This document shows positions 1-64,000 of a stretch of DNA of 64,000 bases, in pieces. The notes under the pieces were generated by a model. The model was given only the letters and a program-made list of their open reading frames with translations, was not told the DNA's origin and did not search any database. Every line of letters begins with the position of its first letter. Within the stretch, counting starts at the first letter, position 1. Source of the stretch: Cytophagales bacterium (lineage in GTDB: Bacteria; Bacteroidota; Bacteroidia; Cytophagales; 172606-1). A program made the position numbers and the translations under genes. The DNA is taken from NCBI GenBank assembly GCA_030446715.1, contig JAUJMU010000005.1:149709-213708 (forward strand), in the 5' to 3' direction.

Positions 1-344
1 TGGAGTCCACCCTCACGGGCACCTTCTGCCAAAGCCTTTACACGGCCATGATACAGGTAGCCACCACGGTCAAAAACAACCCTGGAAATGCCATTAGATA
101 CTGCTTTCTCAGCCAGCTTTTGCCCAACCGTCTTGGAGGTCTCTATTGTAGCATTACCCTTTGCATCAATTTCAAGAGAGGATGCACTGGCAAGAGTTTT
201 ACCAGCACTATCGTCTATCAACTGAGCATAAATCCGGGTGTTGGAGCGAAACACAGAAAGACGAGGCCTTTCTGAGGTGCCTGAAATTTTCTTCCGAATA
301 CTTTTCTTGATTCGCTCTCTTCTTAGTTCTTTTATCGTACCCAT
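1..344 (-). CDS. rplR: 50S ribosomal protein L18 (C-terminal end cut by window)
   Basis: Binds 5S rRNA and with L5 anchors it in the central protuberance of the 50S subunit. The minus-strand frame from the ATG at 344 begins [20 protein letters not shown] and ends at the window edge with AEGAREGGL, which is the typical end of L18, so only about two residues and the stop codon should be missing. Basic N-terminus and the [12 protein letters not shown] block are characteristic. It follows rplF by 6 bp in the same operon, and rpsE would be expected next, outside the window. Confidence 0.95.
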
Positions 345-350
345 TACTGA

Positions 351-908
351 TTATTTTTTAGAAGCGGTCTTACCAGCTTTACGTCTTACCTGTTCGCCTA
401 ACATCCGGATACCCTTTCCTTTGTAAGGTTCAACTTTACGCAACGATTTAATCTTGGCAGCTACCTGTCCGATCAGCTGCTTGTCTATTCCTTCCAGTGT
501 CACAACCGGATTCTTCCCTTTTTCTGTCACCGCAGTGACGGATACTTCCCTGGGCACGGCCAGAAAAATAGAGTGCGAGTAACCGAGGCTGAGTTCCAGA
601 ATATTATTGGCTGCAGTAGCTTTATAACCGACACCTACAATTTCAAGCTGCTGTTTATAACCGTTGCTCACTCCCTCAACCATATTATTCAGCAAGGCGC
701 GGTATAATCCGTGCATGGCCTTATGACGCTTTTGCTCAGTAGGACGCTCTACCACAACTTCACTTCCGTCAATTGAGATCTTGATATCAGTGTCAACCAA
801 CTGGGTAAGGGTGCCTTTCGGACCTTTCACAGTTACTTCATTATCAGAAGCGACCGATAATGTAACGGCAGATGGCAGCGCAATGGGTTTCTTTCCTATT
901 CTTGACAT
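351..908 (-). CDS. rplF: 50S ribosomal protein L6
   Basis: Binds 23S rRNA near the sarcin-ricin loop and the elongation-factor site. The 185-residue product starts MSRIGKKPIALP and shows the two L6 domain repeats, with the conserved C-terminal RKVEPYKGKGIRM signature near residues 150-165. Length is normal for the family. It lies 29 bp after the rpsH stop and 6 bp before rplR, inside the spc part of the operon. Confidence 0.97.
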   Translation of the reverse strand: MSRIGKKPIALPSAVTLSVASDNEVTVKGPKGTLTQLVDTDIKISIDGSEVVVERPTEQKRHKAMHGLYRALLNNMVEGVSNGYKQQLEIVGVGYKATAANNILELSLGYSHSIFLAVPREVSVTAVTEKGKNPVVTLEGIDKQLIGQVAAKIKSLRKVEPYKGKGIRMLGEQVRRKAGKTASKK

Positions 909-917
909 CTTACTATA

Positions 918-957
918 TTAATAGACGTAACACAAAATTAATAGACGTAACACAAAA
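918..957 (-). repeat. 20-bp tandem duplication at the rpsH 3' end
   Basis: Bases 918-937 and 938-957 are identical 20-mers. Read on the minus strand each encodes FCYVY followed by TAA (in different phase contexts), so the last codons and the stop of rpsH have been copied once, directly downstream of the real stop. The S8 protein is unchanged, because the inner copy supplies its normal end. Confidence 0.95.
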
Positions 958-1333
958 CTTCTCCGCCCACATTAAGAGTGCGCGCTTCTTTATCCGTAAT
1001 TACTCCTTTGGAAGTAGATAATATGGCAATTCCCAATCCGTTGAGCACACGCGGCAGCGCATCCGCACCAGTGTACTTTCTCAGACCCGGCTTGCTCACC
1101 CTTTGCAGCTTCAATATGGCGGGCTGCTTAGTCATGGGATCATACTTCAAAGCGATCTTGATTATACTGCCAACTTGCAGATCATCAAACTTGTAACTTT
1201 GGATATACCCTTTTTCATACAGCACTTTAGTTAGTTCTTTCTTGATGCTGGAAGTTGGAATTTCTACTATCCGGTGTTTTGCTTTGATGGCGTTTCTTAC
1301 CCGTGTGAGGTAGTCTGCTATCGGATCCGTCAT
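938..1333 (-). CDS. rpsH: 30S ribosomal protein S8
   Basis: Primary 16S rRNA binding protein that organises the central domain of the small subunit; in many bacteria it is also the translational repressor of the spc operon. The 131-residue product starts [15 protein letters not shown] and has the C-terminal [13 protein letters not shown] motif followed by GGEVLCYVY. Length is normal. Its last 20 bp are tandemly duplicated just beyond the stop codon. Confidence 0.97.
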
Positions 1334-1418
1334 AACATTTATATTTAAACAAAGCCTGTTTATAAACAGGCCTGCAAATTTAGGAAATCAAATGATAAAT
1401 TAAAAGCTTTATCAATTT

Positions 1419-1688
1419 TTACCAGCTTGCTTTCGTTAAGCCTGGTATTTTGCCATCCGAAGCCATCTCCCGGAAGGTAACTCTTGAAATGCCAAATTTC
1501 CGCATATAACCTCTCGGTCTGCCTGTAAGCTTACACCGGTTATGTAATCTTACGGGTGACGCATTCCTGGGCAATTTGTCAAGAGCCAGATAATCTCCAG
1601 CTTCTTTCAATGCGGCTCTTTTAGCAGCATATTTTGCCACTAACTTCTCTCTCTTACGCTCACGCGCTTTTACTGATTCTTTTGCCAT
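1419..1688 (-). CDS. rpsN: 30S ribosomal protein S14 (zinc-free type)
   Basis: Head protein of the 30S subunit. The 89-residue product is the long form without the CxxC...CxxC zinc ribbon found in the 61-residue form: the region around [20 protein letters not shown] has only one cysteine. No zinc-dependent paralogue is visible in the window. It sits 6 bp after rplE and 85 bp before rpsH. Confidence 0.97.
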
Positions 1689-1694
1689 GATTCG

Positions 1695-2249
1695 TTATTT
1701 TTTCTGATTTGCAAAAGGCATTCCCAATGCTTTGAGTAACTCAAGACTTTCTTCGTCACTGCCGGCAGTTGTCACAAATGTGATATCCATTCCAGAAATG
1801 CGGGCCACTTTGTCAATGCTGATTTCCGGGAATATAATCTGCTCTCTCACGCCAAGCGTGTAGTTGCCCCTACCGTCAAATCCTTTATCACTGATGCCCT
1901 TGAAATCCCGTACCCGCGGCAGCGCAATGCTTACCAGACGATCCAGAAACTCATACATGCGGCGGCCACGCAGCGTTACTCTTACGCCAATTGGCATATT
2001 TTCCCGCAGCTTAAAGTTGGAAATGGCTTTTTTGGAGTAAGTAGCCACAGCTTTCTGACCAGCGATAGCAGTTATTTCTTCAACACCGGTATCAATCAGT
2101 TTTTTGTCAGCAACTGCTGCGCCAATCCCTTTGTTGATTACGATTTTAGAGACTTTGGGTACCTGCATCACTGACTTGTACTGAAACCGGTCTCTCAGTG
2201 CAGGAACAATCTCATTCAGATATTTATCTTTGATCCTTGGATTAGCCAT
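1695..2249 (-). CDS. rplE: 50S ribosomal protein L5
   Basis: Binds 5S rRNA and contacts the P-site tRNA. The start was set at the ATG at 2249 ([20 protein letters not shown], 184 aa), although the frame is open 20 codons further, because the extra residues lie inside rplX and do not match the family. The start overlaps the rplX stop (ATGGCTAA, 8 bp shared), which suggests translational coupling. Conserved features include KIVINKGIG and the C-terminal [15 protein letters not shown] stretch. Confidence 0.96.
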
Positions 2250-2595
2250 TTTTATTAGGAATAAACTCCCCGGTTTTCTTTGAATACCTCTGTAACTTAC
2301 CGTTCTCATTCAGGCGGCGACCAATTCTTGTCGCTTCGTTGGTTGCCGGGTCGACCAACATCAGATTGCTGATGTGAATGGGAGCTTCCTGCGGAATAAT
2401 GCCACCATTCGGAGTTTGCGCCGATGGTTTCACGTGACGTGAAACTTTGTTGAGTCCCTCAACTATGGCCCGGTTCTTTTCTCTTTCAACTGAGGTGATG
2501 GTTCCGGTCTTGCCCTTGTCATCACCAGAAATCACCTTGACCAAATCGCCTGACTTTACATGAAATTTGGCTGGCTTCTGTATTTTCTTTTTCAT
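2242..2595 (-). CDS. rplX: 50S ribosomal protein L24
   Basis: Assembly initiator of the 50S subunit, binding domain I of 23S rRNA. The 117-residue product has an N-terminal KOW motif ([19 protein letters not shown], residues ~13-31) and the [15 protein letters not shown] block. The last codons overlap the rplE start by 8 bp. It follows rplN by 9 bp. Confidence 0.96.
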
Positions 2596-2604
2596 GATCT
2601 CTGT

Positions 2605-2973
2605 TTACAGTACTTCTGGAGCCAATGATACTATTTTCATAAACTGCTTCTCACGAAGTTCACGCGCCACTGGTCCGAAAATACGGGTTCCACGCGGTTC
2701 ATCGTTATTGTTCAGCAGTACAGCAGCATTGTCTTCAAAACGGATATAAGAACCATCCTTGCGGCGGATCTCTTTTTTGGTTCTCACTACAACTGCCTTT
2801 GATACAGTACCTTTCTTCATACTGCTCGAAGAAAGAGCTGCTTTTACCGTTACCACGATCTTATCACCTATTGAAGCATATTTTTTACCCGTTCCGCCCA
2901 ATACACGGATCACCAGTACTTCTTTTGCCCCGCTGTTGTCAGCTACGGTCAACCTTGATTCCTGCTGTATCAT
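2605..2973 (-). CDS. rplN: 50S ribosomal protein L14
   Basis: Lies at the subunit interface and contacts 16S rRNA helix 14 and L19. The 122-residue product starts [18 protein letters not shown], the standard L14 N-terminus, and ends [11 protein letters not shown], both highly conserved. Length is exactly typical. One base separates it from the rpsQ stop, so the two are probably translated in coupling. Confidence 0.98.
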
Positions 2974-2974
2974 C

Positions 2975-3253
2975 TTATTTTGCCTTTTCGATTATTTCAA
3001 CCAATCTCCAGCGCTTGTTTTTACTGAGTGGCCGTGTTTCTGTGATGCGGACAGTGTCGCCAATTCCACAATCATTATTTTCGTCGTGCGCCATCAGTTT
3101 GGTCGTTTTTTTCATAAACTTACCATAGATGGGATGCTTCACCTTACGCTCAATGGCAACAGTGATAGACTTCTGCATCTTGTTGCTTACTACACGACCA
3201 ACTCGCTCTTTTCTTAAGCTTCTTGCCGTTTCGGGTGCCTGTGCCTGTTCCAT
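2975..3253 (-). CDS. rpsQ: 30S ribosomal protein S17
   Basis: Binds the 5' domain of 16S rRNA. The 92-residue product carries an N-terminal extension ([17 protein letters not shown]) before the core [18 protein letters not shown] and the [18 protein letters not shown] signature. The start codon shares one base with the rpmC stop (TAATG), indicating coupled translation. Confidence 0.97.
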
Positions 3254-3456
3254 TATTTCTTTACGTTAACAAGTTCCTGAGCTCTTATTTCGGTCAGGAG
3301 GCGGGCTATCAGCTTACGGCCTTCCTTAATCTTACTGGGATTTTCCAGAGGTGTTACTGCGTGGGCAAATTTAAGGCGCTGCAGGTTGTTACGCTCTTCG
3401 GTTAGTCTGGCCTGTAGCTCTGATGGGCTCAAACCTTTGATATCAGCCTTTTTCAT
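3253..3456 (-). CDS. rpmC: 50S ribosomal protein L29
   Basis: Small helical protein near the polypeptide exit tunnel, part of the docking site for SRP and trigger factor. The 67-residue product [18 protein letters not shown] has the usual two-helix composition and the [16 protein letters not shown] core. It overlaps rpsQ by one base and follows rplP by 6 bp. Confidence 0.96.
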
Positions 3457-3462
3457 ATAATA

Positions 3463-3885
3463 TTATTCTGCTACGAAATCTCTTCGTACTATAAATTTGG
3501 TCTTGATCGGCAACTTCTGAGCAGCCAGATGCAAGGCTTCGCTTGCCAGTTCAAGGCTTACGCCGGCTGCTTCAAACAGGATGGTGCCTGGTTTAACAAC
3601 GGCTACCCAATACTCAGGAGCACCTTTACCCTTACCCATCCGCACTTCAGCAGGCTTCTTGGTAATGGGTTTATCCGGGAATATCCGGATCCAGACCTGA
3701 CCTTCACGTTTCATTGCGCGGGTCATTGAAATACGGGCAGCTTCAATCTGGCGGCTGGTAATCCAGCCCGGCTCCAGCGATTTTACTGCAAAAGTGCCGA
3801 AAGAGATATCAAACCCGCGGGTAGCCAGACCTTTCACGCGGCCCTTATGCATTTTTCTATACTTGGTTCTTTTTGGCTGTAGCAT
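3463..3885 (-). CDS. rplP: 50S ribosomal protein L16
   Basis: Binds the A-site side of the 50S subunit and helps order the peptidyl-transferase region. The 140-residue product starts [16 protein letters not shown] and contains the conserved [19 protein letters not shown] and [19 protein letters not shown] blocks. Length is normal. It is separated from rpsC by 89 bp, the longest gap in this part of the operon. Confidence 0.98.
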
Positions 3886-3907
3886 TTTTCTGATCGTTTA
3901 GGCTAAT

Positions 3908-3963
3908 GCCGGAATGATTTGGCTCCCTGTTACTTCAGTCATTCCCAACCGGTTAATTCCGGC
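3908..3963 (-). other. Imperfect hairpin in the rpsC-rplP gap
   Basis: The 89-bp gap (3886-3974) is unusually long for this tightly packed operon. It contains an 8-bp inverted repeat, gccggaat at 3908-3915 and attccggc at 3956-3963. There is no T-run, so it does not look like an intrinsic terminator. Function unknown; it may simply stabilise or process the transcript. Confidence 0.4.
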
Positions 3964-3974
3964 AAAAGTTCTGT

Positions 3975-4820
3975 TTAACGTTTTTTTCTTTGTCCACCGG
4001 CTCCCTGTCCCCGGTTTGGTCCGCCACCGCCGGGTCTGTTTCTGTCTCCTCCTCTGCCGCCACTGTCACCATCTCTTCTTCTGCGGTCTCCACCACCGGC
4101 ATCTCGGTCTCCACGCGGTCCGCGTCTGTCACCAGAAGGTGCATTGCCGGCGTTGTTTGACGAGGCTACTGCCTGATTGGGGCTGAGGTCTCTCTTCCCG
4201 AATACTTCGCCTTTGAAAATCCAGACTTTAATTCCTATTTTACCATAAACAGTCTGTGCTTCGGATATGGCATAATCAATATCCGCTCTGAGTGTATGCA
4301 AAGGCACCCGACCTTCCTTATATTGTTCTGTCCGGGCCATTTCAGCACCACCCAGGCGGCCAGATAATTTGATCTTGATTCCCTGAGCACCTACCCGCAT
4401 GGCGGCTGATATAGCCTGCTTCATGGCACGGCGGTAAGAAATACGTGCCTCCAGTTGCTGGGCAATTGATTCGCCCACCAGTTTGGAGTCAAGTTCAGGA
4501 CGCTTGATTTCAAAAATATTGATCTGAACGTCTTTGCTGGTGAGCTTCTTCAGCTCTTCCTTCAACCTCTCTACCTCAATACCATTTTTACCGATTACCA
4601 CACCCGGGCGGGCTGTGTTGATGGTAAGCGTGATACGCTTCAGCGTTCTTTCAATGATTACTTTGGAAATGCCTCCTTTGGGAATACGGGCAAGGACGTA
4701 TTTGCGGATTTTTTCGTCTTCAATAAGCTTTTCCGCAAAGGTTTTGCCGCCAAACCAGTTGGAATCCCATCCTTTGATTATACCTAATCTCAGACCGATT
4801 GGATTAACTTTCTGTCCCAT
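3975..4820 (-). CDS. rpsC: 30S ribosomal protein S3 with Arg/Gly/Asp-rich tail
   Basis: Forms part of the mRNA entry tunnel and its helicase activity. The 281-residue product starts [20 protein letters not shown], has the KH-type RNA-binding region with [18 protein letters not shown] (residues ~75-95) and the C-terminal [18 protein letters not shown] block. After about residue 215 a low-complexity tail of some 60 residues follows, rich in G, R and D ([35 protein letters not shown]). Escherichia coli S3 is about 233 aa, so the tail is extra. It shares one base with the rplV stop (TAATG). Confidence 0.97.
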
Positions 4821-5218
4821 TACTTATTCTCAGTTTCTTGATTGGTATTATTTTCAGCTGGTAAGACAGGCAACGCATCTCTGGAGTCTACTACCAGCGT
4901 AATGTGGTGAGAACGCTTCCGGATGCGGTGACCCCGCCCCTGCGGAGCCGGCCTGAGTCTCTTCAGCATCCTGCCGCCATCCACCATCAGAGTCTTTACG
5001 TACAGATCAGCTTCTTCCAGGCTTGTTTCTTCATTCTTCAGCTGCCAGTTGGCAACGGCTGAAAGCAATACTTTTTCCAGCACTTTTGCACCGGCTTTCT
5101 GCTGGAACTTCAGGATATTAAGCGCTTTGTTTACCTTCTGACCTCTGATCAGATCGGCTACCAGTCTCATTTTACGCGGTGAACTGGGAACGTTTCTATG
5201 TATAGCTCTTGCTTCCAT
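4820..5218 (-). CDS. rplV: 50S ribosomal protein L22
   Basis: Lines the exit tunnel; its beta-hairpin is a known macrolide-resistance site. The 132-residue product begins [19 protein letters not shown] and contains [19 protein letters not shown], the hairpin region. A short acidic C-terminal tail ([10 protein letters not shown]) is extra. It overlaps rpsC by one base and follows rpsS by 5 bp. Confidence 0.97.
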
Positions 5219-5223
5219 TTTGA

Positions 5224-5502
5224 TTACCTTTTGCCTTTGTCTTTTTTAGCAACGTGTCCCCGGAAATTGCGGGTAGGTGCGAATTCGCCCAGCTTATGGC
5301 CTACCATGTTTTCGGTCACATACACTGGAATAAACTTATTGCCGTTGTGAACTGCGAAGGTATGACCGATAAAGTCCGGGGAGATGGTAGACCGCCGGGA
5401 CCAGGTTTTGATAACTGACTTCTTGCCGGCGTTATTCATTACTTGAACCTTATTGTCCAGCCGGAAGTCAATGTAAGGTCCTTTTTTGATCGAACGTCCC
5501 AT
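5224..5502 (-). CDS. rpsS: 30S ribosomal protein S19
   Basis: Head protein that forms a complex with S13 and contacts the A-site finger. The 92-residue product [19 protein letters not shown] contains the invariant [21 protein letters not shown] core and the [12 protein letters not shown] end. Length is standard. It is one base from rplB. Confidence 0.98.
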
Positions 5503-5503
5503 A

Positions 5504-6325
5504 TTATTTTCTCTTACTTATAATTAATCTCTGGGATTGCTTCTTCTTGTTGCGGGTCTTTTTGCCTTTAGCCAGCAAGCCTTTTCTGGATCTTGGGTGA
5601 CCACCGGAAGCCCGGCCCTCTCCACCACCCATCGGGTGATCAACCGGGTTCATGGCAACACCTCTTACGCGCGGACGGCGGCCCAGCCAGCGGTTGCGTC
5701 CGGCTTTGCCGACGCTGATATTCATGTGATCAGCATTGGAAACGGATCCCACGGTAGCGAGACAAGTGGCAAGCACCATTCTCATTTCACCGGAAGGAAG
5801 CTTGAGCGTTACGTATTTTCCTTCTCTGGCGAGCAGCTGGGCATACGTACCGGCACTGCGGGCAAGTGTGGCACCTGCTCCGGGCTGAAGTTCAATGTTA
5901 TGGATGATGGTACCAAGCGGAATGACCGAAAGAGGGAGTGTATTTCCTACTTCCGGAGCAATGCCTGTTCCGGACTGAACAGTCTGCCCTACAACTAAAC
6001 CCTGAGGAGCTATGATGTAGCGCTTCTCACCGTCGCTGTACTGCAGCAATGCAATACGGGCGGTGCGGTTCGGATCATATTCGATTGTCTCGACCGTGGC
6101 CGGAACATCAAATTTGTCTCTTTTGAAATCAATCAGGCGGTAACGGCGCTTGTGTCCACCACCTATGTAACGCATGGTCCGGTGACCACTGTCATTTCTG
6201 CCACCGGTTCTCTTTATAGGTGCCGTAAGTGACTTTTCAGGCTTTACTTTTGAAAGTCCCGATAGATCAGGGGCAACTCTGAAACGCTGACCAGGGGTAA
6301 TTGGTCTTATCTTTCTAACTGCCAT
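5504..6325 (-). CDS. rplB: 50S ribosomal protein L2
   Basis: Needed for subunit association and peptidyl-transferase activity. The 273-residue product starts [20 protein letters not shown]. The C-terminal half has the conserved [18 protein letters not shown] loop near residues 222-240, including the histidine close to the catalytic centre. Length matches the family. The next gene upstream, rplW, is 58 bp away. Confidence 0.98.
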
Positions 6326-6383
6326 TGATGTATGAAATTGCGTCCGGAATATGTTGGCTCTTTATCTCCGGACTTGTTCGTGT

Positions 6384-6671
6384 TTAGATATTGCCGTAGA
6401 AGTCGATAACTTCTCCTTCAGCTATTTGTACAATAGCCTTTTTATAAGCTGAGGTTCTGCCTGAGGTAACCTTGGATTTGGTGTAACGTGTTTTTGGCTT
6501 ACCGCCGTAGCGCATCGTGCGCACACTTACCACCTTTACTCCATACATCTCGGCAACTGCGTGGGCAATTGTTCCTTTGTTTGCCTTCAGATCTACAATG
6601 AATCCGTATACGCCCTTCTCATTAAGGACTGTGATTTTCTCTGTGATCAACGGTCTTTTTAAAACTTCCAT
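6384..6671 (-). CDS. rplW: 50S ribosomal protein L23
   Basis: Sits at the tunnel exit and is the docking site for trigger factor and SRP. The 95-residue product MEVLKRPLITEKITVLNEK shows the L23 N-terminus and the VAEMYGVKVVSVRTMRYGGK stretch. It follows rplD by 8 bp. Confidence 0.97.
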   Translation of the reverse strand: MEVLKRPLITEKITVLNEKGVYGFIVDLKANKGTIAHAVAEMYGVKVVSVRTMRYGGKPKTRYTKSKVTSGRTSAYKKAIVQIAEGEVIDFYGNI

Positions 6672-6679
6672 TTTTCCGC

Positions 6680-7309
6680 CTATTTTAACAGTTCCTCAAT
6701 GATTGGCAGTGAACTCTCACTGATCAGCAGCGTATCTGCATGCAGCAGATCGTAGGTATTGATCTGATTGGCAGTAGTTACCCTGGCTTTCTGGAGATTG
6801 CGGCTGGACAGCACAACGTTGTCATTCTTCTCCGGCAGAATCAGCAGGGTCTTCTTGTCTCCCGCTGAAAAGCTTTCCAGAAACTTGATGTAATCCTTGG
6901 TCTTTGGAGCTTGCAGGGTAAAATCAGAAGCGATAACCGTAATCCCGGTATTGGCTGCTTTGACAGACAACACTGATTTTCTGGCTACATCCTTTACCTT
7001 CTTGTTTATTTTGAAGCTGTAATCTCTGGGACGTGGTCCGAAGACACGTCCGCCACCCCGGAATATAGGGCTGTTGATGTCGCCTTTACGGGATCCGCCC
7101 GTTCCTTTTTGCTTATGCAGCTTCCGGGTGGAGCCGGATACTTCGCTTCTTTCTTTGGCTTTGTGGGTTCCCTGCCGCTTGTTGGCCAGGTGCTGCTTTA
7201 CATCGAGATAAACGGCGTGCTCATTTGGCGCAATGCCAAAAATTGCGTCGCTGAGTACCACCTTGCGTCCCGTTTCTTTGCCGGTATGATCAAATACTGC
7301 AACTTCCAT
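6680..7309 (-). CDS. rplD: 50S ribosomal protein L4
   Basis: Its long loop reaches the exit tunnel; in Escherichia coli L4 represses its own S10 operon, a role not shown for Bacteroidota. The 209-residue product has the tunnel-loop segment HKQKGTGGSRKGDINSPIFR (residues ~64-84) followed by GGGRVFGPRPRDYSFKINKK. Length is normal. It is 4 bp after rplC. Confidence 0.97.
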   Translation of the reverse strand: MEVAVFDHTGKETGRKVVLSDAIFGIAPNEHAVYLDVKQHLANKRQGTHKAKERSEVSGSTRKLHKQKGTGGSRKGDINSPIFRGGGRVFGPRPRDYSFKINKKVKDVARKSVLSVKAANTGITVIASDFTLQAPKTKDYIKFLESFSAGDKKTLLILPEKNDNVVLSSRNLQKARVTTANQINTYDLLHADTLLISESSLPIIEELLK

Positions 7310-7313
7310 TTCC

Positions 7314-7934
7314 TTACTTTTCTAGAATGACAAATGAGTTTTTAGCACCAGGTATTGAGCCACTCACCAGGACTAGATTTTGCTCCGGCATTAATCTGAC
7401 TACCCTGAGGTTCTGCACGGTCACACGGTTACCGCCCATCCGGCCAGCCATGCGCGTTCCTTTGAATACCCGTGCAGGAAATGAGCAGGCACCGATTGAA
7501 CCCGGGTGCCTTGCACGGTTGTGCTGGCCGTGGGTCTGGCCGCCAACGCCCGAGAAGCCGTGTCTTTTCACGACCCCCTGAAAACCTTTGCCTTTGGATG
7601 TCCCTACTACATCAAGGAATTCTCCTTCTGCAAAGACCTCACCCAAAGTGATGGTATCACCCAGGTTGAGGTCTTTAGTGAAACCTTTGAACTCAACTAA
7701 TTTTCTTTTTGGCGTAGTGTTCGCTTTCCTGAAGTGACCCAGCAATGGCTTGGTGGTGTTTTTTTCTTTCTTCTCACCAAACCCGAGCTGAATAGCCCCA
7801 TATCCGTCTGTCTCTTCCTGCTTCACTTGCGTAACTACGCAAGGACCAGCTTCTATCACCGTGCATACGACATTTTGTCCATCGGCACCGTAGACGCTAG
7901 TCATTCCGATTTTTTTGCCAATAATACCAGACAT
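7314..7934 (-). CDS. rplC: 50S ribosomal protein L3
   Basis: Binds near the peptidyl-transferase centre and starts 50S assembly. The 206-residue product [20 protein letters not shown] has the typical N-terminus and the [20 protein letters not shown] loop near residue 130-150. Unlike many genomes, the gene does not follow rpsJ directly: a terminator and a promoter separate them, so rplC is the first gene of its own transcription unit. Confidence 0.98.
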
Positions 7935-8004
7935 TTGACTATTTGATAATGAATTGAAATAGAACTTTATCCGTTTTGGAATAGGCTCTTTTTATAAAGG
8001 ACTG

Positions 8005-8035
8005 CAAAGGTATTGATTATATGTAAGTTTGCAAA
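8005..8035 (-). promoter_or_regulatory. Bacteroidota-type promoter of the rplC operon
   Basis: On the minus strand TTTG (8032-8035) is followed after exactly 19 nt by TACCTTTG (8005-8012), matching the -33/-7 consensus TTTG...TAnnTTTG of Bacteroidota primary sigma factors. The rplC ATG lies about 70 nt downstream at 7934. Confidence 0.8.
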
Positions 8036-8117
8036 TACTTGTCTTAAAATTAATCACTTACAGACGCTCTGCCTGCTCCCCTTTTTCCGCTTTTCCGGAC
8101 CACCTGCGGGGATTGGC

Positions 8118-8157
8118 TGAATAAAACAAAGACGCCCGGTCGCTGATGCCGGGCGTC
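8118..8157 (-). terminator. Intrinsic terminator after rpsJ
   Basis: A perfect 9-bp GC-rich stem, gacgcccgg (8131-8139) with ccgggcgtc (8149-8157) and a 9-nt loop, is followed on the minus strand by a T-rich run (TTTGTTTTATT). It lies just beyond the rpsJ stop and ends the rpsL-rpsG-fusA-rpsJ unit. Confidence 0.85.
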
Positions 8158-8188
8158 TCAAGTTTGCCTGGGGAGCAATTAACCAGAG

Positions 8189-8494
8189 TCAGACTTTGAT
8201 TTCCACGTCTACGCCACTGGGAAGTTCAAGCTTCATCAGTGCATCTACCGTTTTGGCACTGGTAGAATGAATATCTACCAGACGCTTGTAAGTGCAGAGC
8301 TGAAACTGCTCCCGTGATTTCTTGTTTACGTGCGGTGAACGAAGCACCGTGTAGATCTGCTTCTCAGTAGGCAAAGGAATAGGTCCGCTTACTACTGCAC
8401 CGGTTGCTTTCACTGCTTTCACAATTTTCTCAGAGGACTTATCCACCAGATTGTGATCGTAGGACTTTAATTTAATTCGGATTTTTTGATTCAT
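8189..8494 (-). CDS. rpsJ: 30S ribosomal protein S10
   Basis: Head protein of the 30S subunit and partner of NusB/NusG in transcription coupling. The 101-residue product starts [20 protein letters not shown] and contains the [20 protein letters not shown] loop that binds NusB. It is the last gene of the str-type operon here, cut off from rplC by a terminator. Confidence 0.98.
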
Positions 8495-8523
8495 GTCTTA
8501 AGTCAGTCTTAGTCTTTGGCAGC

Positions 8524-8560
8524 AGTCCCCAGTAATTGGTCAGACCAACTACTGGGGACT
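8524..8560 (-). other. Strong hairpin between fusA and rpsJ
   Basis: agtccccagtaattggtc (8524-8541) can pair with gaccaactactggggact (8543-8560) with one mismatch, giving a stem of about 17 bp with a tiny loop. No T-run follows on the minus strand, so it is not a classical terminator. It could be an RNase processing site or protect the 3' end of the fusA message. Confidence 0.7.
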
Positions 8561-8569
8561 ATGTACTTA

Positions 8570-10672
8570 TTATCTTGCAGAAACTCCTTTGGCTTTGGCT
8601 ACGATTGAGTCGGCAAGGTTACCCGGCACAAATTCGTAATGAGAGAATGTAAGGTTAGCCGTTGCTCTTCCCGAAGAAATGGTCCGCAGGTCGGTCACAT
8701 AACCAAACAGTTCAGATAAAGGAACATCGGCCTTGATGACCTGGGAACCAGCCTTCGTATCCATGCCCTTCATCAGACCGCGTCTTCTGTTGAGGTCACC
8801 GGTGATCGGACCAGTATATTCGTCAGGTGTTACTACTTCCACACTCATGATGGGTTCCAGCAATTTGGGACCGCACTGCCTGGCCGCCTCTTTGTAACCA
8901 AGTCTTGCCGCCATTTCAAAGGAAAGTGCATCAGAGTCGACGTCGTGGAAAGAGCCGTGGAATATTCTTACTTTCATGGAATCCATCGGATATCCGGCAA
9001 GTACACCGTTCTTCATTGCCTCTTCAAAACCCTTCTGAATCGGAGCAATGAATTCTCTTGGAATAATACCACCTACAATGTTATTTACAAACTCAAGACC
9101 TATTTTTCCGTCTTCCCTTGGTCCCATTTCGAATACAACGTCGGCAAACTTACCCTTACCACCCGTTTGCTTCTTGTATACCTCGCGGTGTTCAACAGAT
9201 TTGGTAAGCGCTTCCTTGTAAGCCACCTGCGGAGCACCCTGGTTGATTTCAACCTTAAACTCACGACGCATCCGGTCAATGATGATCTCAAGGTGAAGTT
9301 CTCCCATTCCTCTCAGAATGGTCTGACCCGTTTCCTCATCCGTATGCACTTTAAGGGTAGGATCTTCTTCTACCAGTTTGGCAATAGCCATACCCATTTT
9401 ATCAACATCGGCCTTGGTCCGGGGCTCAATGGCGTATCCGATTACCGGCTCAGGGAAATCCATGGATTCAAACACCACTTTGGCATTGGGATCACAGAGG
9501 GTATCACCCGTTTTGATGTCTTTGAAACCAACCACCGCACCGATGTCACCAGCACCTAATCTCTCGATCTGATTCTGCTTGTTGGCGTGCATCTGGAAAA
9601 TGCGGGAAATACGCTCCTTATTATTGGAACGGGTATTGTGTACATAAGAACCTGATTCCAGAACGCCTGAATAAGCCCGTACAAAGCACAAGCGGCCTAC
9701 ATAAGGGTCAGTGGCAATTTTGAAAGCCAGACCGGCAAAGGGACCTTTTTCGTCAGGCTTGCGGGATACTTCGTTGCCCGTATCCGGATCAGTTCCAATG
9801 ATATTTTCTTTATCCATCGGCGATGGCAACAGCGCCATCACGTAGTCAAGCATTGTCTGCACGCCCTTGTTCTTGAAGGAGGAACCGCAAAGCATGGGCA
9901 CAATGGCCATGTCAATGGTGGCCTTACGCAACGCCGTGAGGATTTCGTCTTCCGTGATCGTTTCAGGATCATCGAAATACTTCTCCATCAGACTTTCGTC
10001 GTACTCAGCAACGGCTTCCAGCAATTTCTCACGGTATTGCTGAGCTTCTTCCAGCATGTCATCAGGAATGGCCACCTCGCGGAAAGTCATTCCCTTGTCG
10101 TGTTCGTTCCACTCAATACCGCGGAAGTTTACTAGGTCTACTACACCTCTGAAATTTTCTTCTGATCCGATTGGTAATTGTAACGCGACGGCATTGCTGC
10201 CCAGCATTTCCCTTACCTGCTTGCAAACACCGAGAAAATCGGCACCGGAACGGTCCATCTTGTTCACAAAGCCAAGGCGGGCTACTTTGTAGTTGTTGGC
10301 CAGACGCCAGTTGGTTTCTGACTGAGGCTCTACGCCGTCAACGGCGCTGAACAAGAACACCAGACCGTCCAGTACGCGCAGCGAACGGTTTACTTCTACC
10401 GTAAAGTCTACGTGACCGGGCGTATCAATGATGTTGATGTGGTATTTTTCGTCTCTGTAATTCCAGCTGACGGTTGTAGCGGCTGAAGTAATGGTAATAC
10501 CCCGCTCCTGTTCCTGCTCCATCCAGTCCATGGTAGCGGCCCCGTCGTGTACTTCACCTATTTTATGGCTCACACCGGCATAGTACAGAATACGCTCAGT
10601 TGTAGTGGTTTTACCCGCATCAATGTGAGCGGCAATTCCTATATTCCTTGTATATCTTAAATTGCGTGCCAT
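8570..10672 (-). CDS. fusA: Elongation factor G
   Basis: GTPase that drives translocation of tRNA and mRNA on the ribosome. The 700-residue product has G1 [15 protein letters not shown] (residues ~15-29), G3 DTPGHVDF and G4 NKMDRSGAD, then domains II-V, ending with the domain V region [20 protein letters not shown]. Length and full domain set match the canonical translocase rather than the recycling paralogue EF-G2. It lies between rpsG and rpsJ with hairpins in both gaps. Confidence 0.97.
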
Positions 10673-10689
10673 TTGGTTATTTTAACAAA

Positions 10690-10743
10690 GCCTTTCCGGA
10701 AGCAATGGACTATAACTATGCTATAGCCTGCACCCGGAAAGGC
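10690..10743 (-). other. Hairpin between rpsG and fusA
   Basis: gcctttccgg (10690-10699) pairs perfectly with ccggaaaggc (10734-10743) across a 34-nt loop that itself contains ctata/tatag pairing. The gap is 79 bp. No T-run follows, so termination is unlikely; it resembles the structured spacer on the other side of fusA. Confidence 0.65.
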
Positions 10744-10751
10744 GTACTATT

Positions 10752-11219
10752 TTAGAATCTGAAATGTGAGAAGGCTTTGTTAGCCTCAGCCATACGATGG
10801 GTATCGTCTTTCTTCTTTACTGCGGCTCCTTCCCCTTTGGAAGCAGCGATGATTTCACCGGCAAGTTTGTCGACCATGGTCTTTTCGCTGCGGCGACGGG
10901 TATACTGAATCAGCCATTTGATGCCCAGTGACTGACGGCGTTCCGGACGCACCTCGGAAGGCACCTGAAAGGTAGCGCCCCCCACCCGACGGCTTCTTAC
11001 CTCAACAGCAGGCATGATATTGTTCATTGCCTTCTTCCATACGTCAAGTCCGCTTTCATTGGTCCGCTTGGCAATCAGATCGCAGGCGCTGTAGAAAATT
11101 TCGTACGCTACTGCCTTCTTGCCATCATACATGAGGCTGTTTACGAACTTGGTTACCATTACCTCCTTGTACTTGGGATCAGGCAGAACGTATCTTTTCT
11201 TGGGTTTTGACTTTCTCAT
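10752..11219 (-). CDS. rpsG: 30S ribosomal protein S7
   Basis: Nucleates assembly of the 30S head and contacts E-site tRNA. The 155-residue product [20 protein letters not shown] has the conserved [20 protein letters not shown] region (residues ~73-93) and [20 protein letters not shown] near the end. It follows rpsL by 68 bp in the str operon. Confidence 0.98.
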
Positions 11220-11287
11220 TGTTTTAGCGATTAGCCGCCGGCATCACGTCAGGGGCTTTATTACTAGTATATTATGTCTTTTGAAGC

Positions 11288-11710
11288 TTATTTCTTTCCT
11301 TTAGCCGGAGCACCTTTGCCGGCAGGAGCAGCAGCACCCGGCTTCGGACGCTTGGCACCGTACTTGGAGCGGCCCTGCTTACGGCCGTTGACACCAGCAG
11401 TATCGAGGGCACCACGTACAATGTGGTAACGCACACCCGGCAGATCTTTCACCCTGCCTCCGCGGATCAGCACTATGGAGTGCTCCTGAAGGTTGTGTCC
11501 TTCACCCGGAATGTAAGCGTTTACTTCTTTCTGATTGGTCAGCCTTACCCGTGCCACTTTACGCATGGCAGAGTTTGGCTTCTTGGGAGTGGTGGTATAC
11601 ACACGTGTACATACGCCTCTTCTCTGAGGGCAAGAGTCAAGTGCCGGAGATTTGGATTTGGTTACCAGTTCTTCTCTCCCTTTTCTTACTAACTGCTGTA
11701 TAGTAGGCAT
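11288..11710 (-). CDS. rpsL: 30S ribosomal protein S12 with Ala/Lys tail
   Basis: Decoding-centre protein; mutations here give streptomycin resistance. The 140-residue product starts [16 protein letters not shown] and has the wild-type-like [18 protein letters not shown] and [18 protein letters not shown] segments, so no resistance change is evident at the usual lysine and proline sites. The standard core ends near residue 122, followed by a tail [16 protein letters not shown]. First gene of the unit driven by the promoter at 11747-11778. Confidence 0.98.
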
Positions 11711-11746
11711 TTATAAATGAATTTGCTGCTTTTGAATTTGGGAACG

Positions 11747-11778
11747 CAAATGTAGACCAATTTCGCAAATATTACAAA
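11747..11778 (-). promoter_or_regulatory. Bacteroidota-type promoter of the rpsL-rpsJ operon
   Basis: Minus strand TTTG (11775-11778), 20 nt, then TACATTTG (11747-11754). This matches the -33/-7 consensus with one extra spacer base. The rpsL ATG is 37 nt downstream. Confidence 0.75.
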
Positions 11779-11802
11779 ATCAATCCGTTAATAATTAACC
11801 GA

Positions 11803-12132
11803 TCAGGCTTCGCCCACGGGCCCTCCGAAGTTCATCGGAAAGTTAAACACATCATCCGTCTGCTTGATTTGTCCGAAGGTATCCTCGTATTTCCGGATAT
11901 TGTCTTTAAGGGCTACGAGCAGCCGCTTTGCGTGTTCAGGGGTGATGATTACCCTGGCTTTCACCTTTGCCTTCGGCACGCCGGGCATCAGGCGGATAAA
12001 ATCAATCACAAACTCGCTGTTGGAATGGGCAATCATGGCCAGATTGGAATAAACGCCTTCTGCCAATTCTTCTGAAAGTTCAATGTTGATCTGGTTGTCG
12101 GCCTCTTGTTTTTTCTTTTGATCTTCAGCCAT
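11803..12132 (-). CDS. DUF3467 family protein
   Basis: A conserved Bacteroidota protein of unknown function often found next to rpoC. The start was set at the ATG at 12132 (MAEDQKKKQEADNQINIELS, 109 aa): the open frame runs 23 codons further but that extension passes through a terminator-like hairpin. Visible core: AEGVYSNLAMIAHSNSEFVI and IITPEHAKRLLVALKDNIRK, ending FPMNFGGPVGEA. It is small, soluble, without membrane segments, and lies between rpoC and the rpsL promoter. Its link with RNA polymerase genes is positional only. Confidence 0.85.
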   Translation of the reverse strand: MAEDQKKKQEADNQINIELSEELAEGVYSNLAMIAHSNSEFVIDFIRLMPGVPKAKVKARVIITPEHAKRLLVALKDNIRKYEDTFGQIKQTDDVFNFPMNFGGPVGEA

Positions 12133-12140
12133 ATCCAATG

Positions 12141-12211
12141 GGTTAAAAAGCGGCAGGTTACAGGCTGCGGCCCGGACCGGGTCCAGCCATGCAACCTGCA
12201 ACCTGCCGCTT
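12141..12211 (-). terminator. Terminator-like hairpin after rpoC
   Basis: aagcggcaggtt (12148-12159) pairs perfectly with aacctgccgctt (12200-12211); the loop holds further GC-rich pairing around ggaccgggtcc. On the minus strand the stem is followed by CTTTTTAA. It ends the rpoBC message, yet the DUF3467 start lies only about ten bases beyond, so it may act as an attenuator for that gene. Confidence 0.75.
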
Positions 12212-12226
12212 CAGATTTATACTGTT

Positions 12227-16549
<4,323 letters not shown>

Positions 16550-16653
16550 ATTATAAGTTGATGTGCGGATTGATTTGAAGTGCTTAATGCTGATCAGGGA
16601 TGGAGTGAGGGCACCTTCAGTAAGTACCCTAACCCATCCTGTTCAGAAAAAGT

Positions 16654-19600
16654 TTAATCCAGAGTGACCTCCAGTGCCAGACCGCGGAGCTCATGCACAA
16701 GTACATTGAATGACTCCGGAATGTTCGGCTTTGGCATATTTTCACCCTTCACAATTGCTTCGTAAGCCTTGGCACGTCCGATCACGTCGTCAGACTTCAC
16801 CGTCAGAATTTCCTGCAGCACGTTGGCAGCACCGAATGCTTCCAGCGCCCACACTTCCATTTCACCAAAACGCTGACCACCAAACTGGGCTTTACCGCCC
16901 AGAGGCTGCTGCGTAATGAGTGAGTACGGTCCGATAGAACGGGCGTGCATTTTGTCATCTACCAGGTGGCCCAGTTTAAGCATATAAATTACGCCAACGG
17001 TTACTTTCTGGTCGAAGCGGTCACCGCTCAATCCGTCGTAGAGGTACGTTCTGCCAAAGGGCGGCAAACCTGCTGCTTTCAGTTCGCGCGAAACTTCATC
17101 TTCGGTAGCCCCGTCGAAAATCGGCGTCGCATACTTCTTGCCCAGTTTCTTACCGGCCCATCCCAGTACGGTCTCGTAAATCTGCCCGAGGTTCATACGG
17201 GAAGGTACGCCAAGCGGGTTGAGTACGATATCGGCAGGTGTTCCATCCTGCAGGAACGGCATATCCTCTTCACGGACAATCTTGGCAACCACACCTTTGT
17301 TTCCGTGACGGCCAGCCATCTTATCACCGACTTTCAGCTTACGCTTCTTGGCAATGTATACTTTGGCAAGCTTTACAATTCCGGCCGGAAGTTCATCCCC
17401 CACTTCGAGGGTAAACCGGTCACGTTTGAAACGGCCGGCAATCTCGTTGCGGGATTTGATGTAGTTCTTCACCAGTTTCACCAGCAGGTCGTTTGTCTCC
17501 TTGTCAGCCGTCCAGTTGTCAAGCACGATGTCCGCCACCAGGTTCGCTTCTTCGGGCACGTTATAGGCACTTTCATCCCGGTAGATGTTCTTGTCGGGGA
17601 AAAGGTTTTCCGTAATGTTTTTCCGGTTGAATTTTACGCCTTTGGAAACCAGTTCATCACCAAATTTGTGCTTCACGCCATTGCTGGTTTTGCCATCCAG
17701 TAACTGGACCATCTTTTCCATCATCACGGTGCGGACAGCGGAGAGGTCTTTGCTGTATTTCTTCATCAGCAGTTTCACCTCACTCTTGGTCTTTTCGCGA
17801 AGGTCTTTCTCCTTCTTCGGACGGGAAAAGAGTTTGGTATCAATGACCACACCGCGCAGGGAAGGCGGCGCCTTCATGGAGGCATCCTTCACGTCACCGG
17901 CTTTATCGCCGAAAATGGCTCTGAGCAGTTTCTCTTCCGGAGTCGGGTCCGTTTCCCCTTTCGGAGTGATCTTACCGATCAGAATATCCCCTTCACGCAC
18001 ATCGGCTCCTACCCGGATGATTCCGTTTTCGTCGAGATTCTTTACCGACTCTTCGCTTACGTTCGGAATTTCCGAAGTCAGTTCTTCTTCTCCACGTTTG
18101 GTATCGCGCACTTCCAGTTCAAATTCTTCAATGTGAATAGAGGTGAATATATCATCGCGAACCACCTTTTCAGATATTACGATGGCATCTTCAAAGTTGT
18201 ATCCCTGCCACGGCATGAATGCAACCAGCAGGTTACGGCCAAGGGCCAGTTCGCCTTGCTGGGTAGCATAACCCTCGCACAGGACCTGGCCTTTCTTCAC
18301 CCGCTGGTTCTTGAATACAATCGGCTTCAGGTTGATACAGGTATCCTGGTTGGTGCGGCGGAACTTGGTAAGCTTATAGGTTTTCAGATCATTGTCGAAG
18401 CTGACCAGACGCTGGGCATCAGTAAGGTCGTAACGCATGACGATTTTGCTGGAATCTACAAAGTCAACAATGCCGTCCTCTTCCGCGACTACCAGTGCCC
18501 GCGAATCCTGAGCCACGCGCTTCTCCAGACCAGTACCCACAATCGGGGCTTCGGGACGGAGCAGCGGCACGGCCTGACGTTGCATGTTTGAACCCATCAG
18601 TGCCCGGTTGGCATCATCGTGCTCAAGGAATGGGATCAGCGACGCCGCCACGGAAACGATCTGGTTCGGTGCAACATCCATGTAAGTCAGCTTCTCCGGC
18701 TCAATCACCGGGAAGTCACCTTCAAAACGGGCTTTTACCCGATCTGTCAGGAACCTGCCCTGGTTGTCAATGGTCGCATTGGCCTGAGCTATGTAATGTG
18801 TATCTTCTTCTTCAGCCGTCAGGTACAATACCGGCGTATCCACCTGCGCTTTGCCTTCGGAGATTGTCCAGTAGGGCGTCTCAATAAAGCCCATGCTGTT
18901 TACTTTGGCATGCACACAAAGAGAAGAGATCAGACCGATGTTCGGACCTTCGGGCGTTTCAATCGTACAAAGGCGGCCGTAGTGGGTATAGTGAACGTCA
19001 CGTACCTCAAAGCCTGCCCGTTCGCGGGATAGACCACCGGGTCCCAGTGCCGACATACGACGCTTATGCGTAATCTCGGCCAGCGGGTTGGTCTGGTCCA
19101 TGAACTGCGAAAGCTGATTGGTGCCAAAGAACGAGTTGATCACTGAAGACAGCGTACGGGCATTGATCAGATCAACCGGCTTGAAGTCTTCGTTGTCCCT
19201 CACGTTCATCCGCTCCTTGATGGTACGGGCCATACGGGCCAGACCAACGCCGAACTGAGCGTACAGTTGCTCACCAACGGTACGGACCCGGCGGTTGCTC
19301 AGGTGATCAATATCATCCACCAGTGCCTTGGAGTTGATCAGGCCGATCAGGTATTTCACAATGGAAATGATATCCTGTGTGGTAAGCACCCTTACCTCAA
19401 AATCAATATTGAGTCCCAGCTTCTTGTTGATCCGGTAACGGCCTACTTCACCGAGGTCATACCGCTTATCGCTGAAAAACAAACTCTGAATGATGTCCCG
19501 GGCAGTCTGCTCATCAGGGGCCTCCGTGTTCCGGAGCTGACGGTAGATCTGCTCGACAGCTTCCTTCTCGGAGTTGGAATTATCCTTCTGAAGCGTATTA

Positions 19601-20526
19601 TAGATAATGGCGTAATCGGCTACGTTCACATCTTCGCGGTGCAGAATCACTGACTTCACACCGGCGTCAAGAATGGTCGCGAGGTCGTCTTCGGAAATGA
19701 TCGAGTCGCGTTCCAGCAGCACTTCGTTCCGGTCAATGGAAACCACTTCACCGGTATCTTCGTCCACGAAATCTTCCGTCCAGGTGCGGAGCACCCGGGC
19801 TGCCAGTTTACGGCCTACGGTAGGCTTCAGCGTCTGGCGGTTGGCCGGAATCTCTTCGGAAAGACCAAACAGATCCAAGATATCCTTGTCGGTGCCAAAG
19901 CCGATGGCCCGCAGCAGGGTAGTGACCGGAAACTTCTTCTTCCGGTCAATATAGGCATACATGACATTATTGACGTCGGTAGCAAATTCAATCCAGGAAC
20001 CCTTGAAAGGGATAATCCGGGCTGAATACAACTTGGTGCCGTTGGTATGCTTGCTCTGGGCAAAGAATACCCCCGGTGAACGGTGTAACTGAGATACGAT
20101 CACCCGTTCGGCTCCGTTGATTACAAAGGAGCCACGTTCGGTCATGTAAGGGATGTTTCCCAGAAAAACTTCCTGCTCGATGGTTTCAAAATCTTCATTG
20201 TCAGGATCATTGCACGACAGGCGAAGTTTAGCTTTAAGCGGCACTGAGTAGGTAAGTCCGCGGTCAATACATTCATCCACCGAATATTTGGGCGGATCAA
20301 TCATGTAATCAATAAACTCTAATTTAAAATTCTCGCGGGAATCGGAAATAGGGAAATTCTCCGCAAATACCTTGAAAAGCCCCTCCTTCGAACGGTTTTC
20401 AGCCGGGGTATCCAGCTGAAAAAAGTCCTGAAACGACTGCAGCTGAATATCCAGAAAATCCGGATACTCAATCACATTCTGTATGGAGGCAAAGCTTACT
20501 CTTGGGGATGCTTGATTTTGAGCCAA
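16654..20526 (-). CDS. rpoB: RNA polymerase subunit beta
   Basis: Second large RNA polymerase subunit, binding site of rifampicin. The 1290-residue product shows the rifampicin region [20 protein letters not shown] (about residues 470-490) with wild-type-like D, H and S positions and SALGPGGL following, and the C-terminal [17 protein letters not shown] near residue 1070. It is preceded by a hairpin and a possible internal promoter after rplL. Confidence 0.98.
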
Positions 20527-20595
20527 AGCAGTATGTGTTTAGGTTAGAAATGGAGACAGCACAACTCCTGAACAAACTTTGAGTTGTAAAAAGTC

Positions 20596-20603
20596 CAAAA
20601 GTA
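20596..20603 (-). promoter_or_regulatory. Possible -7 element of an rpoB promoter
   Basis: The minus strand reads TACTTTTG, a perfect TAnnTTTG match, 70 nt before the rpoB ATG. No good -33 TTTG lies 18-20 nt upstream, so this is only a candidate. It sits just past the hairpin that follows rplL. Confidence 0.35.
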
Positions 20604-20611
20604 GGTACAAA

Positions 20612-20642
20612 CAGGAAAAGACCTGACTTAATGCCAGGCCTT
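20612..20642 (-). terminator. Attenuator-like hairpin between rplL and rpoB
   Basis: On the minus strand AAGGCCTGGC and GTCAGGTCTT form a 10-bp stem with two G-U pairs and a 5-nt loop, followed by TTTCC. The weak T-run suggests partial termination, as known for the rplL-rpoB gap of Escherichia coli, which lowers rpoBC expression relative to the ribosomal genes. Confidence 0.6.
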
Positions 20643-20682
20643 CATTTAAGAAGCGATAGGTAGCCGGGGGCTTCTATACCCG

Positions 20683-21066
20683 TTATTTCAGTTCAACTTC
20701 CGCACCAGCCTCTTCCAGTTGCTTCTTCAGCGCTTCCGCTTCATCTTTGGCAATACCTTCCTTCACCGGCCGGGGAGCGTTGTCAACAAGGTCTTTGGCT
20801 TCTTTCAGGCCCAGACCAGTCAGATCCTTCACCAGTTTCACAACGGCAAGCTTAGCGGCACCAGCACCCTTCAGAATTACATCAAAAGAAGTCTTCTCGG
20901 CTACAGCGGGAGCAGCGTCTCCGCCACCAGCACCAGGAGCAGCAACTGCAACAGCAGCAGCGGCTGGTTCAATGCCGTATTCTTCTTTCAGAATACCGGC
21001 TAATTCATTTACTTCCTTTACAGTCAAGTTTACTAACTGCTCTGCAAACGCTTTCAGATCTGCCAT
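20683..21066 (-). CDS. rplL: 50S ribosomal protein L7/L12
   Basis: Forms the flexible stalk that recruits translation factors. The 127-residue product has the N-terminal dimerisation helix [20 protein letters not shown], an Ala-rich hinge [18 protein letters not shown] (residues ~36-53), and the globular C-terminal domain with [17 protein letters not shown]. Last gene before the attenuator-like hairpin upstream of rpoB. Confidence 0.98.
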
Positions 21067-21122
21067 TTTTGTATTACTTTGAATTGATTAAAATTTGATT
21101 GAGATAGATGATTAGTCGGTGA

Positions 21123-21656
21123 TTACCCTTCCTTCTCTGAGAGGGTTTTAATGATACCGGCGAGCTTGTTGCCACCACTCTGCAGAGCAGAAACCACGTT
21201 TTTGGCAGGTGACTGCAGCAAGCCGATGATTTCGCCAACCAGTTCGTGCTTAGACTTGAGTGTAAGCAAGGTATCCAGGTTCTCAGCGCCGATAAAGAGA
21301 TCCGAGTCAATAGATGCTCCTTTCAGCATGGGCATGGTCTTACCCGACTTTTTATGGAAGTCTTTGATAAGTTTAGCGGGTGCTTTGCCTGATTCGTTTG
21401 AGAACAGAACACCGGAAAAGCCTCTCAGAACCGCGTCGTCGAAGGGTGCATAATCGCCCTTGATATTCTCCAGAGCCTTCCTGATCAGCGTGTTTTTGAT
21501 TACCCGGTATTCAATGCCTTTCTCGTGACACATACGCCGCAGGCTGTTTACCTGAGCAACGGACATACCACCGGCATCTACAATGTAGAAGTAGGGGTTG
21601 GCGTTGAACTTACCGGTCAACTCTTCGATGATAGCGCCTTTTTCTTCCTTCGTCAT
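21123..21656 (-). CDS. rplJ: 50S ribosomal protein L10
   Basis: Base of the L7/L12 stalk. The 177-residue product MTKEEKGAIIEELTGKFNAN has the RNA-binding N-terminal domain with YRVIKNTLIRKAL and a C-terminal helix that carries L12 dimers. It starts only 2 bp after the rplA stop, leaving no room for a separate leader like the one L10 binds in Escherichia coli. Confidence 0.97.
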   Translation of the reverse strand: MTKEEKGAIIEELTGKFNANPYFYIVDAGGMSVAQVNSLRRMCHEKGIEYRVIKNTLIRKALENIKGDYAPFDDAVLRGFSGVLFSNESGKAPAKLIKDFHKKSGKTMPMLKGASIDSDLFIGAENLDTLLTLKSKHELVGEIIGLLQSPAKNVVSALQSGGNKLAGIIKTLSEKEG

Positions 21657-21658
21657 GA

Positions 21659-22357
21659 TTATATGCCAGCTACAGTACTTTTATCAATTTCTAAACCCGG
21701 GCTCATGGTACTGGACAGGTTCAGCGACCTGAAGTACGTGCCCTTTGCAGAAGAAGGCTTTAGTTTGGCAACCGTGTTGATGAGTTCCTGAGCATTTTCG
21801 GCCAGCATTTCGGGTGAAAAAGATACCTTTCCAATGCTTGCGTGAATAATACCGGTCTTGTCAACCTTGAAGTCAATTTTACCCGCCTTTACTTCTCTTA
21901 CTGCTTTCGCAACGTCCAGCGTTACGGTACCGGATTTGGGGTTTGGCATCAGACCACGCGGACCAAGAATACGGCCCAGCCGGCCAACCTTAGCCATTAC
22001 CGTGGGCATGGTGATGATTACGTCCACATCCGTCCAGCCGCCTTCAATTTTCTGGATATACTCATCCAGACCTACGTGGTCAGCGCCGGCTTCTCTGGCT
22101 TCTGCCTCCTTGTCGGGAGAGCAAAGCACCAGAACCCGTACTTGCTTACCCGTGCCGTGAGGCAGAGCCGTTACACCGCGCACCATCTGATCCGCCTTCC
22201 GGGGATCAACCCCCAGACGGATGTCGATATCTACCGAGGCATCGAACCTGGTGTAGGTTATTTCTTTTAGAATCTGTGCGGCGTCGGAAATAGTATAGCT
22301 TTTGTTCTGATCGATTTTAGCTAATGCTTCCTTACGCTTTTTCGTCAATTTTGCCAT
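21659..22357 (-). CDS. rplA: 50S ribosomal protein L1
   Basis: Mobile L1-stalk protein that helps release E-site tRNA, and in other bacteria represses the L11 operon. The 232-residue product [19 protein letters not shown] contains [20 protein letters not shown] and the signature [20 protein letters not shown] (residues ~124-144). Length is standard. It follows rplK by 21 bp. Confidence 0.98.
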
Positions 22358-22378
22358 GATGCGTTTGCGCTTTTACGG

Positions 22379-22822
22379 TTAACTTTCCCAGGGAGCTTTA
22401 CCAGAAACAGTGATCCCCATGCTCCGGGCTGTTCCCGCTATCATTTTCATGGCAGCGTTCTCGTCGAATGCATTCAGGTCGGCCATTTTGGTTTCGGCAA
22501 TCTGCTTTACCTGATCCCACGTTACCGAACCTACCTTCAAACGGTTTGGTTCAGCTGATCCTAATTTTATCTTGGCGGCATCCAGCAGCAGTACCGGAGC
22601 AGGAGGCGTCTTGATTACAAACTCAAAAGACTTGTCTGTGTAGTAGGTAATCAATACCGGCAGTACCTGTCCGCCCTTATCCTGGCTTCTGGCATTGAAC
22701 TGCTTGCAGAATTCCATGATGTTGAGGCCCTTGCTACCCAACGCAGGCCCGATAGGCGGCGAGGGGTTAGCGGCAGCTCCCTTTACTTGTAACTTTAAAT
22801 ATCCAGCGACTTCTTTAGCCAT
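22379..22822 (-). CDS. rplK: 50S ribosomal protein L11
   Basis: Binds the GTPase-associated centre of 23S rRNA and is needed for stringent-response signalling. The 147-residue product [20 protein letters not shown] has the [20 protein letters not shown] region (residues ~22-42) and the C-terminal [12 protein letters not shown]. It lies 84 bp after nusG. Confidence 0.98.
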
Positions 22823-22906
22823 TTTGATAAAACTTAATATATGATTGGTTTGTCTCCGGTGTCAGTCACGGTGGGAAGCACACGGCACTAACCCGGGAAA
22901 CGTTTG

Positions 22907-23470
22907 TCAATCCTGCTTTTCAACTTCCATGTAACTCAATTCTACGGGCGTGTTCCGGCCGAAAATCTTCACCATTACCTTCAGCTTTTTCCTCTCCTCA
23001 AAAATCTCCTCTACGGTTCCTTTGAAAGATTTGAACGGCCCGTCCATTACGGTTACGGTTTCACCAACTATAAACGGTGTCTCCAGCTTTTCGCCCTGCT
23101 CAGTGGCCTCATCAATTTTGCCAAGGATACGGTTGACTTCTGCCTGGCGCAATGGGATCGGTGTCTTTGAAACGCCGCTGCTGGTTGCCTCCGAACCCAG
23201 AAAACCGATTACTCCCGGTATGCTGGTAATCACGTGGTAAACTTCGCCCTTGCCCAGATCAGCTGATATAATGATATAACCGGGGAGTGTATTTCTTTCG
23301 CGGACCCTTTTCTTGCCGTTCCTGATTTCGTATACCTTTTCCGAAGGAATGATGATCTGTGGAACGTGTTCTGCAAGCTTTTGCCTGACTATCTCATTTT
23401 CAAGATAGCTTTTCACTTTCTTTTCCTGGCCGGCAACCGCCCTTAACACGTACCACTTTAACTCACTCAT
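22907..23470 (-). CDS. nusG: Transcription termination/antitermination factor NusG
   Basis: Binds RNA polymerase beta', suppresses pausing and links to Rho or to S10. The 187-residue product MSELKWYVLRAVAGQEKKVK has the NGN domain (residues ~4-110, with the LPGYIIISADL strand) and a C-terminal KOW domain GETVTVMDGPFKSFKGTVEE. Length is normal. It follows secE directly, the standard order. Confidence 0.97.
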   Translation of the reverse strand: MSELKWYVLRAVAGQEKKVKSYLENEIVRQKLAEHVPQIIIPSEKVYEIRNGKKRVRERNTLPGYIIISADLGKGEVYHVITSIPGVIGFLGSEATSSGVSKTPIPLRQAEVNRILGKIDEATEQGEKLETPFIVGETVTVMDGPFKSFKGTVEEIFEERKKLKVMVKIFGRNTPVELSYMEVEKQD

Positions 23471-23500
23471 TAAACAAGAGGTTTTGATGATATTGCTGTC

Positions 23501-23698
23501 TTACCGAAGGAATGACTGATAGAACAGTTCCATGGCATTCTTGAAACCGAAATCAACCACACCAACCAGCAAGGCGAAAATAAGCGAACCCACCAGCACA
23601 AGGATTGTGCTCGACTGCAGCTCACTGATGCCGGGCCATGAAACTTTGGTTTGTACTTCCTGGAAGGAATCCTTTACAAATGCGACAACTCGGTTCAT
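23501..23698 (-). CDS. secE: Preprotein translocase subunit SecE
   Basis: Small essential subunit of the SecYEG channel. Start set at the ATG at 23698 (MNRVVAFVKDSFQEVQTKVS, 65 aa); the longer open frame reads through the tRNA-Trp gene and is not coding. One C-terminal membrane helix (STILVLVGSLIFALLVGVVD) follows the conserved KVSWPG amphipathic segment. Short one-helix SecE is the usual form outside enteric bacteria. Confidence 0.95.
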   Translation of the reverse strand: MNRVVAFVKDSFQEVQTKVSWPGISELQSSTILVLVGSLIFALLVGVVDFGFKNAMELFYQSFLR

Positions 23699-23718
23699 TG
23701 GATAAAACTTATTTTGGG

Positions 23719-23791
23719 CACGGGTGGAGAGGCTCGAACTCCCAGCCTGCGGTTTTGGAGACCGCTGCTCTACCAATTGAGCTACACCCGT
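23719..23791 (-). tRNA. tRNA-Trp (CCA anticodon)
   Basis: A 73-nt cloverleaf on the minus strand. Acceptor stem ACGGGTG/CACCCGT is perfect; D arm GCTC...GAGC; anticodon stem GCGGT/ACCGC with loop CTCCAAA giving anticodon CCA; T loop TTCGAGC. The 3' CCA is not encoded (CCC follows). It lies 20 nt upstream of secE in the same transcript. Confidence 0.95.
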
Positions 23792-23815
23792 ATCTGCCTT
23801 CCGAAAAACGGACTG

Positions 23816-23846
23816 CAAAGTTACTATAAATCAGGGGATAAACAAA
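23816..23846 (-). promoter_or_regulatory. Bacteroidota-type promoter of the tRNA-Trp/secE operon
   Basis: Minus strand TTTG (23843-23846), exactly 19 nt, then TAACTTTG (23816-23823). The -33 element partly overlaps the tail of the tuf terminator, so transcription restarts immediately after tuf ends. Drives tRNA-Trp, secE, nusG and the rplKAJL genes. Confidence 0.85.
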
Positions 23847-23873
23847 TGCGTTCCCATTTAACCGGGAACGCAT
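23836..23873 (-). terminator. Intrinsic terminator after tuf
   Basis: A perfect 10-bp stem, atgcgttccc (23846-23855) with gggaacgcat (23864-23873), loop of 8 nt, followed on the minus strand by TTGTTTATC. It separates tuf from the tRNA-Trp transcription unit. Confidence 0.8.
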
Positions 23874-23889
23874 CGGCAAAACCGTTTAA

Positions 23890-25077
23890 TTACTTGATGA
23901 TTTCAGTAACCTGACCAGCACCTACGGTACGGCCACCTTCGCGGATAGCGAAACGCAGCCCTTTGTCCATGGCTACTGAATTCAGCAGACGTACGCTGAT
24001 TGTCACGTTGTCACCGGGCATAACCATTTCTACGTCGGCAGGAAGGGATATTTCACCGGTCACGTCAGTAGTACGCAGGTAAAACTGAGGGCGGTACTTG
24101 TTGAAGAATGGCGTGTGACGGCCACCTTCTTCTTTAGACAGAACATATACTTCAGCCTTGAATTCGCTGTGGGGCGTGATGGAACCTGGCTTGCAGATTA
24201 CCATTCCGCGGCGGATCTGTTCTTTGTCAATACCGCGCAGCAGCAGACCCACGTTGTCGCCGGCTTCACCGCGGTCCAGAATCTTACGGAACATTTCCAC
24301 ACCCGTCACTACTGATTTCAGGTTTTCGGCACCCATACCGATGATTTCAACCTGATCACCGGAGTTGATGATGCCTCTTTCGATTCTGCCGGTAGCCACT
24401 GTACCACGGCCGGTGATGGAGAACACGTCTTCCACCGGCATCAGGAACGGAAGTTCAGTCAGACGCTTGGGAATCGGAATCCAGCTGTCAACTGAATCCA
24501 TCAGTTCTTCGATGGTTTTCACCCACTTGGCATCGCCGTTCAGTCCACCCAGGGCAGAGCCCTGAATCACGGGAATATTGTCGCCGTCAAATTCGTAGAA
24601 GCTCAGCAGTTCCCGGATTTCCATCTCTACCAGTTCAAGCAGTTCGGGATCGTCCACCATGTCCACCTTGTTCATAAACACCACCAGCTGAGGTACGCCT
24701 ACCTGGCGGGCCAGCAGGATGTGCTCACGCGTCTGTGGCATCGGACCATCCGTAGCGGCTACTACCAGAATAGCACCATCCATCTGAGCGGCACCCGTAA
24801 CCATGTTTTTTACATAGTCAGCGTGTCCCGGACAGTCAACGTGTGCGTAGTGACGGGCAGTAGTAGAATATTCCACGTGCGAAGTATTGATTGTAATACC
24901 TCTTTCTTTTTCTTCCGGCGCGTTGTCAATCGACGAAAAGTCACGCTTTTCAGCCAGACCTTTTTCAGACAACACCTTGGTGATAGCGGCGGTCAGTGTG
25001 GTTTTGCCGTGGTCAACGTGGCCGATGGTTCCAATATTTACGTGTGGTTTGGAACGGTCAAAGGTTTCCTTAGCCAT
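23890..25077 (-). CDS. tuf: Elongation factor Tu
   Basis: GTPase that delivers aminoacyl-tRNA to the ribosome. The 395-residue product has G1 [15 protein letters not shown] (residues ~19-33), the effector region [13 protein letters not shown]3 DCPGHADY and G4 NKVDMVDD, and three domains ending [13 protein letters not shown]. Length is standard. It lies directly behind tRNA-Thr, as tufB does in Escherichia coli. Confidence 0.98.
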
Positions 25078-25140
25078 GTTTCAAAGTCCTCAGTTTAGAT
25101 TTAAATAATATATTTGATTGTATAAAGATGCAAAAAAAAG

Positions 25141-25212
<72 letters not shown>

Positions 25213-25223
25213 ATAGAAGAAAA

Positions 25224-25285
25224 TTACTGAATCATTGAATGCCGGAATTAAAGAATGCTAATTCAAACCTTCAATGATTCAGTAA
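25224..25285. repeat. Nested inverted repeat between tRNA-Thr and tRNA-Gly
   Basis: A perfect 16-bp inverted repeat, ttactgaatcattgaa (25224-25239) and ttcaatgattcagtaa (25270-25285), encloses a second pair gaatta/taattc. It fills nearly the whole spacer between the two tRNA genes and would form a long stem in the precursor RNA. Confidence 0.9.
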
Positions 25286-25294
25286 ATCAACCTG

Positions 25295-25367
25295 AGCGGG
25301 AGACGGGGCTCGAACCCGCCACCTATAGCTTGGAAGGCTATCGCTCTACCAAATGAGCTACTCCCGC
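25295..25367 (-). tRNA. tRNA-Gly (TCC anticodon)
   Basis: A 73-nt cloverleaf on the minus strand with perfect acceptor stem GCGGGAG/CTCCCGC, D arm GCTC...GAGC, anticodon loop CTTCCAA giving TCC (reads GGA and GGG), and T loop TTCGAGC. No encoded CCA. Middle member of the tRNA-Tyr/Gly/Thr cluster upstream of tuf. Confidence 0.95.
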
Positions 25368-25383
25368 AGAAAAGACATTATGA

Positions 25384-25447
25384 ATTTTAAATTATTGATT
25401 TTGGATTACCGCTTTATCGTGATCATCCAAAATTCATAATTTAAAAT
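25384..25447. repeat. AT-rich inverted repeat between tRNA-Gly and tRNA-Tyr
   Basis: The 23-nt arms at 25384-25406 and 25425-25447 are complementary except for two positions. The right arm contains the word aaaattcataatttaaaat, which recurs at 52000-52020 and in altered form near 59440-59466. Confidence 0.8.
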
Positions 25448-25461
25448 CTATAATCTCTTTG

Positions 25462-25542
25462 TGGGGAGAGAAGGATTCGAACCTTCGAAGCTTTCGCAAC
25501 GGATTTACAGTCCGTCCCATTTGGCCACTCTGGTATCTCCCC
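25462..25542 (-). tRNA. tRNA-Tyr (GTA anticodon)
   Basis: An 81-nt type II tRNA with long variable arm on the minus strand. Acceptor stem GGGGAGA/TCTCCCC is perfect with discriminator A; anticodon loop CTGTAAA gives GTA; T loop TTCGAAT. First RNA of the tRNA-tuf transcription unit. Confidence 0.95.
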
Positions 25543-25613
25543 GAAAAACCTTGCAATTACCCTTTTACGCAGCCATTTTACCTTTTGGGGCAATGGCCTT
25601 TGTAAAGGGAACG

Positions 25614-25644
25614 CAAAATTACATGCTTTTTTCTTTTGGTCAAA
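25614..25644 (-). promoter_or_regulatory. Bacteroidota-type promoter of the tRNA-tuf operon
   Basis: Minus strand TTTG (25641-25644), exactly 19 nt, then TAATTTTG (25614-25621): a full match to the -33/-7 consensus. tRNA-Tyr begins about 70 nt downstream. Confidence 0.85.
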
Positions 25645-25732
25645 TTTTTGCCGAAAAAATTGTTCTCCCACTCAATCCCGCAATAAGCTCTCCGCAGCCG
25701 TTATTTTATGATTAATCCAGTTTATAGTAGTA

Positions 25733-28381
25733 CTATTCGGCTGGCATCGTGTTGTATATTTCTTTCAGCTTCTCGTTTTTTTCATTGGCTCTGATGCTTT
25801 GCTGCTTTTGTCTTACTCCATCAAGGCTACTGAAAAGTCCCAGTGTCTGGTAGGCGGAGAAACGCACATATTCGTTGGACGCCTGCCGGGCCATCTTCTC
25901 AATCACATCCACCCCCTTCAACTGAGTCTCCCGCGGCAGATTCATCAGGTACTGGCCGAATAACTGTACGGACTGGTAAAGGAAAGCAGGATCATTGCGT
26001 TGCAGCTGCCGGGTAAACCAGTCATATAAACCGGGGTCATTCCGGCTGGTATAATAATTGGCTATCGTGAGCACGATGTCCGTGTTTTTGTAATCGCTGA
26101 ACTGGCTTACCTTCTGCGCAGCATCCGGGGGATTGGTACTCAGCCAGGCATTGAGTGCCGTTGCCACTACCGAATAGGATGAATCCTGCAGCGCAGCTTC
26201 GTACAGCGGCAGAAATTTATTCTGGCCGGGCAGGCTCATCAGGGTAGTGACCGCCTCGGCCCGGACGTAAGACCTGGGGTCGCCGGAAACCATACTTCTG
26301 AGCTTTTCCTCAAAAGATGCAATGTCTTCCGCACCGAATCCGGCAAGGTTGCGCACCGCCATCTGGCGTAGCACCCAGAATTTATCGTTCAGGGCGTCAG
26401 TCGCCAATTTGCGCAGACGGGGATCATTCAGATCGGCTTTGGCTTTGGCAGCTGACTGAGCCGGGGCTCCTGCCTCCTCTTCCGGCTGTTCGCGGACTAC
26501 GCCGAAGACACTGTTGAAGGCTTCGTAGCGCGACAGATAGCGGTCAGTATTGTAGTACTGAAATATCAGCTCTTCCGTAGACTTTGCGTGTTGCTGCTTT
26601 GCGAGAAGCTGCATTTCGCTGTCAAACAAAACCAGATCCGGCCGGGCAGCGGCGGGCAGTGAAATCGTCTGACTGGCTTTCGTCACTTCGGCAGTGTGCC
26701 GGGTGCGCTTGCCATTTTCCCAGATGTCTACTTTTACGGGCAGCCGGTAAACCGGTGTACGGAGGGAATCCTGGCGCTGCTGAACAGTCAGCAGCACGTT
26801 GCCATTCTGGTATTCGTGCGAAATGAGCAGATCCGGATGGCCGGCAGAAAGAAACCACTGGTTGAAAAACCAGTTCAGGTCCTCACCGGTTACTTCCTCG
26901 AAGGCCAGTCGCAGGTCGTGAATTTCTACTGAGGTGTACTTGTGTTTGTTCAGATACAGGTTCAGCGCCGCGAAAAAGGCATCGTCCCCCACGTATTTGC
27001 GCAGCATATGCAGAATACGGCCTCCTTTGGCGTAAGAGTGGCTGTCAAACATGTCTTCCCGGTCCCGGTAATAATACCTGATCAGCGGCTCTTGTTTGTT
27101 TTCAGCCTCCGCAAAGTACTGTTCTGTTTCAGTCTGGTTGTGGTAATCTGCCTCCTCAAGCCCGTGCTTGTGTTCATTCCAGAGGTATTCGGAGTAGTTG
27201 GCAAATGATTCGTTCAGCGGAAGGTTGGCCCACGATTCAGTCGTGACCAGATCACCAAACCAATGGTGAAAAAGTTCGTGGGCGATGGTATTGTCAGAGT
27301 TTTCATCCAACAGTTCGCGGCTGTCCATCAGCACTTTTTCGTAAAACGTAACGGCGGTGGTATTCTCCATGGCGCCTGAAACAAAGTCGCGCACGACTAC
27401 CTGCGAGTACTTATCCCACGGAAACTTGTAATTCAGCTTTTTGGAGAAAAATTCAATCATCTCCGGAGTGCGCCCGAAAATGGCTTTGGCGTGTCTGGCG
27501 TATTCCGGCTCCACCAGATAGTTCAGTTCCAGATTCTGCCACTTGTCTTTCACGATGGCAAACTCACCTGCCGCAATCATAAACAGGTAGGGGGCGTGGG
27601 GTTGATCCTGCTTCCAGTAGTCGGTTCTGGTACCGTCGCGGTTGGTGCGGGAGTACACCAGCAGGCCATTGGACAGCGTGGTAAACTTAGGATCAACGGT
27701 CAGGTAAACTTCCTGTGTACAGCGTTCGTTGGGTGAATCAATGGTCGGGAACCAGCGGGAGTTGGCTTCGGTTTCGCCCTGCGTCCAGATCTGCTGCGGT
27801 TTTCCCGGCCCGGAGCCGTCGGGATTGATAAAATACAGCCCTTTGTCGGAAGTAATGGCCTGGCTGCCCCCGGTCGGTAACTCGTCGGGTCGGGCGGTGT
27901 AGTCCACTACAACTGTATATTTATCATTGCGTAAATAGGTTTTACCGAGCCTGATGGAAAGCGTATAATTGTCGTAGTTATACTTGAGGGGCGTCTTCCT
28001 GCGGGTTTTTTCATCCAGCAGACCGACAGATTTGATCTCAAAGCCCTTGGCGTCCAGCTGCAGGCTGTCCTGGGGATAAAAATAAGGCTTCAGGGTAAGC
28101 GTAGCCACTCCGTACAGGTGCTGTTTTGCCCAGTCGGGCCGCAGTTCTAACTTTGTATGCAGCAGATCGTGCCGGCGGGTACGGGACGGATTGTAATCAC
28201 CTTTTCCGGGAGCCCGGTCCGGTAAATCCTCTTCGCCGGGAGCAGATTCCGGCAGGCTGTCGGCCAAGGCAATTGCAGTGGTGTCATTCTGGGTGGCCGA
28301 AGCCGCTGGTTTGGCAGTCTTGCATCCATCCAGATGAAATGACAGCACCAGCAGGCAGAGAAGCCCGGCGATCTTATTCAT
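25733..28381 (-). CDS. M1 family metallo-aminopeptidase, predicted lipoprotein
   Basis: Zinc aminopeptidase of the M1 (aminopeptidase N) family, 882 aa. The N-terminus MNKIAGLLCLLVLSFHLDGC is a signal peptide ending in a lipobox with C20, so the enzyme is probably anchored in the envelope. The substrate-binding GAMEN motif lies near residue 335, the zinc motif HELFHHW near 367-373 and the third zinc ligand in LNESFA about 19 residues on. The C-terminal ~300 residues are helical and HEAT-like (YVRAEAVTTLMSL). It is divergent from the biotin-carrier gene and likely degrades peptides for nutrition. Confidence 0.92.
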   Translation of the reverse strand: MNKIAGLLCLLVLSFHLDGCKTAKPAASATQNDTTAIALADSLPESAPGEEDLPDRAPGKGDYNPSRTRRHDLLHTKLELRPDWAKQHLYGVATLTLKPYFYPQDSLQLDAKGFEIKSVGLLDEKTRRKTPLKYNYDNYTLSIRLGKTYLRNDKYTVVVDYTARPDELPTGGSQAITSDKGLYFINPDGSGPGKPQQIWTQGETEANSRWFPTIDSPNERCTQEVYLTVDPKFTTLSNGLLVYSRTNRDGTRTDYWKQDQPHAPYLFMIAAGEFAIVKDKWQNLELNYLVEPEYARHAKAIFGRTPEMIEFFSKKLNYKFPWDKYSQVVVRDFVSGAMENTTAVTFYEKVLMDSRELLDENSDNTIAHELFHHWFGDLVTTESWANLPLNESFANYSEYLWNEHKHGLEEADYHNQTETEQYFAEAENKQEPLIRYYYRDREDMFDSHSYAKGGRILHMLRKYVGDDAFFAALNLYLNKHKYTSVEIHDLRLAFEEVTGEDLNWFFNQWFLSAGHPDLLISHEYQNGNVLLTVQQRQDSLRTPVYRLPVKVDIWENGKRTRHTAEVTKASQTISLPAAARPDLVLFDSEMQLLAKQQHAKSTEELIFQYYNTDRYLSRYEAFNSVFGVVREQPEEEAGAPAQSAAKAKADLNDPRLRKLATDALNDKFWVLRQMAVRNLAGFGAEDIASFEEKLRSMVSGDPRSYVRAEAVTTLMSLPGQNKFLPLYEAALQDSSYSVVATALNAWLSTNPPDAAQKVSQFSDYKNTDIVLTIANYYTSRNDPGLYDWFTRQLQRNDPAFLYQSVQLFGQYLMNLPRETQLKGVDVIEKMARQASNEYVRFSAYQTLGLFSSLDGVRQKQQSIRANEKNEKLKEIYNTMPAE

Positions 28382-28455
28382 AAATTAACTTACTTTTAGA
28401 GCAGAATATACTTTTCCCACGAAGAAACCGATAAATCCTTACCTGACCAAGCTGC

Positions 28456-28953
28456 ATGATAAAAATTACCGTAAACGATTCTTACCACACCGAAGCTGAA
28501 AAATCGCCGGACGGCCTGCTGCTCAATCAGCTACCATTTGAGGCGGATATGATACAAATACGTGAGAATCAGATCCATATTATTCATCAGAATAAATCCT
28601 ATGAAGTGGAAGTAGTCAAGGCTGATCCTGCCGGTAAGACTTTCACCTTTAAAATCAACGGCAAGATCTTACGCGTGGCCATGCGCAACGAATTTGATCA
28701 GCTGCTCGAAAAAATGGGCATGGGCAATGGCAGCGCCGGTCAGGTAAAGGACCTGAAGGCCCCAATGCCTGGCCTGATCCTCACTATCGCCGTAAACGAA
28801 GGGCAGGCAGTGAAAAAAGGCGATCCGCTGCTGATCCTGGAAGCCATGAAAATGGAAAACGTAATCAAGTCGCCGGCCGATGGCATTGTGAGGGGAATCA
28901 GAGTAAAAAAAGGCGACAATGTGGAAAAAAATCAGGTACTGATCCTCTTTTGA
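28456..28953 (+). CDS. Biotin carboxyl carrier protein (acyl-CoA carboxylase subunit)
   Basis: 165 aa. The C-terminal biotinyl domain (about residues 95-165) has the biotin attachment site EAMKMEN with the acceptor lysine near residue 132, preceded by LKAPMPGLI. The N-terminal half ([20 protein letters not shown]) is the extension typical of carriers for propionyl-, methylmalonyl- or acetyl-CoA carboxylases in Bacteroidota. The carboxylase and transferase subunits are not in this window, so the exact acyl-CoA substrate cannot be told. Likely cytoplasmic. Confidence 0.9.
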
Positions 28954-29026
28954 GGGCTGGAGCCGGGTCCCGTCAGTCAGGGGCAACATTTATTCCCGTT
29001 CCGCTTCCATTGTTTGCTGCTCTTGC

Positions 29027-29034
29027 TATCTTTG
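29027..29034 (+). promoter_or_regulatory. Likely -7 element of the pyrH promoter
   Basis: TATCTTTG matches TAnnTTTG and lies 26 nt before the pyrH ATG. A TTTG occurs upstream, but only 10 nt away, so the -33 element is unclear. Confidence 0.5.
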
Positions 29035-29059
29035 CCGGATTTTAAAACTTTACTTTTTC

Positions 29060-29770
29060 ATGAAATACCAGCGCATTCTTCTCAAATTAAGCGGAGAAGC
29101 CCTTTCCGGGCCTAACGGAGATATCTTTGACTCCGTACGCCTGATGCAGTACGCCGAAGAGATCAAGCGGGTGGTCAACGAAGGCATACAAGTAGCCATT
29201 GTGATCGGCGGAGGCAATATTTTCAGGGGATCGGAAGCAGCAGCGGTGGGCATTGAACGGGTACAGGGCGACTATATGGGCATGCTGGCAACAGTTATCA
29301 ACGGAATGGCGATTCAGGGTGCACTTGAAAAAATCGGGTTGTATACCCGCCTTTTGTCAGGAATCAGGATGGAGCAGGTGTGCGAACCCTTTATCCGCCG
29401 CCGGGCCGTACGCCATCTGGAAAAGGGCCGCGTAGTAATTTTCGGCGCCGGTATCGGCAATCCTTATTTTACCACCGACTCTACGGCCAGTCTGCGTGCA
29501 ATCGAAATCGAAGCGGATGTAGTGCTGAAGGGTACCCGGGTAGATGGTGTTTACACAGCCGATCCCGAGAAAGACCGGACCGCGACCCGCTACTCCACCA
29601 TCTCCTTTGAAGATGTATACAAGAAAGGCCTCAACGTGATGGATATGACCGCCTTTACGCTTTGCAAGGAAAATGATCTGCCTATCATCGTATTTGATAT
29701 GAACAAGCCCGGAAATCTCTTCAAGATCGTAAGTGGCGAGGAAGTAGGCACACTGATCACGATGGGGTAA
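29060..29770 (+). CDS. pyrH: UMP kinase
   Basis: Phosphorylates UMP to UDP in pyrimidine nucleotide synthesis; the bacterial hexameric amino-acid-kinase-fold type. The 236-residue product has [10 protein letters not shown] (residues ~7-16), GGGNIFRG (~54-61), [12 protein letters not shown] and [11 protein letters not shown]. Length is standard. The usual neighbour frr (ribosome recycling factor) is absent downstream; the polysaccharide locus begins 52 bp after the stop. Confidence 0.97.
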
Positions 29771-29822
29771 TTTACCCTTCCGGGCGCCGCATTCTTCGGG
29801 GCGCCGCCAGAACCTTCAGGTT

Positions 29823-30908
29823 ATGATTGAATTCGAAGACCTTGGAAAATCCAACCAGACATTTTTTGAATCCTGGCAGCAGGTATTCAGGACGACACTG
29901 GAAAGGGGATGGTACATTCTGGGGAACAATGTCCGTGAATTTGAGAGTGAGTTTGCCAGCTACTGCGGAGTGCCTCACTGCATTGGCGTAGCCTCCGGAC
30001 TCGATGCCCTGATTCTTTCCCTGCAAGCTTTCGGATTTAAACCGGGAAGTGAAGTAATCGTCCCTTCCAATACCTTTATTGCCACCATTCTTGCCATTGT
30101 CCGGGCCGGGCTCAGACCCGTGCTCGTGGAGCCTGACATCCGGACGTATAACATTGATCCCGCAAAAATTGAAGAGGCCATCACCCCGGCTACGGCAGCC
30201 GTTCTGGTGGTACATCTTTATGGCAAGTGCTGCAACATGCCTGCTATTCTGCCATTAGCCGGGCAGTACAGCCTGAAGGTAATTGAAGACTGTGCCCAGG
30301 CTCATGGTGCCCGGATCGGCGAACAGAGAGCCGGCTCTTTCGGCCACGCTGGTGCATTCAGCTTTTATCCTACCAAAAATCTGGGTGCCCTGGGAGATGC
30401 CGGTGGAATTACGACCAGAGAAGAAAACCTGCTCAGGACTATCCAGACCCTGCGCAACTACGGCTCAGGGGAAAAATATTATAATGACCTGATTGGGTAT
30501 AACTCCCGGCTGGATGAAATTCAGGCGGGCTTTCTAAGCTTAAAACTCAGAAGGCTTGGTGAGATTACAGCGCACAAGCGGCATTTAGCGGCCCTTTACT
30601 TAAAGAACCTGAAGGATGATTTTGTGAAGCCGGCAGTGGAGGAGGATTACTTTGATGTATATCATATTTTCAACATCCGTCATCCAAAACGCGACCAGTT
30701 ACGCGGGTATCTGCTGACGAAAGGTGTTAAAACCGAGATTCATTATCCGGTTGCGCCAGTCAGGCAAAAAGCCATGCAGGGAATTTTAGACCAGTTTCAA
30801 ACCCCGGTTGCGGAGGAAATTCACCGGACTACACTGAGCTTGCCGGTTTCTTTCGGTCATACTGCGGATGAGGTATACCGGGTGGTGGAGGTAATGAACC
30901 GTTTTTAA
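29823..30908 (+). CDS. DegT/DnrJ/EryC1-family sugar aminotransferase
   Basis: PLP-dependent aminotransferase acting on nucleotide-linked keto-sugars, 361 aa. Conserved: GVASGLDALILSL near residue 58, EDCAQAHGA near 157, and the PLP lysine in FYPTKNLGALGDAGG near residue 185. The best-known relatives are FdtB/QdtB-type enzymes making dTDP-3-amino-3,6-dideoxyhexoses, but the exact sugar cannot be read from the sequence. First gene of the surface-polysaccharide locus, convergent with the Wzz-like gene. Confidence 0.88.
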   Translation: MIEFEDLGKSNQTFFESWQQVFRTTLERGWYILGNNVREFESEFASYCGVPHCIGVASGLDALILSLQAFGFKPGSEVIVPSNTFIATILAIVRAGLRPVLVEPDIRTYNIDPAKIEEAITPATAAVLVVHLYGKCCNMPAILPLAGQYSLKVIEDCAQAHGARIGEQRAGSFGHAGAFSFYPTKNLGALGDAGGITTREENLLRTIQTLRNYGSGEKYYNDLIGYNSRLDEIQAGFLSLKLRRLGEITAHKRHLAALYLKNLKDDFVKPAVEEDYFDVYHIFNIRHPKRDQLRGYLLTKGVKTEIHYPVAPVRQKAMQGILDQFQTPVAEEIHRTTLSLPVSFGHTADEVYRVVEVMNRF

Positions 30909-30933
30909 GCCCCTGGTACTGCAAGCCTCTGAT

Positions 30934-31758
30934 TTACAGATTCAAGGCACGCAGAAACGCCACCATAAGAGCTGCAATAAGGCCGACTGCCGCACCAATG
31001 GCTATGCAGATTGTCATTTTGGGGCTGTCCGGGTTCTCCCGCCGGTCGAAGCCGGAGATAACCTGGATATTGTCAATAAACTGCAGGCTCTCCTCAATCT
31101 TCAGAGACTGTTCATATAACTCAACAATATCAACATTGATGTTTCCGGGCTCGGCAATAAATGCATTGGAACTACCCCCTCCCCTGCTGATCAGATTCTG
31201 TAGTGAAAGCTTCACCGAATCGAGTTGACTTATTTCCCGGTCAACCCTGTTTCTCAACGCTGTCAATCGCCGTTTTTCAGCATTTACCCTCTCCTGTACA
31301 TACGGGCTTTGCTCCAGATAACGAATGATCCCTTTCTGAAGGGTATCCAACCGGGTATTACTGAGAACCACCGCTTGTACAGTGAAAGCATCTTTATCAC
31401 TGCCGCCAGCAGAATTGCCGGCTGAGGTTGCTTCCAAAGAGGCTACATCAGCCAAAACCTCACCGGGAACGTGCGTTTTCCGGCTCAGCAGTGCATACTC
31501 GCCGTTGGCAATCAAATCATTCCATGGATCCATAATTTCCACAACCTCCTGACTGCTCAGCAACCGGGAGTCGGCAATCATCTGCACGTTATACTTCCGG
31601 GGCAGCAGATAATAATTTGCCACACCCAGAAGAACACCAGTCAGAACAAAAAGCAGAATCAGTTTTAGGTTGATCCTCAAAAATTGAATTAACTTTCGGA
31701 GCAGCCCGGTCAGGTCAATTTCTTCAGTGGGGGAATAATAATCAGTTTGCTTGTTCAT
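30934..31758 (-). CDS. Wzz-like chain-length determinant protein
   Basis: 274 aa from the ATG at 31758 (MNKQTDYYSPTEEIDLTGLL); the longer frame adds 45 residues without family features and runs through the divergent gene region. Topology is the polysaccharide co-polymerase type: a membrane helix near residues 30-50 (LILLFVLTGVLLGVANYYLL), a periplasmic domain with a coiled-coil-like stretch around RVNAEKRRLTALRNRVDREI, and a C-terminal helix (ICIAIGAAVGLIAALMVAFL). There is no tyrosine-kinase domain. Likely sets glycan chain length with the polymerases of this locus. Confidence 0.8.
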   Translation of the reverse strand: MNKQTDYYSPTEEIDLTGLLRKLIQFLRINLKLILLFVLTGVLLGVANYYLLPRKYNVQMIADSRLLSSQEVVEIMDPWNDLIANGEYALLSRKTHVPGEVLADVASLEATSAGNSAGGSDKDAFTVQAVVLSNTRLDTLQKGIIRYLEQSPYVQERVNAEKRRLTALRNRVDREISQLDSVKLSLQNLISRGGGSSNAFIAEPGNINVDIVELYEQSLKIEESLQFIDNIQVISGFDRRENPDSPKMTICIAIGAAVGLIAALMVAFLRALNL

Positions 31759-33189
31759 TGAACAGGGCTTTAAGAAAGCTTCAAAATTATAGAAAACGGT
31801 CCGATTGGGAAAAGCACATTTTGTGCTGCAAAGGATCTCTTTCTGACCAGCCGCAGCAACCCGGAATTTTTCAGAATTTGCTTCAGGATACAAACAAAGA
31901 ATCTGGCCGGAAGGAACCGGCTTTTCTTTCAGGTGCTTACTGTGCTGCTACTGCATTTTGCTCAATTATTGCTTTAGCGGCATCGTTGCTCTACCTGCTG
32001 CTCGGCTATGGGCTTTCTTCGCCTGACTCCGCCTTGCTGCTGATCACCTGCACCGGGGCAGGTTTTTTCCTGCTCTTTGTCCCACTCCTTCTCTCTGAGG
32101 TGCCTGCGTGGACGACCCGCTCCTCTGATTCTACTCTGCAACTGAGCATCAGCCAGATGGCACTGCTTTTTCTGCCCGGAATGCTTGGCCGGGCAGATTG
32201 GCCCGGGCCAGTCAATCTGGTTTTTACGTGGGTAGTCTGCCTGACCGGCTACGGCGCGACTCTTTATTTCTGGATTTCCTTTATCAGGAATAACCCTCTT
32301 TACCGGATTGCTTATGTTTTCCTGCCCGCAGTGTTGTTCAGTCTGCGGGCTTTGAGCCATACACTACTTCCTGCGCTTACAGAAGGGATAGTAGCCGGCA
32401 TCACCCACATTGACCACTGGTATAACATTGCCATGGCTCAGATGATCAAAACATATAACGTGCCGGGCACTGGCATAGATGGCACTCCCTGGTTTTACTA
32501 CCATTATGGCAGTCACTGGTATATGGCGCAGTTGTCGAAAGTTACCAATAATACGGTACCGGCTCTTTATGCAGTGGGATATTCAATCATATTTGTTCCC
32601 CACCCCTTTCAGGCCTTTCTCCACTTCTCACTGAGGGTAAGGCGAATGGTGCCCGGCCCCGGCAACAAAGCGGGCTACATTCCCTTCTCCTTCTGGCTCC
32701 TGTTCCTGTGCATTTTCATTCAGGTAATCAAGCATCTGTACTCAGGAGTAATGCTGGGGTACAGCTTCCTTGAGAGTGAATCTTTTGTAACCGGACTTAC
32801 CCTGTTTTTTTTCTTCCTGCCAGTCTGCCTTTCTTTCTGGCAACACCAGCAAGCGTACTCCGGAGCCGTCAGACGGATCTTTCTGTGGGTGATTCTGCCC
32901 GGCATTGCTGCCATTATAGGTTTTCTGAATATCTCAGTGCTTTACATTTTCGCGTACCTTGCCGGTTATCTGTTTCTGAGGCTGAGGCTCTACCGGAGAC
33001 TTATCTGTTGGATCAGCCTGCTGCTGGCCGGATCTGCCCTTATTGTTTATTATTGTTTATTATGAAACTGTCGAAACACTTACTTTTGGCAGCCGGCGGC
33101 GGAGTATTGAAGGGTCTGTTTCGCCTTTCTATTTTTTTCCGGGAAACCAAGCTTTGCCATTCAGGTGTCGGGAAAAACAGGCCGGATGA
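31758..33189 (+). pseudogene. Broken paralogue of the next large membrane protein
   Basis: The open frame 31758-33065 (435 codons from a TTG) encodes a multi-pass membrane protein clearly related to the N-terminal half of the next gene, e.g. THIDHWYNIAMAQMIKTYNV against TEIDFWFHTAMSQMLKTYGI, and DGTPWFYYHYG against DGTPWMYYHYG. It stops right after two tandem copies of tattgtttat (33041-33050, 33051-33060). Removing one copy restores a frame that reads YYETVETLTFGSRRRS and PFYFFPGNQALPF, matching the paralogue for about 40 more codons to the TGA at 33187-33189. The C-terminal ~330 residues of the paralogue are absent, and no convincing ATG start exists. It appears to be a truncated, frameshifted duplicate. 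Confidence 0.8.
33041..33060 (+). repeat. 10-bp tandem duplication causing a frameshift
   Basis: tattgtttat is present twice in a row. Ten is not a multiple of three, so the duplication shifts the frame and produces the TGA at 33063-33065. One copy fewer gives continuous homology with the downstream paralogue. Confidence 0.9.
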
Positions 33190-33239
33190 AATGCCGGCAA
33201 ACCGGATCGATCATACTCTCTTATCTTCCTATACATTAT

Positions 33240-35462
33240 ATGATTATTTCAGCGCCTCCTTCTACGGCAAAAGATGTTCAGCGGGCACTTTACCTTCATG
33301 TCTCCTTTTTTTGTTCGATAATACCCCTGTTCTCAGCGGCAGCCTATATACTGATGCGTACCGGATTTGAGGAAAATCACGCCGCAGATTGTATAAAGCT
33401 CACGGGCACTGCTTTTTTCCTTTTGTTCCTGCCCGATATAAGCAACCGGATTCTGCACCTGGCGGGCAGGGGCCATCTCGGCGGCAGATGGTATCTGTGC
33501 GAAGCTATTTTACCCTTGTACGGCCTTTTATTCCTGTTCGTGACCGGGTATCTGGCCTTGTTCAGCCAGTCAGCCCTTTTTGTTTTACCGGTTGGACTTG
33601 GGTACATTTTCTGGATTATTTCCGGCATCAGCTTCATCAGGAGTGCAAATGTAATCTACCTGATCACGGGACTGCTGCTGACCCTGTTCTTCTGCATTTG
33701 GGTAGCCGCACTGACGGTAAGGCCCGCCATGCTGGAAAGGATCGTGGCGGGTAATACTGAGATAGATTTCTGGTTCCATACTGCAATGTCGCAGATGCTG
33801 AAAACTTACGGCATTCCCAGCAGTGGTTTCGATGGTACTCCATGGATGTATTACCACTACGGCAATCACCTGCTGACAGCAAATTTATCAGCCCTGCTGA
33901 AAATACCGGTTTACGTAATGTATTCAGTGGGTTACGCCGTGATAATAGTACCGCTGTTCTTTAAAATGTACCTCACTTTTGCCTTCACGGCAAGAAGCAT
34001 TCTGGCCGGAAACACCGGCCGGGTATCCCATCCGCGGATCGGCTATGCAACTGCTTTTCTGTTCCTGTGCATTTTCATGCAGATCATAAAGAACTTGTAT
34101 ACAGGTCTTTTTCTGGGCTATAACTTTCTTGGAAGTGAGTCTTACACCGCAGGCCTTTCCGTGATGTTCGCTATCTGCAGCATCTGTCTCACCTTTTGGT
34201 ACGGAAAACCTGAGACCGGGAAACAAACGGATTTTTCCTTTTTCTTTTTATTCCTGCCAGTAGCCCTGGCTGTGCTGGGATTTCTGAAAATATCCCTGCT
34301 GTATCTGGCGCTGGTCATTGCCGGATACCTGTTCTTCAGACTAGGGCTATACAAAAAGGGCTATTACTGGCTGGCCGGTTTTGTGCTTGCCGGAATCGGC
34401 TTATCCGTGTACCTGGCCACTGTAGAGACCACCTTTATGGGTGCCACCTTTATGGGTGCCCGGCAGTTGGGTTACGAGGGAAGAGCAGAACCTTTCTATT
34501 TCTTCAGACACACCCATCCATTTGAGCCGGTTGATTTTTTTGTCTTTTTCTATTTGTGGTCTCATCTGTATTGTATTGCGTTTCTCCTGCTCAGGCCCGC
34601 AGGAAGCATCCGCCAGTTGTTCCGGAGCGGGCAATCCAATGCAACAGTGAGTGTCGAACTGGTATTGCTGATTTGTATAGCCGGACTGGTTCCGAGTTTC
34701 TTCCTCCTGCTTGCCGGTGGCAACGCAATGTATTTTGCGGGTTTTCAGGCATTGTTTTCTTCCGCCCTTCTCATTGCGATACTGCCGCTGCTTAAAGAAA
34801 AATGGAATTCGCTAAGCAGGAGGAGCAAATTACCTTATCCTTTCTATCAGGTGCTGGCAGTGTTGGTATCCATTACCGCTTACCTGATTCTGTACATGGG
34901 CGTAAGGTTTAAGGTGACCGAAAAGCTCGGCCGGGATTTCAGCAACCGGAAGAGTATCCTAAAAGATACTTCCGGTGAAAAATTCAACCTGTCCGAATCG
35001 CTGGCTATGATTGCTTCAGGTACCCATTCACCCAATCAGGAAAAATTCCGCTACCTGTACAGCCCCGCGGTGCAGGCGGCACTGGAGCGGGATACCATTT
35101 ATCAGTTCCTGAAAAAGGCAAGGGCACTTGACCAGATAAGTGTACAGGAGAAGCGAAAGACCGGCGTTTATGCCGATTTACAGCGGGCAAATTTGCCTTT
35201 CAGAGTACCGTGTTACGTTGTGCCGTTTCTGGTGCCTGGTCTGAGCGGCATGGCGTCGGTATACGGCATGCCCTACGATTGCCCCATGGGTGCCTACGGC
35301 TATGAATACTATAATGCCCGCTATAAAAATCACCCCGGATGGGACCATGTGTTTACGCCTCAGGAGGTTTGCGGACTTGCCCAAAAGTGGGGATTGGGTA
35401 AAGTAATCTGGTTCTCGCCGGCAGCAAATGATTTCAAACCGGTAACTTGCATAGAAAACTGA
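33240..35462 (+). CDS. Large multi-pass membrane protein, possible GT-C glycosyltransferase
   Basis: 740 aa from the ATG at 33240 (MIISAPPSTAKDVQRALYLH); the frame opens 25 codons earlier, overlapping the end of the pseudogene. At least ten hydrophobic helices cover the first ~560 residues, then a soluble C-terminal domain of ~180 residues with a YGMPYDCPMGAYGYEYYN segment. The loop ERIVAGNTEIDFWFHTAMSQ followed by DGTPWMYYHYGNH resembles the acidic external loop of GT-C lipid-sugar-dependent glycosyltransferases, but I do not recognise a named family. A 15-bp in-frame duplication (34429-34458) repeats TFMGA. Probably acts on a lipid-linked or nascent glycan in this locus. Confidence 0.75.
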   Translation: MIISAPPSTAKDVQRALYLHVSFFCSIIPLFSAAAYILMRTGFEENHAADCIKLTGTAFFLLFLPDISNRILHLAGRGHLGGRWYLCEAILPLYGLLFLFVTGYLALFSQSALFVLPVGLGYIFWIISGISFIRSANVIYLITGLLLTLFFCIWVAALTVRPAMLERIVAGNTEIDFWFHTAMSQMLKTYGIPSSGFDGTPWMYYHYGNHLLTANLSALLKIPVYVMYSVGYAVIIVPLFFKMYLTFAFTARSILAGNTGRVSHPRIGYATAFLFLCIFMQIIKNLYTGLFLGYNFLGSESYTAGLSVMFAICSICLTFWYGKPETGKQTDFSFFFLFLPVALAVLGFLKISLLYLALVIAGYLFFRLGLYKKGYYWLAGFVLAGIGLSVYLATVETTFMGATFMGARQLGYEGRAEPFYFFRHTHPFEPVDFFVFFYLWSHLYCIAFLLLRPAGSIRQLFRSGQSNATVSVELVLLICIAGLVPSFFLLLAGGNAMYFAGFQALFSSALLIAILPLLKEKWNSLSRRSKLPYPFYQVLAVLVSITAYLILYMGVRFKVTEKLGRDFSNRKSILKDTSGEKFNLSESLAMIASGTHSPNQEKFRYLYSPAVQAALERDTIYQFLKKARALDQISVQEKRKTGVYADLQRANLPFRVPCYVVPFLVPGLSGMASVYGMPYDCPMGAYGYEYYNARYKNHPGWDHVFTPQEVCGLAQKWGLGKVIWFSPAANDFKPVTCIEN
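34429..34458 (+). repeat. 15-bp in-frame tandem duplication
   Basis: ccacctttatgggtg occurs twice in a row (34429-34443, 34444-34458), giving TFMGATFMGA in the protein. The broken paralogue has the segment once (LTFGSRR), so the duplication is specific to this copy. Confidence 0.9.
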
Positions 35463-35554
35463 GGAAACGGTATCAGCAGCAAAACTTCCGGATCAGCACT
35501 TGGCTATGAAGATGTACTCCCGGATCAGCAAAATCAATTTACCGGCAATAAGAT

Positions 35555-36829
35555 TTGAATCTGATTAAAAAATTTCTGGGCGGAGAATACTCTCCTTTGT
35601 ATGGCAATTTTGCTTCTTTGGCTCTGCTGCAGGCAACAAATTTCCTGCTCCCGCTGGTTACTCTTCCCTTCTTGCTCCGGGTGATTGGTACTGAAAAATT
35701 CGGGGTTGTGATGTACGTACAATCCTTTATGCTGTTTTTTTCGGTCATTACTGATTACAGTTTCAATGTTTCGGCTACGCGGTCTGCTGCATTGCACAAA
35801 AATGATAAAGAATTTCTCTCCCGGCTCTTCTCCCAAGTTTTTGGAGCCAAACTGCTTCTTTGCCTGTTCAGTCTGGCCTCAGTGATCACTATTGTTTCCC
35901 TTATTGATTCGTTTCGTATCCACAGTCAGGCTTACTATCTGGGTTGCAGCATTATACTTGGGCAGGCTTTGCTTCCGGTGTGGTTTTATCAGGGCATGGA
36001 GGAAATGAAGTACATCACAATAATGAATGTTACTTCTAAAATTGTTTTCACGGCCCTCATCTTTTTCTTGATCAGGCGCGAAAGTGACTACCCGCTGATT
36101 TTGTTGTTTTTCGGGGCGGGCAATGTGCTTTCCGGGGTATATGGACTAGTAAGAATCATCTCTAAATACAAGCTTGTTTTACGCCTGCCGGAGCGGGAGG
36201 CCATGTCGGATCAACTGCGGGAGGGCTGGCATATATTCCTTTCCAGTTTTTCTATTGCCGTTTACAGTAACGCAAATATTTTTATTCTGGGTTTTTTTGC
36301 CACTGATCTGGTGGTAGGCTATTATAGCATCGCCGACCGGATAATCAATGCCATCCGGCAGATACTGGCGGTGTTTTCCCTGGCTGTTTATCCGTACGTA
36401 TGTCGCCTGACGGCCAGCGGACACGCCCTGATTCTGAGCCTCTTCCGGAGAGTGTATGTGCCTTTTTCAAGTATGATATTTATTCTTTGCCTCGGAACCT
36501 GTATTTTTGCTGACACCATTATTTTAATCCTAGCCGGACAGGAAACTCCCGAAGCAGTACATCTGCTGCGGATATTAAGTGTTGTACCTGTAGTGGTTGG
36601 CCTTAATATTCCGGCTTACCAGATTCTGCTCGCCTATAATCTCAAGAAAAGCTACAGCTACGTAATTACCATTGGTTCCATTCTGAACGTTACCCTTAAT
36701 TTTGCTTTATCCGGAATCTTTTCAGCAACTGGTACCGCAATAAGTGTAGTAATTACTGAGTTATTCATTACCATAAGTTTGCACCTGATTTTATCTTACA
36801 AACATCCCCAGTATGCCCTGCGTAACTGA
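35555..36829 (+). CDS. Wzx-type polysaccharide flippase
   Basis: 424 aa, twelve or more hydrophobic helices, MATE/MOP-superfamily polysaccharide transporter. Start is a TTG at 35555 (MNLIKKFLGGEYSPLYGNFA): a TAA lies in frame two codons upstream and no ATG fits. Conserved N-terminal pattern LLPLVTLPFLLRVIGTEKFG (about residues 30-50) and mid-protein YYSIADRIINAIRQI are typical of O-antigen flippases. Likely moves the undecaprenyl-linked repeat unit to the periplasmic side. Confidence 0.88.
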   Translation: MNLIKKFLGGEYSPLYGNFASLALLQATNFLLPLVTLPFLLRVIGTEKFGVVMYVQSFMLFFSVITDYSFNVSATRSAALHKNDKEFLSRLFSQVFGAKLLLCLFSLASVITIVSLIDSFRIHSQAYYLGCSIILGQALLPVWFYQGMEEMKYITIMNVTSKIVFTALIFFLIRRESDYPLILLFFGAGNVLSGVYGLVRIISKYKLVLRLPEREAMSDQLREGWHIFLSSFSIAVYSNANIFILGFFATDLVVGYYSIADRIINAIRQILAVFSLAVYPYVCRLTASGHALILSLFRRVYVPFSSMIFILCLGTCIFADTIILILAGQETPEAVHLLRILSVVPVVVGLNIPAYQILLAYNLKKSYSYVITIGSILNVTLNFALSGIFSATGTAISVVITELFITISLHLILSYKHPQYALRN

Positions 36830-36919
36830 CAGATTTTTCTTTTACAGAAGCCATCCTGCCCTGTAATCCGCATCCGGACCACCGGCGGATATTTCAGGAG
36901 TATCTCAGAAAATCATTAT

Positions 36920-37591
36920 ATGAATTTATACGCGGACAAAGAGCCAATTTATTTTTCAGATGCCAGAGTAGATCTGATCAGTCTGTTGCCCCGCAATCCT
37001 GCTAACCGGGTGCTTGAGGTCGGCTGTGGGGGCGGCGATACGCTGCTGAAGATAAAAGAAATGAACCTCGCTGCCGAAACTGTTGGGATTGAATTATTTG
37101 ATATGCCGGGTACCAATCAGCGCAGCCCGGTCATTAATAAGTTTATTTTGGGAAACATTGAATCAATGCAGATTCCTTTGCCCGAAAACTACTTTGATGT
37201 GTTGATATGCGCTGACGTTCTGGAGCACCTGGTTGATCCGTGGAGTGTAGTCGAAAAGCTGGTCCGGCACCTGCGCCCCGGCGGTACTATGCTGGTAAGT
37301 ATTCCTAATTTCAGGGAAATAAACACCCTGTATAAAATTTTCATCCGCGGAGATTTCAGGTACGCTGACAGCGGCATACTCGATAAAACGCATCTCCGCT
37401 TTTTTTGCCGGCAAAACGTGAAGGCGCTGCTCACTACTGACCAGTTGTACCCGCTGTTTATTGAACCCAGTTACCGGTATAACCGCAATCAGAAAAACCG
37501 CAAACTTCTGAACAGGATTACTCTTGGCCTCTTCAGGGATTTATTATCCATTCAGTTTATCATCAAAGCAGAGAAAAAATCCGGCATCTGA
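36920..37591 (+). CDS. SAM-dependent methyltransferase (class I)
   Basis: 223 aa. Motif I VLEVGCGGGDTLLKIKEMN near residue 31 binds SAM; ENYFDVLICADVLEHLVDPW near residue 90 is motif II, and LRPGGTMLVSIPNF near 118 is motif III. No membrane helix or signal. Sitting between the flippase and a glycosyltransferase, it probably methylates a sugar or a glycan end, but the acceptor cannot be inferred. It ends 4 bp before the next start. Confidence 0.85.
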   Translation: MNLYADKEPIYFSDARVDLISLLPRNPANRVLEVGCGGGDTLLKIKEMNLAAETVGIELFDMPGTNQRSPVINKFILGNIESMQIPLPENYFDVLICADVLEHLVDPWSVVEKLVRHLRPGGTMLVSIPNFREINTLYKIFIRGDFRYADSGILDKTHLRFFCRQNVKALLTTDQLYPLFIEPSYRYNRNQKNRKLLNRITLGLFRDLLSIQFIIKAEKKSGI

Positions 37592-37595
37592 ACTG

Positions 37596-38678
37596 ATGGA
37601 TAAAGTTTTCATAATCATACTCAATTATAACGGCTGGCGGGATACGGTTGAATGTCTGGAAAGTGTTTTCAGACTGGATTATTCAGATTATCAGGTAATC
37701 GTTGTTGACAACTGCTCTGCAGATAACTCAATTTTTCACATCACCGAATGGGCAAAGGGGCATACTCAGGTACAGGCAAAAAACCACACCCTCAAATCCC
37801 TGTCAGAGCCCAACGTGCCGAAACCGGTTGCTTTTTCCCTTTACGATCAGCAGGAAATTGAGGAGATGACCCGTTCATCTGATCAGAATCCATTAATTCT
37901 GATCAGATCGGCCGCAAACAGTGGCTTTGCCCACGGCAATAACCTCGGCATCCGCTTTGCACAGGCAAAAAACGATTACTACTACATCTGGCTGCTGAAC
38001 AATGATACCGTAGTAGCCCCTGATGCACTGGATTATCTGGTGGAGAGGTCTCGTCAATACAAAGCTTCGGGACAAAAGGTAGGAATGCTTGGCGGCAAAG
38101 TGCTGTATTACCACCAACCCGATACGCTGCAGTGCGTGAGTGGCGGCACCTACAACAAATGGATGGCAATACCCACCCTGATTGGCAACGATGCAAAAGA
38201 CCAGGGCCAGTTCGACGTGGATGATGTCGAGCTATACCTGATTCTGGGTGCCTCCACACTGGTCACAAAAGAATTTCTGCAGGAAGTAGGGCCTCTGGGG
38301 GAAGATTATTTTCTTTATTTTGAAGAGCAGGACTGGGCGGAGAGAGGCCGGAGGAAGGGCAACTACGGGCTTGGCTACGCGTGGCAGACCAAAGTTTACC
38401 ATAAAGACGGCTCTTCTACCGGAGGAAACAAAAACAAGAATGCTACTTCAAAATTATCCGATTACTACTACTCCCGGAGCAAGATCCTGTTTACCAGAAA
38501 GTTTTATCCTGCCTGCCTGCCTACTGTTTACCTCAGTTTTCTGATTGTCATGTTTAACCGCTTCCGTCGCGGCAAATATGATCATATTCCGTTGCTGCTC
38601 GGGCTACTGCTCAACCCCTCGGCCATGTACCCGGCTCACCGCCGGCCTGAAGAAAACAAACAAAACCGAAAAGGATGA
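37596..38678 (+). CDS. Family 2 glycosyltransferase
   Basis: 360 aa from the ATG at 37596 (MDKVFIIILNYNGWRDTVEC); the frame's earlier ATG lies inside the methyltransferase gene. GT-A fold: VVDNCSADNS near residue 42, NSGFAHGNNLG near 110 and the metal-binding NNDT near residue 135, with an unusual 50-residue polar insert (residues ~55-105) between the first two. A late ED-type motif is FLYFEEQDWAERGRR. Resembles rhamnosyltransferase-like COG1216 proteins; sugar unknown. Its stop overlaps the next start by 4 bp (ATGA). Confidence 0.88.
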   Translation: MDKVFIIILNYNGWRDTVECLESVFRLDYSDYQVIVVDNCSADNSIFHITEWAKGHTQVQAKNHTLKSLSEPNVPKPVAFSLYDQQEIEEMTRSSDQNPLILIRSAANSGFAHGNNLGIRFAQAKNDYYYIWLLNNDTVVAPDALDYLVERSRQYKASGQKVGMLGGKVLYYHQPDTLQCVSGGTYNKWMAIPTLIGNDAKDQGQFDVDDVELYLILGASTLVTKEFLQEVGPLGEDYFLYFEEQDWAERGRRKGNYGLGYAWQTKVYHKDGSSTGGNKNKNATSKLSDYYYSRSKILFTRKFYPACLPTVYLSFLIVMFNRFRRGKYDHIPLLLGLLLNPSAMYPAHRRPEENKQNRKG

Positions 38679-39931
38679 AAATTCAGGAAAAACACATTGC
38701 CTATTTTCTTTTTCTGATCTTTCTGGCTTACGGGCTCAACAACTATTTCTTTGAAAGAAAAGTATTCTTCAACGAAATCTTATCGCTGTGCGGATTTATT
38801 TTGTTCCTGGGCAAAACCTACCAGCGGAATCTGGTCTTCCGGTTCCCCTACTCCCGTATTTACAAGGTAGTGCTTTGGCTGATTTTGCTGGGCATTTTCC
38901 AGCTCCTGGTATCCATCTTTTATAAAACCAGTTGGTACTTTTATTTCAGGAACAGTGTCATTGTTTATTCAATGTTCACATTCTTTATCGGCTTCCATTT
39001 CTTTGAGTATTTCCTGAGATTCATCCGGTACACGAGAAAACTAATTGCCCTGTTTCTGGGGTTTGCACTCAGTTTTCCTATGCCGGTGGTACTGCTTGAC
39101 CGGTTTACCGCCTCCGGTTTTTTCCCTTACCTCTTCCTGCGGTCAGATCGTGTCGCTTTTCTGCTGATTCTGGTCCTGAATGTGATTTATGCCTTTACCT
39201 ATGATTCTTTGACGGTGATCATCATCACCCTCGTACTGGCAGGAATCGAGCTGGCACGCCGGTACATTTACCTGAAAGTCCTTTTATCGGCCGGTCTGGT
39301 TCTGTTTCTGGCGGTTTTCATCCAACTTATGCCCTACCTGAAACTATACCGGAGCGGTCCATACCATCTGTTTGGCAATGTAAAACTGGTGTATCACCAG
39401 AACTGGCTGTTGTCGCTGGATGGCAACACTACCTGGAGGGCCGTGCTATGGTACCGGCTGCTGGCCGAAAAATTTCCTGAAAACATGCTCGGAATCGGCA
39501 TGGGAACGCCTCTTATTGAATACCGGCCGGGTCTGAATACCACTGAAAGTGAGTACGATGATGAATATAACGCCCATGTTTTCGGCTTACACAATACTTA
39601 TCTTACTTTATTTGTCCGGCTTGGTTTTCTTTACCTGATTCTTGTATTGCTGATCTATGATTCTGTTTTAAGGGAATACTACTGGTACAGGAAGTATTAT
39701 AAGTACAACAACTATTACTATTTCTTCTGGAGTTTTTTTGCAATCACGGGAGTAGGTTTGTTCAATCTGCTGCTGGAGAGCCCTACCGTGGCCTCTCTGT
39801 ATTGGATTAGCCTCGGCTTTGTGGCTAAAGTGATTTACAACCGCCGTGAGTCTTTTGCCTTGGCGCTGCCGGCAGATACCCCTCCCGGCACCTTACCCGG
39901 AAAAGCCGCGGATACTGATGCAGGTCAGTGA
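38675..39931 (+). CDS. Wzy-like O-antigen polymerase/ligase membrane protein
   Basis: 418 aa with about ten hydrophobic helices and a long external loop (residues ~225-300) that contains the GIGMGTPLIEYRPG and AHVFGLHNTYLTLFVRLG segments; the H-N-x-Y/F pattern is typical of the O-antigen ligase/polymerase superfamily. It is translationally coupled to the GT2 gene (4-bp overlap). A second protein of this kind lies at 45426-46742, so one may polymerise and the other ligate the glycan. Confidence 0.78.
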   Translation: MKIQEKHIAYFLFLIFLAYGLNNYFFERKVFFNEILSLCGFILFLGKTYQRNLVFRFPYSRIYKVVLWLILLGIFQLLVSIFYKTSWYFYFRNSVIVYSMFTFFIGFHFFEYFLRFIRYTRKLIALFLGFALSFPMPVVLLDRFTASGFFPYLFLRSDRVAFLLILVLNVIYAFTYDSLTVIIITLVLAGIELARRYIYLKVLLSAGLVLFLAVFIQLMPYLKLYRSGPYHLFGNVKLVYHQNWLLSLDGNTTWRAVLWYRLLAEKFPENMLGIGMGTPLIEYRPGLNTTESEYDDEYNAHVFGLHNTYLTLFVRLGFLYLILVLLIYDSVLREYYWYRKYYKYNNYYYFFWSFFAITGVGLFNLLLESPTVASLYWISLGFVAKVIYNRRESFALALPADTPPGTLPGKAADTDAGQ

Positions 39932-39953
39932 TCAGGCAAGCCGGTCACTGACC
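39923..39953. other. Hairpin at the end of the Wzy-like gene
   Basis: ggtcagtga (39923-39931) and tcactgacc (39945-39953) form a perfect 9-bp stem that includes the stop codon. It lies between convergent genes; there is no T-run on either side, so termination is uncertain. Confidence 0.5.
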
Positions 39954-39988
39954 GGGCATCCGTGATCCTTCAGCAACCAGTCACCGGT

Positions 39989-41119
39989 TTATGGCAATAA
40001 AGTCCGCTGATACTCAGAGGCGATACGCCGCACCGAATACTTCTCCCGGAATATGCCTGCCGTGCGGGCTGCTTCTTCAGTAAGTCTGTCCAGATGATCA
40101 CTGCAGTAGGTCATCTTTTCGGCCAGCTCATACGTATCCGTCGGATTGTCTACATAAATCGCCTTGCCCATGGATATTTCCGGCAGGGAAGCGCATCGGG
40201 TAGTAATTGTCAGTTTGCCCGCGCCCATTGCCTCCGCTACCGGCATACCAAAGCCTTCGAAGAGGGATGGATACACAAAAAACCGGCAGTGATGGTAAAG
40301 CGCATCTACCTGCTGGTCAGGGATGTATCCCGTGGTAATGATATCAGTACTCCCTTGGAGGGCGGCCATTATTTGCTGATGGTAGTCTGAAAAATTGCTT
40401 CCCAGCAGATGCTTTGGTAGTTGGCCAACCAATACCAGTTTCAGGTCACTGTTTGTTTTCCGCTTGTATTCCCTGAATGCTTTCAGCAGCGTAAGCGTAT
40501 TCTTGTGCGGATACATAGCACTGACGGAAAGAATGTAGTCAAAATCGTATGGCTTGGGTGAGTGAGTTGCCCGGTCAAACCGGCTGAAGTCAATCGGGTT
40601 GTGAATCGTGTGTAATTTGCTCCGGTACTTTTCCCCAAAACGTTGTATTACGTCTTCTTTTACAAAATCAGAGATACAGATCACCTTGCTTGCCCGCCTG
40701 AGTGTATTCAGGTGAGCAAGGTATAACCACGACCTTTTGCCAAAACTGAAAAATTGGGGAAAATTCAGGTAAAGCAGATCTACTATGTTGGTAATGCGGG
40801 CGGGTTGCCCGGTGCCTCCGGGCAACTGCAGCGGGGTTATGTAACAGGGCTGGAAAACGGCCCCGTAGCTTTTGTAATCATCTACTACCGCGGGGAGCAG
40901 ATAATCGTAGAAAGCCCGGTTGCCTCTCAGTTTGAGCATCCGGGTATCAAACTGAGAGGCAACCGGGTCATAGCCACTATACGATTGGTTCAGCAACAAG
41001 ACTATCTCTTTACTGAATCCGGTCTGCTCAAATCCCTTCAGCAGGTTATACAAATACGTTTCGGCACCACCCACTTTACCCGGATGCACAAATAAGCCGC
41101 TGATCAAAACTTTGGGCAT
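39989..41119 (-). CDS. Family 4 glycosyltransferase
   Basis: 376 aa, GT-B fold. N-terminal GLFVHPGKVGGAETYLYNLL (residues ~7-27) and C-terminal EX7E motif in FEGFGMPVAEAMGAG near residues 287-295, with LVLVGQLPK and ITTGYIPDQQV in the nucleotide-sugar domain. Runs opposite to its neighbours, so it has its own promoter. The coding sequence contains a perfect 21-bp inverted repeat (40915-40967). Likely adds one sugar of the repeat unit at the cytoplasmic face. Confidence 0.9.
   Translation of the reverse strand: MPKVLISGLFVHPGKVGGAETYLYNLLKGFEQTGFSKEIVLLLNQSYSGYDPVASQFDTRMLKLRGNRAFYDYLLPAVVDDYKSYGAVFQPCYITPLQLPGGTGQPARITNIVDLLYLNFPQFFSFGKRSWLYLAHLNTLRRASKVICISDFVKEDVIQRFGEKYRSKLHTIHNPIDFSRFDRATHSPKPYDFDYILSVSAMYPHKNTLTLLKAFREYKRKTNSDLKLVLVGQLPKHLLGSNFSDYHQQIMAALQGSTDIITTGYIPDQQVDALYHHCRFFVYPSLFEGFGMPVAEAMGAGKLTITTRCASLPEISMGKAIYVDNPTDTYELAEKMTYCSDHLDRLTEEAARTAGIFREKYSVRRIASEYQRTLLP
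40915..40967. repeat. Perfect 21-bp inverted repeat inside a glycosyltransferase gene
   Basis: Arms at 40915-40935 and 40947-40967 are exactly complementary, with an 11-nt loop. The protein reads PVASQFD...LKLRGNR across it. The stem would form in either RNA strand. Confidence 0.95.
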
Positions 41120-41171
41120 AAAATATTATGATTTTTAAAACTAGGTCTGCAACAGAACAGGACAAAGGCCC

Positions 41172-41187
41172 AAAAATTATAATTTTT
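41172..41187. repeat. Perfect AT palindrome in a divergent promoter gap
   Basis: aaaaattataattttt is a perfect 16-bp palindrome, flanked by ggcc on both sides. It lies in the 262-bp gap (41120-41381) between the GT4 gene and the next gene; possibly an operator or just an AT-rich promoter element. Confidence 0.45.
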
Positions 41188-41242
41188 CGGCCAAACTTCT
41201 CCCCTCCCGCCGCTATTGCCATCAATAATAAGGCACATAGAT

Positions 41243-41275
41243 TTTGTCTTCTTCAGATTGGATTGGCTAAATTTG
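41243..41275 (+). promoter_or_regulatory. Candidate Bacteroidota-type promoter
   Basis: TTTG (41243-41246) and TAAATTTG (41268-41275) are 21 nt apart, slightly longer than the usual 19-20. The following gene starts at 41382. Confidence 0.4.
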
Positions 41276-41381
41276 CACTTTCAAAGCTTCCGTCAATTTT
41301 ATCCTGTAGCGTACATAATTACCTTTTTGTACTGCCACTCCCGGAAGTCCAAACCTTTCCCGTTCTCTGAACCTGAATCAA

Positions 41382-41837
41382 ATGTCTACCGACAGAAAAT
41401 TACTGATTCTTGTTACCATCGCTCTGCTGATGGTCATTTGCTTTTTTGTGCTGATACTCGCTGATTCCAAAAAGACTGAAGCTGCTCAGACCTCAACGGA
41501 CCCCATAAAAGTTACCACTGACATAGAGAAAAAAGAATATTCTGCAGCTGAAGTACGGCAACTGATCAAAGGGTTGCCTGAGTACCAGGGGGATTCTTTG
41601 CTTATTGCGCCTGATGGAAAACTGGTGAGCATGGATGGAAAGATTCAGTCAGTAATTGACCAGATTTACCTGGTACCTGCCAATATAGAAAACTGCCGGG
41701 GTCAATCCGCAAGATATCGCCTGCCTGTGCCTTATTACGTGTACAGGTTAGCCATCGGATACTACATCAATCAGTACGGGGATAAAAGAAAAGGTATAAG
41801 CCGGGACTCTGTAACCAACCGCAAGGCCGGACAATGA
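41382..41837 (+). CDS. Hypothetical membrane-anchored protein
   Basis: 151 aa. One N-terminal membrane helix (LLILVTIALLMVICFFVLIL, residues ~7-26) and then a mostly soluble, probably periplasmic domain with YSAAEVRQLIKGLPEYQGDS and a single cysteine. I do not recognise the family. It lies between two glycosyltransferase genes and just before a GtrB-like transferase, so a role in glycan assembly is only a guess from context. Confidence 0.75.
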   Translation: MSTDRKLLILVTIALLMVICFFVLILADSKKTEAAQTSTDPIKVTTDIEKKEYSAAEVRQLIKGLPEYQGDSLLIAPDGKLVSMDGKIQSVIDQIYLVPANIENCRGQSARYRLPVPYYVYRLAIGYYINQYGDKRKGISRDSVTNRKAGQ

Positions 41838-41860
41838 CAGATCATACAAATTTCTGATGG

Positions 41861-42799
41861 ATGAATGCTTTTAAAGTATCAGTAGTTGTACCCGGCTTCA
41901 ACGAGGAGGAGAATATTCCACACCTGATCCGTATCCTTACCGGTGTACTAAACCGTTATCAGGATTACGAAATCATATTTGTTGATGACGGCAGCCACGA
42001 CAATTCTCATTCAGTACTCGAAAAAATCCATCAGACCGATTCCAAGGTCCAATACATACTCTTGTCCCGTAATTTCGGCCATCAGAATGCCCTGAAGGCC
42101 GGCCTTGACCATGCCACCGGAGACTGCGTTATTTCCATGGACGCTGACATGCAGCATCCGCCCGAGCTGATTCCCGAGCTTGTCGAAAAATGGCAGGAAG
42201 GTTATGATATCGTGTATACCAGGCGTGCTGCTGATCCTTCCCTCCCTGTTTTTAAGAGGAGAACATCAAGTCTGTTTTACCGGTGGATGAACTTTTTTGC
42301 TGAAGTTGAAATAGAAGAAGGCACCGCTGATTTTCGTCTCCTAAACAAAACTGCACTGCACGCATTTCAGAAGTTTAGCGAAAATGACCTTTTTATCCGA
42401 GGCCTGATTAAATGGATTGGGTTCAGACAGTATTGCATCACCTATGATCCTCATCAGCGGATGGCAGGAAAATCCAAATACTCCTTCCGTAAAATGTTTT
42501 CATTGGCTTTAAAAGGCATCACCTCTTTCAGCATCAAACCACTGAGATTCTCAGTGGTGATAGGTTTTGTTATTTCTGGTCTGGCCTTTTTGTACGGTAT
42601 TTATATATTATACGTATACCTGTTCACAGGTGAAACAGTTTCCGGCTGGACTTCAGTGATCATCAGTATTCTGCTGATCGGAGGTCTGCAACTGATTATT
42701 CTGGGTGTGATCGGCGAATATCTGGGTAAGCTTTTTTTACAAGCTAAAAACCGCCCCAGCTACATCGTAAGGAAGAATACTTTTACGCATTCCGGCTGA
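41861..42799 (+). CDS. GtrB/DPM1-like family 2 glycosyltransferase
   Basis: 312 aa. GT2 domain with VVVPGFNEEENIPHLIRIL (residues ~8-26), FVDDGSHDNS near 42 and the DXD-type SMDADMQHPPE near residue 92, then GIKWIGFRQ-type acceptor region and two C-terminal membrane helices (VVIGFVISGLAFLYGIYILY; SVIISILLIGGLQLIILGVI). Such proteins transfer a sugar from a nucleotide donor to undecaprenyl phosphate. The product would feed the GT-C-like membrane protein encoded next. Confidence 0.9.
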   Translation: MNAFKVSVVVPGFNEEENIPHLIRILTGVLNRYQDYEIIFVDDGSHDNSHSVLEKIHQTDSKVQYILLSRNFGHQNALKAGLDHATGDCVISMDADMQHPPELIPELVEKWQEGYDIVYTRRAADPSLPVFKRRTSSLFYRWMNFFAEVEIEEGTADFRLLNKTALHAFQKFSENDLFIRGLIKWIGFRQYCITYDPHQRMAGKSKYSFRKMFSLALKGITSFSIKPLRFSVVIGFVISGLAFLYGIYILYVYLFTGETVSGWTSVIISILLIGGLQLIILGVIGEYLGKLFLQAKNRPSYIVRKNTFTHSG

Positions 42800-42863
42800 T
42801 GCCAGAAGCGACCACCGTAGCAGGTCACCATGGCATTAATCCGGTTATCCATCCCTCCCGCTG

Positions 42864-44414
42864 ATGCATATTTTCCGAAACAGAATCTGGCTGCTCCCCA
42901 TTATTTTGCTTGCTTTTATCAGTGCATACCTTTTGTTTTTATCAGGTCAAGGTACTCTGAATTCAGGTATGCACTTCATTGATGATCACGAAATGGTAGC
43001 TATTGATATCAGTTTCCACAAAAATGTTTCTGTGCTGAAAGAGACTTTCATCCGTATCAAAAAAGATATGAACGCTATCGGGCGGTTCAGGCCGGTGTAT
43101 CACCTGCACCGCGCCCTTGAGGTGAAAGTTTTCGGAACCAACTTTAAAGCAATATCTGTATATCTGGCGGCGCTGAATGGAATCATTTCATTTTTGCTGT
43201 TCTTCTTCATGCTCAGAGCAGGTTTTAACCTGATTGAAGCCCTGGCTTTTACACTGGTCACCATGGTGGGGCCGCAATCCGAAACTTGGTGGATGTTGGG
43301 GACCAATGAGCCAATTGGTATGTTTTTTCTGGCCTCTGCACTGCTGCTGATTATTGTAGGCTCAAGATCCGCAACCGGCTGGCGGGCATGGGCCTTGCTG
43401 GCAGTCTCCATCATTCTGACCACCCTTAGCAAAGAAAGTTTTATTTTAACTGTGCCGGCCTTGCTGTTTCTGGTCATATGCCTGTACGCCTGGTACAGAA
43501 AAATAAATCTTATCGATGCTCTGTTCCGCTTTTTACCACTCATTATTATCCTGTACGTAGTAATGTTGGCTGAACTTTATCTGGTGAAGCAGGATAAGCT
43601 GGATTATGCCGGCTATAGCAACAAGGTGCCTGCCAGTCAGTACATCAGCACCCTTACCGGTATTCTTACCCGGGATAATTACCTGCTGCTGTTGTTGGCA
43701 GAAACAGCGGTTCTCCTGGTAGTCACTGCCTTTGCATTTTTTGCCCCGAGAATGAAAAAGCTGTTACCGGATCAGGCAACCGGTAATTTTATAATCGCCG
43801 GTATCTATTTTATTTTCGGAGTTTTGATTTTTGTCCCACAGGTAGTCGTATATACTAAATCCGGGTTTTTCGGGAGGTATTATCTGCCACTTATGCTGGG
43901 GCAGGCTATGCTGCTTGTCGTTCCTTTGTATCTGATCAGAAAAACCATTACCAACCGGATTTTACTCATCGGCAGCTATGGGTTTTGTGTAGCAGGAATT
44001 GCCTTCTTTATAGCCCGTAACTTCAACTCTGTTACTCAGGCCAGTCAGGGGTTTGCCCAGACGGGCCGGACTATTCAGGAAGTTTTTGCAGTAATTGATG
44101 AAAAAGCAGATACTGGTGGCAAGATTCTGATGGTGACAGGTCCGGCGTCGTACGAGTCTATAGCTTCTGTTGAAGTTTATCTGCAGCATATACTCAAAAA
44201 GCCCAATCCTCTTTATTTTTTCTTTACTGATAAACCCTCTTTTCCAGTTAAAAAAAAACACAGGTTTGAAAATATAAAAACTACCACTGATATCGAAGTG
44301 ATTGTGATCCTGCATGGATTGGAGTACCAGTTTCTTCAATTATCTGCTGATTGGTTTGATCCCAGCCGGTTTCAATTTAAAGAAATCGGCAGTTTTGTGA
44401 TCTACTACCGATAA
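42864..44414 (+). CDS. Multi-pass membrane protein, possible GtrC/GT-C-type transferase
   Basis: 516 aa with about ten to twelve hydrophobic helices. Begins MHIFRNRIWLLPIILLAFIS; the first external loop contains MHFIDDHEMVAIDISF, an acidic DDHE segment like the catalytic loop of GT-C enzymes that use undecaprenyl-phosphate sugars. Directly behind a GtrB-like gene, so the pair probably decorates the glycan with a side sugar. No named family recognised. Confidence 0.75.
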   Translation: MHIFRNRIWLLPIILLAFISAYLLFLSGQGTLNSGMHFIDDHEMVAIDISFHKNVSVLKETFIRIKKDMNAIGRFRPVYHLHRALEVKVFGTNFKAISVYLAALNGIISFLLFFFMLRAGFNLIEALAFTLVTMVGPQSETWWMLGTNEPIGMFFLASALLLIIVGSRSATGWRAWALLAVSIILTTLSKESFILTVPALLFLVICLYAWYRKINLIDALFRFLPLIIILYVVMLAELYLVKQDKLDYAGYSNKVPASQYISTLTGILTRDNYLLLLLAETAVLLVVTAFAFFAPRMKKLLPDQATGNFIIAGIYFIFGVLIFVPQVVVYTKSGFFGRYYLPLMLGQAMLLVVPLYLIRKTITNRILLIGSYGFCVAGIAFFIARNFNSVTQASQGFAQTGRTIQEVFAVIDEKADTGGKILMVTGPASYESIASVEVYLQHILKKPNPLYFFFTDKPSFPVKKKHRFENIKTTTDIEVIVILHGLEYQFLQLSADWFDPSRFQFKEIGSFVIYYR

Positions 44415-44448
44415 ATAATAAATACAACCAGCTTACTCTTCTCATTTT

Positions 44449-45311
44449 ATGCATTCTTCAAATTCTGTCGTGAGTGCCTGTATCGTCTGTAACAGCAACG
44501 AATTTACCACTCTGTACGATGGCATTCTTGAATGCAATGTATGTGACCACGTGGTTGCTGACCTCAACTTGTCATCAGAACAGTTGTTTGAGCTTTATAA
44601 GAAGAATTATTTCTTCGGTGAAGAGTACAGCAATTATGTAAATGATGAGCAAGTACTGAAGAAAACTTCAGGCTCCGGATGAAAATCCTGAACTCCTATC
44701 TGAAGCCGGAGCAACACAATAGTCTGTTTGAGGTGGGTTGTGCTTATGGCTTTTTTCTGGATCTGGCCCGGAGACAGTTTTCCCGGGTCAGTGGAATCGA
44801 TATTACTGACGATGGCATCCGGTATGCCCGTGAACATCTGAAGCTGGATGTAGTGAAAGACGATCTGCTGAAGCATGACCTGGGTAATCAGAAGTTTGAT
44901 GTAATTTGTCTGTGGGACACCATTGAACATCTGAGTCAACCTCACTTGTACCTGGAAAAGCTGAGCAGGCACATCACTCCGGGAGGGCTTATCGCAATTA
45001 CCACCGGAAACATCGCCAGCCTTAATGCCAGATGGAGCAAGGAACGCTGGCGGCTTTTGCATCCCCCGACGCACATTCACTACTTTACTTTGCAAAGCCT
45101 GGAAAGGTTGCTTGGGAACTACGGGTTTAAAGTCATTTACAAAAGCCATTGCGGATTCTACAGAAGTATTGACAATGTTGCCTACAACCTCTTCGTGCTC
45201 AGGTTCAAAAAACCATCTTTTTACAGCACATTGAAAAAATTGAAGCTTACCCGGTTTGATTTTTATTTGAACATGCATGATATCATGTATGTGATAGCTG
45301 CGAAAAATTAA
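44449..45311 (+). pseudogene. SAM methyltransferase split by a frameshift
   Basis: The first frame (44449-44682, 77 aa) has a zinc-type domain: CIVCNSNEF and CNVCDHV, and SEQLFELYKKNYFFGEEY. It ends with TGA at 44680-44682. The second (44679-45311, 210 aa) has the SAM site LFEVGCAYGFFLDLA, FDVICLWDTIEHLSQPHLYL and a C-terminal half typical of the same family. These two parts normally form one ~285-residue protein. Adding one T in acttcagg (44664-44671) joins them as TFRLRMKIL without a gap. ATGA overlap could allow coupled translation, but no -1 slippery heptamer is visible in phase. Confidence 0.8.
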
Positions 45312-45425
45312 AAACTGATATTGCGGAGGCTGGCTATTCTATATCAGGACCGGTCATACTCTTCTTCAATACTTGAAGCGTTTTTTGTAAGACATTTATG
45401 CGCTTACCCGTTGGCTAGCTACCGG

Positions 45426-46742
45426 ATGCCTTTTGTTTTTAAGCAACACCTCTATTTTGAATCTTCCAAAGCTTCATACCACACTTCTTTTTTCCCGGCT
45501 TTGCTGCTGATCGTGCTCACCATGCCCTACGCTTACGCCATAAGCAGCATTTCCGTATTCATATTTGCCGGACTCTGGTTACTGGACAACTCATGGAGCG
45601 AAAAATGGAACAGGTTGCAGCAGTCGCCGCTTGCCTGGCTATTTATGGCCGTGTATCTGATAGAAGCCATCGGCCTGCTGTACACCAGCAACCTGCCGGA
45701 AGGTTTGTTTATTTTACAGAAAAAAGTATTGCTTTTCGCCTTTCCCCTGCTGCTGGCAACCATACCTCCCTTTTCAGAAAAACAAATAAAAATTCTGCTG
45801 GCCGCGTTTGTAGTCACTTGTGTCGCCGGCAGTCTGGTATGCCTTGCGCAGGGTTTGTACCATGCGCTGGTGCTGGGTCATACTAAGTTCCTTTTTTACC
45901 ACCAACTGGCGGCATTTATTGACATGCAGGGCATTTATCTGTCTCTGTATACTGGTTTTAGTGCTCTGATCCTTGTATATTATCTGTTATACCAACCCTC
46001 TGTGATGTCAGCAACCGTACGGAAGGTCGCGACGGTTACCTCCGTTTACCTTATTGGCTTCACAGTATTGCTATCCATCCGGACCACACTGGCTGCCTTA
46101 CTTTTCCTGCTGGTTCTCCTGATTGCAATCTACTTTTACAGAAAAAGACAACTACTGAAAGGCTTTCTTGCCATTGCCGGTCTAATCATGTTCGTTACCG
46201 GATCAATCTTTTTGAATCCAGTCAGCAGCAGAAAGTTTCGGGAGGCCTTTGATAAAAAGGAGACTATCCCACTGAACAATCAGTCTGATCAATCGCTTGG
46301 CCGCGGCTGGGGCGGAAAAGCCCTTCGTTTTGCCATCTGGCAATGTACGGTTGACGTAATTGGCAATAATTTCTGGCTTGGCGTCGGCACCGGCTCAGCC
46401 CAGGATGCCTTGCAGGAAGGCTATAGAAAGAGAAACTTTGACTTTGCTTACCTTTACAACAGTTACAATGCCCATAACCAGTATCTGGAAACATGGATCA
46501 GTGCCGGTATAGGCGGTTTAGCCGTACTGCTGCTTTCCTTTGTGGTTCCGCTGTACATGTCTTTCCGGACTGGTAACCTTCTGCACGTGCTCCTGATTTT
46601 GTTCTTTGCGATCAACTGCCTGACCGAATCAATGTTTGAAAGGCAGAAGGGGGTTATTTTTTACGCTTTCTTTAATTCACTGTTGGCATTTCGTCTGCTC
46701 CGGAAGCAGAATTTGCGAAGAGCCGATTTGGCAGGAATTTAA
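45426..46742 (+). CDS. O-antigen ligase/polymerase-like membrane protein
   Basis: 438 aa from the ATG at 45426 (MPFVFKQHLYFESSKASYHT); the frame is open back to a TTG at 45321 but the extra 35 residues lack family features. Twelve or so helices, with the Wzy_C/O-antigen ligase region NNFWLGVGTGSAQDAL and YNAHNQYLETWISAGIGGL near residues 330-375. Second polymerase/ligase-type protein of the locus. One base separates it from the WecG-like gene. Confidence 0.85.
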   Translation: MPFVFKQHLYFESSKASYHTSFFPALLLIVLTMPYAYAISSISVFIFAGLWLLDNSWSEKWNRLQQSPLAWLFMAVYLIEAIGLLYTSNLPEGLFILQKKVLLFAFPLLLATIPPFSEKQIKILLAAFVVTCVAGSLVCLAQGLYHALVLGHTKFLFYHQLAAFIDMQGIYLSLYTGFSALILVYYLLYQPSVMSATVRKVATVTSVYLIGFTVLLSIRTTLAALLFLLVLLIAIYFYRKRQLLKGFLAIAGLIMFVTGSIFLNPVSSRKFREAFDKKETIPLNNQSDQSLGRGWGGKALRFAIWQCTVDVIGNNFWLGVGTGSAQDALQEGYRKRNFDFAYLYNSYNAHNQYLETWISAGIGGLAVLLLSFVVPLYMSFRTGNLLHVLLILFFAINCLTESMFERQKGVIFYAFFNSLLAFRLLRKQNLRRADLAGI

Positions 46743-47531
46743 ATGGTGCTCAGAGAAAAAATAATCAGCCTTTATATAAGCTGTCTGACTTATCAGCAGG
46801 CTATTCTCAGGATTACGGAACTTGCCCATGCCCGTACGCCTTCTTATATCTGTTTTGCCAACGCCCACATGACAGTTGAGGCCTATTACGACAGCAGTTT
46901 TGCCCGGGATGTAAATCAAGCCAGCGTTGTAGCGCCTGACGGGATGCCCATTGTGAAAATACTGCAGTGGTTCTTTGGCATGGATCAGCAGCGGGTGGCA
47001 GGCATGGATGTTATGGAGAGTTTATTTCCAGTGTGCGAGCAGGAGCATTTACCGGTTTTCCTGTTTGGTTCCTCCCCGGAAAATCTGGATGCAATCAAAG
47101 AACGGCTCAGCCGCGAGCATCCTGCCCTCAAAATAGCAGGCGCGCTGTCGCCGGATTTCAACGCTTTCACTCCGGATGATAATGAAAATTATATTCAGCA
47201 GATTAATCAGTCTGGCGCATCAGTAGTGTTGGTTGCTTTGGGATGTCCTAAGCAGGAAAAGTGGATGGCGGCTCATTGGGAAAGAATTCAAGCGGTACTG
47301 CTGGGGGTAGGAGGCGCTTTTCCGGTTTACGGAGGCATCAGAAAAAGGGCTCCCCTATGGGTAAGGAATCTTTCCATGGAATGGCTGTTCAGGCTATTAC
47401 AGGAGCCTGAAAGAATGTTTAAACGGTATGCCGTTACCAATAGTCTTTTTTTATTCTTGCTTGTAAAGCAATGGTTTAGCACCAGATTTGCGGGGGAAAC
47501 TAACCGGAAGAGTACGCATAAAATTTCTTAA
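46743..47531 (+). CDS. WecG/TagA/CpsF family glycosyltransferase
   Basis: 262 aa, GT26 family. Conserved: FANAHMTVEAYYDSSF, the probable catalytic aspartate in VVAPDGMPIVKIL near residue 67, GMDVMESLFPVCEQ, LVALGCPKQEKWMA and GVGGAFPVYGGIRKRAP, close to the C-terminal RLLQEPERMFKRY. Transfers an N-acetylmannosamine-type sugar to the lipid-linked primer in known members. Peripheral membrane protein. Last gene before the 34-bp inverted repeat. Confidence 0.92.
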   Translation: MVLREKIISLYISCLTYQQAILRITELAHARTPSYICFANAHMTVEAYYDSSFARDVNQASVVAPDGMPIVKILQWFFGMDQQRVAGMDVMESLFPVCEQEHLPVFLFGSSPENLDAIKERLSREHPALKIAGALSPDFNAFTPDDNENYIQQINQSGASVVLVALGCPKQEKWMAAHWERIQAVLLGVGGAFPVYGGIRKRAPLWVRNLSMEWLFRLLQEPERMFKRYAVTNSLFLFLLVKQWFSTRFAGETNRKSTHKIS

Positions 47532-47572
47532 AAATTTTATGCCCATTGCAACCATATGCGAATGCAAAGTGT

Positions 47573-47659
47573 ATCCTTGATGAATACTGAATGTACATAT
47601 TGCCTGAACAGGTGTTCCATCAGTACAGGCAATATGTATATTCAGTATTCATCAAGGAT
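47573..47659. repeat. 34-bp inverted repeat between the WecG-like and UndP-transferase genes
   Basis: Arms 47573-47606 and 47626-47659 are complementary at 33 of 34 positions (the exception can be a G-U pair), with a 19-nt loop. The 288-bp gap holds no gene. No long T-run follows, so it is not a simple terminator; it may be a small palindromic element or an RNA-processing signal. Nothing else is recognisable in the gap except a TACCTTTA at about 47781-47788 that resembles a -7 element. Confidence 0.92.
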
Positions 47660-47819
47660 CAGAAAAGTCATTTGTTGATTTTCAAACAACGCAATGAATT
47701 ATTCTAATTCCGGCCATTTAAAATAAGCTAACAACATACATAGAACACGATATTTTCAAGTACATTTCTCAATTTTTTATACCTTTACCACCGGATAATT
47801 TAACCTTTTCTAAAAAAAA

Positions 47820-49202
47820 TTGGCTGTAAAATACTCTCATTTTGCCCGATTGGTTTACCTGACAGGGGATATTATCCTGATAAACCTTTCCATCTCACTG
47901 GCTTACTTCCTGAGGTTTGGCAACCTTGATGTAATGACTCAGCCAGCGTATCTGGTATTGGGGTTCTACTTCAACGTTGTCTGGCTGGCGGTTGCGTTCA
48001 TCCTGAAAACATATAATATCAGCCGGGTAGCTCATTATACCCAGATCGCACAGGACCTGCTCAAACTCCTGTTTTTTCACGCTTCGCTGGTTACAGTTTT
48101 TATCGTTGCGATTAAGGGTTATAATTACTCACGCGAACACCTGATCGTCACCTACCTGCTGACCTCTGCCTCCGTGGTGGCATGGCGTTTGGGTTGCGTC
48201 AAAATATTCCGGATGTTCAGGGTAGCCGGCCGCAACCGGAAGCGGGTAGTGATTGTGGGAGTCAGCGAAATTGCGGGTCAGCTGAAAAAGTTCTTCAATA
48301 TAAATCCTCAGTACGGATACCAGTTCATGGGCTATTTTGACGATCACGCCAGCAACAGCGACGACGTAAGGGGCAGAGTATCAGACGTAAAGGATTACGT
48401 GCTCGCCAACCAGGTAGATGAGATTTACTGTACCATGACCCAGGTGAACAATCGCCAGGTGAATGACCTGCTTGACTTTGCGGAAAAAAATCATGTTCAC
48501 GTAAAAGTTGTTCCTGATTTCCGCGAAATCAATTACCGCAAGATAGATATTGACTTCTACGATGATTTTCCGGTACTCACCTTCCGCGAAATCCCCCTGG
48601 ATGATGTGCTGAACCAGGTTGCAAAACGCGCTTTCGATATTGTATTTTCCCTGCTCGTCATTGTGTTCGTATTTCCGTGGCTGCTGCCCGTCATTGCCCT
48701 GCTGATCAAACTGGATTCAAGCGGACCGGTTTTCTTCTGGCAGCAGCGTTCCGGCAAAAACAATCAGAACTTCTGGTGTCTGAAGTTCAGAAGCATGTAC
48801 TCAGATAATGTTTCCGGTTTCAAGCAAGCCACCCGCGACGACTCCCGCATTACCCGGGTGGGGCGTTTTCTCCGCAAAACAAACCTCGATGAGATGCCCC
48901 AATTCTTCAATGTACTCCTTGGGCATATGTCCGTGGTCGGGCCGAGACCTCATCCGATTGTGCTGGATGAAAACTTCCGGGATGTAATCGAACGCTACGA
49001 TGAGCGCAACCTGGTGAAGCCGGGCGTAACCGGGCTGGCACAGGTGAAGGGTTACCGCGGCGAAACTGCCCATCCGCAGCTGATGAAAAACCGGGTGCGG
49101 GTAGATCTGTTCTACATCGAAAACTGGTCGTTTGTGCTTGATATCAAGATTATTTATCTCACCATCTCCGGAATGATGCGCGGCGACCAGAATGCCTTCT
49201 GA
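47820..49202 (+). CDS. Undecaprenyl-phosphate sugar-1-phosphate transferase
   Basis: 460 aa, polyprenyl glycosylphosphotransferase (WcaJ/WbaP type) that starts the repeat unit on undecaprenyl phosphate. Start is a TTG at 47820 (MAVKYSHFARLVYLTGDIIL); no ATG fits. Four N-terminal helices (residues ~12-110), a Rossmann-like central domain (RVVIVGVSEIAGQLKKFF), a fifth helix (FDIVFSLLVIVFVFPWLLPV) and the catalytic sugar-transferase domain with FWCLKFRSMYSD and VVGPRPHP near residue 380. Hexose-1-phosphate (often glucose) is the usual donor; not provable here. Confidence 0.93.
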   Translation: MAVKYSHFARLVYLTGDIILINLSISLAYFLRFGNLDVMTQPAYLVLGFYFNVVWLAVAFILKTYNISRVAHYTQIAQDLLKLLFFHASLVTVFIVAIKGYNYSREHLIVTYLLTSASVVAWRLGCVKIFRMFRVAGRNRKRVVIVGVSEIAGQLKKFFNINPQYGYQFMGYFDDHASNSDDVRGRVSDVKDYVLANQVDEIYCTMTQVNNRQVNDLLDFAEKNHVHVKVVPDFREINYRKIDIDFYDDFPVLTFREIPLDDVLNQVAKRAFDIVFSLLVIVFVFPWLLPVIALLIKLDSSGPVFFWQQRSGKNNQNFWCLKFRSMYSDNVSGFKQATRDDSRITRVGRFLRKTNLDEMPQFFNVLLGHMSVVGPRPHPIVLDENFRDVIERYDERNLVKPGVTGLAQVKGYRGETAHPQLMKNRVRVDLFYIENWSFVLDIKIIYLTISGMMRGDQNAF

Positions 49203-49256
49203 GCCATAGGGCAGTAGTTTTCAGTGACAAATATTTAGTAAAGGGATACCCCAGCG

Positions 49257-49285
49257 AAAAAAGCCATCCGGAGATGGCTTTTCTG
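49257..49285. terminator. Bidirectional terminator between convergent genes
   Basis: gccatc (49263-49268) and gatggc (49273-49278) form a stem with a cgga loop, preceded by six A and followed by TTTTC, so it can end transcription from both the sugar-transferase gene (+) and rplS (-). Confidence 0.8.
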
Positions 49286-49310
49286 ATTTCTGAAGGGGAA
49301 AGGGAATTGA

Positions 49311-49667
49311 TTATGCCTTTTTCTCCTTGATACGGGCTGCTTTACCCATTCTGCCTCTCAGGTAGAACAAGCGTGCCCGCCGTACCATACCCTGACGGAT
49401 CCGCTCAATTTTTTCGATGCTCGGAGAAGCAATCGGGAAAATCCTTTCTACACCCACTCCGTTGGACACCTTGCGTACAGTGAAAGTCTCACCGGCGCTG
49501 CCGGAGTTGCGGCGCTGGATTACAGTGCCCTGAAACTGCTGGATGCGTTCTTTGGTGCCTTCCCGGATTTTTACGTGTACGTTGATGGTATCCCCCGGCT
49601 GGAAGTCCGGGAAGGCGTTGCGCCGCTCACGGGCCTCCGCTTCGATCATTTTGATAATTTCGCTCAT
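49311..49667 (-). CDS. rplS: 50S ribosomal protein L19
   Basis: Sits at the subunit interface next to L14. Start set at the ATG at 49667 ([20 protein letters not shown], 118 aa); the longer frame adds 26 residues with no family match and covers the promoter. Conserved: [40 protein letters not shown] and [20 protein letters not shown]. Length is standard. Alone here; the usual trmD/rimM neighbours are absent. Confidence 0.97.
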
Positions 49668-49718
49668 GATGGTATAGTCAGTGTTTGGGATACGCTGTCG
49701 GCTCTTGAAAAACGAGTG

Positions 49719-49748
49719 CAAATATAGCAATATCAGGTGAAGCACAAT
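49719..49748 (-). promoter_or_regulatory. Bacteroidota-type promoter of rplS
   Basis: Minus strand ATTG (49745-49748), 18 nt, then TATATTTG (49719-49726), about 50 nt before the rplS ATG. Confidence 0.65.
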
Positions 49749-49816
49749 CCATTACGTGTAATTATTTTTACTCAGATTCGCACTGTTCATCTGCCTGTAA
49801 CTTATCCGGAACGTAT

Positions 49817-49824
49817 TATCTTTG
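49817..49824 (+). promoter_or_regulatory. -7 element very close to the glyS start
   Basis: TATCTTTG matches TAnnTTTG. Its last base lies only 5 nt before the chosen glyS ATG at 49830, so transcription may begin at or next to the start codon. The -33 element is poorly conserved. Confidence 0.5.
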
Positions 49825-49829
49825 CGACC

Positions 49830-51305
49830 ATGGCCACTCAAGAAAAAGTTTCTGAACACAACCTGGGCAAAATCATTTCTCACGCCAAAGAATACGGCTT
49901 TGTCTTTCCGTCCAGCGAAGTATACGACGGTCTGGCGGCAGTGTATGACTATGGCCCCTACGGCGTTGAGTTGAAAAATAACCTGAAAACGCTCTGGTGG
50001 AAATCCATGACGCAGTTGCAGGACAATGTGGTGGGCATTGACGCATCAATCTTCATGCACCCGCTTACCTGGAAAGCTTCGGGTCACGTAGACAGTTTCA
50101 ACGACCCGATGGTTGACAACCGGGACTCTAAAAAACGCTACCGGGCCGACCAGTTGCTGGAAGCCAAAGCCGAAGAATACGCCAAAGCCGGACAGGAAGA
50201 GAAAGGCCATGCCCTGCTGGTGGAGATGGGTCGTTTGCTGGACGCCGGTGACCTGAACGGAGTACGCGAGCAGATCATTTCCGAAGGGATTGTGTGTCCG
50301 GTTTCCGGTACGGCCAACTGGACCGAAGTACGCCAGTTTAATCTCATGTTTTCGACCAGAGTAGGTTCCGTAGCCGAAGATGCCGACACGATTTACCTGC
50401 GTCCCGAAACCGCCCAGGGCATATTCGTCAACTTCCTGAACGTGCAGAAGACGGCCCGGATGAAAATTCCCTTTGGCATCGCCCAGGTCGGCAAAGCCTT
50501 CCGCAATGAAATAGTGGCCCGCCAGTTTATCTTCCGCATGCGGGAATTTGAGCAGATGGAGATGCAATACTTCGTGCGGCCCGGCGAAGAAATGAAGTGG
50601 TACGAATTCTGGAAAGAAACCAGGCTCAAATGGCACCAGGCAGTAGGCCTGCCCGCCCAGAAGCTCAAATACCACGTCCACGAAAAGCTGGCGCATTACG
50701 CCAATGCTGCCGTTGACATTGAGTTTGAGTTTCCGTTCGGCTTTAAAGAGATAGAAGGCATTCACTCCCGTACGGATTTTGACCTGAGCCAGCACCAGAA
50801 GTTGTCGAAGAAGAAGATGCAGTACTTCGACAATGAGATCAACCAGAACTACGTGCCCTACGTGGTGGAAACCTCAGTCGGGGCTGACCGTCTTTTTCTG
50901 GCGGTGTTGTGCAATGCTTACACGGAGGAAGTGGTAGGTGAAGGCGAAAACCAGAAGGAGCGTACCTACCTGAAACTGCACCCGGCCATTGCGCCGGTAA
51001 AAGCAGCCATATTCCCGCTGGTGCGGAAGGATGGCCTGCCTGAGAAGGGGATGCAGATCTTCAACCAGCTCAAGCAGGACTTCCGCGTGGTGTACGAAGA
51101 ACGGGATGCCATCGGCCGGCGGTACACCCGTCAGGATCTGATCGGTACGCCCTTCTGCATTGCCGTGGACTACCAGACGCTGGAAGACAATACCGTCACG
51201 ATCCGCCACCGCGATTCAATGGAACAGGAAAGGGTAAGCATAGAAGAGCTGAGAGACAAAATAGCCCGGGAAGTATCCTTCTCCCGGATTTATGAGCAGT
51301 TATAG
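49830..51305 (+). CDS. glyS: Glycyl-tRNA synthetase (single-chain class II type)
   Basis: Charges tRNA-Gly with glycine. 491 aa from the ATG at 49830 (MATQEKVSEHNLGKIISHAK); the frame's earlier ATG adds 31 residues without family match. This is the dimeric eukaryote/archaea-like type, not the alpha2-beta2 enzyme: GFVFPSSEVYDGLAAVYDYG (residues ~24-43), class II motif 2 around FRNEIVARQFIFRMREFEQM, and motif 3 in VGADRLFLAVLC. C-terminal anticodon-binding domain ends FSRIYEQL. A clear terminator follows. Confidence 0.96.
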   Translation: MATQEKVSEHNLGKIISHAKEYGFVFPSSEVYDGLAAVYDYGPYGVELKNNLKTLWWKSMTQLQDNVVGIDASIFMHPLTWKASGHVDSFNDPMVDNRDSKKRYRADQLLEAKAEEYAKAGQEEKGHALLVEMGRLLDAGDLNGVREQIISEGIVCPVSGTANWTEVRQFNLMFSTRVGSVAEDADTIYLRPETAQGIFVNFLNVQKTARMKIPFGIAQVGKAFRNEIVARQFIFRMREFEQMEMQYFVRPGEEMKWYEFWKETRLKWHQAVGLPAQKLKYHVHEKLAHYANAAVDIEFEFPFGFKEIEGIHSRTDFDLSQHQKLSKKKMQYFDNEINQNYVPYVVETSVGADRLFLAVLCNAYTEEVVGEGENQKERTYLKLHPAIAPVKAAIFPLVRKDGLPEKGMQIFNQLKQDFRVVYEERDAIGRRYTRQDLIGTPFCIAVDYQTLEDNTVTIRHRDSMEQERVSIEELRDKIAREVSFSRIYEQL

Positions 51306-51316
51306 GCAGCAAATGA

Positions 51317-51354
51317 AAAAGCCCGGCTGTTACGCCGGGCTTCATCGTTTTTTG
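51317..51354 (+). terminator. Intrinsic terminator after glyS
   Basis: aagcccggc and gccgggctt pair perfectly (51319-51327, 51334-51342) around a 6-nt loop, followed by cgttttttg. Confidence 0.85.
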
Positions 51355-51456
51355 TAAGCATAACAAATTCTGATAAGACACTCAGGCGTCTTCCTCTGCA
51401 ACTGCCTATGCAAGCAGCTTTTTCTGAAATTTCACTTCTGAAACCTGATCTCTGTT

Positions 51457-51921
51457 TTACCGGAGCCGGTCGGCTGACCTTACCAGGTTTTCGTCACGGC
51501 GGATAAACCGGTTGGCAATCAGGTTGCAGATCATGGCCGCCATCGGCAGGTAGGTGCCCGTCAGGTATCTGCCCTGCTGGCCTTCGATGTACTCATCTCC
51601 CTGACCGGAAAACAGGATAATCAGACCGAGTACGCCAGCCATCAGCAGGGAGTTCAAGGCGCCCAGTTTGATCTGCAACAGCCGGTTTTTGAACTTACTG
51701 ATGGAAAAAAAGGCAATGAGTGCGGCTATAATGGATAAGCCGGCGATGTAAAAAACCGGCTTTGAGTTTACTTCCGAACCCTGCCGCACATGCTCCAGCC
51801 GGAAAGCATCGAGAGTAGCAATTTCGTTTCCCCGCTGCTCCTGCCAGAATTCCATGAAAACAGTGATAATCATCAGTGCCCCCAGCAGGAGCAGAAATAG
51901 TGTCTGAACGCGCTGCCACAT
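51457..51921 (-). CDS. DUF4293 family membrane protein
   Basis: 154 aa, four predicted membrane helices (e.g. LFLLLLGALMIITVFMEFW; IAGLSIIAALIAFFSISKF; LLMAGVLGLIILFS; YLPMAAMICNLIANRFI) and the N-terminal MWQRVQTLFL pattern of the Bacteroidota DUF4293 family. The C-terminal RFIRRDENLVRSADRLR is the conserved positive end facing the cytoplasm. Function unknown. Confidence 0.85.
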   Translation of the reverse strand: MWQRVQTLFLLLLGALMIITVFMEFWQEQRGNEIATLDAFRLEHVRQGSEVNSKPVFYIAGLSIIAALIAFFSISKFKNRLLQIKLGALNSLLMAGVLGLIILFSGQGDEYIEGQQGRYLTGTYLPMAAMICNLIANRFIRRDENLVRSADRLR

Positions 51922-51950
51922 AACTTTAAAAATTGTAAATGCTCAATGGT

Positions 51951-52021
51951 AAATTTTAAATTCAGGAGGCGCAAAGTTGGCGGATATTCATTCAGCATTC
52001 AAAATTCATAATTTAAAATTT
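51951..52021. repeat. AT-rich inverted repeat
   Basis: aaattttaaatt (51951-51962) pairs with aatttaaaattt (52010-52021). The right arm includes the word aaaattcataatttaaaat that also occurs at 25429-25447. Confidence 0.75.
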
Positions 52022-52023
52022 CT

Positions 52024-53835
52024 CTACACTTCTATTCCCATCTGCCGCATCAGCTGGCTGGCATTGAAACTCTGGCAGATTCCTTCGCGCAGTTTGTAGT
52101 CAAAGTGCAGTTTGCCGTCGGCAAAATCGCTGTTGAAGCTGTAGTTCGTCACGTATTCGGGTGATATTTCACCCATTTGCCCCAGCGCCAGATCGTGCGT
52201 GGAAACCAGACCCGTAGCATTGTGATTGTGCAGCTGCCGGATCAGGGCCTTTGCTCCTTCGTGCCGGTCGTTGGAGTTGGTTCCCTTCAGGATCTCGTCA
52301 AGGAGATAAAATACGGGCTGACCCTCCGGCAAAAGGTCGATCAACTGACGGAGGCGTTTCAATTCGGCATAAAAGGATGATACGCTTTCCTCCAGCGAGT
52401 CCTGGGTGCGCATGGCCGTAAACACCTGAAATACAGAAATGCGACAGGCAGCAGCGCATACAGGGGCTCCGGCAAGGGCCAGCACGGCATTGATGCCCAG
52501 CGTCCGCAGAAAGGTGCTTTTGCCCGACATGTTGGAGCCGGTTACCACTACCGTTTTGCCTGTTCCCTCCACAAAAAAGCTGTTACTGACCCGCTTTTGC
52601 GCGGGAATAAGCGGGTGGCCCAGTTCGCGGGCTTCGTACTGAAAGTCTGCTCCGGTAGTTTCCGGAAGTACGTACTCAGGATTGGCAAAGCCGAAACCGG
52701 CCATACTGTTGAGCACCTCCGCCTCCGCCAGCGCATCGAACCACTTCCGGACGGTACTTTCCATACCCGACTTCCATTTCTCCAGCCGGATCATCCAGTA
52801 CAGGTCCCAGAGCAGCGTCACATTGACCATCAGGTAAAAAACGGCGTTGCGCCGGGCCTGCAGATTGGTGAGCAGCGAAGCCAGTTGCCTGATCTTACCC
52901 GACGCCGGTACTGCTTCGCCGGTCAGCCGGTCTTTGATCCGCAGCATGCTGGCCGACCCGAACGGATGCCCCTCCAGCGACTGGATCAGTGAGCCGTAGG
53001 CACGCAGCGTCCGGGAGGTCTGCCAGGCGCCTTCTGCCGCCTGGTGTACTTCCCGGAAAGTATACCGCAGCAGCCAGCCATTGACCAGCAGGAAAAGAAT
53101 GGGCAGGTGATACGTAACGGTTTCAGAAAAGATGGATAACAGAATAGCCGTTACAGTCAGCACGGGCATCAGGTAAGCCAGCACCACCAGCCATTTGCGG
53201 CTGCTGATCTGCGGTGGCTGCTTCAGCCAGTTCAGTAACCGGCGCAGGTTTTCGGGGTCATCTTCCCAGTGCCGGCCGGTAGCCTGAAAGTGCTGCCGCC
53301 AGTCGGGGTGGCCGGCCAGCTCTTTTATTGCCTGCTGCCGGTGCATGATTGCCTCACGGTCCGCCGGGTGCTGAAGCCATGCGGCGAGCTTCACCCGGCC
53401 GTCGGGGGTGTTGGTACGGTTCAGCAATACGTACAGGGAACTCCGCCCGAACACATCCAGATCACCGCTGTAAGGATGCACCGGGTTGGCAAAGTCGATG
53501 CCGGAGTCGGCGGGGTGATGAACTCCGCTGTAGCGGGCCAGCTCTTCGCGGTTGATATCCGCCAGAAACCTGAACTGATCCCGTTGCCAGGCAATCTGCT
53601 GGTGCCGTTGGACCAAAGCCACAAAAAGCACCAGCGCCACTCCTGCCGCAACCAGTGCAAAGTCTAGTCCGGAAAGCCCAAATGCAAGCCACGCCAGTAA
53701 TGCCGCCCCGATGAAAAGACCCACCCTAAGCCATGACCAGGTATTGAAACGCCGCTGCCACAGAAGGGCCTCTTGTGCGTATTGGTCCCTTTTCTGTCCG
53801 AAAAACTCCGCGGGGTTGGTAGTGAATTGCTGCAT
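52024..53835 (-). CDS. MutS-family ATPase with N-terminal membrane helices
   Basis: 603 aa. The C-terminal third is a MutS domain V ATPase: Walker A GSNMSGKSTFLRTLG near residue 432, FTAMRTQDSLEESVSSFYAE, and Walker B FYLLDEILKGTNSNDRHEGA. The N-terminus has two hydrophobic helices (VGLFIGAALLAWLAFGLSGL, FALVAAGVALVLFVALVQR) and the middle two more (around 235-275). No MutS mismatch-recognition domain I is present, so a role in mismatch repair is doubtful; such membrane MutS-like proteins are common in Bacteroidota and uncharacterised. Confidence 0.88.
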   Translation of the reverse strand: MQQFTTNPAEFFGQKRDQYAQEALLWQRRFNTWSWLRVGLFIGAALLAWLAFGLSGLDFALVAAGVALVLFVALVQRHQQIAWQRDQFRFLADINREELARYSGVHHPADSGIDFANPVHPYSGDLDVFGRSSLYVLLNRTNTPDGRVKLAAWLQHPADREAIMHRQQAIKELAGHPDWRQHFQATGRHWEDDPENLRRLLNWLKQPPQISSRKWLVVLAYLMPVLTVTAILLSIFSETVTYHLPILFLLVNGWLLRYTFREVHQAAEGAWQTSRTLRAYGSLIQSLEGHPFGSASMLRIKDRLTGEAVPASGKIRQLASLLTNLQARRNAVFYLMVNVTLLWDLYWMIRLEKWKSGMESTVRKWFDALAEAEVLNSMAGFGFANPEYVLPETTGADFQYEARELGHPLIPAQKRVSNSFFVEGTGKTVVVTGSNMSGKSTFLRTLGINAVLALAGAPVCAAACRISVFQVFTAMRTQDSLEESVSSFYAELKRLRQLIDLLPEGQPVFYLLDEILKGTNSNDRHEGAKALIRQLHNHNATGLVSTHDLALGQMGEISPEYVTNYSFNSDFADGKLHFDYKLREGICQSFNASQLMRQMGIEV

Positions 53836-53952
53836 AGGGCAAGTTAATAGACTTTATTAGTTTCGGAAACCCCCAAACTCTTACGCCTGATTGGAAAATC
53901 TGCAATTAAGTGGTTATCTTGCCATTCTTCTTGCAAGCATTTTAATTTACCA

Positions 53953-56076
53953 ATGGCATTAATTAACAAGATCAGAGAAAAGTCCGGTTGGGCTATCGGC
54001 TTTATTGCAATCGGCCTTGGAATTTTCATTGTCGGCTCTGACCTGCTTGGCCCCGGCGGCAGTGGTGGATTGTTGGGCAACGACGAAAAAGTAGGCGTAA
54101 TCGCCGGTGAAAAAGTCACGCTGAAGGAGTACCAGGCGGAACTCGAGCAGATGCAGGCCAACTACGCCATGCAAACCGGCCGCAATCCTTCCGAAGCAGA
54201 AATGGGCAGCCTGCGCGACCAGGCATGGAACCAGATCATCTTCAAAACGGCCTACCGCGATCAGTTTGACGAACTCGGCCTCGCCGTTCCCGACGACGAA
54301 CTGGAAGACATGGTGCAGGGCAATCATATTGACCCGGTAATCCGGCAGACCTTTGTGAACCCGGCTACCAACGAATTTGACAAGAGTCTGGTGATCCGCT
54401 ACTTGCAAAGCCTGCGTTCGGATTCCATTCCTCCCCAGCAAAAAGCAGCCTGGTTCTCTTTTGAGCAGCAGCTTGGCCCCCGCAGATTACAGGCTAAATA
54501 CGAGAACCTGCTGAAAAATACCGCCTACGTAACCAAAGCTGAAGCGCAGCGCGAATACGTAGCCCAGACGGCCAAAGCCAGTGCCAGTGTACTGTACGTT
54601 CCTTTCTACAGCGTACCCGATACGGCCGTAAAAGTAACCGACAGCCAGTTGCAGGCTTACCTGGACGAGCATAAGGAATTGTACAAGGGCGAAGCTTTCC
54701 GCAGAATCCAGTACGTTTCCTTCTCTATTCTGCCGTCGGCCAAGGACAGTGCTGATCTGTACGCCTAAATAAAGGAGCTTGCAAAAGGACTGGCTTCGGC
54801 TCCCAATGATTCATATTTTGCCGCCGCCAACACAGACGTTGCCTTCCCCGGCTCCTACCGCCCCATCGGCGAATTGCCCGAAGACATACAGGGCGACATC
54901 ACTACTTTCATCAAAGGTGGCATGTATGGTCCCTTCCGCGAAGGCGATACCTACTCGATTTATAAACTGGCCGACATAAAGGACGACACGACTGCATCGG
55001 CGCGGGCCAGCCACATTCTTTTCCGGGCGGATAGTTCTGCACAAGGTCAGGCTGAGGCATTGCGCAAAGCCCGCGAAGTACTGGCTCAGATCAAAGCAGG
55101 CGCTTCCTTTGAAGAAATGGCCCGCGTTCACGGCACCGACGGTACGGCCCAGAGTGGCGGCGACCTTGGCTGGTTTACCAGAGGCCGCATGGTAAAGCAA
55201 TTTGAAAATGCCGTGTTCAGCTTCAACGGCACCGGCCTGATCGGGGAGCCGGTCAAAACTGATTTTGGCTACCACATCATCAAGGTTACCCAGCCCAAAA
55301 CAAGCCGGCTGTACAAGCTTTATGCGATCAAAAAGAGCATCAGTGCCAGCGATGCTACCCGCGATGAGGCTTACCGCCGGGCAAGTTCTTTCCTGAGCAA
55401 CAGCAGTGATCTGGAGTCTTTCCATGCCAATTTAAAGAAAGACCCTACCCTTTCCAGCAACATCGCGGAAAGAGTACGCCCGAATGACAATTTTGTGAAT
55501 ACGGTAACCAATGCCCGTGAAATTGTACGCTGGGCTTACAATACCGAAACTGAGGTGAACGACGTAGCTAGCCAAGTGTTTGAACTGGAAGATCAGTACG
55601 TGGTAGCTGCCGTAACGGGTGCCGGCGAAGAGAAGAAGCCCACCGTTGAGGCTTACCGGAACGAACTTACTGCCAAAGTGCGCAATCAGATGAAGGCTGA
55701 GCAGATTATCGGGAACCTGGGAACGGTGACTGGCCCACTGGATGCCGCCGCTCAGAAGCACGGTGCGCAGGCGCAGGTGGTTCAGGTATCAGATGTTACC
55801 TTAGCTTCCAATTCTCTCCAGAATATCGGGAATGATCCGGAAGCTGTGGGACGCATATTTGGCCTCAAGCAGGGTGCCCGGTCCAAGCCGTTTGCCGGTG
55901 AAAACGGCGTTCTGGTGGTAGAAGTAACTGGTACCACGCCTGCTCCGGCTATTGCGGATTACTCCCAGTACAGAAATCAACTACAGCAGACCAACGGCTC
56001 ACGCGCCGGTTACTTCCTGGCGCAGGCAATTCAGAACGACGCGGATATCGAAGATTACCGTTATAAATTCTATTAA
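53953..56076 (+). pseudogene. PpiD/SurA-type periplasmic foldase interrupted by an in-frame stop
   Basis: One continuous 707-codon frame except for a TAA at 54766-54768 (codon 272). The first part (53953-54768) has an N-terminal anchor helix (WAIGFIAIGLGIFIVGSDLL) and a SurA_N-like helical domain; the second has the parvulin PPIase domain ARASHILF...FEEMARVHGTDGTAQSGG with GYHIIKVTQPK, then a C-terminal helical domain. The reading frame and homology continue unchanged across the stop (DLYA, stop, IKELAKGLA), so a single base change (for example CAA to TAA) explains it. PpiD-like proteins fold outer-membrane and secreted proteins. The shorter re-start at 54874 would lack the membrane anchor. 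Confidence 0.85.
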
Positions 56077-56177
56077 CCGGCGGTTAGCATATCAGCTGGT
56101 TACCTATAAACCGTAACATAAAACAATCTGACCCGGTTTTGTCCGACTATCCGACTATTGAATCAGGTAAACAATAA

Positions 56178-56217
56178 CCAAAAGCCAGTCCGGTACGGGG
56201 CTGGCTTTTGATTTTTA
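56178..56217 (+). terminator. Intrinsic terminator after the PpiD-like gene
   Basis: aaaagccag (56180-56188) pairs with ctggctttt (56201-56209), followed by gattttt. The rest of the 195-bp gap before the DeoC-like gene shows nothing recognisable. Confidence 0.8.
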
Positions 56218-56271
56218 CGGCGTTTGGACGTATAACAAAGAAATGAACACCAAAGCTAACCACGTACTCCT

Positions 56272-57021
56272 ATGTCTGCCATTCATTCCTTTGTTGAGTA
56301 CCACCTGCTGCATCCGGAGGTAAGAGATATGCAAGTAGAAGCCGCCGTCCGGGAAGTTATTGCGCACCAGCTGTCTGCCATTTGCGTACCCCCTTACTGG
56401 GTAAAGAAAGCCAGCCGCGACACCAATCCGGCCGGGATTGCCCTGGCTGCGGTGGTGGGCTTTCCCTTCGGCTACCAGCGAACCGAGGCCAAGGTTAGCG
56501 AAGCCGAACTGGCCTTTGCCGATGGCGCTCAGGAAATCATACTGACCATCAACCTGTCGGCGCTTAAGTCGGAGCGGTGGAACTGGATCAAGGCTGAAAT
56601 TGCACGTTTTGCCAAACTGGTGCACGATCAGGAAAAGCCGCTTACTGTGCTCACTGACGCAGACCGGCTGACCCCTCAGGAGGTAGTCAGGCTCTGCAAA
56701 GATGCCGTTGACGCAGGTACGGATTTTTTTCAGACGGCTACCGGTGCGCTGGCTGCAAATGAAGCCCCGGTTCATTCTGTCGCTTTCCTGCGTGAGACAC
56801 TGCATCCTTCGGCAGGGCTGAAAGTTTTCCGGAACCATCTCACTCCTGCCGGGGCAGCAGAACTGCTGAAAGAGGGCGCCGATAAAATCTGCACCCCTCA
56901 CCTGTCAGGGATACTTGTAAATTTGCCTCCAGAAAAAACGCAGGTTATCAACCAACTGACGCCGAAAAGCGTTATGCAAACAGATCAAAACAGCGAACAT
57001 GACTGCGGTTACCACCCATAA
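56272..57021 (+). CDS. DeoC-family protein lacking the catalytic lysine
   Basis: 249 aa, TIM-barrel of the deoxyribose-phosphate aldolase family (VGFPFGYQRTEAKVSEAELA; PHLSGILVNLPPEKTQV). In active DeoC the Schiff-base lysine lies in a KTSTG motif; here it is FFQTATGAL, with Q154 in its place. The aspartate of the EVDVV motif is also changed (QEIILTI). Lysine 184 (AGLKVFRNH) may correspond to the second active-site lysine. So classical aldolase activity is unlikely. It overlaps the proline dehydrogenase start by 23 bp, suggesting a joint role of this pair. Confidence 0.8.
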   Translation: MSAIHSFVEYHLLHPEVRDMQVEAAVREVIAHQLSAICVPPYWVKKASRDTNPAGIALAAVVGFPFGYQRTEAKVSEAELAFADGAQEIILTINLSALKSERWNWIKAEIARFAKLVHDQEKPLTVLTDADRLTPQEVVRLCKDAVDAGTDFFQTATGALAANEAPVHSVAFLRETLHPSAGLKVFRNHLTPAGAAELLKEGADKICTPHLSGILVNLPPEKTQVINQLTPKSVMQTDQNSEHDCGYHP

Positions 57022-58195
57022 AAATATTTCTTTTGACGATACTTCGGTGGCTTTTGCTTCCCGTTCCAATGCCCGGCTCCGGAAAATGTACTGGCTCTTT
57101 GCAGCCATGAACAACAGCCTGCTGGTAAATGTGGGTACCGGTGCCATCAAGCTGGCCCTGCAACTCCATCTGCCGGTCAAAGGGTTGATCCGCAACAATT
57201 TTTTCGCGCATTTCTGGGGGGGACAAACCATAAGCGACTGCGAACCGGCAATACAGGAACTGCACAACTTCGGGGTAGGTACTATTCTCGACTACTCGGT
57301 AGAAGGAGAGAAAAGTGAAGCTGGTTTTGAAGAAACCACCCGCGAAGTGATAGCGACCATCCGGAAAGCGGCCGGTAATCCGGCGGTACCGTTTTCAGTG
57401 TTCAAGATCACGGGTGTTGCCGACGCTGCATTGCTCGAAAAAGTACAGCAGGGACAGCGTCTTTCCAAAGCTGAACAAGCGGCATTCCAGCAAGCAAAGA
57501 ACCGGGTAGATGCCATCTGCCGGGAAGCGGCGGAAGGGCAGGTGCGGGTATTTATTGACGGCGAGGAGACCTGGATTCAGAATACCATTGACGACCTCAC
57601 CTGCCAGATGATGCGCAGGTACAACCGGCAGGAGGCCATTGTCTGGAATACATACCAGCTTTACCGTCAGGATGCTTTGGGCAATTTACAGAAAGCATTT
57701 GCGGAAGCCGGACGGGAAGGCTACTACCTGGGAGCCAAACTGGTACGCGGTGCCTATATGGAAAAGGAACGCAACACTGCCGGCAAACAGGGTCTTCCCG
57801 ATCCGATTCAACCCGACAAAAACAGCACCGACGAAGATTTCAACGATGCGCTTCGGTTTTGCATGGCTCACCTGGACCGGGTCCGGTTCTGCGCCGGTAC
57901 TCACAACGAACAAAGCTGCTACCTGCTGCTGGAGTTGATGGATCAAAAGAACATTGCGCCGGAAGACTCCCGTATCTGGTTTGCCCAGTTATACGGCATG
58001 AGTGACAATATTTCCTACAACCTTGCCCGGGCCGGTTACAACGTAGCCAAGTACGTACCCTACGGACCGGTAGCCGCTGTAATGCCATACCTCTTCCGCC
58101 GGGCGGAGGAGAACACTTCCATTGCCGGCCAGAGCAGCCGAGAGTTCCGGCTGATCGCAAAAGAGATGCGCCGCCGGAAAAAGATCAACAAGTAA
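56999..58195 (+). CDS. Proline dehydrogenase
   Basis: FAD enzyme oxidising proline to pyrroline-5-carboxylate, first step of proline breakdown. 398 aa, stand-alone PRODH barrel: VRVFIDGEETWIQNTIDDL, the FAD/substrate region GYYLGAKLVRGAYMEKER (residues ~245-262), the CAGTHNEQSC block and the C-terminal NVAKYVPYGPVAAVMPYLFR with RRAEEN. No aldehyde dehydrogenase domain. Overlaps the DeoC-like gene by 23 bp, so the two are cotranslated. Confidence 0.93.
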   Translation: MTAVTTHKNISFDDTSVAFASRSNARLRKMYWLFAAMNNSLLVNVGTGAIKLALQLHLPVKGLIRNNFFAHFWGGQTISDCEPAIQELHNFGVGTILDYSVEGEKSEAGFEETTREVIATIRKAAGNPAVPFSVFKITGVADAALLEKVQQGQRLSKAEQAAFQQAKNRVDAICREAAEGQVRVFIDGEETWIQNTIDDLTCQMMRRYNRQEAIVWNTYQLYRQDALGNLQKAFAEAGREGYYLGAKLVRGAYMEKERNTAGKQGLPDPIQPDKNSTDEDFNDALRFCMAHLDRVRFCAGTHNEQSCYLLLELMDQKNIAPEDSRIWFAQLYGMSDNISYNLARAGYNVAKYVPYGPVAAVMPYLFRRAEENTSIAGQSSREFRLIAKEMRRRKKINK

Positions 58196-58285
58196 CCGGG
58201 AGAATTTCCGGTCAACAGGGGTCACAAGTATACTTTAGCCAGTGATTTTGACGCACCACTGGAAGATTTTAAAGACTATATGTAA
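58196..58285 (+). pseudogene. Remnant of a VapB/DUF2281-type antitoxin
   Basis: Right after the proline dehydrogenase stop, in the same frame, the sequence encodes HKYTLASDFDAPLEDFKDYM and a stop. SDDFDEPLEDFKEYM is the typical C-terminal end of DUF2281 antitoxins that pair with PIN toxins. The N-terminal half and start codon are missing. Its stop overlaps the toxin start (TAATG), the usual coupling of such pairs. Confidence 0.75.
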
Positions 58286-58681
58286 TGAGACTGCTGTGGG
58301 ATACGCATACTTTCCTGTGGTTTGTGGCCGGCAGTAGCGAGTTGAGTCAAAAGGCCAGGCAAACCATTGAGACACCATCCAATGAGCATTTCTTAAGCAT
58401 TGCTAGCTTGTGGGAGATTTCTATTAAGACCGTCCTTGGTGAACTAGCAATCCAAGGCAGTTATGAATCGGTTATCAATGATGTTACTGAGAACGGTATC
58501 CAGATTCTGCCTATCAATTTTACCCATACGGTCCAGCAGCATCAACTGCCTTTACACCACCGTGACCCTTTCGATCGTATGATTGTTTCCCAAGCTCTTA
58601 TTGAAGGCATGCATTTAAATTAGTAGAGGCGAAGTTTTTGATGAGTATTTGAAAAATCAGTCCTTTACAAGAATTTGGTAA
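58285..58681 (+). pseudogene. VapC-type PIN-domain toxin with a 3' frameshift
   Basis: The 112-codon frame (58285-58623) has the PIN metal ligands D6 (LLWDTHTFLW), E44 (SLWEIS) and D94/D97 (HHRDPFDRM), then ends early at HLN. One extra A in ttaaatt (58614-58620) breaks the frame; removing it gives HLISRGEVFDEYLKNQ and a stop at 58681, exactly the family's normal end at about 131 aa. VapC toxins are RNases that cut tRNA or rRNA. With the antitoxin also truncated, the module is probably inactive. Confidence 0.8.
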
Positions 58682-58690
58682 AGAAGGCCA

Positions 58691-58784
58691 GCAGGCAACA
58701 CCAAGCCCTACGGCCAGCGGCCCGCCATAGCGCAGACCCAAGCATGAGGGCTCGCCGTCGTGGGTTTTCGGTTCGTTAGCACAC
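58691..58784 (+). repeat. attC-like palindromic repeat, copy 1
   Basis: Shares with copy 2 (59209-59300) the ordered blocks AACACCA, GGCCAGCGGCyC, GAGGGCwCGCCrTCGTG, TTCGGTkCGTyAG. Inner arms AAGCCC and GGGTTT can pair. Its right end GTTAGCACAC is the exact reverse complement of the left end of copy 2 (GTGTGCTAAC), the relation expected between the two borders of an integron cassette. Confidence 0.6.
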
Positions 58785-58791
58785 ATCAAGA

Positions 58792-59197
58792 ATGAAAAGA
58801 ACATTACTGTTTCTATTGGCATTCATTGTTTTGCATGACAACCGCAGGTGGATAGACAAAAAGAATTGGACTTTGCTTTCCCTTCAATAATCTTTAATTC
58901 ATTTGAGCAGGTAAAAGATAAGATTACAGGGGAGTGGTCGGGAAAAGAAGTCTGTTGACAAAAAATTCAACGGAAGGACAATTTACTCTTGAAGTTAAGT
59001 ATGATTTCGAAGAGTTTTTTACTCTCATTGAGCATAAGCTAGTGGAAGATAAACAAACGAATAAGACAGTCATTAGAGCTATGCTTTACAAAATTGATGA
59101 CCATTATGTACCCGAAACTGACGACAACGCTATACTGACTTTACATTTTCTATCAGAGAAGCAGCTTAAATTGAATGATTGGCTGTTTGAAAGATAA
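58792..59197 (+). pseudogene. Decayed gene between the two attC-like repeats
   Basis: An ATG at 58792 begins a signal-peptide-like MKRTLLFLLAFIVLH; the frame then breaks. Frame two from about 58839 reads QPQVDRQKELDFAFPSIIFN and FEQVKDKITGEWSGKE; the third (to 59197) reads NSTEGQFTLEVKYDFEEFFT and YKIDDHYVPETDDNAILTLH. Joined, they make a plausible secreted protein of about 130 residues broken by at least two frameshifts. No family recognised. The short frame 58934-59197 alone (GTG start, 87 aa) would be its only intact piece. Confidence 0.5.
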
Positions 59198-59208
59198 AAT
59201 GAAAAGGA

Positions 59209-59300
59209 CGTGTGCTAACACCAGCTACAACCGGCCAGCGGCTCACCGCATTGCCTTAACTTGAGGGCACGCCATCGTGTAGCTTCGGTGCGTCAGTTGT
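59209..59300 (+). repeat. attC-like palindromic repeat, copy 2
   Basis: Same orientation as copy 1, about 520 bp downstream. Inner arms AGCTACA and TGTAGCT are perfectly complementary, and CACC/GGTG next to them also pair, giving the two-box folded shape of an attC site. The 196 bp after it (59301-59496) hold only AT-rich inverted repeats. Confidence 0.6.
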
Positions 59301-59364
59301 TTTTGATCAAGAATTCAAAATCCAGAACCCGATTAATTTTGCCTGCTTACCTGAGTACATGATC

Positions 59365-59466
59365 AGAATTAAATTATAGATTTTAGACTTTAAATTCTGA
59401 ATTAAAACCTCTCACCGACAGTATGTTATCATACCCATTCAAAATTGGGAATTCATAATTCAAAAT
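59365..59466. repeat. AT-rich inverted repeats before the lactonase gene
   Basis: cagaattaaa and tttaaattctg (59364-59400) form an imperfect palindrome, and cattcaaaattgggaattcataattcaaaattg (in pieces, 59434-59466) repeats the word found at 25.4 and 52.0 kb in altered form. Confidence 0.55.
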
Positions 59467-59496
59467 TGTTTTCTCACTTACACCTTCCGTTTTTCT

Positions 59497-60696
59497 ATGT
59501 CACTTTTCAATCAGACCCGCCGCGTATTTATGGAAACCGCCGGTCTTGCCGCAGCCGGTATCACCTTGTCAGGCTATGCACCAAAGCCGGCTGAACCGCG
59601 GACCGCACCCAAAGAAATGCTGGTGTACCTGGGCACGTACACGACCGGCAAAAATAATGGCAAAGGCATTTATATCTGCAAAATGGATATGACCATCGGT
59701 GCCCTCAGCCCGGTACGTACGGTTGAAGGCGTTACCAGTCCCTCCTTTCTGGCCACCGACCGGCAGCGCCGTTACCTGTACGCCGTCAATGAAATCACCC
59801 AATACGAAGGAAAAAAGAGTGGCTCAGTCAGTGCTTTTGTGGTAGATGCCAAAACCGGAAACCTGACCCTGCTCAACCGGCAACCCACCCTGGGCGGGGC
59901 ACCCTGCTACGTGACGGTAGACAACAGCGGTAAGTTTGTGCTGGTAGCCAACTACGTCGGCGGAAACGTGAGTGTGTTTCCGGTACAGAAAGATGGCAGC
60001 CTCGGCCCGGCTACGGAAATGATTCAGCACGAAGGATCCGGTGCAAACCAGAAGCGTCAGGACGCCCCTCATGCACACAACGTACGCATGGACCCGGCCA
60101 ACCGGTTCGCTTACGTTTCCGATCTGGGAATAGACAAAATCATGATTTATCAGTTTAACGCCGGCACCGGCGAGCTGACCCCGAATACGCCTCCGTCGGC
60201 TAACCTCAAGCCCGGTGCCGGTCCGCGTCACCTCACCTTCCACCCGAAAGGAAAGTTTGCCTACGTGATCAACGAGCTGAATTCTACCATTACGGCTTTT
60301 ACCTTCGACAAGACCAAAGGGTCCTTGCAGGAACTGCAAACCCTCTCCACGTTACCGGCTGATTATCCGGAGGAAAGTTTTTGCGCCGACATTCACATTT
60401 CACCGGATGGCAAATTCCTGTACGGCTCCAACCGCGGGCACAACAGCATTGCCGTTTTTTCAATCCATGAACAAACCGGCAAACTGACCCCCGTGGACCA
60501 TACGCCGGCCGGCGGCAAATGGCCCCGCAATTTTGCCATTGACCCGACGGGCAATTTTTTACTGGTGGCCAATCAGAACACTGATAACGTTGTCGTGTAC
60601 CGGATTGATCCGCATACGGGAAAGCTGAAGGCCACCGGCAACACCATTGAAGTGCCGGCCCCCGTGTGCATACTGCTGGCTCCGGCCACTGTTTAA
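59497..60696 (+). CDS. Lactonase-family seven-bladed beta-propeller, Tat-exported
   Basis: 399 aa. Twin-arginine signal TRRVFMETAGLAAAGITLSG (residues ~7-26) points to export in folded form. The rest is a 7-bladed propeller of the 6-phosphogluconolactonase (YbhE/Pgl) type: LVYLGTYTTGKNNGKGIYIC, GGNVSVFPV, PGAGPRHLTFHPKGKFAYV, IHISPDGKFLYGSNRGHNSI and NFAIDPTGNFLLVANQNTDN. Because it is exported, its substrate is probably an extracytoplasmic sugar lactone rather than 6-phosphogluconolactone. Followed by the Kelch gene 27 bp on. Confidence 0.9.
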   Translation: MSLFNQTRRVFMETAGLAAAGITLSGYAPKPAEPRTAPKEMLVYLGTYTTGKNNGKGIYICKMDMTIGALSPVRTVEGVTSPSFLATDRQRRYLYAVNEITQYEGKKSGSVSAFVVDAKTGNLTLLNRQPTLGGAPCYVTVDNSGKFVLVANYVGGNVSVFPVQKDGSLGPATEMIQHEGSGANQKRQDAPHAHNVRMDPANRFAYVSDLGIDKIMIYQFNAGTGELTPNTPPSANLKPGAGPRHLTFHPKGKFAYVINELNSTITAFTFDKTKGSLQELQTLSTLPADYPEESFCADIHISPDGKFLYGSNRGHNSIAVFSIHEQTGKLTPVDHTPAGGKWPRNFAIDPTGNFLLVANQNTDNVVVYRIDPHTGKLKATGNTIEVPAPVCILLAPATV

Positions 60697-60723
60697 ACTT
60701 TTACCCATTCACTTACCTGTCAT

Positions 60724-61707
60724 ATGAAAAAGTTAGTCGCATTTGCCATTTTACCGGCTTTGCTGGTGTTGATTATTGCCGGATTCAACGGCAGGAAGGC
60801 TGCCGCCTGGAAGATAGTTACTGCCAGCAATGAACCAGCCAGGCGTCACGAAAATGCCTTCATGAAAGCCGGCGATAAGTTTTACCTCTTTGGTGGGCGC
60901 AAGAAACAGTCGGTAGACCAGTACGATCCCAAAACCAATTCATGGAAACCGGTAGCAGAAACTCCGTCGGAAATGCACCACTTCCAGGCGGTGGAATACA
61001 AGGGAGAAATCTACGTACTTGGGGCATTTATGGGCGATTTCCCGCACGAAACGCCGGTTCCCAAAATCTACATTTATAACGCGGCCAAAGACCAGTGGCG
61101 GGAAGGGGCCGAAATTCCCGAAAACCGCCGGAGGGGAGCCGCCGGTGCCATTGCCTACAAGGATAAGATCTATATGGTGTGCGGCATTATTGACGGGCAT
61201 TACGACGGCCACGTCACCTGGATGGATGAGTTTGACCCCGCTACCGGCAAATGGCGCACCTTACCCGACGCCCCCAATGCCCGCGACCATTTTCAGGTGG
61301 CCGTGGCCGGCGATCAGCTGGTGGTAGCCGGAGGCCGCCGTTCCACGCACCGCACCGGCCACGTGCTGGACCTGACCATTCCGGAAGTAGATATTTTTGA
61401 TTTCAAAACCAGTTCATGGAAAACACTGCCGGCGGCTCAAAACATTCCGACGCCCCGCGCCGGCTGTACTTCAGTAACCCAGGGAAACAGGGTGCTGGTA
61501 ATCGGCGGCGAGAGTCCGCAGAAGCTGGCGCATAATCAGACGGAGGCATTCAACCTGAAGACAAACAGCTGGGAAAAGTTGCCTCCGCTACAGACCGGCC
61601 GGCATGGCACACAGGCTTTTCTCTACAAGAACAAAGTCTACATCGCGGCCGGGTCGGCCAATCAGGGCGGCGGCCCGGAGATGAATTCAATGGAAGTACT
61701 GGAGTGA
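60724..61707 (+). CDS. Secreted Kelch-repeat protein
   Basis: 327 aa with a signal peptide (KKLVAFAILPALLVLIIAGF). Five or six Kelch blades are visible through repeats such as KFYLFGGRKKQSVDQYDPKT, DKIYMVCGIIDGHYDGH and QLVVAGGRRS, each with the GG plus conserved W (NSWKPV, DQWREG, GKWRTL, SSWKTL, NSWEKL). Forms a single propeller for binding sugars or proteins. Likely cotranscribed with the lactonase-type propeller. Confidence 0.88.
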   Translation: MKKLVAFAILPALLVLIIAGFNGRKAAAWKIVTASNEPARRHENAFMKAGDKFYLFGGRKKQSVDQYDPKTNSWKPVAETPSEMHHFQAVEYKGEIYVLGAFMGDFPHETPVPKIYIYNAAKDQWREGAEIPENRRRGAAGAIAYKDKIYMVCGIIDGHYDGHVTWMDEFDPATGKWRTLPDAPNARDHFQVAVAGDQLVVAGGRRSTHRTGHVLDLTIPEVDIFDFKTSSWKTLPAAQNIPTPRAGCTSVTQGNRVLVIGGESPQKLAHNQTEAFNLKTNSWEKLPPLQTGRHGTQAFLYKNKVYIAAGSANQGGGPEMNSMEVLE

Positions 61708-61802
61708 TGAATCAGACGGTAGCCGCAGGATGTTGTGCACAATTCCCCCATACCAGAAAAGCTGTTAATTAACGGGGCTAACGTTGAAATGAATTCGGGT
61801 TA

Positions 61803-61989
61803 ACTGATCAAACATGGCGAAAATTATAAAAGCTTTATTTATGGATTCAGCATTTTTCTTGTCATTCATCCTGGTCTGCATTTACTGTTTCTGATGCATA
61901 AAAAGAACGGGTTTAAAGACTGGATTTCCTGGACCATTATTGGTGGAGCTGGAATATGCGGATTGATCGAAATAGTATTGACAAAATAA
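61803..61989 (+). other. Possible small membrane-protein frame without a start codon
   Basis: Between the Kelch gene and the next gene (61708-62112) one stop-to-stop frame ending at 61989 encodes IYGFSIFLVIHPGLHLLFLM and KDWISWTIIGGAGICGLIEI, two membrane-helix-like stretches separated by HKKNGFK. There is no ATG, GTG or TTG early in it; the only ATG is late. It may be a gene remnant or chance. Nothing else is recognisable in this 405-bp stretch. Confidence 0.3.
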
Positions 61990-62112
61990 TAACGGGCCGG
62001 TGTCCGCCGGCACCAGCCCTGCATCCACTGGCTCCCGTGCCAGCTGTTCACCCGCAGTTGCTTGACTCCTGTCCTCTTACCCGATTCAAACCAGCTATTT
62101 ATCCTAACCACG

Positions 62113-62577
62113 ATGTCTATCTCCACCCGTCCGGATTCGGACTATTGCGCCGGCAACGGAATCGTTTTCGGAGACAGCCTGTACCAGCGCCAGTTCCTGA
62201 AAGTTACCGGCGAGTCCGGCCATAGCTATCCGGTTACCGCGTGCATCAACCGCTGGGCGGCAGTAATTGCTGAAATTGAAGGGGGCTATAATAAATGGCC
62301 CATGGAGCTGGAAGAAACTCTTTCTGCAGTGCGTGCACCGGTGGACGATCTGCTGATGGATGCCAGTCTGAACGCCTTTGCGGAACACCGCGTATTCATC
62401 AAAGCCATCGGGCAGCTGGATAACCGGTTTATGGGCCTCACCTTCGAGGCGTCCGTACACCCGGAGGATTTTAATTGGTACGAGCGGAGAATCCTCCTCA
62501 AAGCAGGGCCGCAATACATCGGTTTTTTACCGGAAAACCTGAAGAGCAGAGTGGAATTGGTCCAGCAGGGTAGCTGA
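62113..62577 (+). CDS. Hypothetical protein
   Basis: 154 aa from the ATG at 62113 (MSISTRPDSDYCAGNGIVFG); the frame opens 17 codons earlier. No signal or membrane segment. The middle VTACINRWAAVIAEIEGGYN and the C-terminal RRILLKAGPQYIGFLPENLK are not recognised as any known family. The acidic ELEETLSAVRAPVDDLLMD stretch suggests helices. Base composition matches the neighbours, so it is probably a true gene. Confidence 0.6.
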   Translation: MSISTRPDSDYCAGNGIVFGDSLYQRQFLKVTGESGHSYPVTACINRWAAVIAEIEGGYNKWPMELEETLSAVRAPVDDLLMDASLNAFAEHRVFIKAIGQLDNRFMGLTFEASVHPEDFNWYERRILLKAGPQYIGFLPENLKSRVELVQQGS

Positions 62578-62654
62578 GCCGCAATGAATCAGACAAACAA
62601 TTATCTGGGTAGTTCAAAGCAAAGACCTCTTAACAGATATGGTGCGGACCAAAT

Positions 62655-62686
62655 CATTTAAATTTTAAAATCCAGCATTTAAATTT
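62655..62686. repeat. AT-rich direct repeat
   Basis: catttaaattt occurs at 62655-62665 and again at 62676-62686, in the gap between the hypothetical gene and the M23 peptidase. It resembles the AT-rich words of the other intergenic repeats. Confidence 0.5.
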
Positions 62687-62691
62687 CAAGG

Positions 62692-64000
62692 TTACGGTGC
62701 CCAGCGGAGCCAGCCCATGCCGCCCTTATTGGTCTCTACCAGCCAGTAGCTGCCCAGTCTGGCCAGCGCTTCCAGCGTCTGATTCTGGTCCCTTTCTTCC
62801 ACCACTGCTGCCCCCGGGTCGGGGAAGTCGAAGACCCGTGCCGCAGTTTGCAGCGTAATCTTCCGGACGGGCTTTGCCACGGCCTCCACACTCCCTTTGG
62901 GGAGGTAGCCCGTTGTGCCGTCGGGCAGCGCCACCCGGTACCAGTTGCCCGTACCGGCCAGTAATATCAGCGGTGTATTTCTTTCCAGTTCGGCCACGGT
63001 GTTGGCCCGGGCCTGCGGTGCAACCCTCAGGGAAGCATTCCGGGCCGAAATCCGGTGCCATTCGCCCAGGTTCTGCAGGTTGACTGCCGGCGCAGCGGGC
63101 TCTGCGGAAGGCCGCCGCAGAAAAGGAAAAGGATCAATGGCCCCGCCCATGTACCGGTAGATGCCAAAATGCAGATGCGGCTGGGTAGTAACCGCGTTGC
63201 CCGTATTGCCGACCAGCCCAAGGGTATCGCCGGTTTTCACGCGTTGTCCCGGCTGCACCATCTGACTGTCCAGATGCGCGTAGTACAGCACCTGATCCCG
63301 CTTGCCATCTGAAAGCCACACGACTTTTCCACCCAGATTGTTGGTATTTACGCCCCTGATGGTGCCTTCCGTAGCCGCAATGACCGGAGTGCCCCGACGG
63401 GCAAAAATATCCACGCCTTCGTGTTTACGCCGGCCGCCATCACGGGCCACACCCCAGAAGCTGCCAATGGCTTTGTCGTCCTTACCCGCCACCGGAAAGC
63501 CAAGGCTCGGGGCACTGGTAACCGAAAGTGTATACCGGCCGCTGCGGAGCAATTCAGGCTGCACCCGGATCAGGTACTGACCGTCTTCCTGCACTTCGTA
63601 GTTTACCATATGATCTGCCGTGTCGGCGGAAGCAACTGCTCTGGGCGTACCTTCCAGCCGGAACACATCCACAAACATCCGCACCGGCTGCCGCGCCTGC
63701 ACGTCCACCCGGACAACAATACGCTCTCCCCTGCGGGCATCGGTGCGGTAGCTGTACGCGGCCGGCTGGTCGGCGGCAAAGTAACCTGTTTCCTGAAAGG
63801 GAATACTGACTACCAGCGAATCGCGCAGTACCCGCTGTCCAGCCATCATCCAGTCCTGCCCGAGTGCGGTTTTGTCCAGGTTGGTATTTTTGAGTGATTG
63901 TTCGTACTTCTCGTACGGTGTCTGCTTCCGGAACACCTCCCGGATCGGGGTGGTGTTGCTGCCGCAACCCGTAATCACCAGCGCCAGGCAAAACACGGGC
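62692..64000 (-). CDS. M23-family peptidase lipoprotein with SH3-like domains (5' end cut by window)
   Basis: Murein-type metallopeptidase. The visible part (434+ aa) begins within a signal peptide ending in the lipobox LVITGC; the start codon probably lies beyond base 64000. The LytM domain has HEGVDIFARRGTPV (about residue 190 of the visible part), YYAHLDSQMVQPGQRVKTGD and HLHFGIYRYMGG near 275, keeping the zinc ligands H, D and the HxH pair. Two C-terminal SH3-like repeats (residues ~315-370 and ~375-434) likely bind peptidoglycan. The N-terminal half is a beta-rich domain of unknown function. Confidence 0.9.
   Translation of the reverse strand, partial: PVFCLALVITGCGSNTTPIREVFRKQTPYEKYEQSLKNTNLDKTALGQDWMMAGQRVLRDSLVVSIPFQETGYFAADQPAAYSYRTDARRGERIVVRVDVQARQPVRMFVDVFRLEGTPRAVASADTADHMVNYEVQEDGQYLIRVQPELLRSGRYTLSVTSAPSLGFPVAGKDDKAIGSFWGVARDGGRRKHEGVDIFARRGTPVIAATEGTIRGVNTNNLGGKVVWLSDGKRDQVLYYAHLDSQMVQPGQRVKTGDTLGLVGNTGNAVTTQPHLHFGIYRYMGGAIDPFPFLRRPSAEPAAPAVNLQNLGEWHRISARNASLRVAPQARANTVAELERNTPLILLAGTGNWYRVALPDGTTGYLPKGSVEAVAKPVRKITLQTAARVFDFPDPGAAVVEERDQNQTLEALARLGSYWLVETNKGGMGWLRWAP

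What the first reader, a model, noticed from the sequence alone, without database searches (positions are those of the whole stretch)
58691..59300. Two attC-like palindromic repeats frame a cassette-like unit
Two ~92-bp repeats in direct orientation share ordered blocks and each folds with internal complementary boxes (AGCTACA/TGTAGCT; AAGCCC/GGGTTT). The outer end of copy 1 (GTTAGCACAC) is the exact reverse complement of the start of copy 2 (GTGTGCTAAC). This is the border relation of integron gene cassettes, where the first bases of a cassette pair with its own attC. A toxin-antitoxin remnant sits just before copy 1, as in cassette arrays of other bacteria. No integrase gene is in the window, and the core (GTTAGCA) departs from the strict GTTRRRY form. 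It may be a divergent, perhaps undescribed cassette system of Bacteroidota, or an unrelated repeat family.
Basis: partly seen in the sequence, partly recalled or inferred. Interest (0 to 1): 0.75.

Follow-up and report, generated by a model that had tools for sequence, protein, structure and literature searches.

The report
Integron-like cassette array with non-IntI recombinase
The two repeats are relic recombination sites of a large gene-cassette system of Bacteroidota that works like an integron but lies next to an unrecognised kind of recombinase, so a widespread gene-swapping machine seems to have been overlooked in this phylum.

Summary
The two repeats belong to a family of about 107 sites in this genome, in tandem arrays and scattered. 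48 copies support a 22-pair hairpin with strong covariation. The border rule (tail of site n pairs with head of site n+1) holds in 90 adjacent pairs: 5.25 of 7 bases, against 2.3 in four controls. Cassettes are about 500 bp, mostly one ORF on the site's strand starting about 28 nt after the border; cargo includes toxins, acetyltransferases and Cass2. In a complete genome of the same family a 542-bp cassette is 100% identical in two arrays 660 kb apart, with identity ending at the cores: cassettes move as units. There a tyrosine recombinase gene, an attI-like core and the array follow in order. The recombinase is not IntI: it lacks the IntI-specific insertion, carries N-terminal HARP-like repeats and forms its own clade. 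Relatives in Solitalea, Spirosoma, Arundinibacter, Aquiflexum and Bacteroidales MAGs also precede cassette chains; 185 of 395 Bacteroidia genomes have a close homologue. The window itself holds a decayed two-site remnant without integrase. I call it an integron-like system with a non-canonical integrase: a new variant of a known kind, its recombination chemistry untested.

The parts
58223..58285 (+). C-terminal remnant of a VapB-like antitoxin (HKYTLASDFDAPLEDFKDYM, stop); N-terminal part and the cassette's left border are missing
   Evidence: translation; no left border matching GTTGCCTGCT upstream, best 7/10
58285..58681 (+). VapC-like PIN-domain toxin gene, ORF to 58623, then continuing in another frame (ISRGEVFDEYLKNQSFTRIW, stop at 58679-58681), so frameshifted; the cassette gene that belongs to attC copy 1
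   Evidence: PF01850 PIN E 8.8e-10; frames
58685..58787 (+). attC-like site 1: R'' AGCAGGCAAC 58690-58699, L'' AAGCCC 58703-58708, L' GGGTTT 58762-58767, R' core GTTAGCACAC 58775-58784
   Evidence: CM R1 90.4 bits, E 1.8e-18 (training member); homologous copies by BLAST; covariation
58776..59292 (+). complete cassette framed by the two sites (crossover inferred after the G of GTT by analogy with integrons)
   Evidence: border pair GTTAGCACAC / GTGTGCTAAC exact
58792..59197 (+). decayed cassette gene: ATG 17 nt after the border with a signal-peptide-like start (MKRTLLFLLAFIVL), then broken over three frames; the last piece is ORF 58934-59197; no Pfam match
59205..59304 (+). attC-like site 2: R'' GTGTGCTAAC 59210-59219, L'' AGCTACA 59223-59229, L' TGTAGCT 59278-59284, R' core GTCAG 59292-59296 (departs from GTTA); stem arm shortened by a few nt
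   Evidence: CM R1 71.1 bits, E 1.4e-13 (training member); alignment

Best explanation
The window carries a decayed two-site remnant (CALIN-like) of an integron-like gene-cassette system. Shown by sequence: attC-like hairpin sites at the 3' end of each cassette; cassette borders that pair with the cassette's own site; cassettes as exact units of movement; and, in relatives, the order recombinase gene, attI-like core, cassette array, all in one direction. Inferred: the recombinase beside the arrays (SAM-like plus tyrosine-recombinase catalytic domain behind one to three N-terminal HARP-like repeats, no IntI-specific insertion) acts on the site folded from one strand into the hairpin, cuts at the (C)GTT core, inserts circular cassettes at attI or at genomic secondary sites and excises them again, as IntI does; the HARP-like repeats may take over the reading of folded or branched DNA that the additional domain of IntI does in classical integrons.
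For: 107 CM hits at E <= 0.1 in the own genome, many of them in tandem same-strand arrays. Hairpin covariation: 88% of cells paired, 17 of 22 pairs with changes on both sides, covariation score 0.427 against 0.176 shuffled and at most 0.095 for slid versions. Borders: 90 adjacent pairs 5.25/7, random 2.26, self 2.33, skip-one 2.41, reversed order 2.32. 87 cassettes, median 498 bp, longest ORF on the site's strand in 62 against 8, start median 28 nt from the border. Cargo: GNAT, erythromycin esterase, Cass2, ParE, PIN, Imm7. Identical 542/542-bp and 555/555-bp cassette pairs with unrelated flanks and breaks at the core. In G004: integrase stop, then core GTTATGCCCT, first cassette, first site with matching head. 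Recombinase-linked cassette chains in other Bacteroidota found without any model. In family f1 the genus-g2 genomes without sites (G003, G005, G007) show no such recombinase, while G000, G004 and G006 have both.
Against: No recombination assay. The recombinase of the own genome sits at the end of contig C1 next to a run of N, so its intactness and its array cannot be seen. In the drafts G001 and G002 sites but no linked HARP-type recombinase were seen. The hairpins of the own family do not beat shuffled sequence by folding energy. About six of the inspected short-form loci show no chain above shuffled control. The HARP assignment is weak at the sequence level for some members.
Confidence: 0.86

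Rival explanations
1. A canonical integron/CALIN: ordinary attC sites served by a genuine IntI that is elsewhere or was lost.
For: General anatomy and cargo are those of integrons. Canonical IntI is common in other classes of the phylum: 105 of 395 genomes over the cut-off.
Against: No IntI over the TIGR02249 cut-off in G000-G007. The recombinase next to the arrays lacks the IntI-specific insertion and forms a separate clade, support 99/96. GTTRRRY is met by only 10 of 123 sites.
Confidence: 0.06
2. An unrelated dispersed repeat family (MITE, REP or similar) that happens to sit between genes.
For: Sites are also scattered singly through the genome; no Rfam match.
Against: Border co-variation with the next copy only, single direct orientation in arrays, one ORF per interval on the same strand, whole-cassette duplications ending at the core. 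A MITE has both ends in one copy; here one end lies in the neighbouring site.
Confidence: 0.02
3. The arrays are real but are moved by another recombinase (XerC/D, or the IS91-associated tyrosine recombinases, which are multicopy in G004), and the HARP-type protein is only a neighbour.
For: Several other tyrosine recombinases are encoded in the same genomes.
Against: The HARP-type gene lies directly upstream of arrays in unrelated lineages (G004, Solitalea, Arundinibacter, Aquiflexum, Paludibacter, short forms in four further genomes), with the first border about 50-250 nt behind its stop. The other recombinases are not linked in this way.
Confidence: 0.06

Closest known systems
Integrons (IntI, attI, attC cassette arrays), including sedentary chromosomal integrons and CALINs
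   Same: Tyrosine recombinase gene, attI-like site, array of mostly one-gene cassettes each ending in an imperfect hairpin site; border bases pair with the cassette's own site; GTT core; toxin-antitoxin, GNAT and Cass2 cargo; site clusters lacking an integrase elsewhere in the genome.
   Different: The recombinase lacks the IntI-specific additional domain and has N-terminal HARP-like repeats; it is a separate clade; the core is [GA]TTR rather than GTTRRRY; the recombinase gene points in the same direction as the array instead of away from it (as in class 1 integrons; own knowledge); own-family sites share long conserved stem sequence.
Tyrosine recombinases of the XerA / NF040815 'site-specific tyrosine recombinase/integron integrase' type
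   Same: Catalytic and SAM-like domains; NF040815 matches all 33 aligned members; XerA 5hxy and IntI4 2a3v are the nearest solved structures.
   Different: XerA-type proteins resolve chromosome dimers (own knowledge) and have no HARP-like repeats and no cassette array.
HARP domain (PF07443) of SMARCAL1
   Same: Repeats match PF07443 in 14 of 33 members, best E 1.7e-7; profile match to the SMARCAL1 structure 4o66, E 0.018; predicted strand-strand-helix-strand-strand-helix units.
   Different: There it is part of an annealing helicase (own knowledge); no paper with HARP domain and tyrosine recombinase together was found.
Integron of Salinibacter ruber M1 and In0 elements of Bacteroidetes (IntegronFinder 2.0, PMC9024848)
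   Same: Same broad phylum.
   Different: Those are canonical IntI elements; that survey reports one complete integron in Bacteroidetes proper, while one genome here has about 107 sites.

Membership tests
Integron (canonical) | Tyrosine recombinase IntI with the IntI-specific additional domain near patch III | tested here: not met
   Against IntI4 (2a3v) 22 residues here stand for 64 there; 33 IntI-only alignment columns; RxxE to HxxRH spacing 91-97 in 44 HARP-type proteins against 133 in the 7 IntI measured; all below the TIGR02249 cut-off; definition after PMC9668308 and PMC2426708
Integron (canonical) | Integrase gene adjacent to attI and the cassette array | tested here: met
   Met in relatives: G004, Solitalea, Arundinibacter and others, short forms. 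Not present in the window; in G000 the gene is at a contig end
Integron (canonical) | attC sites: imperfect palindromes with paired R and L boxes and conserved structure | tested here: met
   22-pair structure with covariation
Integron (canonical) | First bases of each cassette complementary to its own attC (border rule) | tested here: met
Integron (canonical) | Core site GTTRRRY / RYYYAAC | tested here: not met
   [GA]TTR 99/123, GTTRRRY 10/123, RYYYAAC 18/123
Integron (canonical) | Cassettes are small units of usually one same-direction ORF close to the border | tested here: met
Integron (canonical) | Cassettes move as units by site-specific recombination | tested here: met
   Natural copies: 542/542 identity in two arrays, breaks at the core.
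Integron (canonical) | Recombination of one folded strand (bottom strand) of attC | not testable with these tools
   Needs a single-strand delivery or in vitro assay
Integron (canonical) | Match to the IntegronFinder attC covariance model | not testable with these tools
   Model not held; no Rfam family matched
CALIN | At least two attC within 4 kb without an integrase | tested here: met
   Window: two sites 520 bp apart, no recombinase hit in the window's part of C8; attC-like by the criteria above, not by the published model
MITE / REP | Both terminal repeats within one copy; no partner relation to the neighbouring copy | tested here: not met
   Self match 2.33 of 7, neighbour match 5.25

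The most novel reading that the evidence does not exclude
Probability: 0.4. Interest if true: 0.93.

Novelty: new variant of a known kind. Interest (0 to 1): 0.87.

Why it matters
Complete integrons are thought to be nearly absent from Bacteroidota; IntegronFinder 2.0 reports one complete element in Bacteroidetes proper (PMC9024848), probably because searches require IntI and a model of attC. If this system is active, one of the largest bacterial phyla has its own cassette-capture machine with hundreds of unexplored cassettes (toxin-antitoxin, acetyltransferases, esterases, many unknown). It would also make testable which feature of an integrase is needed to recombine folded single-stranded DNA, since the domain held to be essential in IntI is missing here.

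Tried and rejected
Rfam search of the region: nothing relevant. Thermodynamic folding as evidence for the hairpin: z-scores from +0.5 to -1.8 for own-family sites, so not used. The C10:293 kb recombinase of G000 was first taken as candidate because a weak site (25 bits) lies beside it; rejected, since it groups with IS91-associated recombinases and the site has no matching border. CM R1 on other Bacteroidota: one marginal hit only, because R1 is specific to the host family; replaced by a model-free border-chain test. A first crude border parser gave 3.6 of 6 and was replaced by CM-registered sites. Defence-system models on cassette ORFs: none.

Full report
What is in the window. The two repeats lie at 58685-58787 and 59205-59304 on the + strand. 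Each has the anatomy of an attC site: a head ending in YAAC-ACC, two complementary boxes around a long imperfect palindrome, and a tail CGTTA (copy 1) or CGTCA (copy 2). The outer end of copy 1, GTTAGCACAC (58775-58784), is the exact reverse complement of the head of copy 2, GTGTGCTAAC (59210-59219). In front of copy 1 is the last part of a VapB-like antitoxin and a VapC-like PIN-domain gene (E 8.8e-10) with a frameshift close to its end; its stop abuts the site. The 517-bp cassette between the sites has an ATG 17 nt after its border and a gene now broken over three frames. Left of the VapB remnant no border matching the head of copy 1 survives. So the window holds an old, decayed two-site remnant between proline dehydrogenase and a lactonase-family gene.

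It is a large family. A BLAST of copy 1 finds eight more copies in the own genome and others in two genomes of the genus and one of the family. A profile finds 98 copies in the first regions fetched, mostly in same-strand arrays. A covariance model finds 107 sites in the own genome at E <= 0.1, some scattered, many in arrays, the largest of about 30 sites at C25:95-113 kb. In 118 genomes of the order only the own genus (G000-G002), genus g3 (G004, G006) and, weakly, G023 have R1-type sites.

The hairpin is real by covariation. On 48 copies RNAalifold finds 15 pairs, 14 with changes on both sides. The 22-pair structure including the R box has 88% standard pairs, 162 cells with double changes (56 shuffled), covariation 0.427 against 0.176 shuffled and at most 0.095 when partners are slid. 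Energy alone is not convincing, and I do not use it.

The borders follow the integron rule. On model-registered sites, the seven bases after GTTA of site n match the seven before YAAC of site n+1 in 5.25 positions on average over 90 neighbouring pairs. Random pairs give 2.26, the same copy 2.33, skipping one site 2.41, reversed order 2.32. The relation therefore belongs to the stretch between two sites, that is, to the cassette. The core is looser than in classical integrons: [GA]TTR in 99 of 123, GTTRRRY in 10 of 123.

The units behave as cassettes. In 87 intervals of G000 and G004 the median length is 498 bp; the longest ORF is on the site's strand in 62 and opposite in 8 (17 have none by my criterion), starts a median 28 nt after the border, and has a median of 136 aa. 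Cargo hits include GNAT acetyltransferases, erythromycin esterase, Cass2 (named 'integron-associated effector binding protein' in Pfam), ParE, PIN, Imm7, and transposases. In the complete genome G004 one cassette is identical over 542 of 542 bases in two arrays 660 kb apart, with unrelated flanks and the break at the core on both sides; other pairs (555 bp and 513/515 bp in G004, 425/423 bp in G000) show the same. This is natural evidence that the cassette is the unit that moves. About 12 of 27 array-leading or solitary sites in G000 keep their own left border 53-931 bp upstream, as single cassettes inserted at chromosomal sites would; shorter matches of 9 of 10 are individually not far above control.

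The recombinase. No protein in G000-G007 passes the integron-integrase cut-off. In G004 a 596-aa tyrosine recombinase ends about 160 nt before the core GTTATGCCCT, which opens the first cassette; the first site's head matches it. A second integron of G004 has the same gene, split by an inserted transposase gene. G006, whose protein has the same length, score and match coordinates as that of Rhodocytophaga aerolata, has a 665-aa version; G000 has one at the very end of contig C1, with a run of N in its N-terminal part. The gene points along the array, unlike the divergent intI of class 1 integrons. The protein has three N-terminal repeats, then a SAM-like and a catalytic domain with invariant R, K, R, H and Y. 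The repeats match PF07443 HARP in 14 of 33 members, best E 1.7e-7, and the SMARCAL1 structure 4o66 at E 0.018; AlphaFold2 models them as three units of strand-strand-helix-strand-strand-helix (mean pLDDT 80.6, pTM 0.40, so domain arrangement is not reliable). Nearest structures of the catalytic part are IntI4 and XerA. The IntI-specific insertion is missing: 22 residues against 64 in IntI4, 33 columns present only in IntI, spacing 91-97 against 133 (measured in 7 of 31 IntI). In a tree of 90 recombinases HARP-type, IntI, Xer and IS91-associated proteins are each one side of a well supported branch (99/96, 100/100, 100/99, 100/100). Whether HARP-type is sister to IntI is not resolved; long branches meet there.

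It is phylum-wide. A scan of 84,980 species genomes with the recombinase alignment gave 52 loci, 51 of them in Bacteroidota. R1 does not recognise their sites, but a model-free chain test of the border rule finds cassette chains behind the recombinase in Solitalea (two species), Arundinibacter, a Paludibacter MAG and several Bacteroidales or Bacteroidetes MAGs, with shorter two-cassette chains in Spirosoma, Aquiflexum and a Cyclobacteriaceae MAG; chains reach six links, shuffled controls rarely exceed two. The sites there are 130-145 nt hairpins with different sequence. In 395 Bacteroidia genomes 185 have a homologue at E <= 1e-80; about ten are long multi-repeat forms and most are 350-450 aa. 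Among short forms with enough sequence downstream, four show clear chains of four to seven links starting 50-145 nt behind the gene (L212, L218, L225, L227), five show two links, and about six none above control. The short forms begin with a single similar repeat by eye, but Pfam HARP calls it only in L223, a longer form. So 185/395 is an upper bound for the system as described.

Interpretation. What it works like: an integron. What it is: not a canonical integron, since the defining domain of its integrase was tested and is absent. Shown: sites, borders, cassettes, unit mobility, gene order. Inferred: that this recombinase acts on the folded strand, and that the HARP-like repeats help to read the fold; HARP of SMARCAL1 is known (own knowledge) to bind branched DNA. 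Literature: reviews list Bacteroidota among phyla with integrons (PMC8618304, PMC9668308); IntegronFinder 2.0 found only one complete element in Bacteroidetes proper (PMC9024848); a tyrosine-recombinase classification has an integron-like subgroup described by the IntI insertion and does not mention HARP (PMC8138268). No held paper describes this system; preprints and most subscription journals could not be searched.

Noticed in passing
window 59293-59350: A roughly 60-bp A/T-rich repeat right behind site 2 recurs at five or more other places in the genome (C8:213828, C18:163739, C23:96795, C14:1353, C15:29214), unrelated to the attC-like sites.
   Followed up: no
L105:7008-7985 and further places in G004: A 326-aa tyrosine recombinase of its own clade, next to an IS91-like transposase where examined (L108:2622-4756), is present in about eight copies; some lie inside or beside the cassette arrays.
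   Followed up: partly
L108:5618-8167: The second HARP-type integrase of G004 is split by an inserted transposase gene (L108:6710-7498).
   Followed up: partly
L105:19263-19841: A serine resolvase/invertase gene lies divergently just upstream of the G004 integrase.
   Followed up: no
L167 (Chryseobacterium sp. SNU WT5 plasmid, NZ_CP041688.1): A 347-aa relative of the recombinase is plasmid-borne, followed by small same-strand genes, so the system may also be mobile on plasmids.
   Followed up: partly
L220, L222, L228, L229, G000:C1: Contigs often end within about 1.3 kb behind the recombinase gene, as expected if the following array breaks assemblies; this would hide arrays in draft genomes.
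   Followed up: no
genomes outside class Bacteroidia: Canonical IntI over the cut-off occurs in 105 of 395 genomes of the phylum as sampled, but among those marked 'same class' only G154 scored at that level, suggesting that the two kinds of integrase divide the phylum between them.
   Followed up: no
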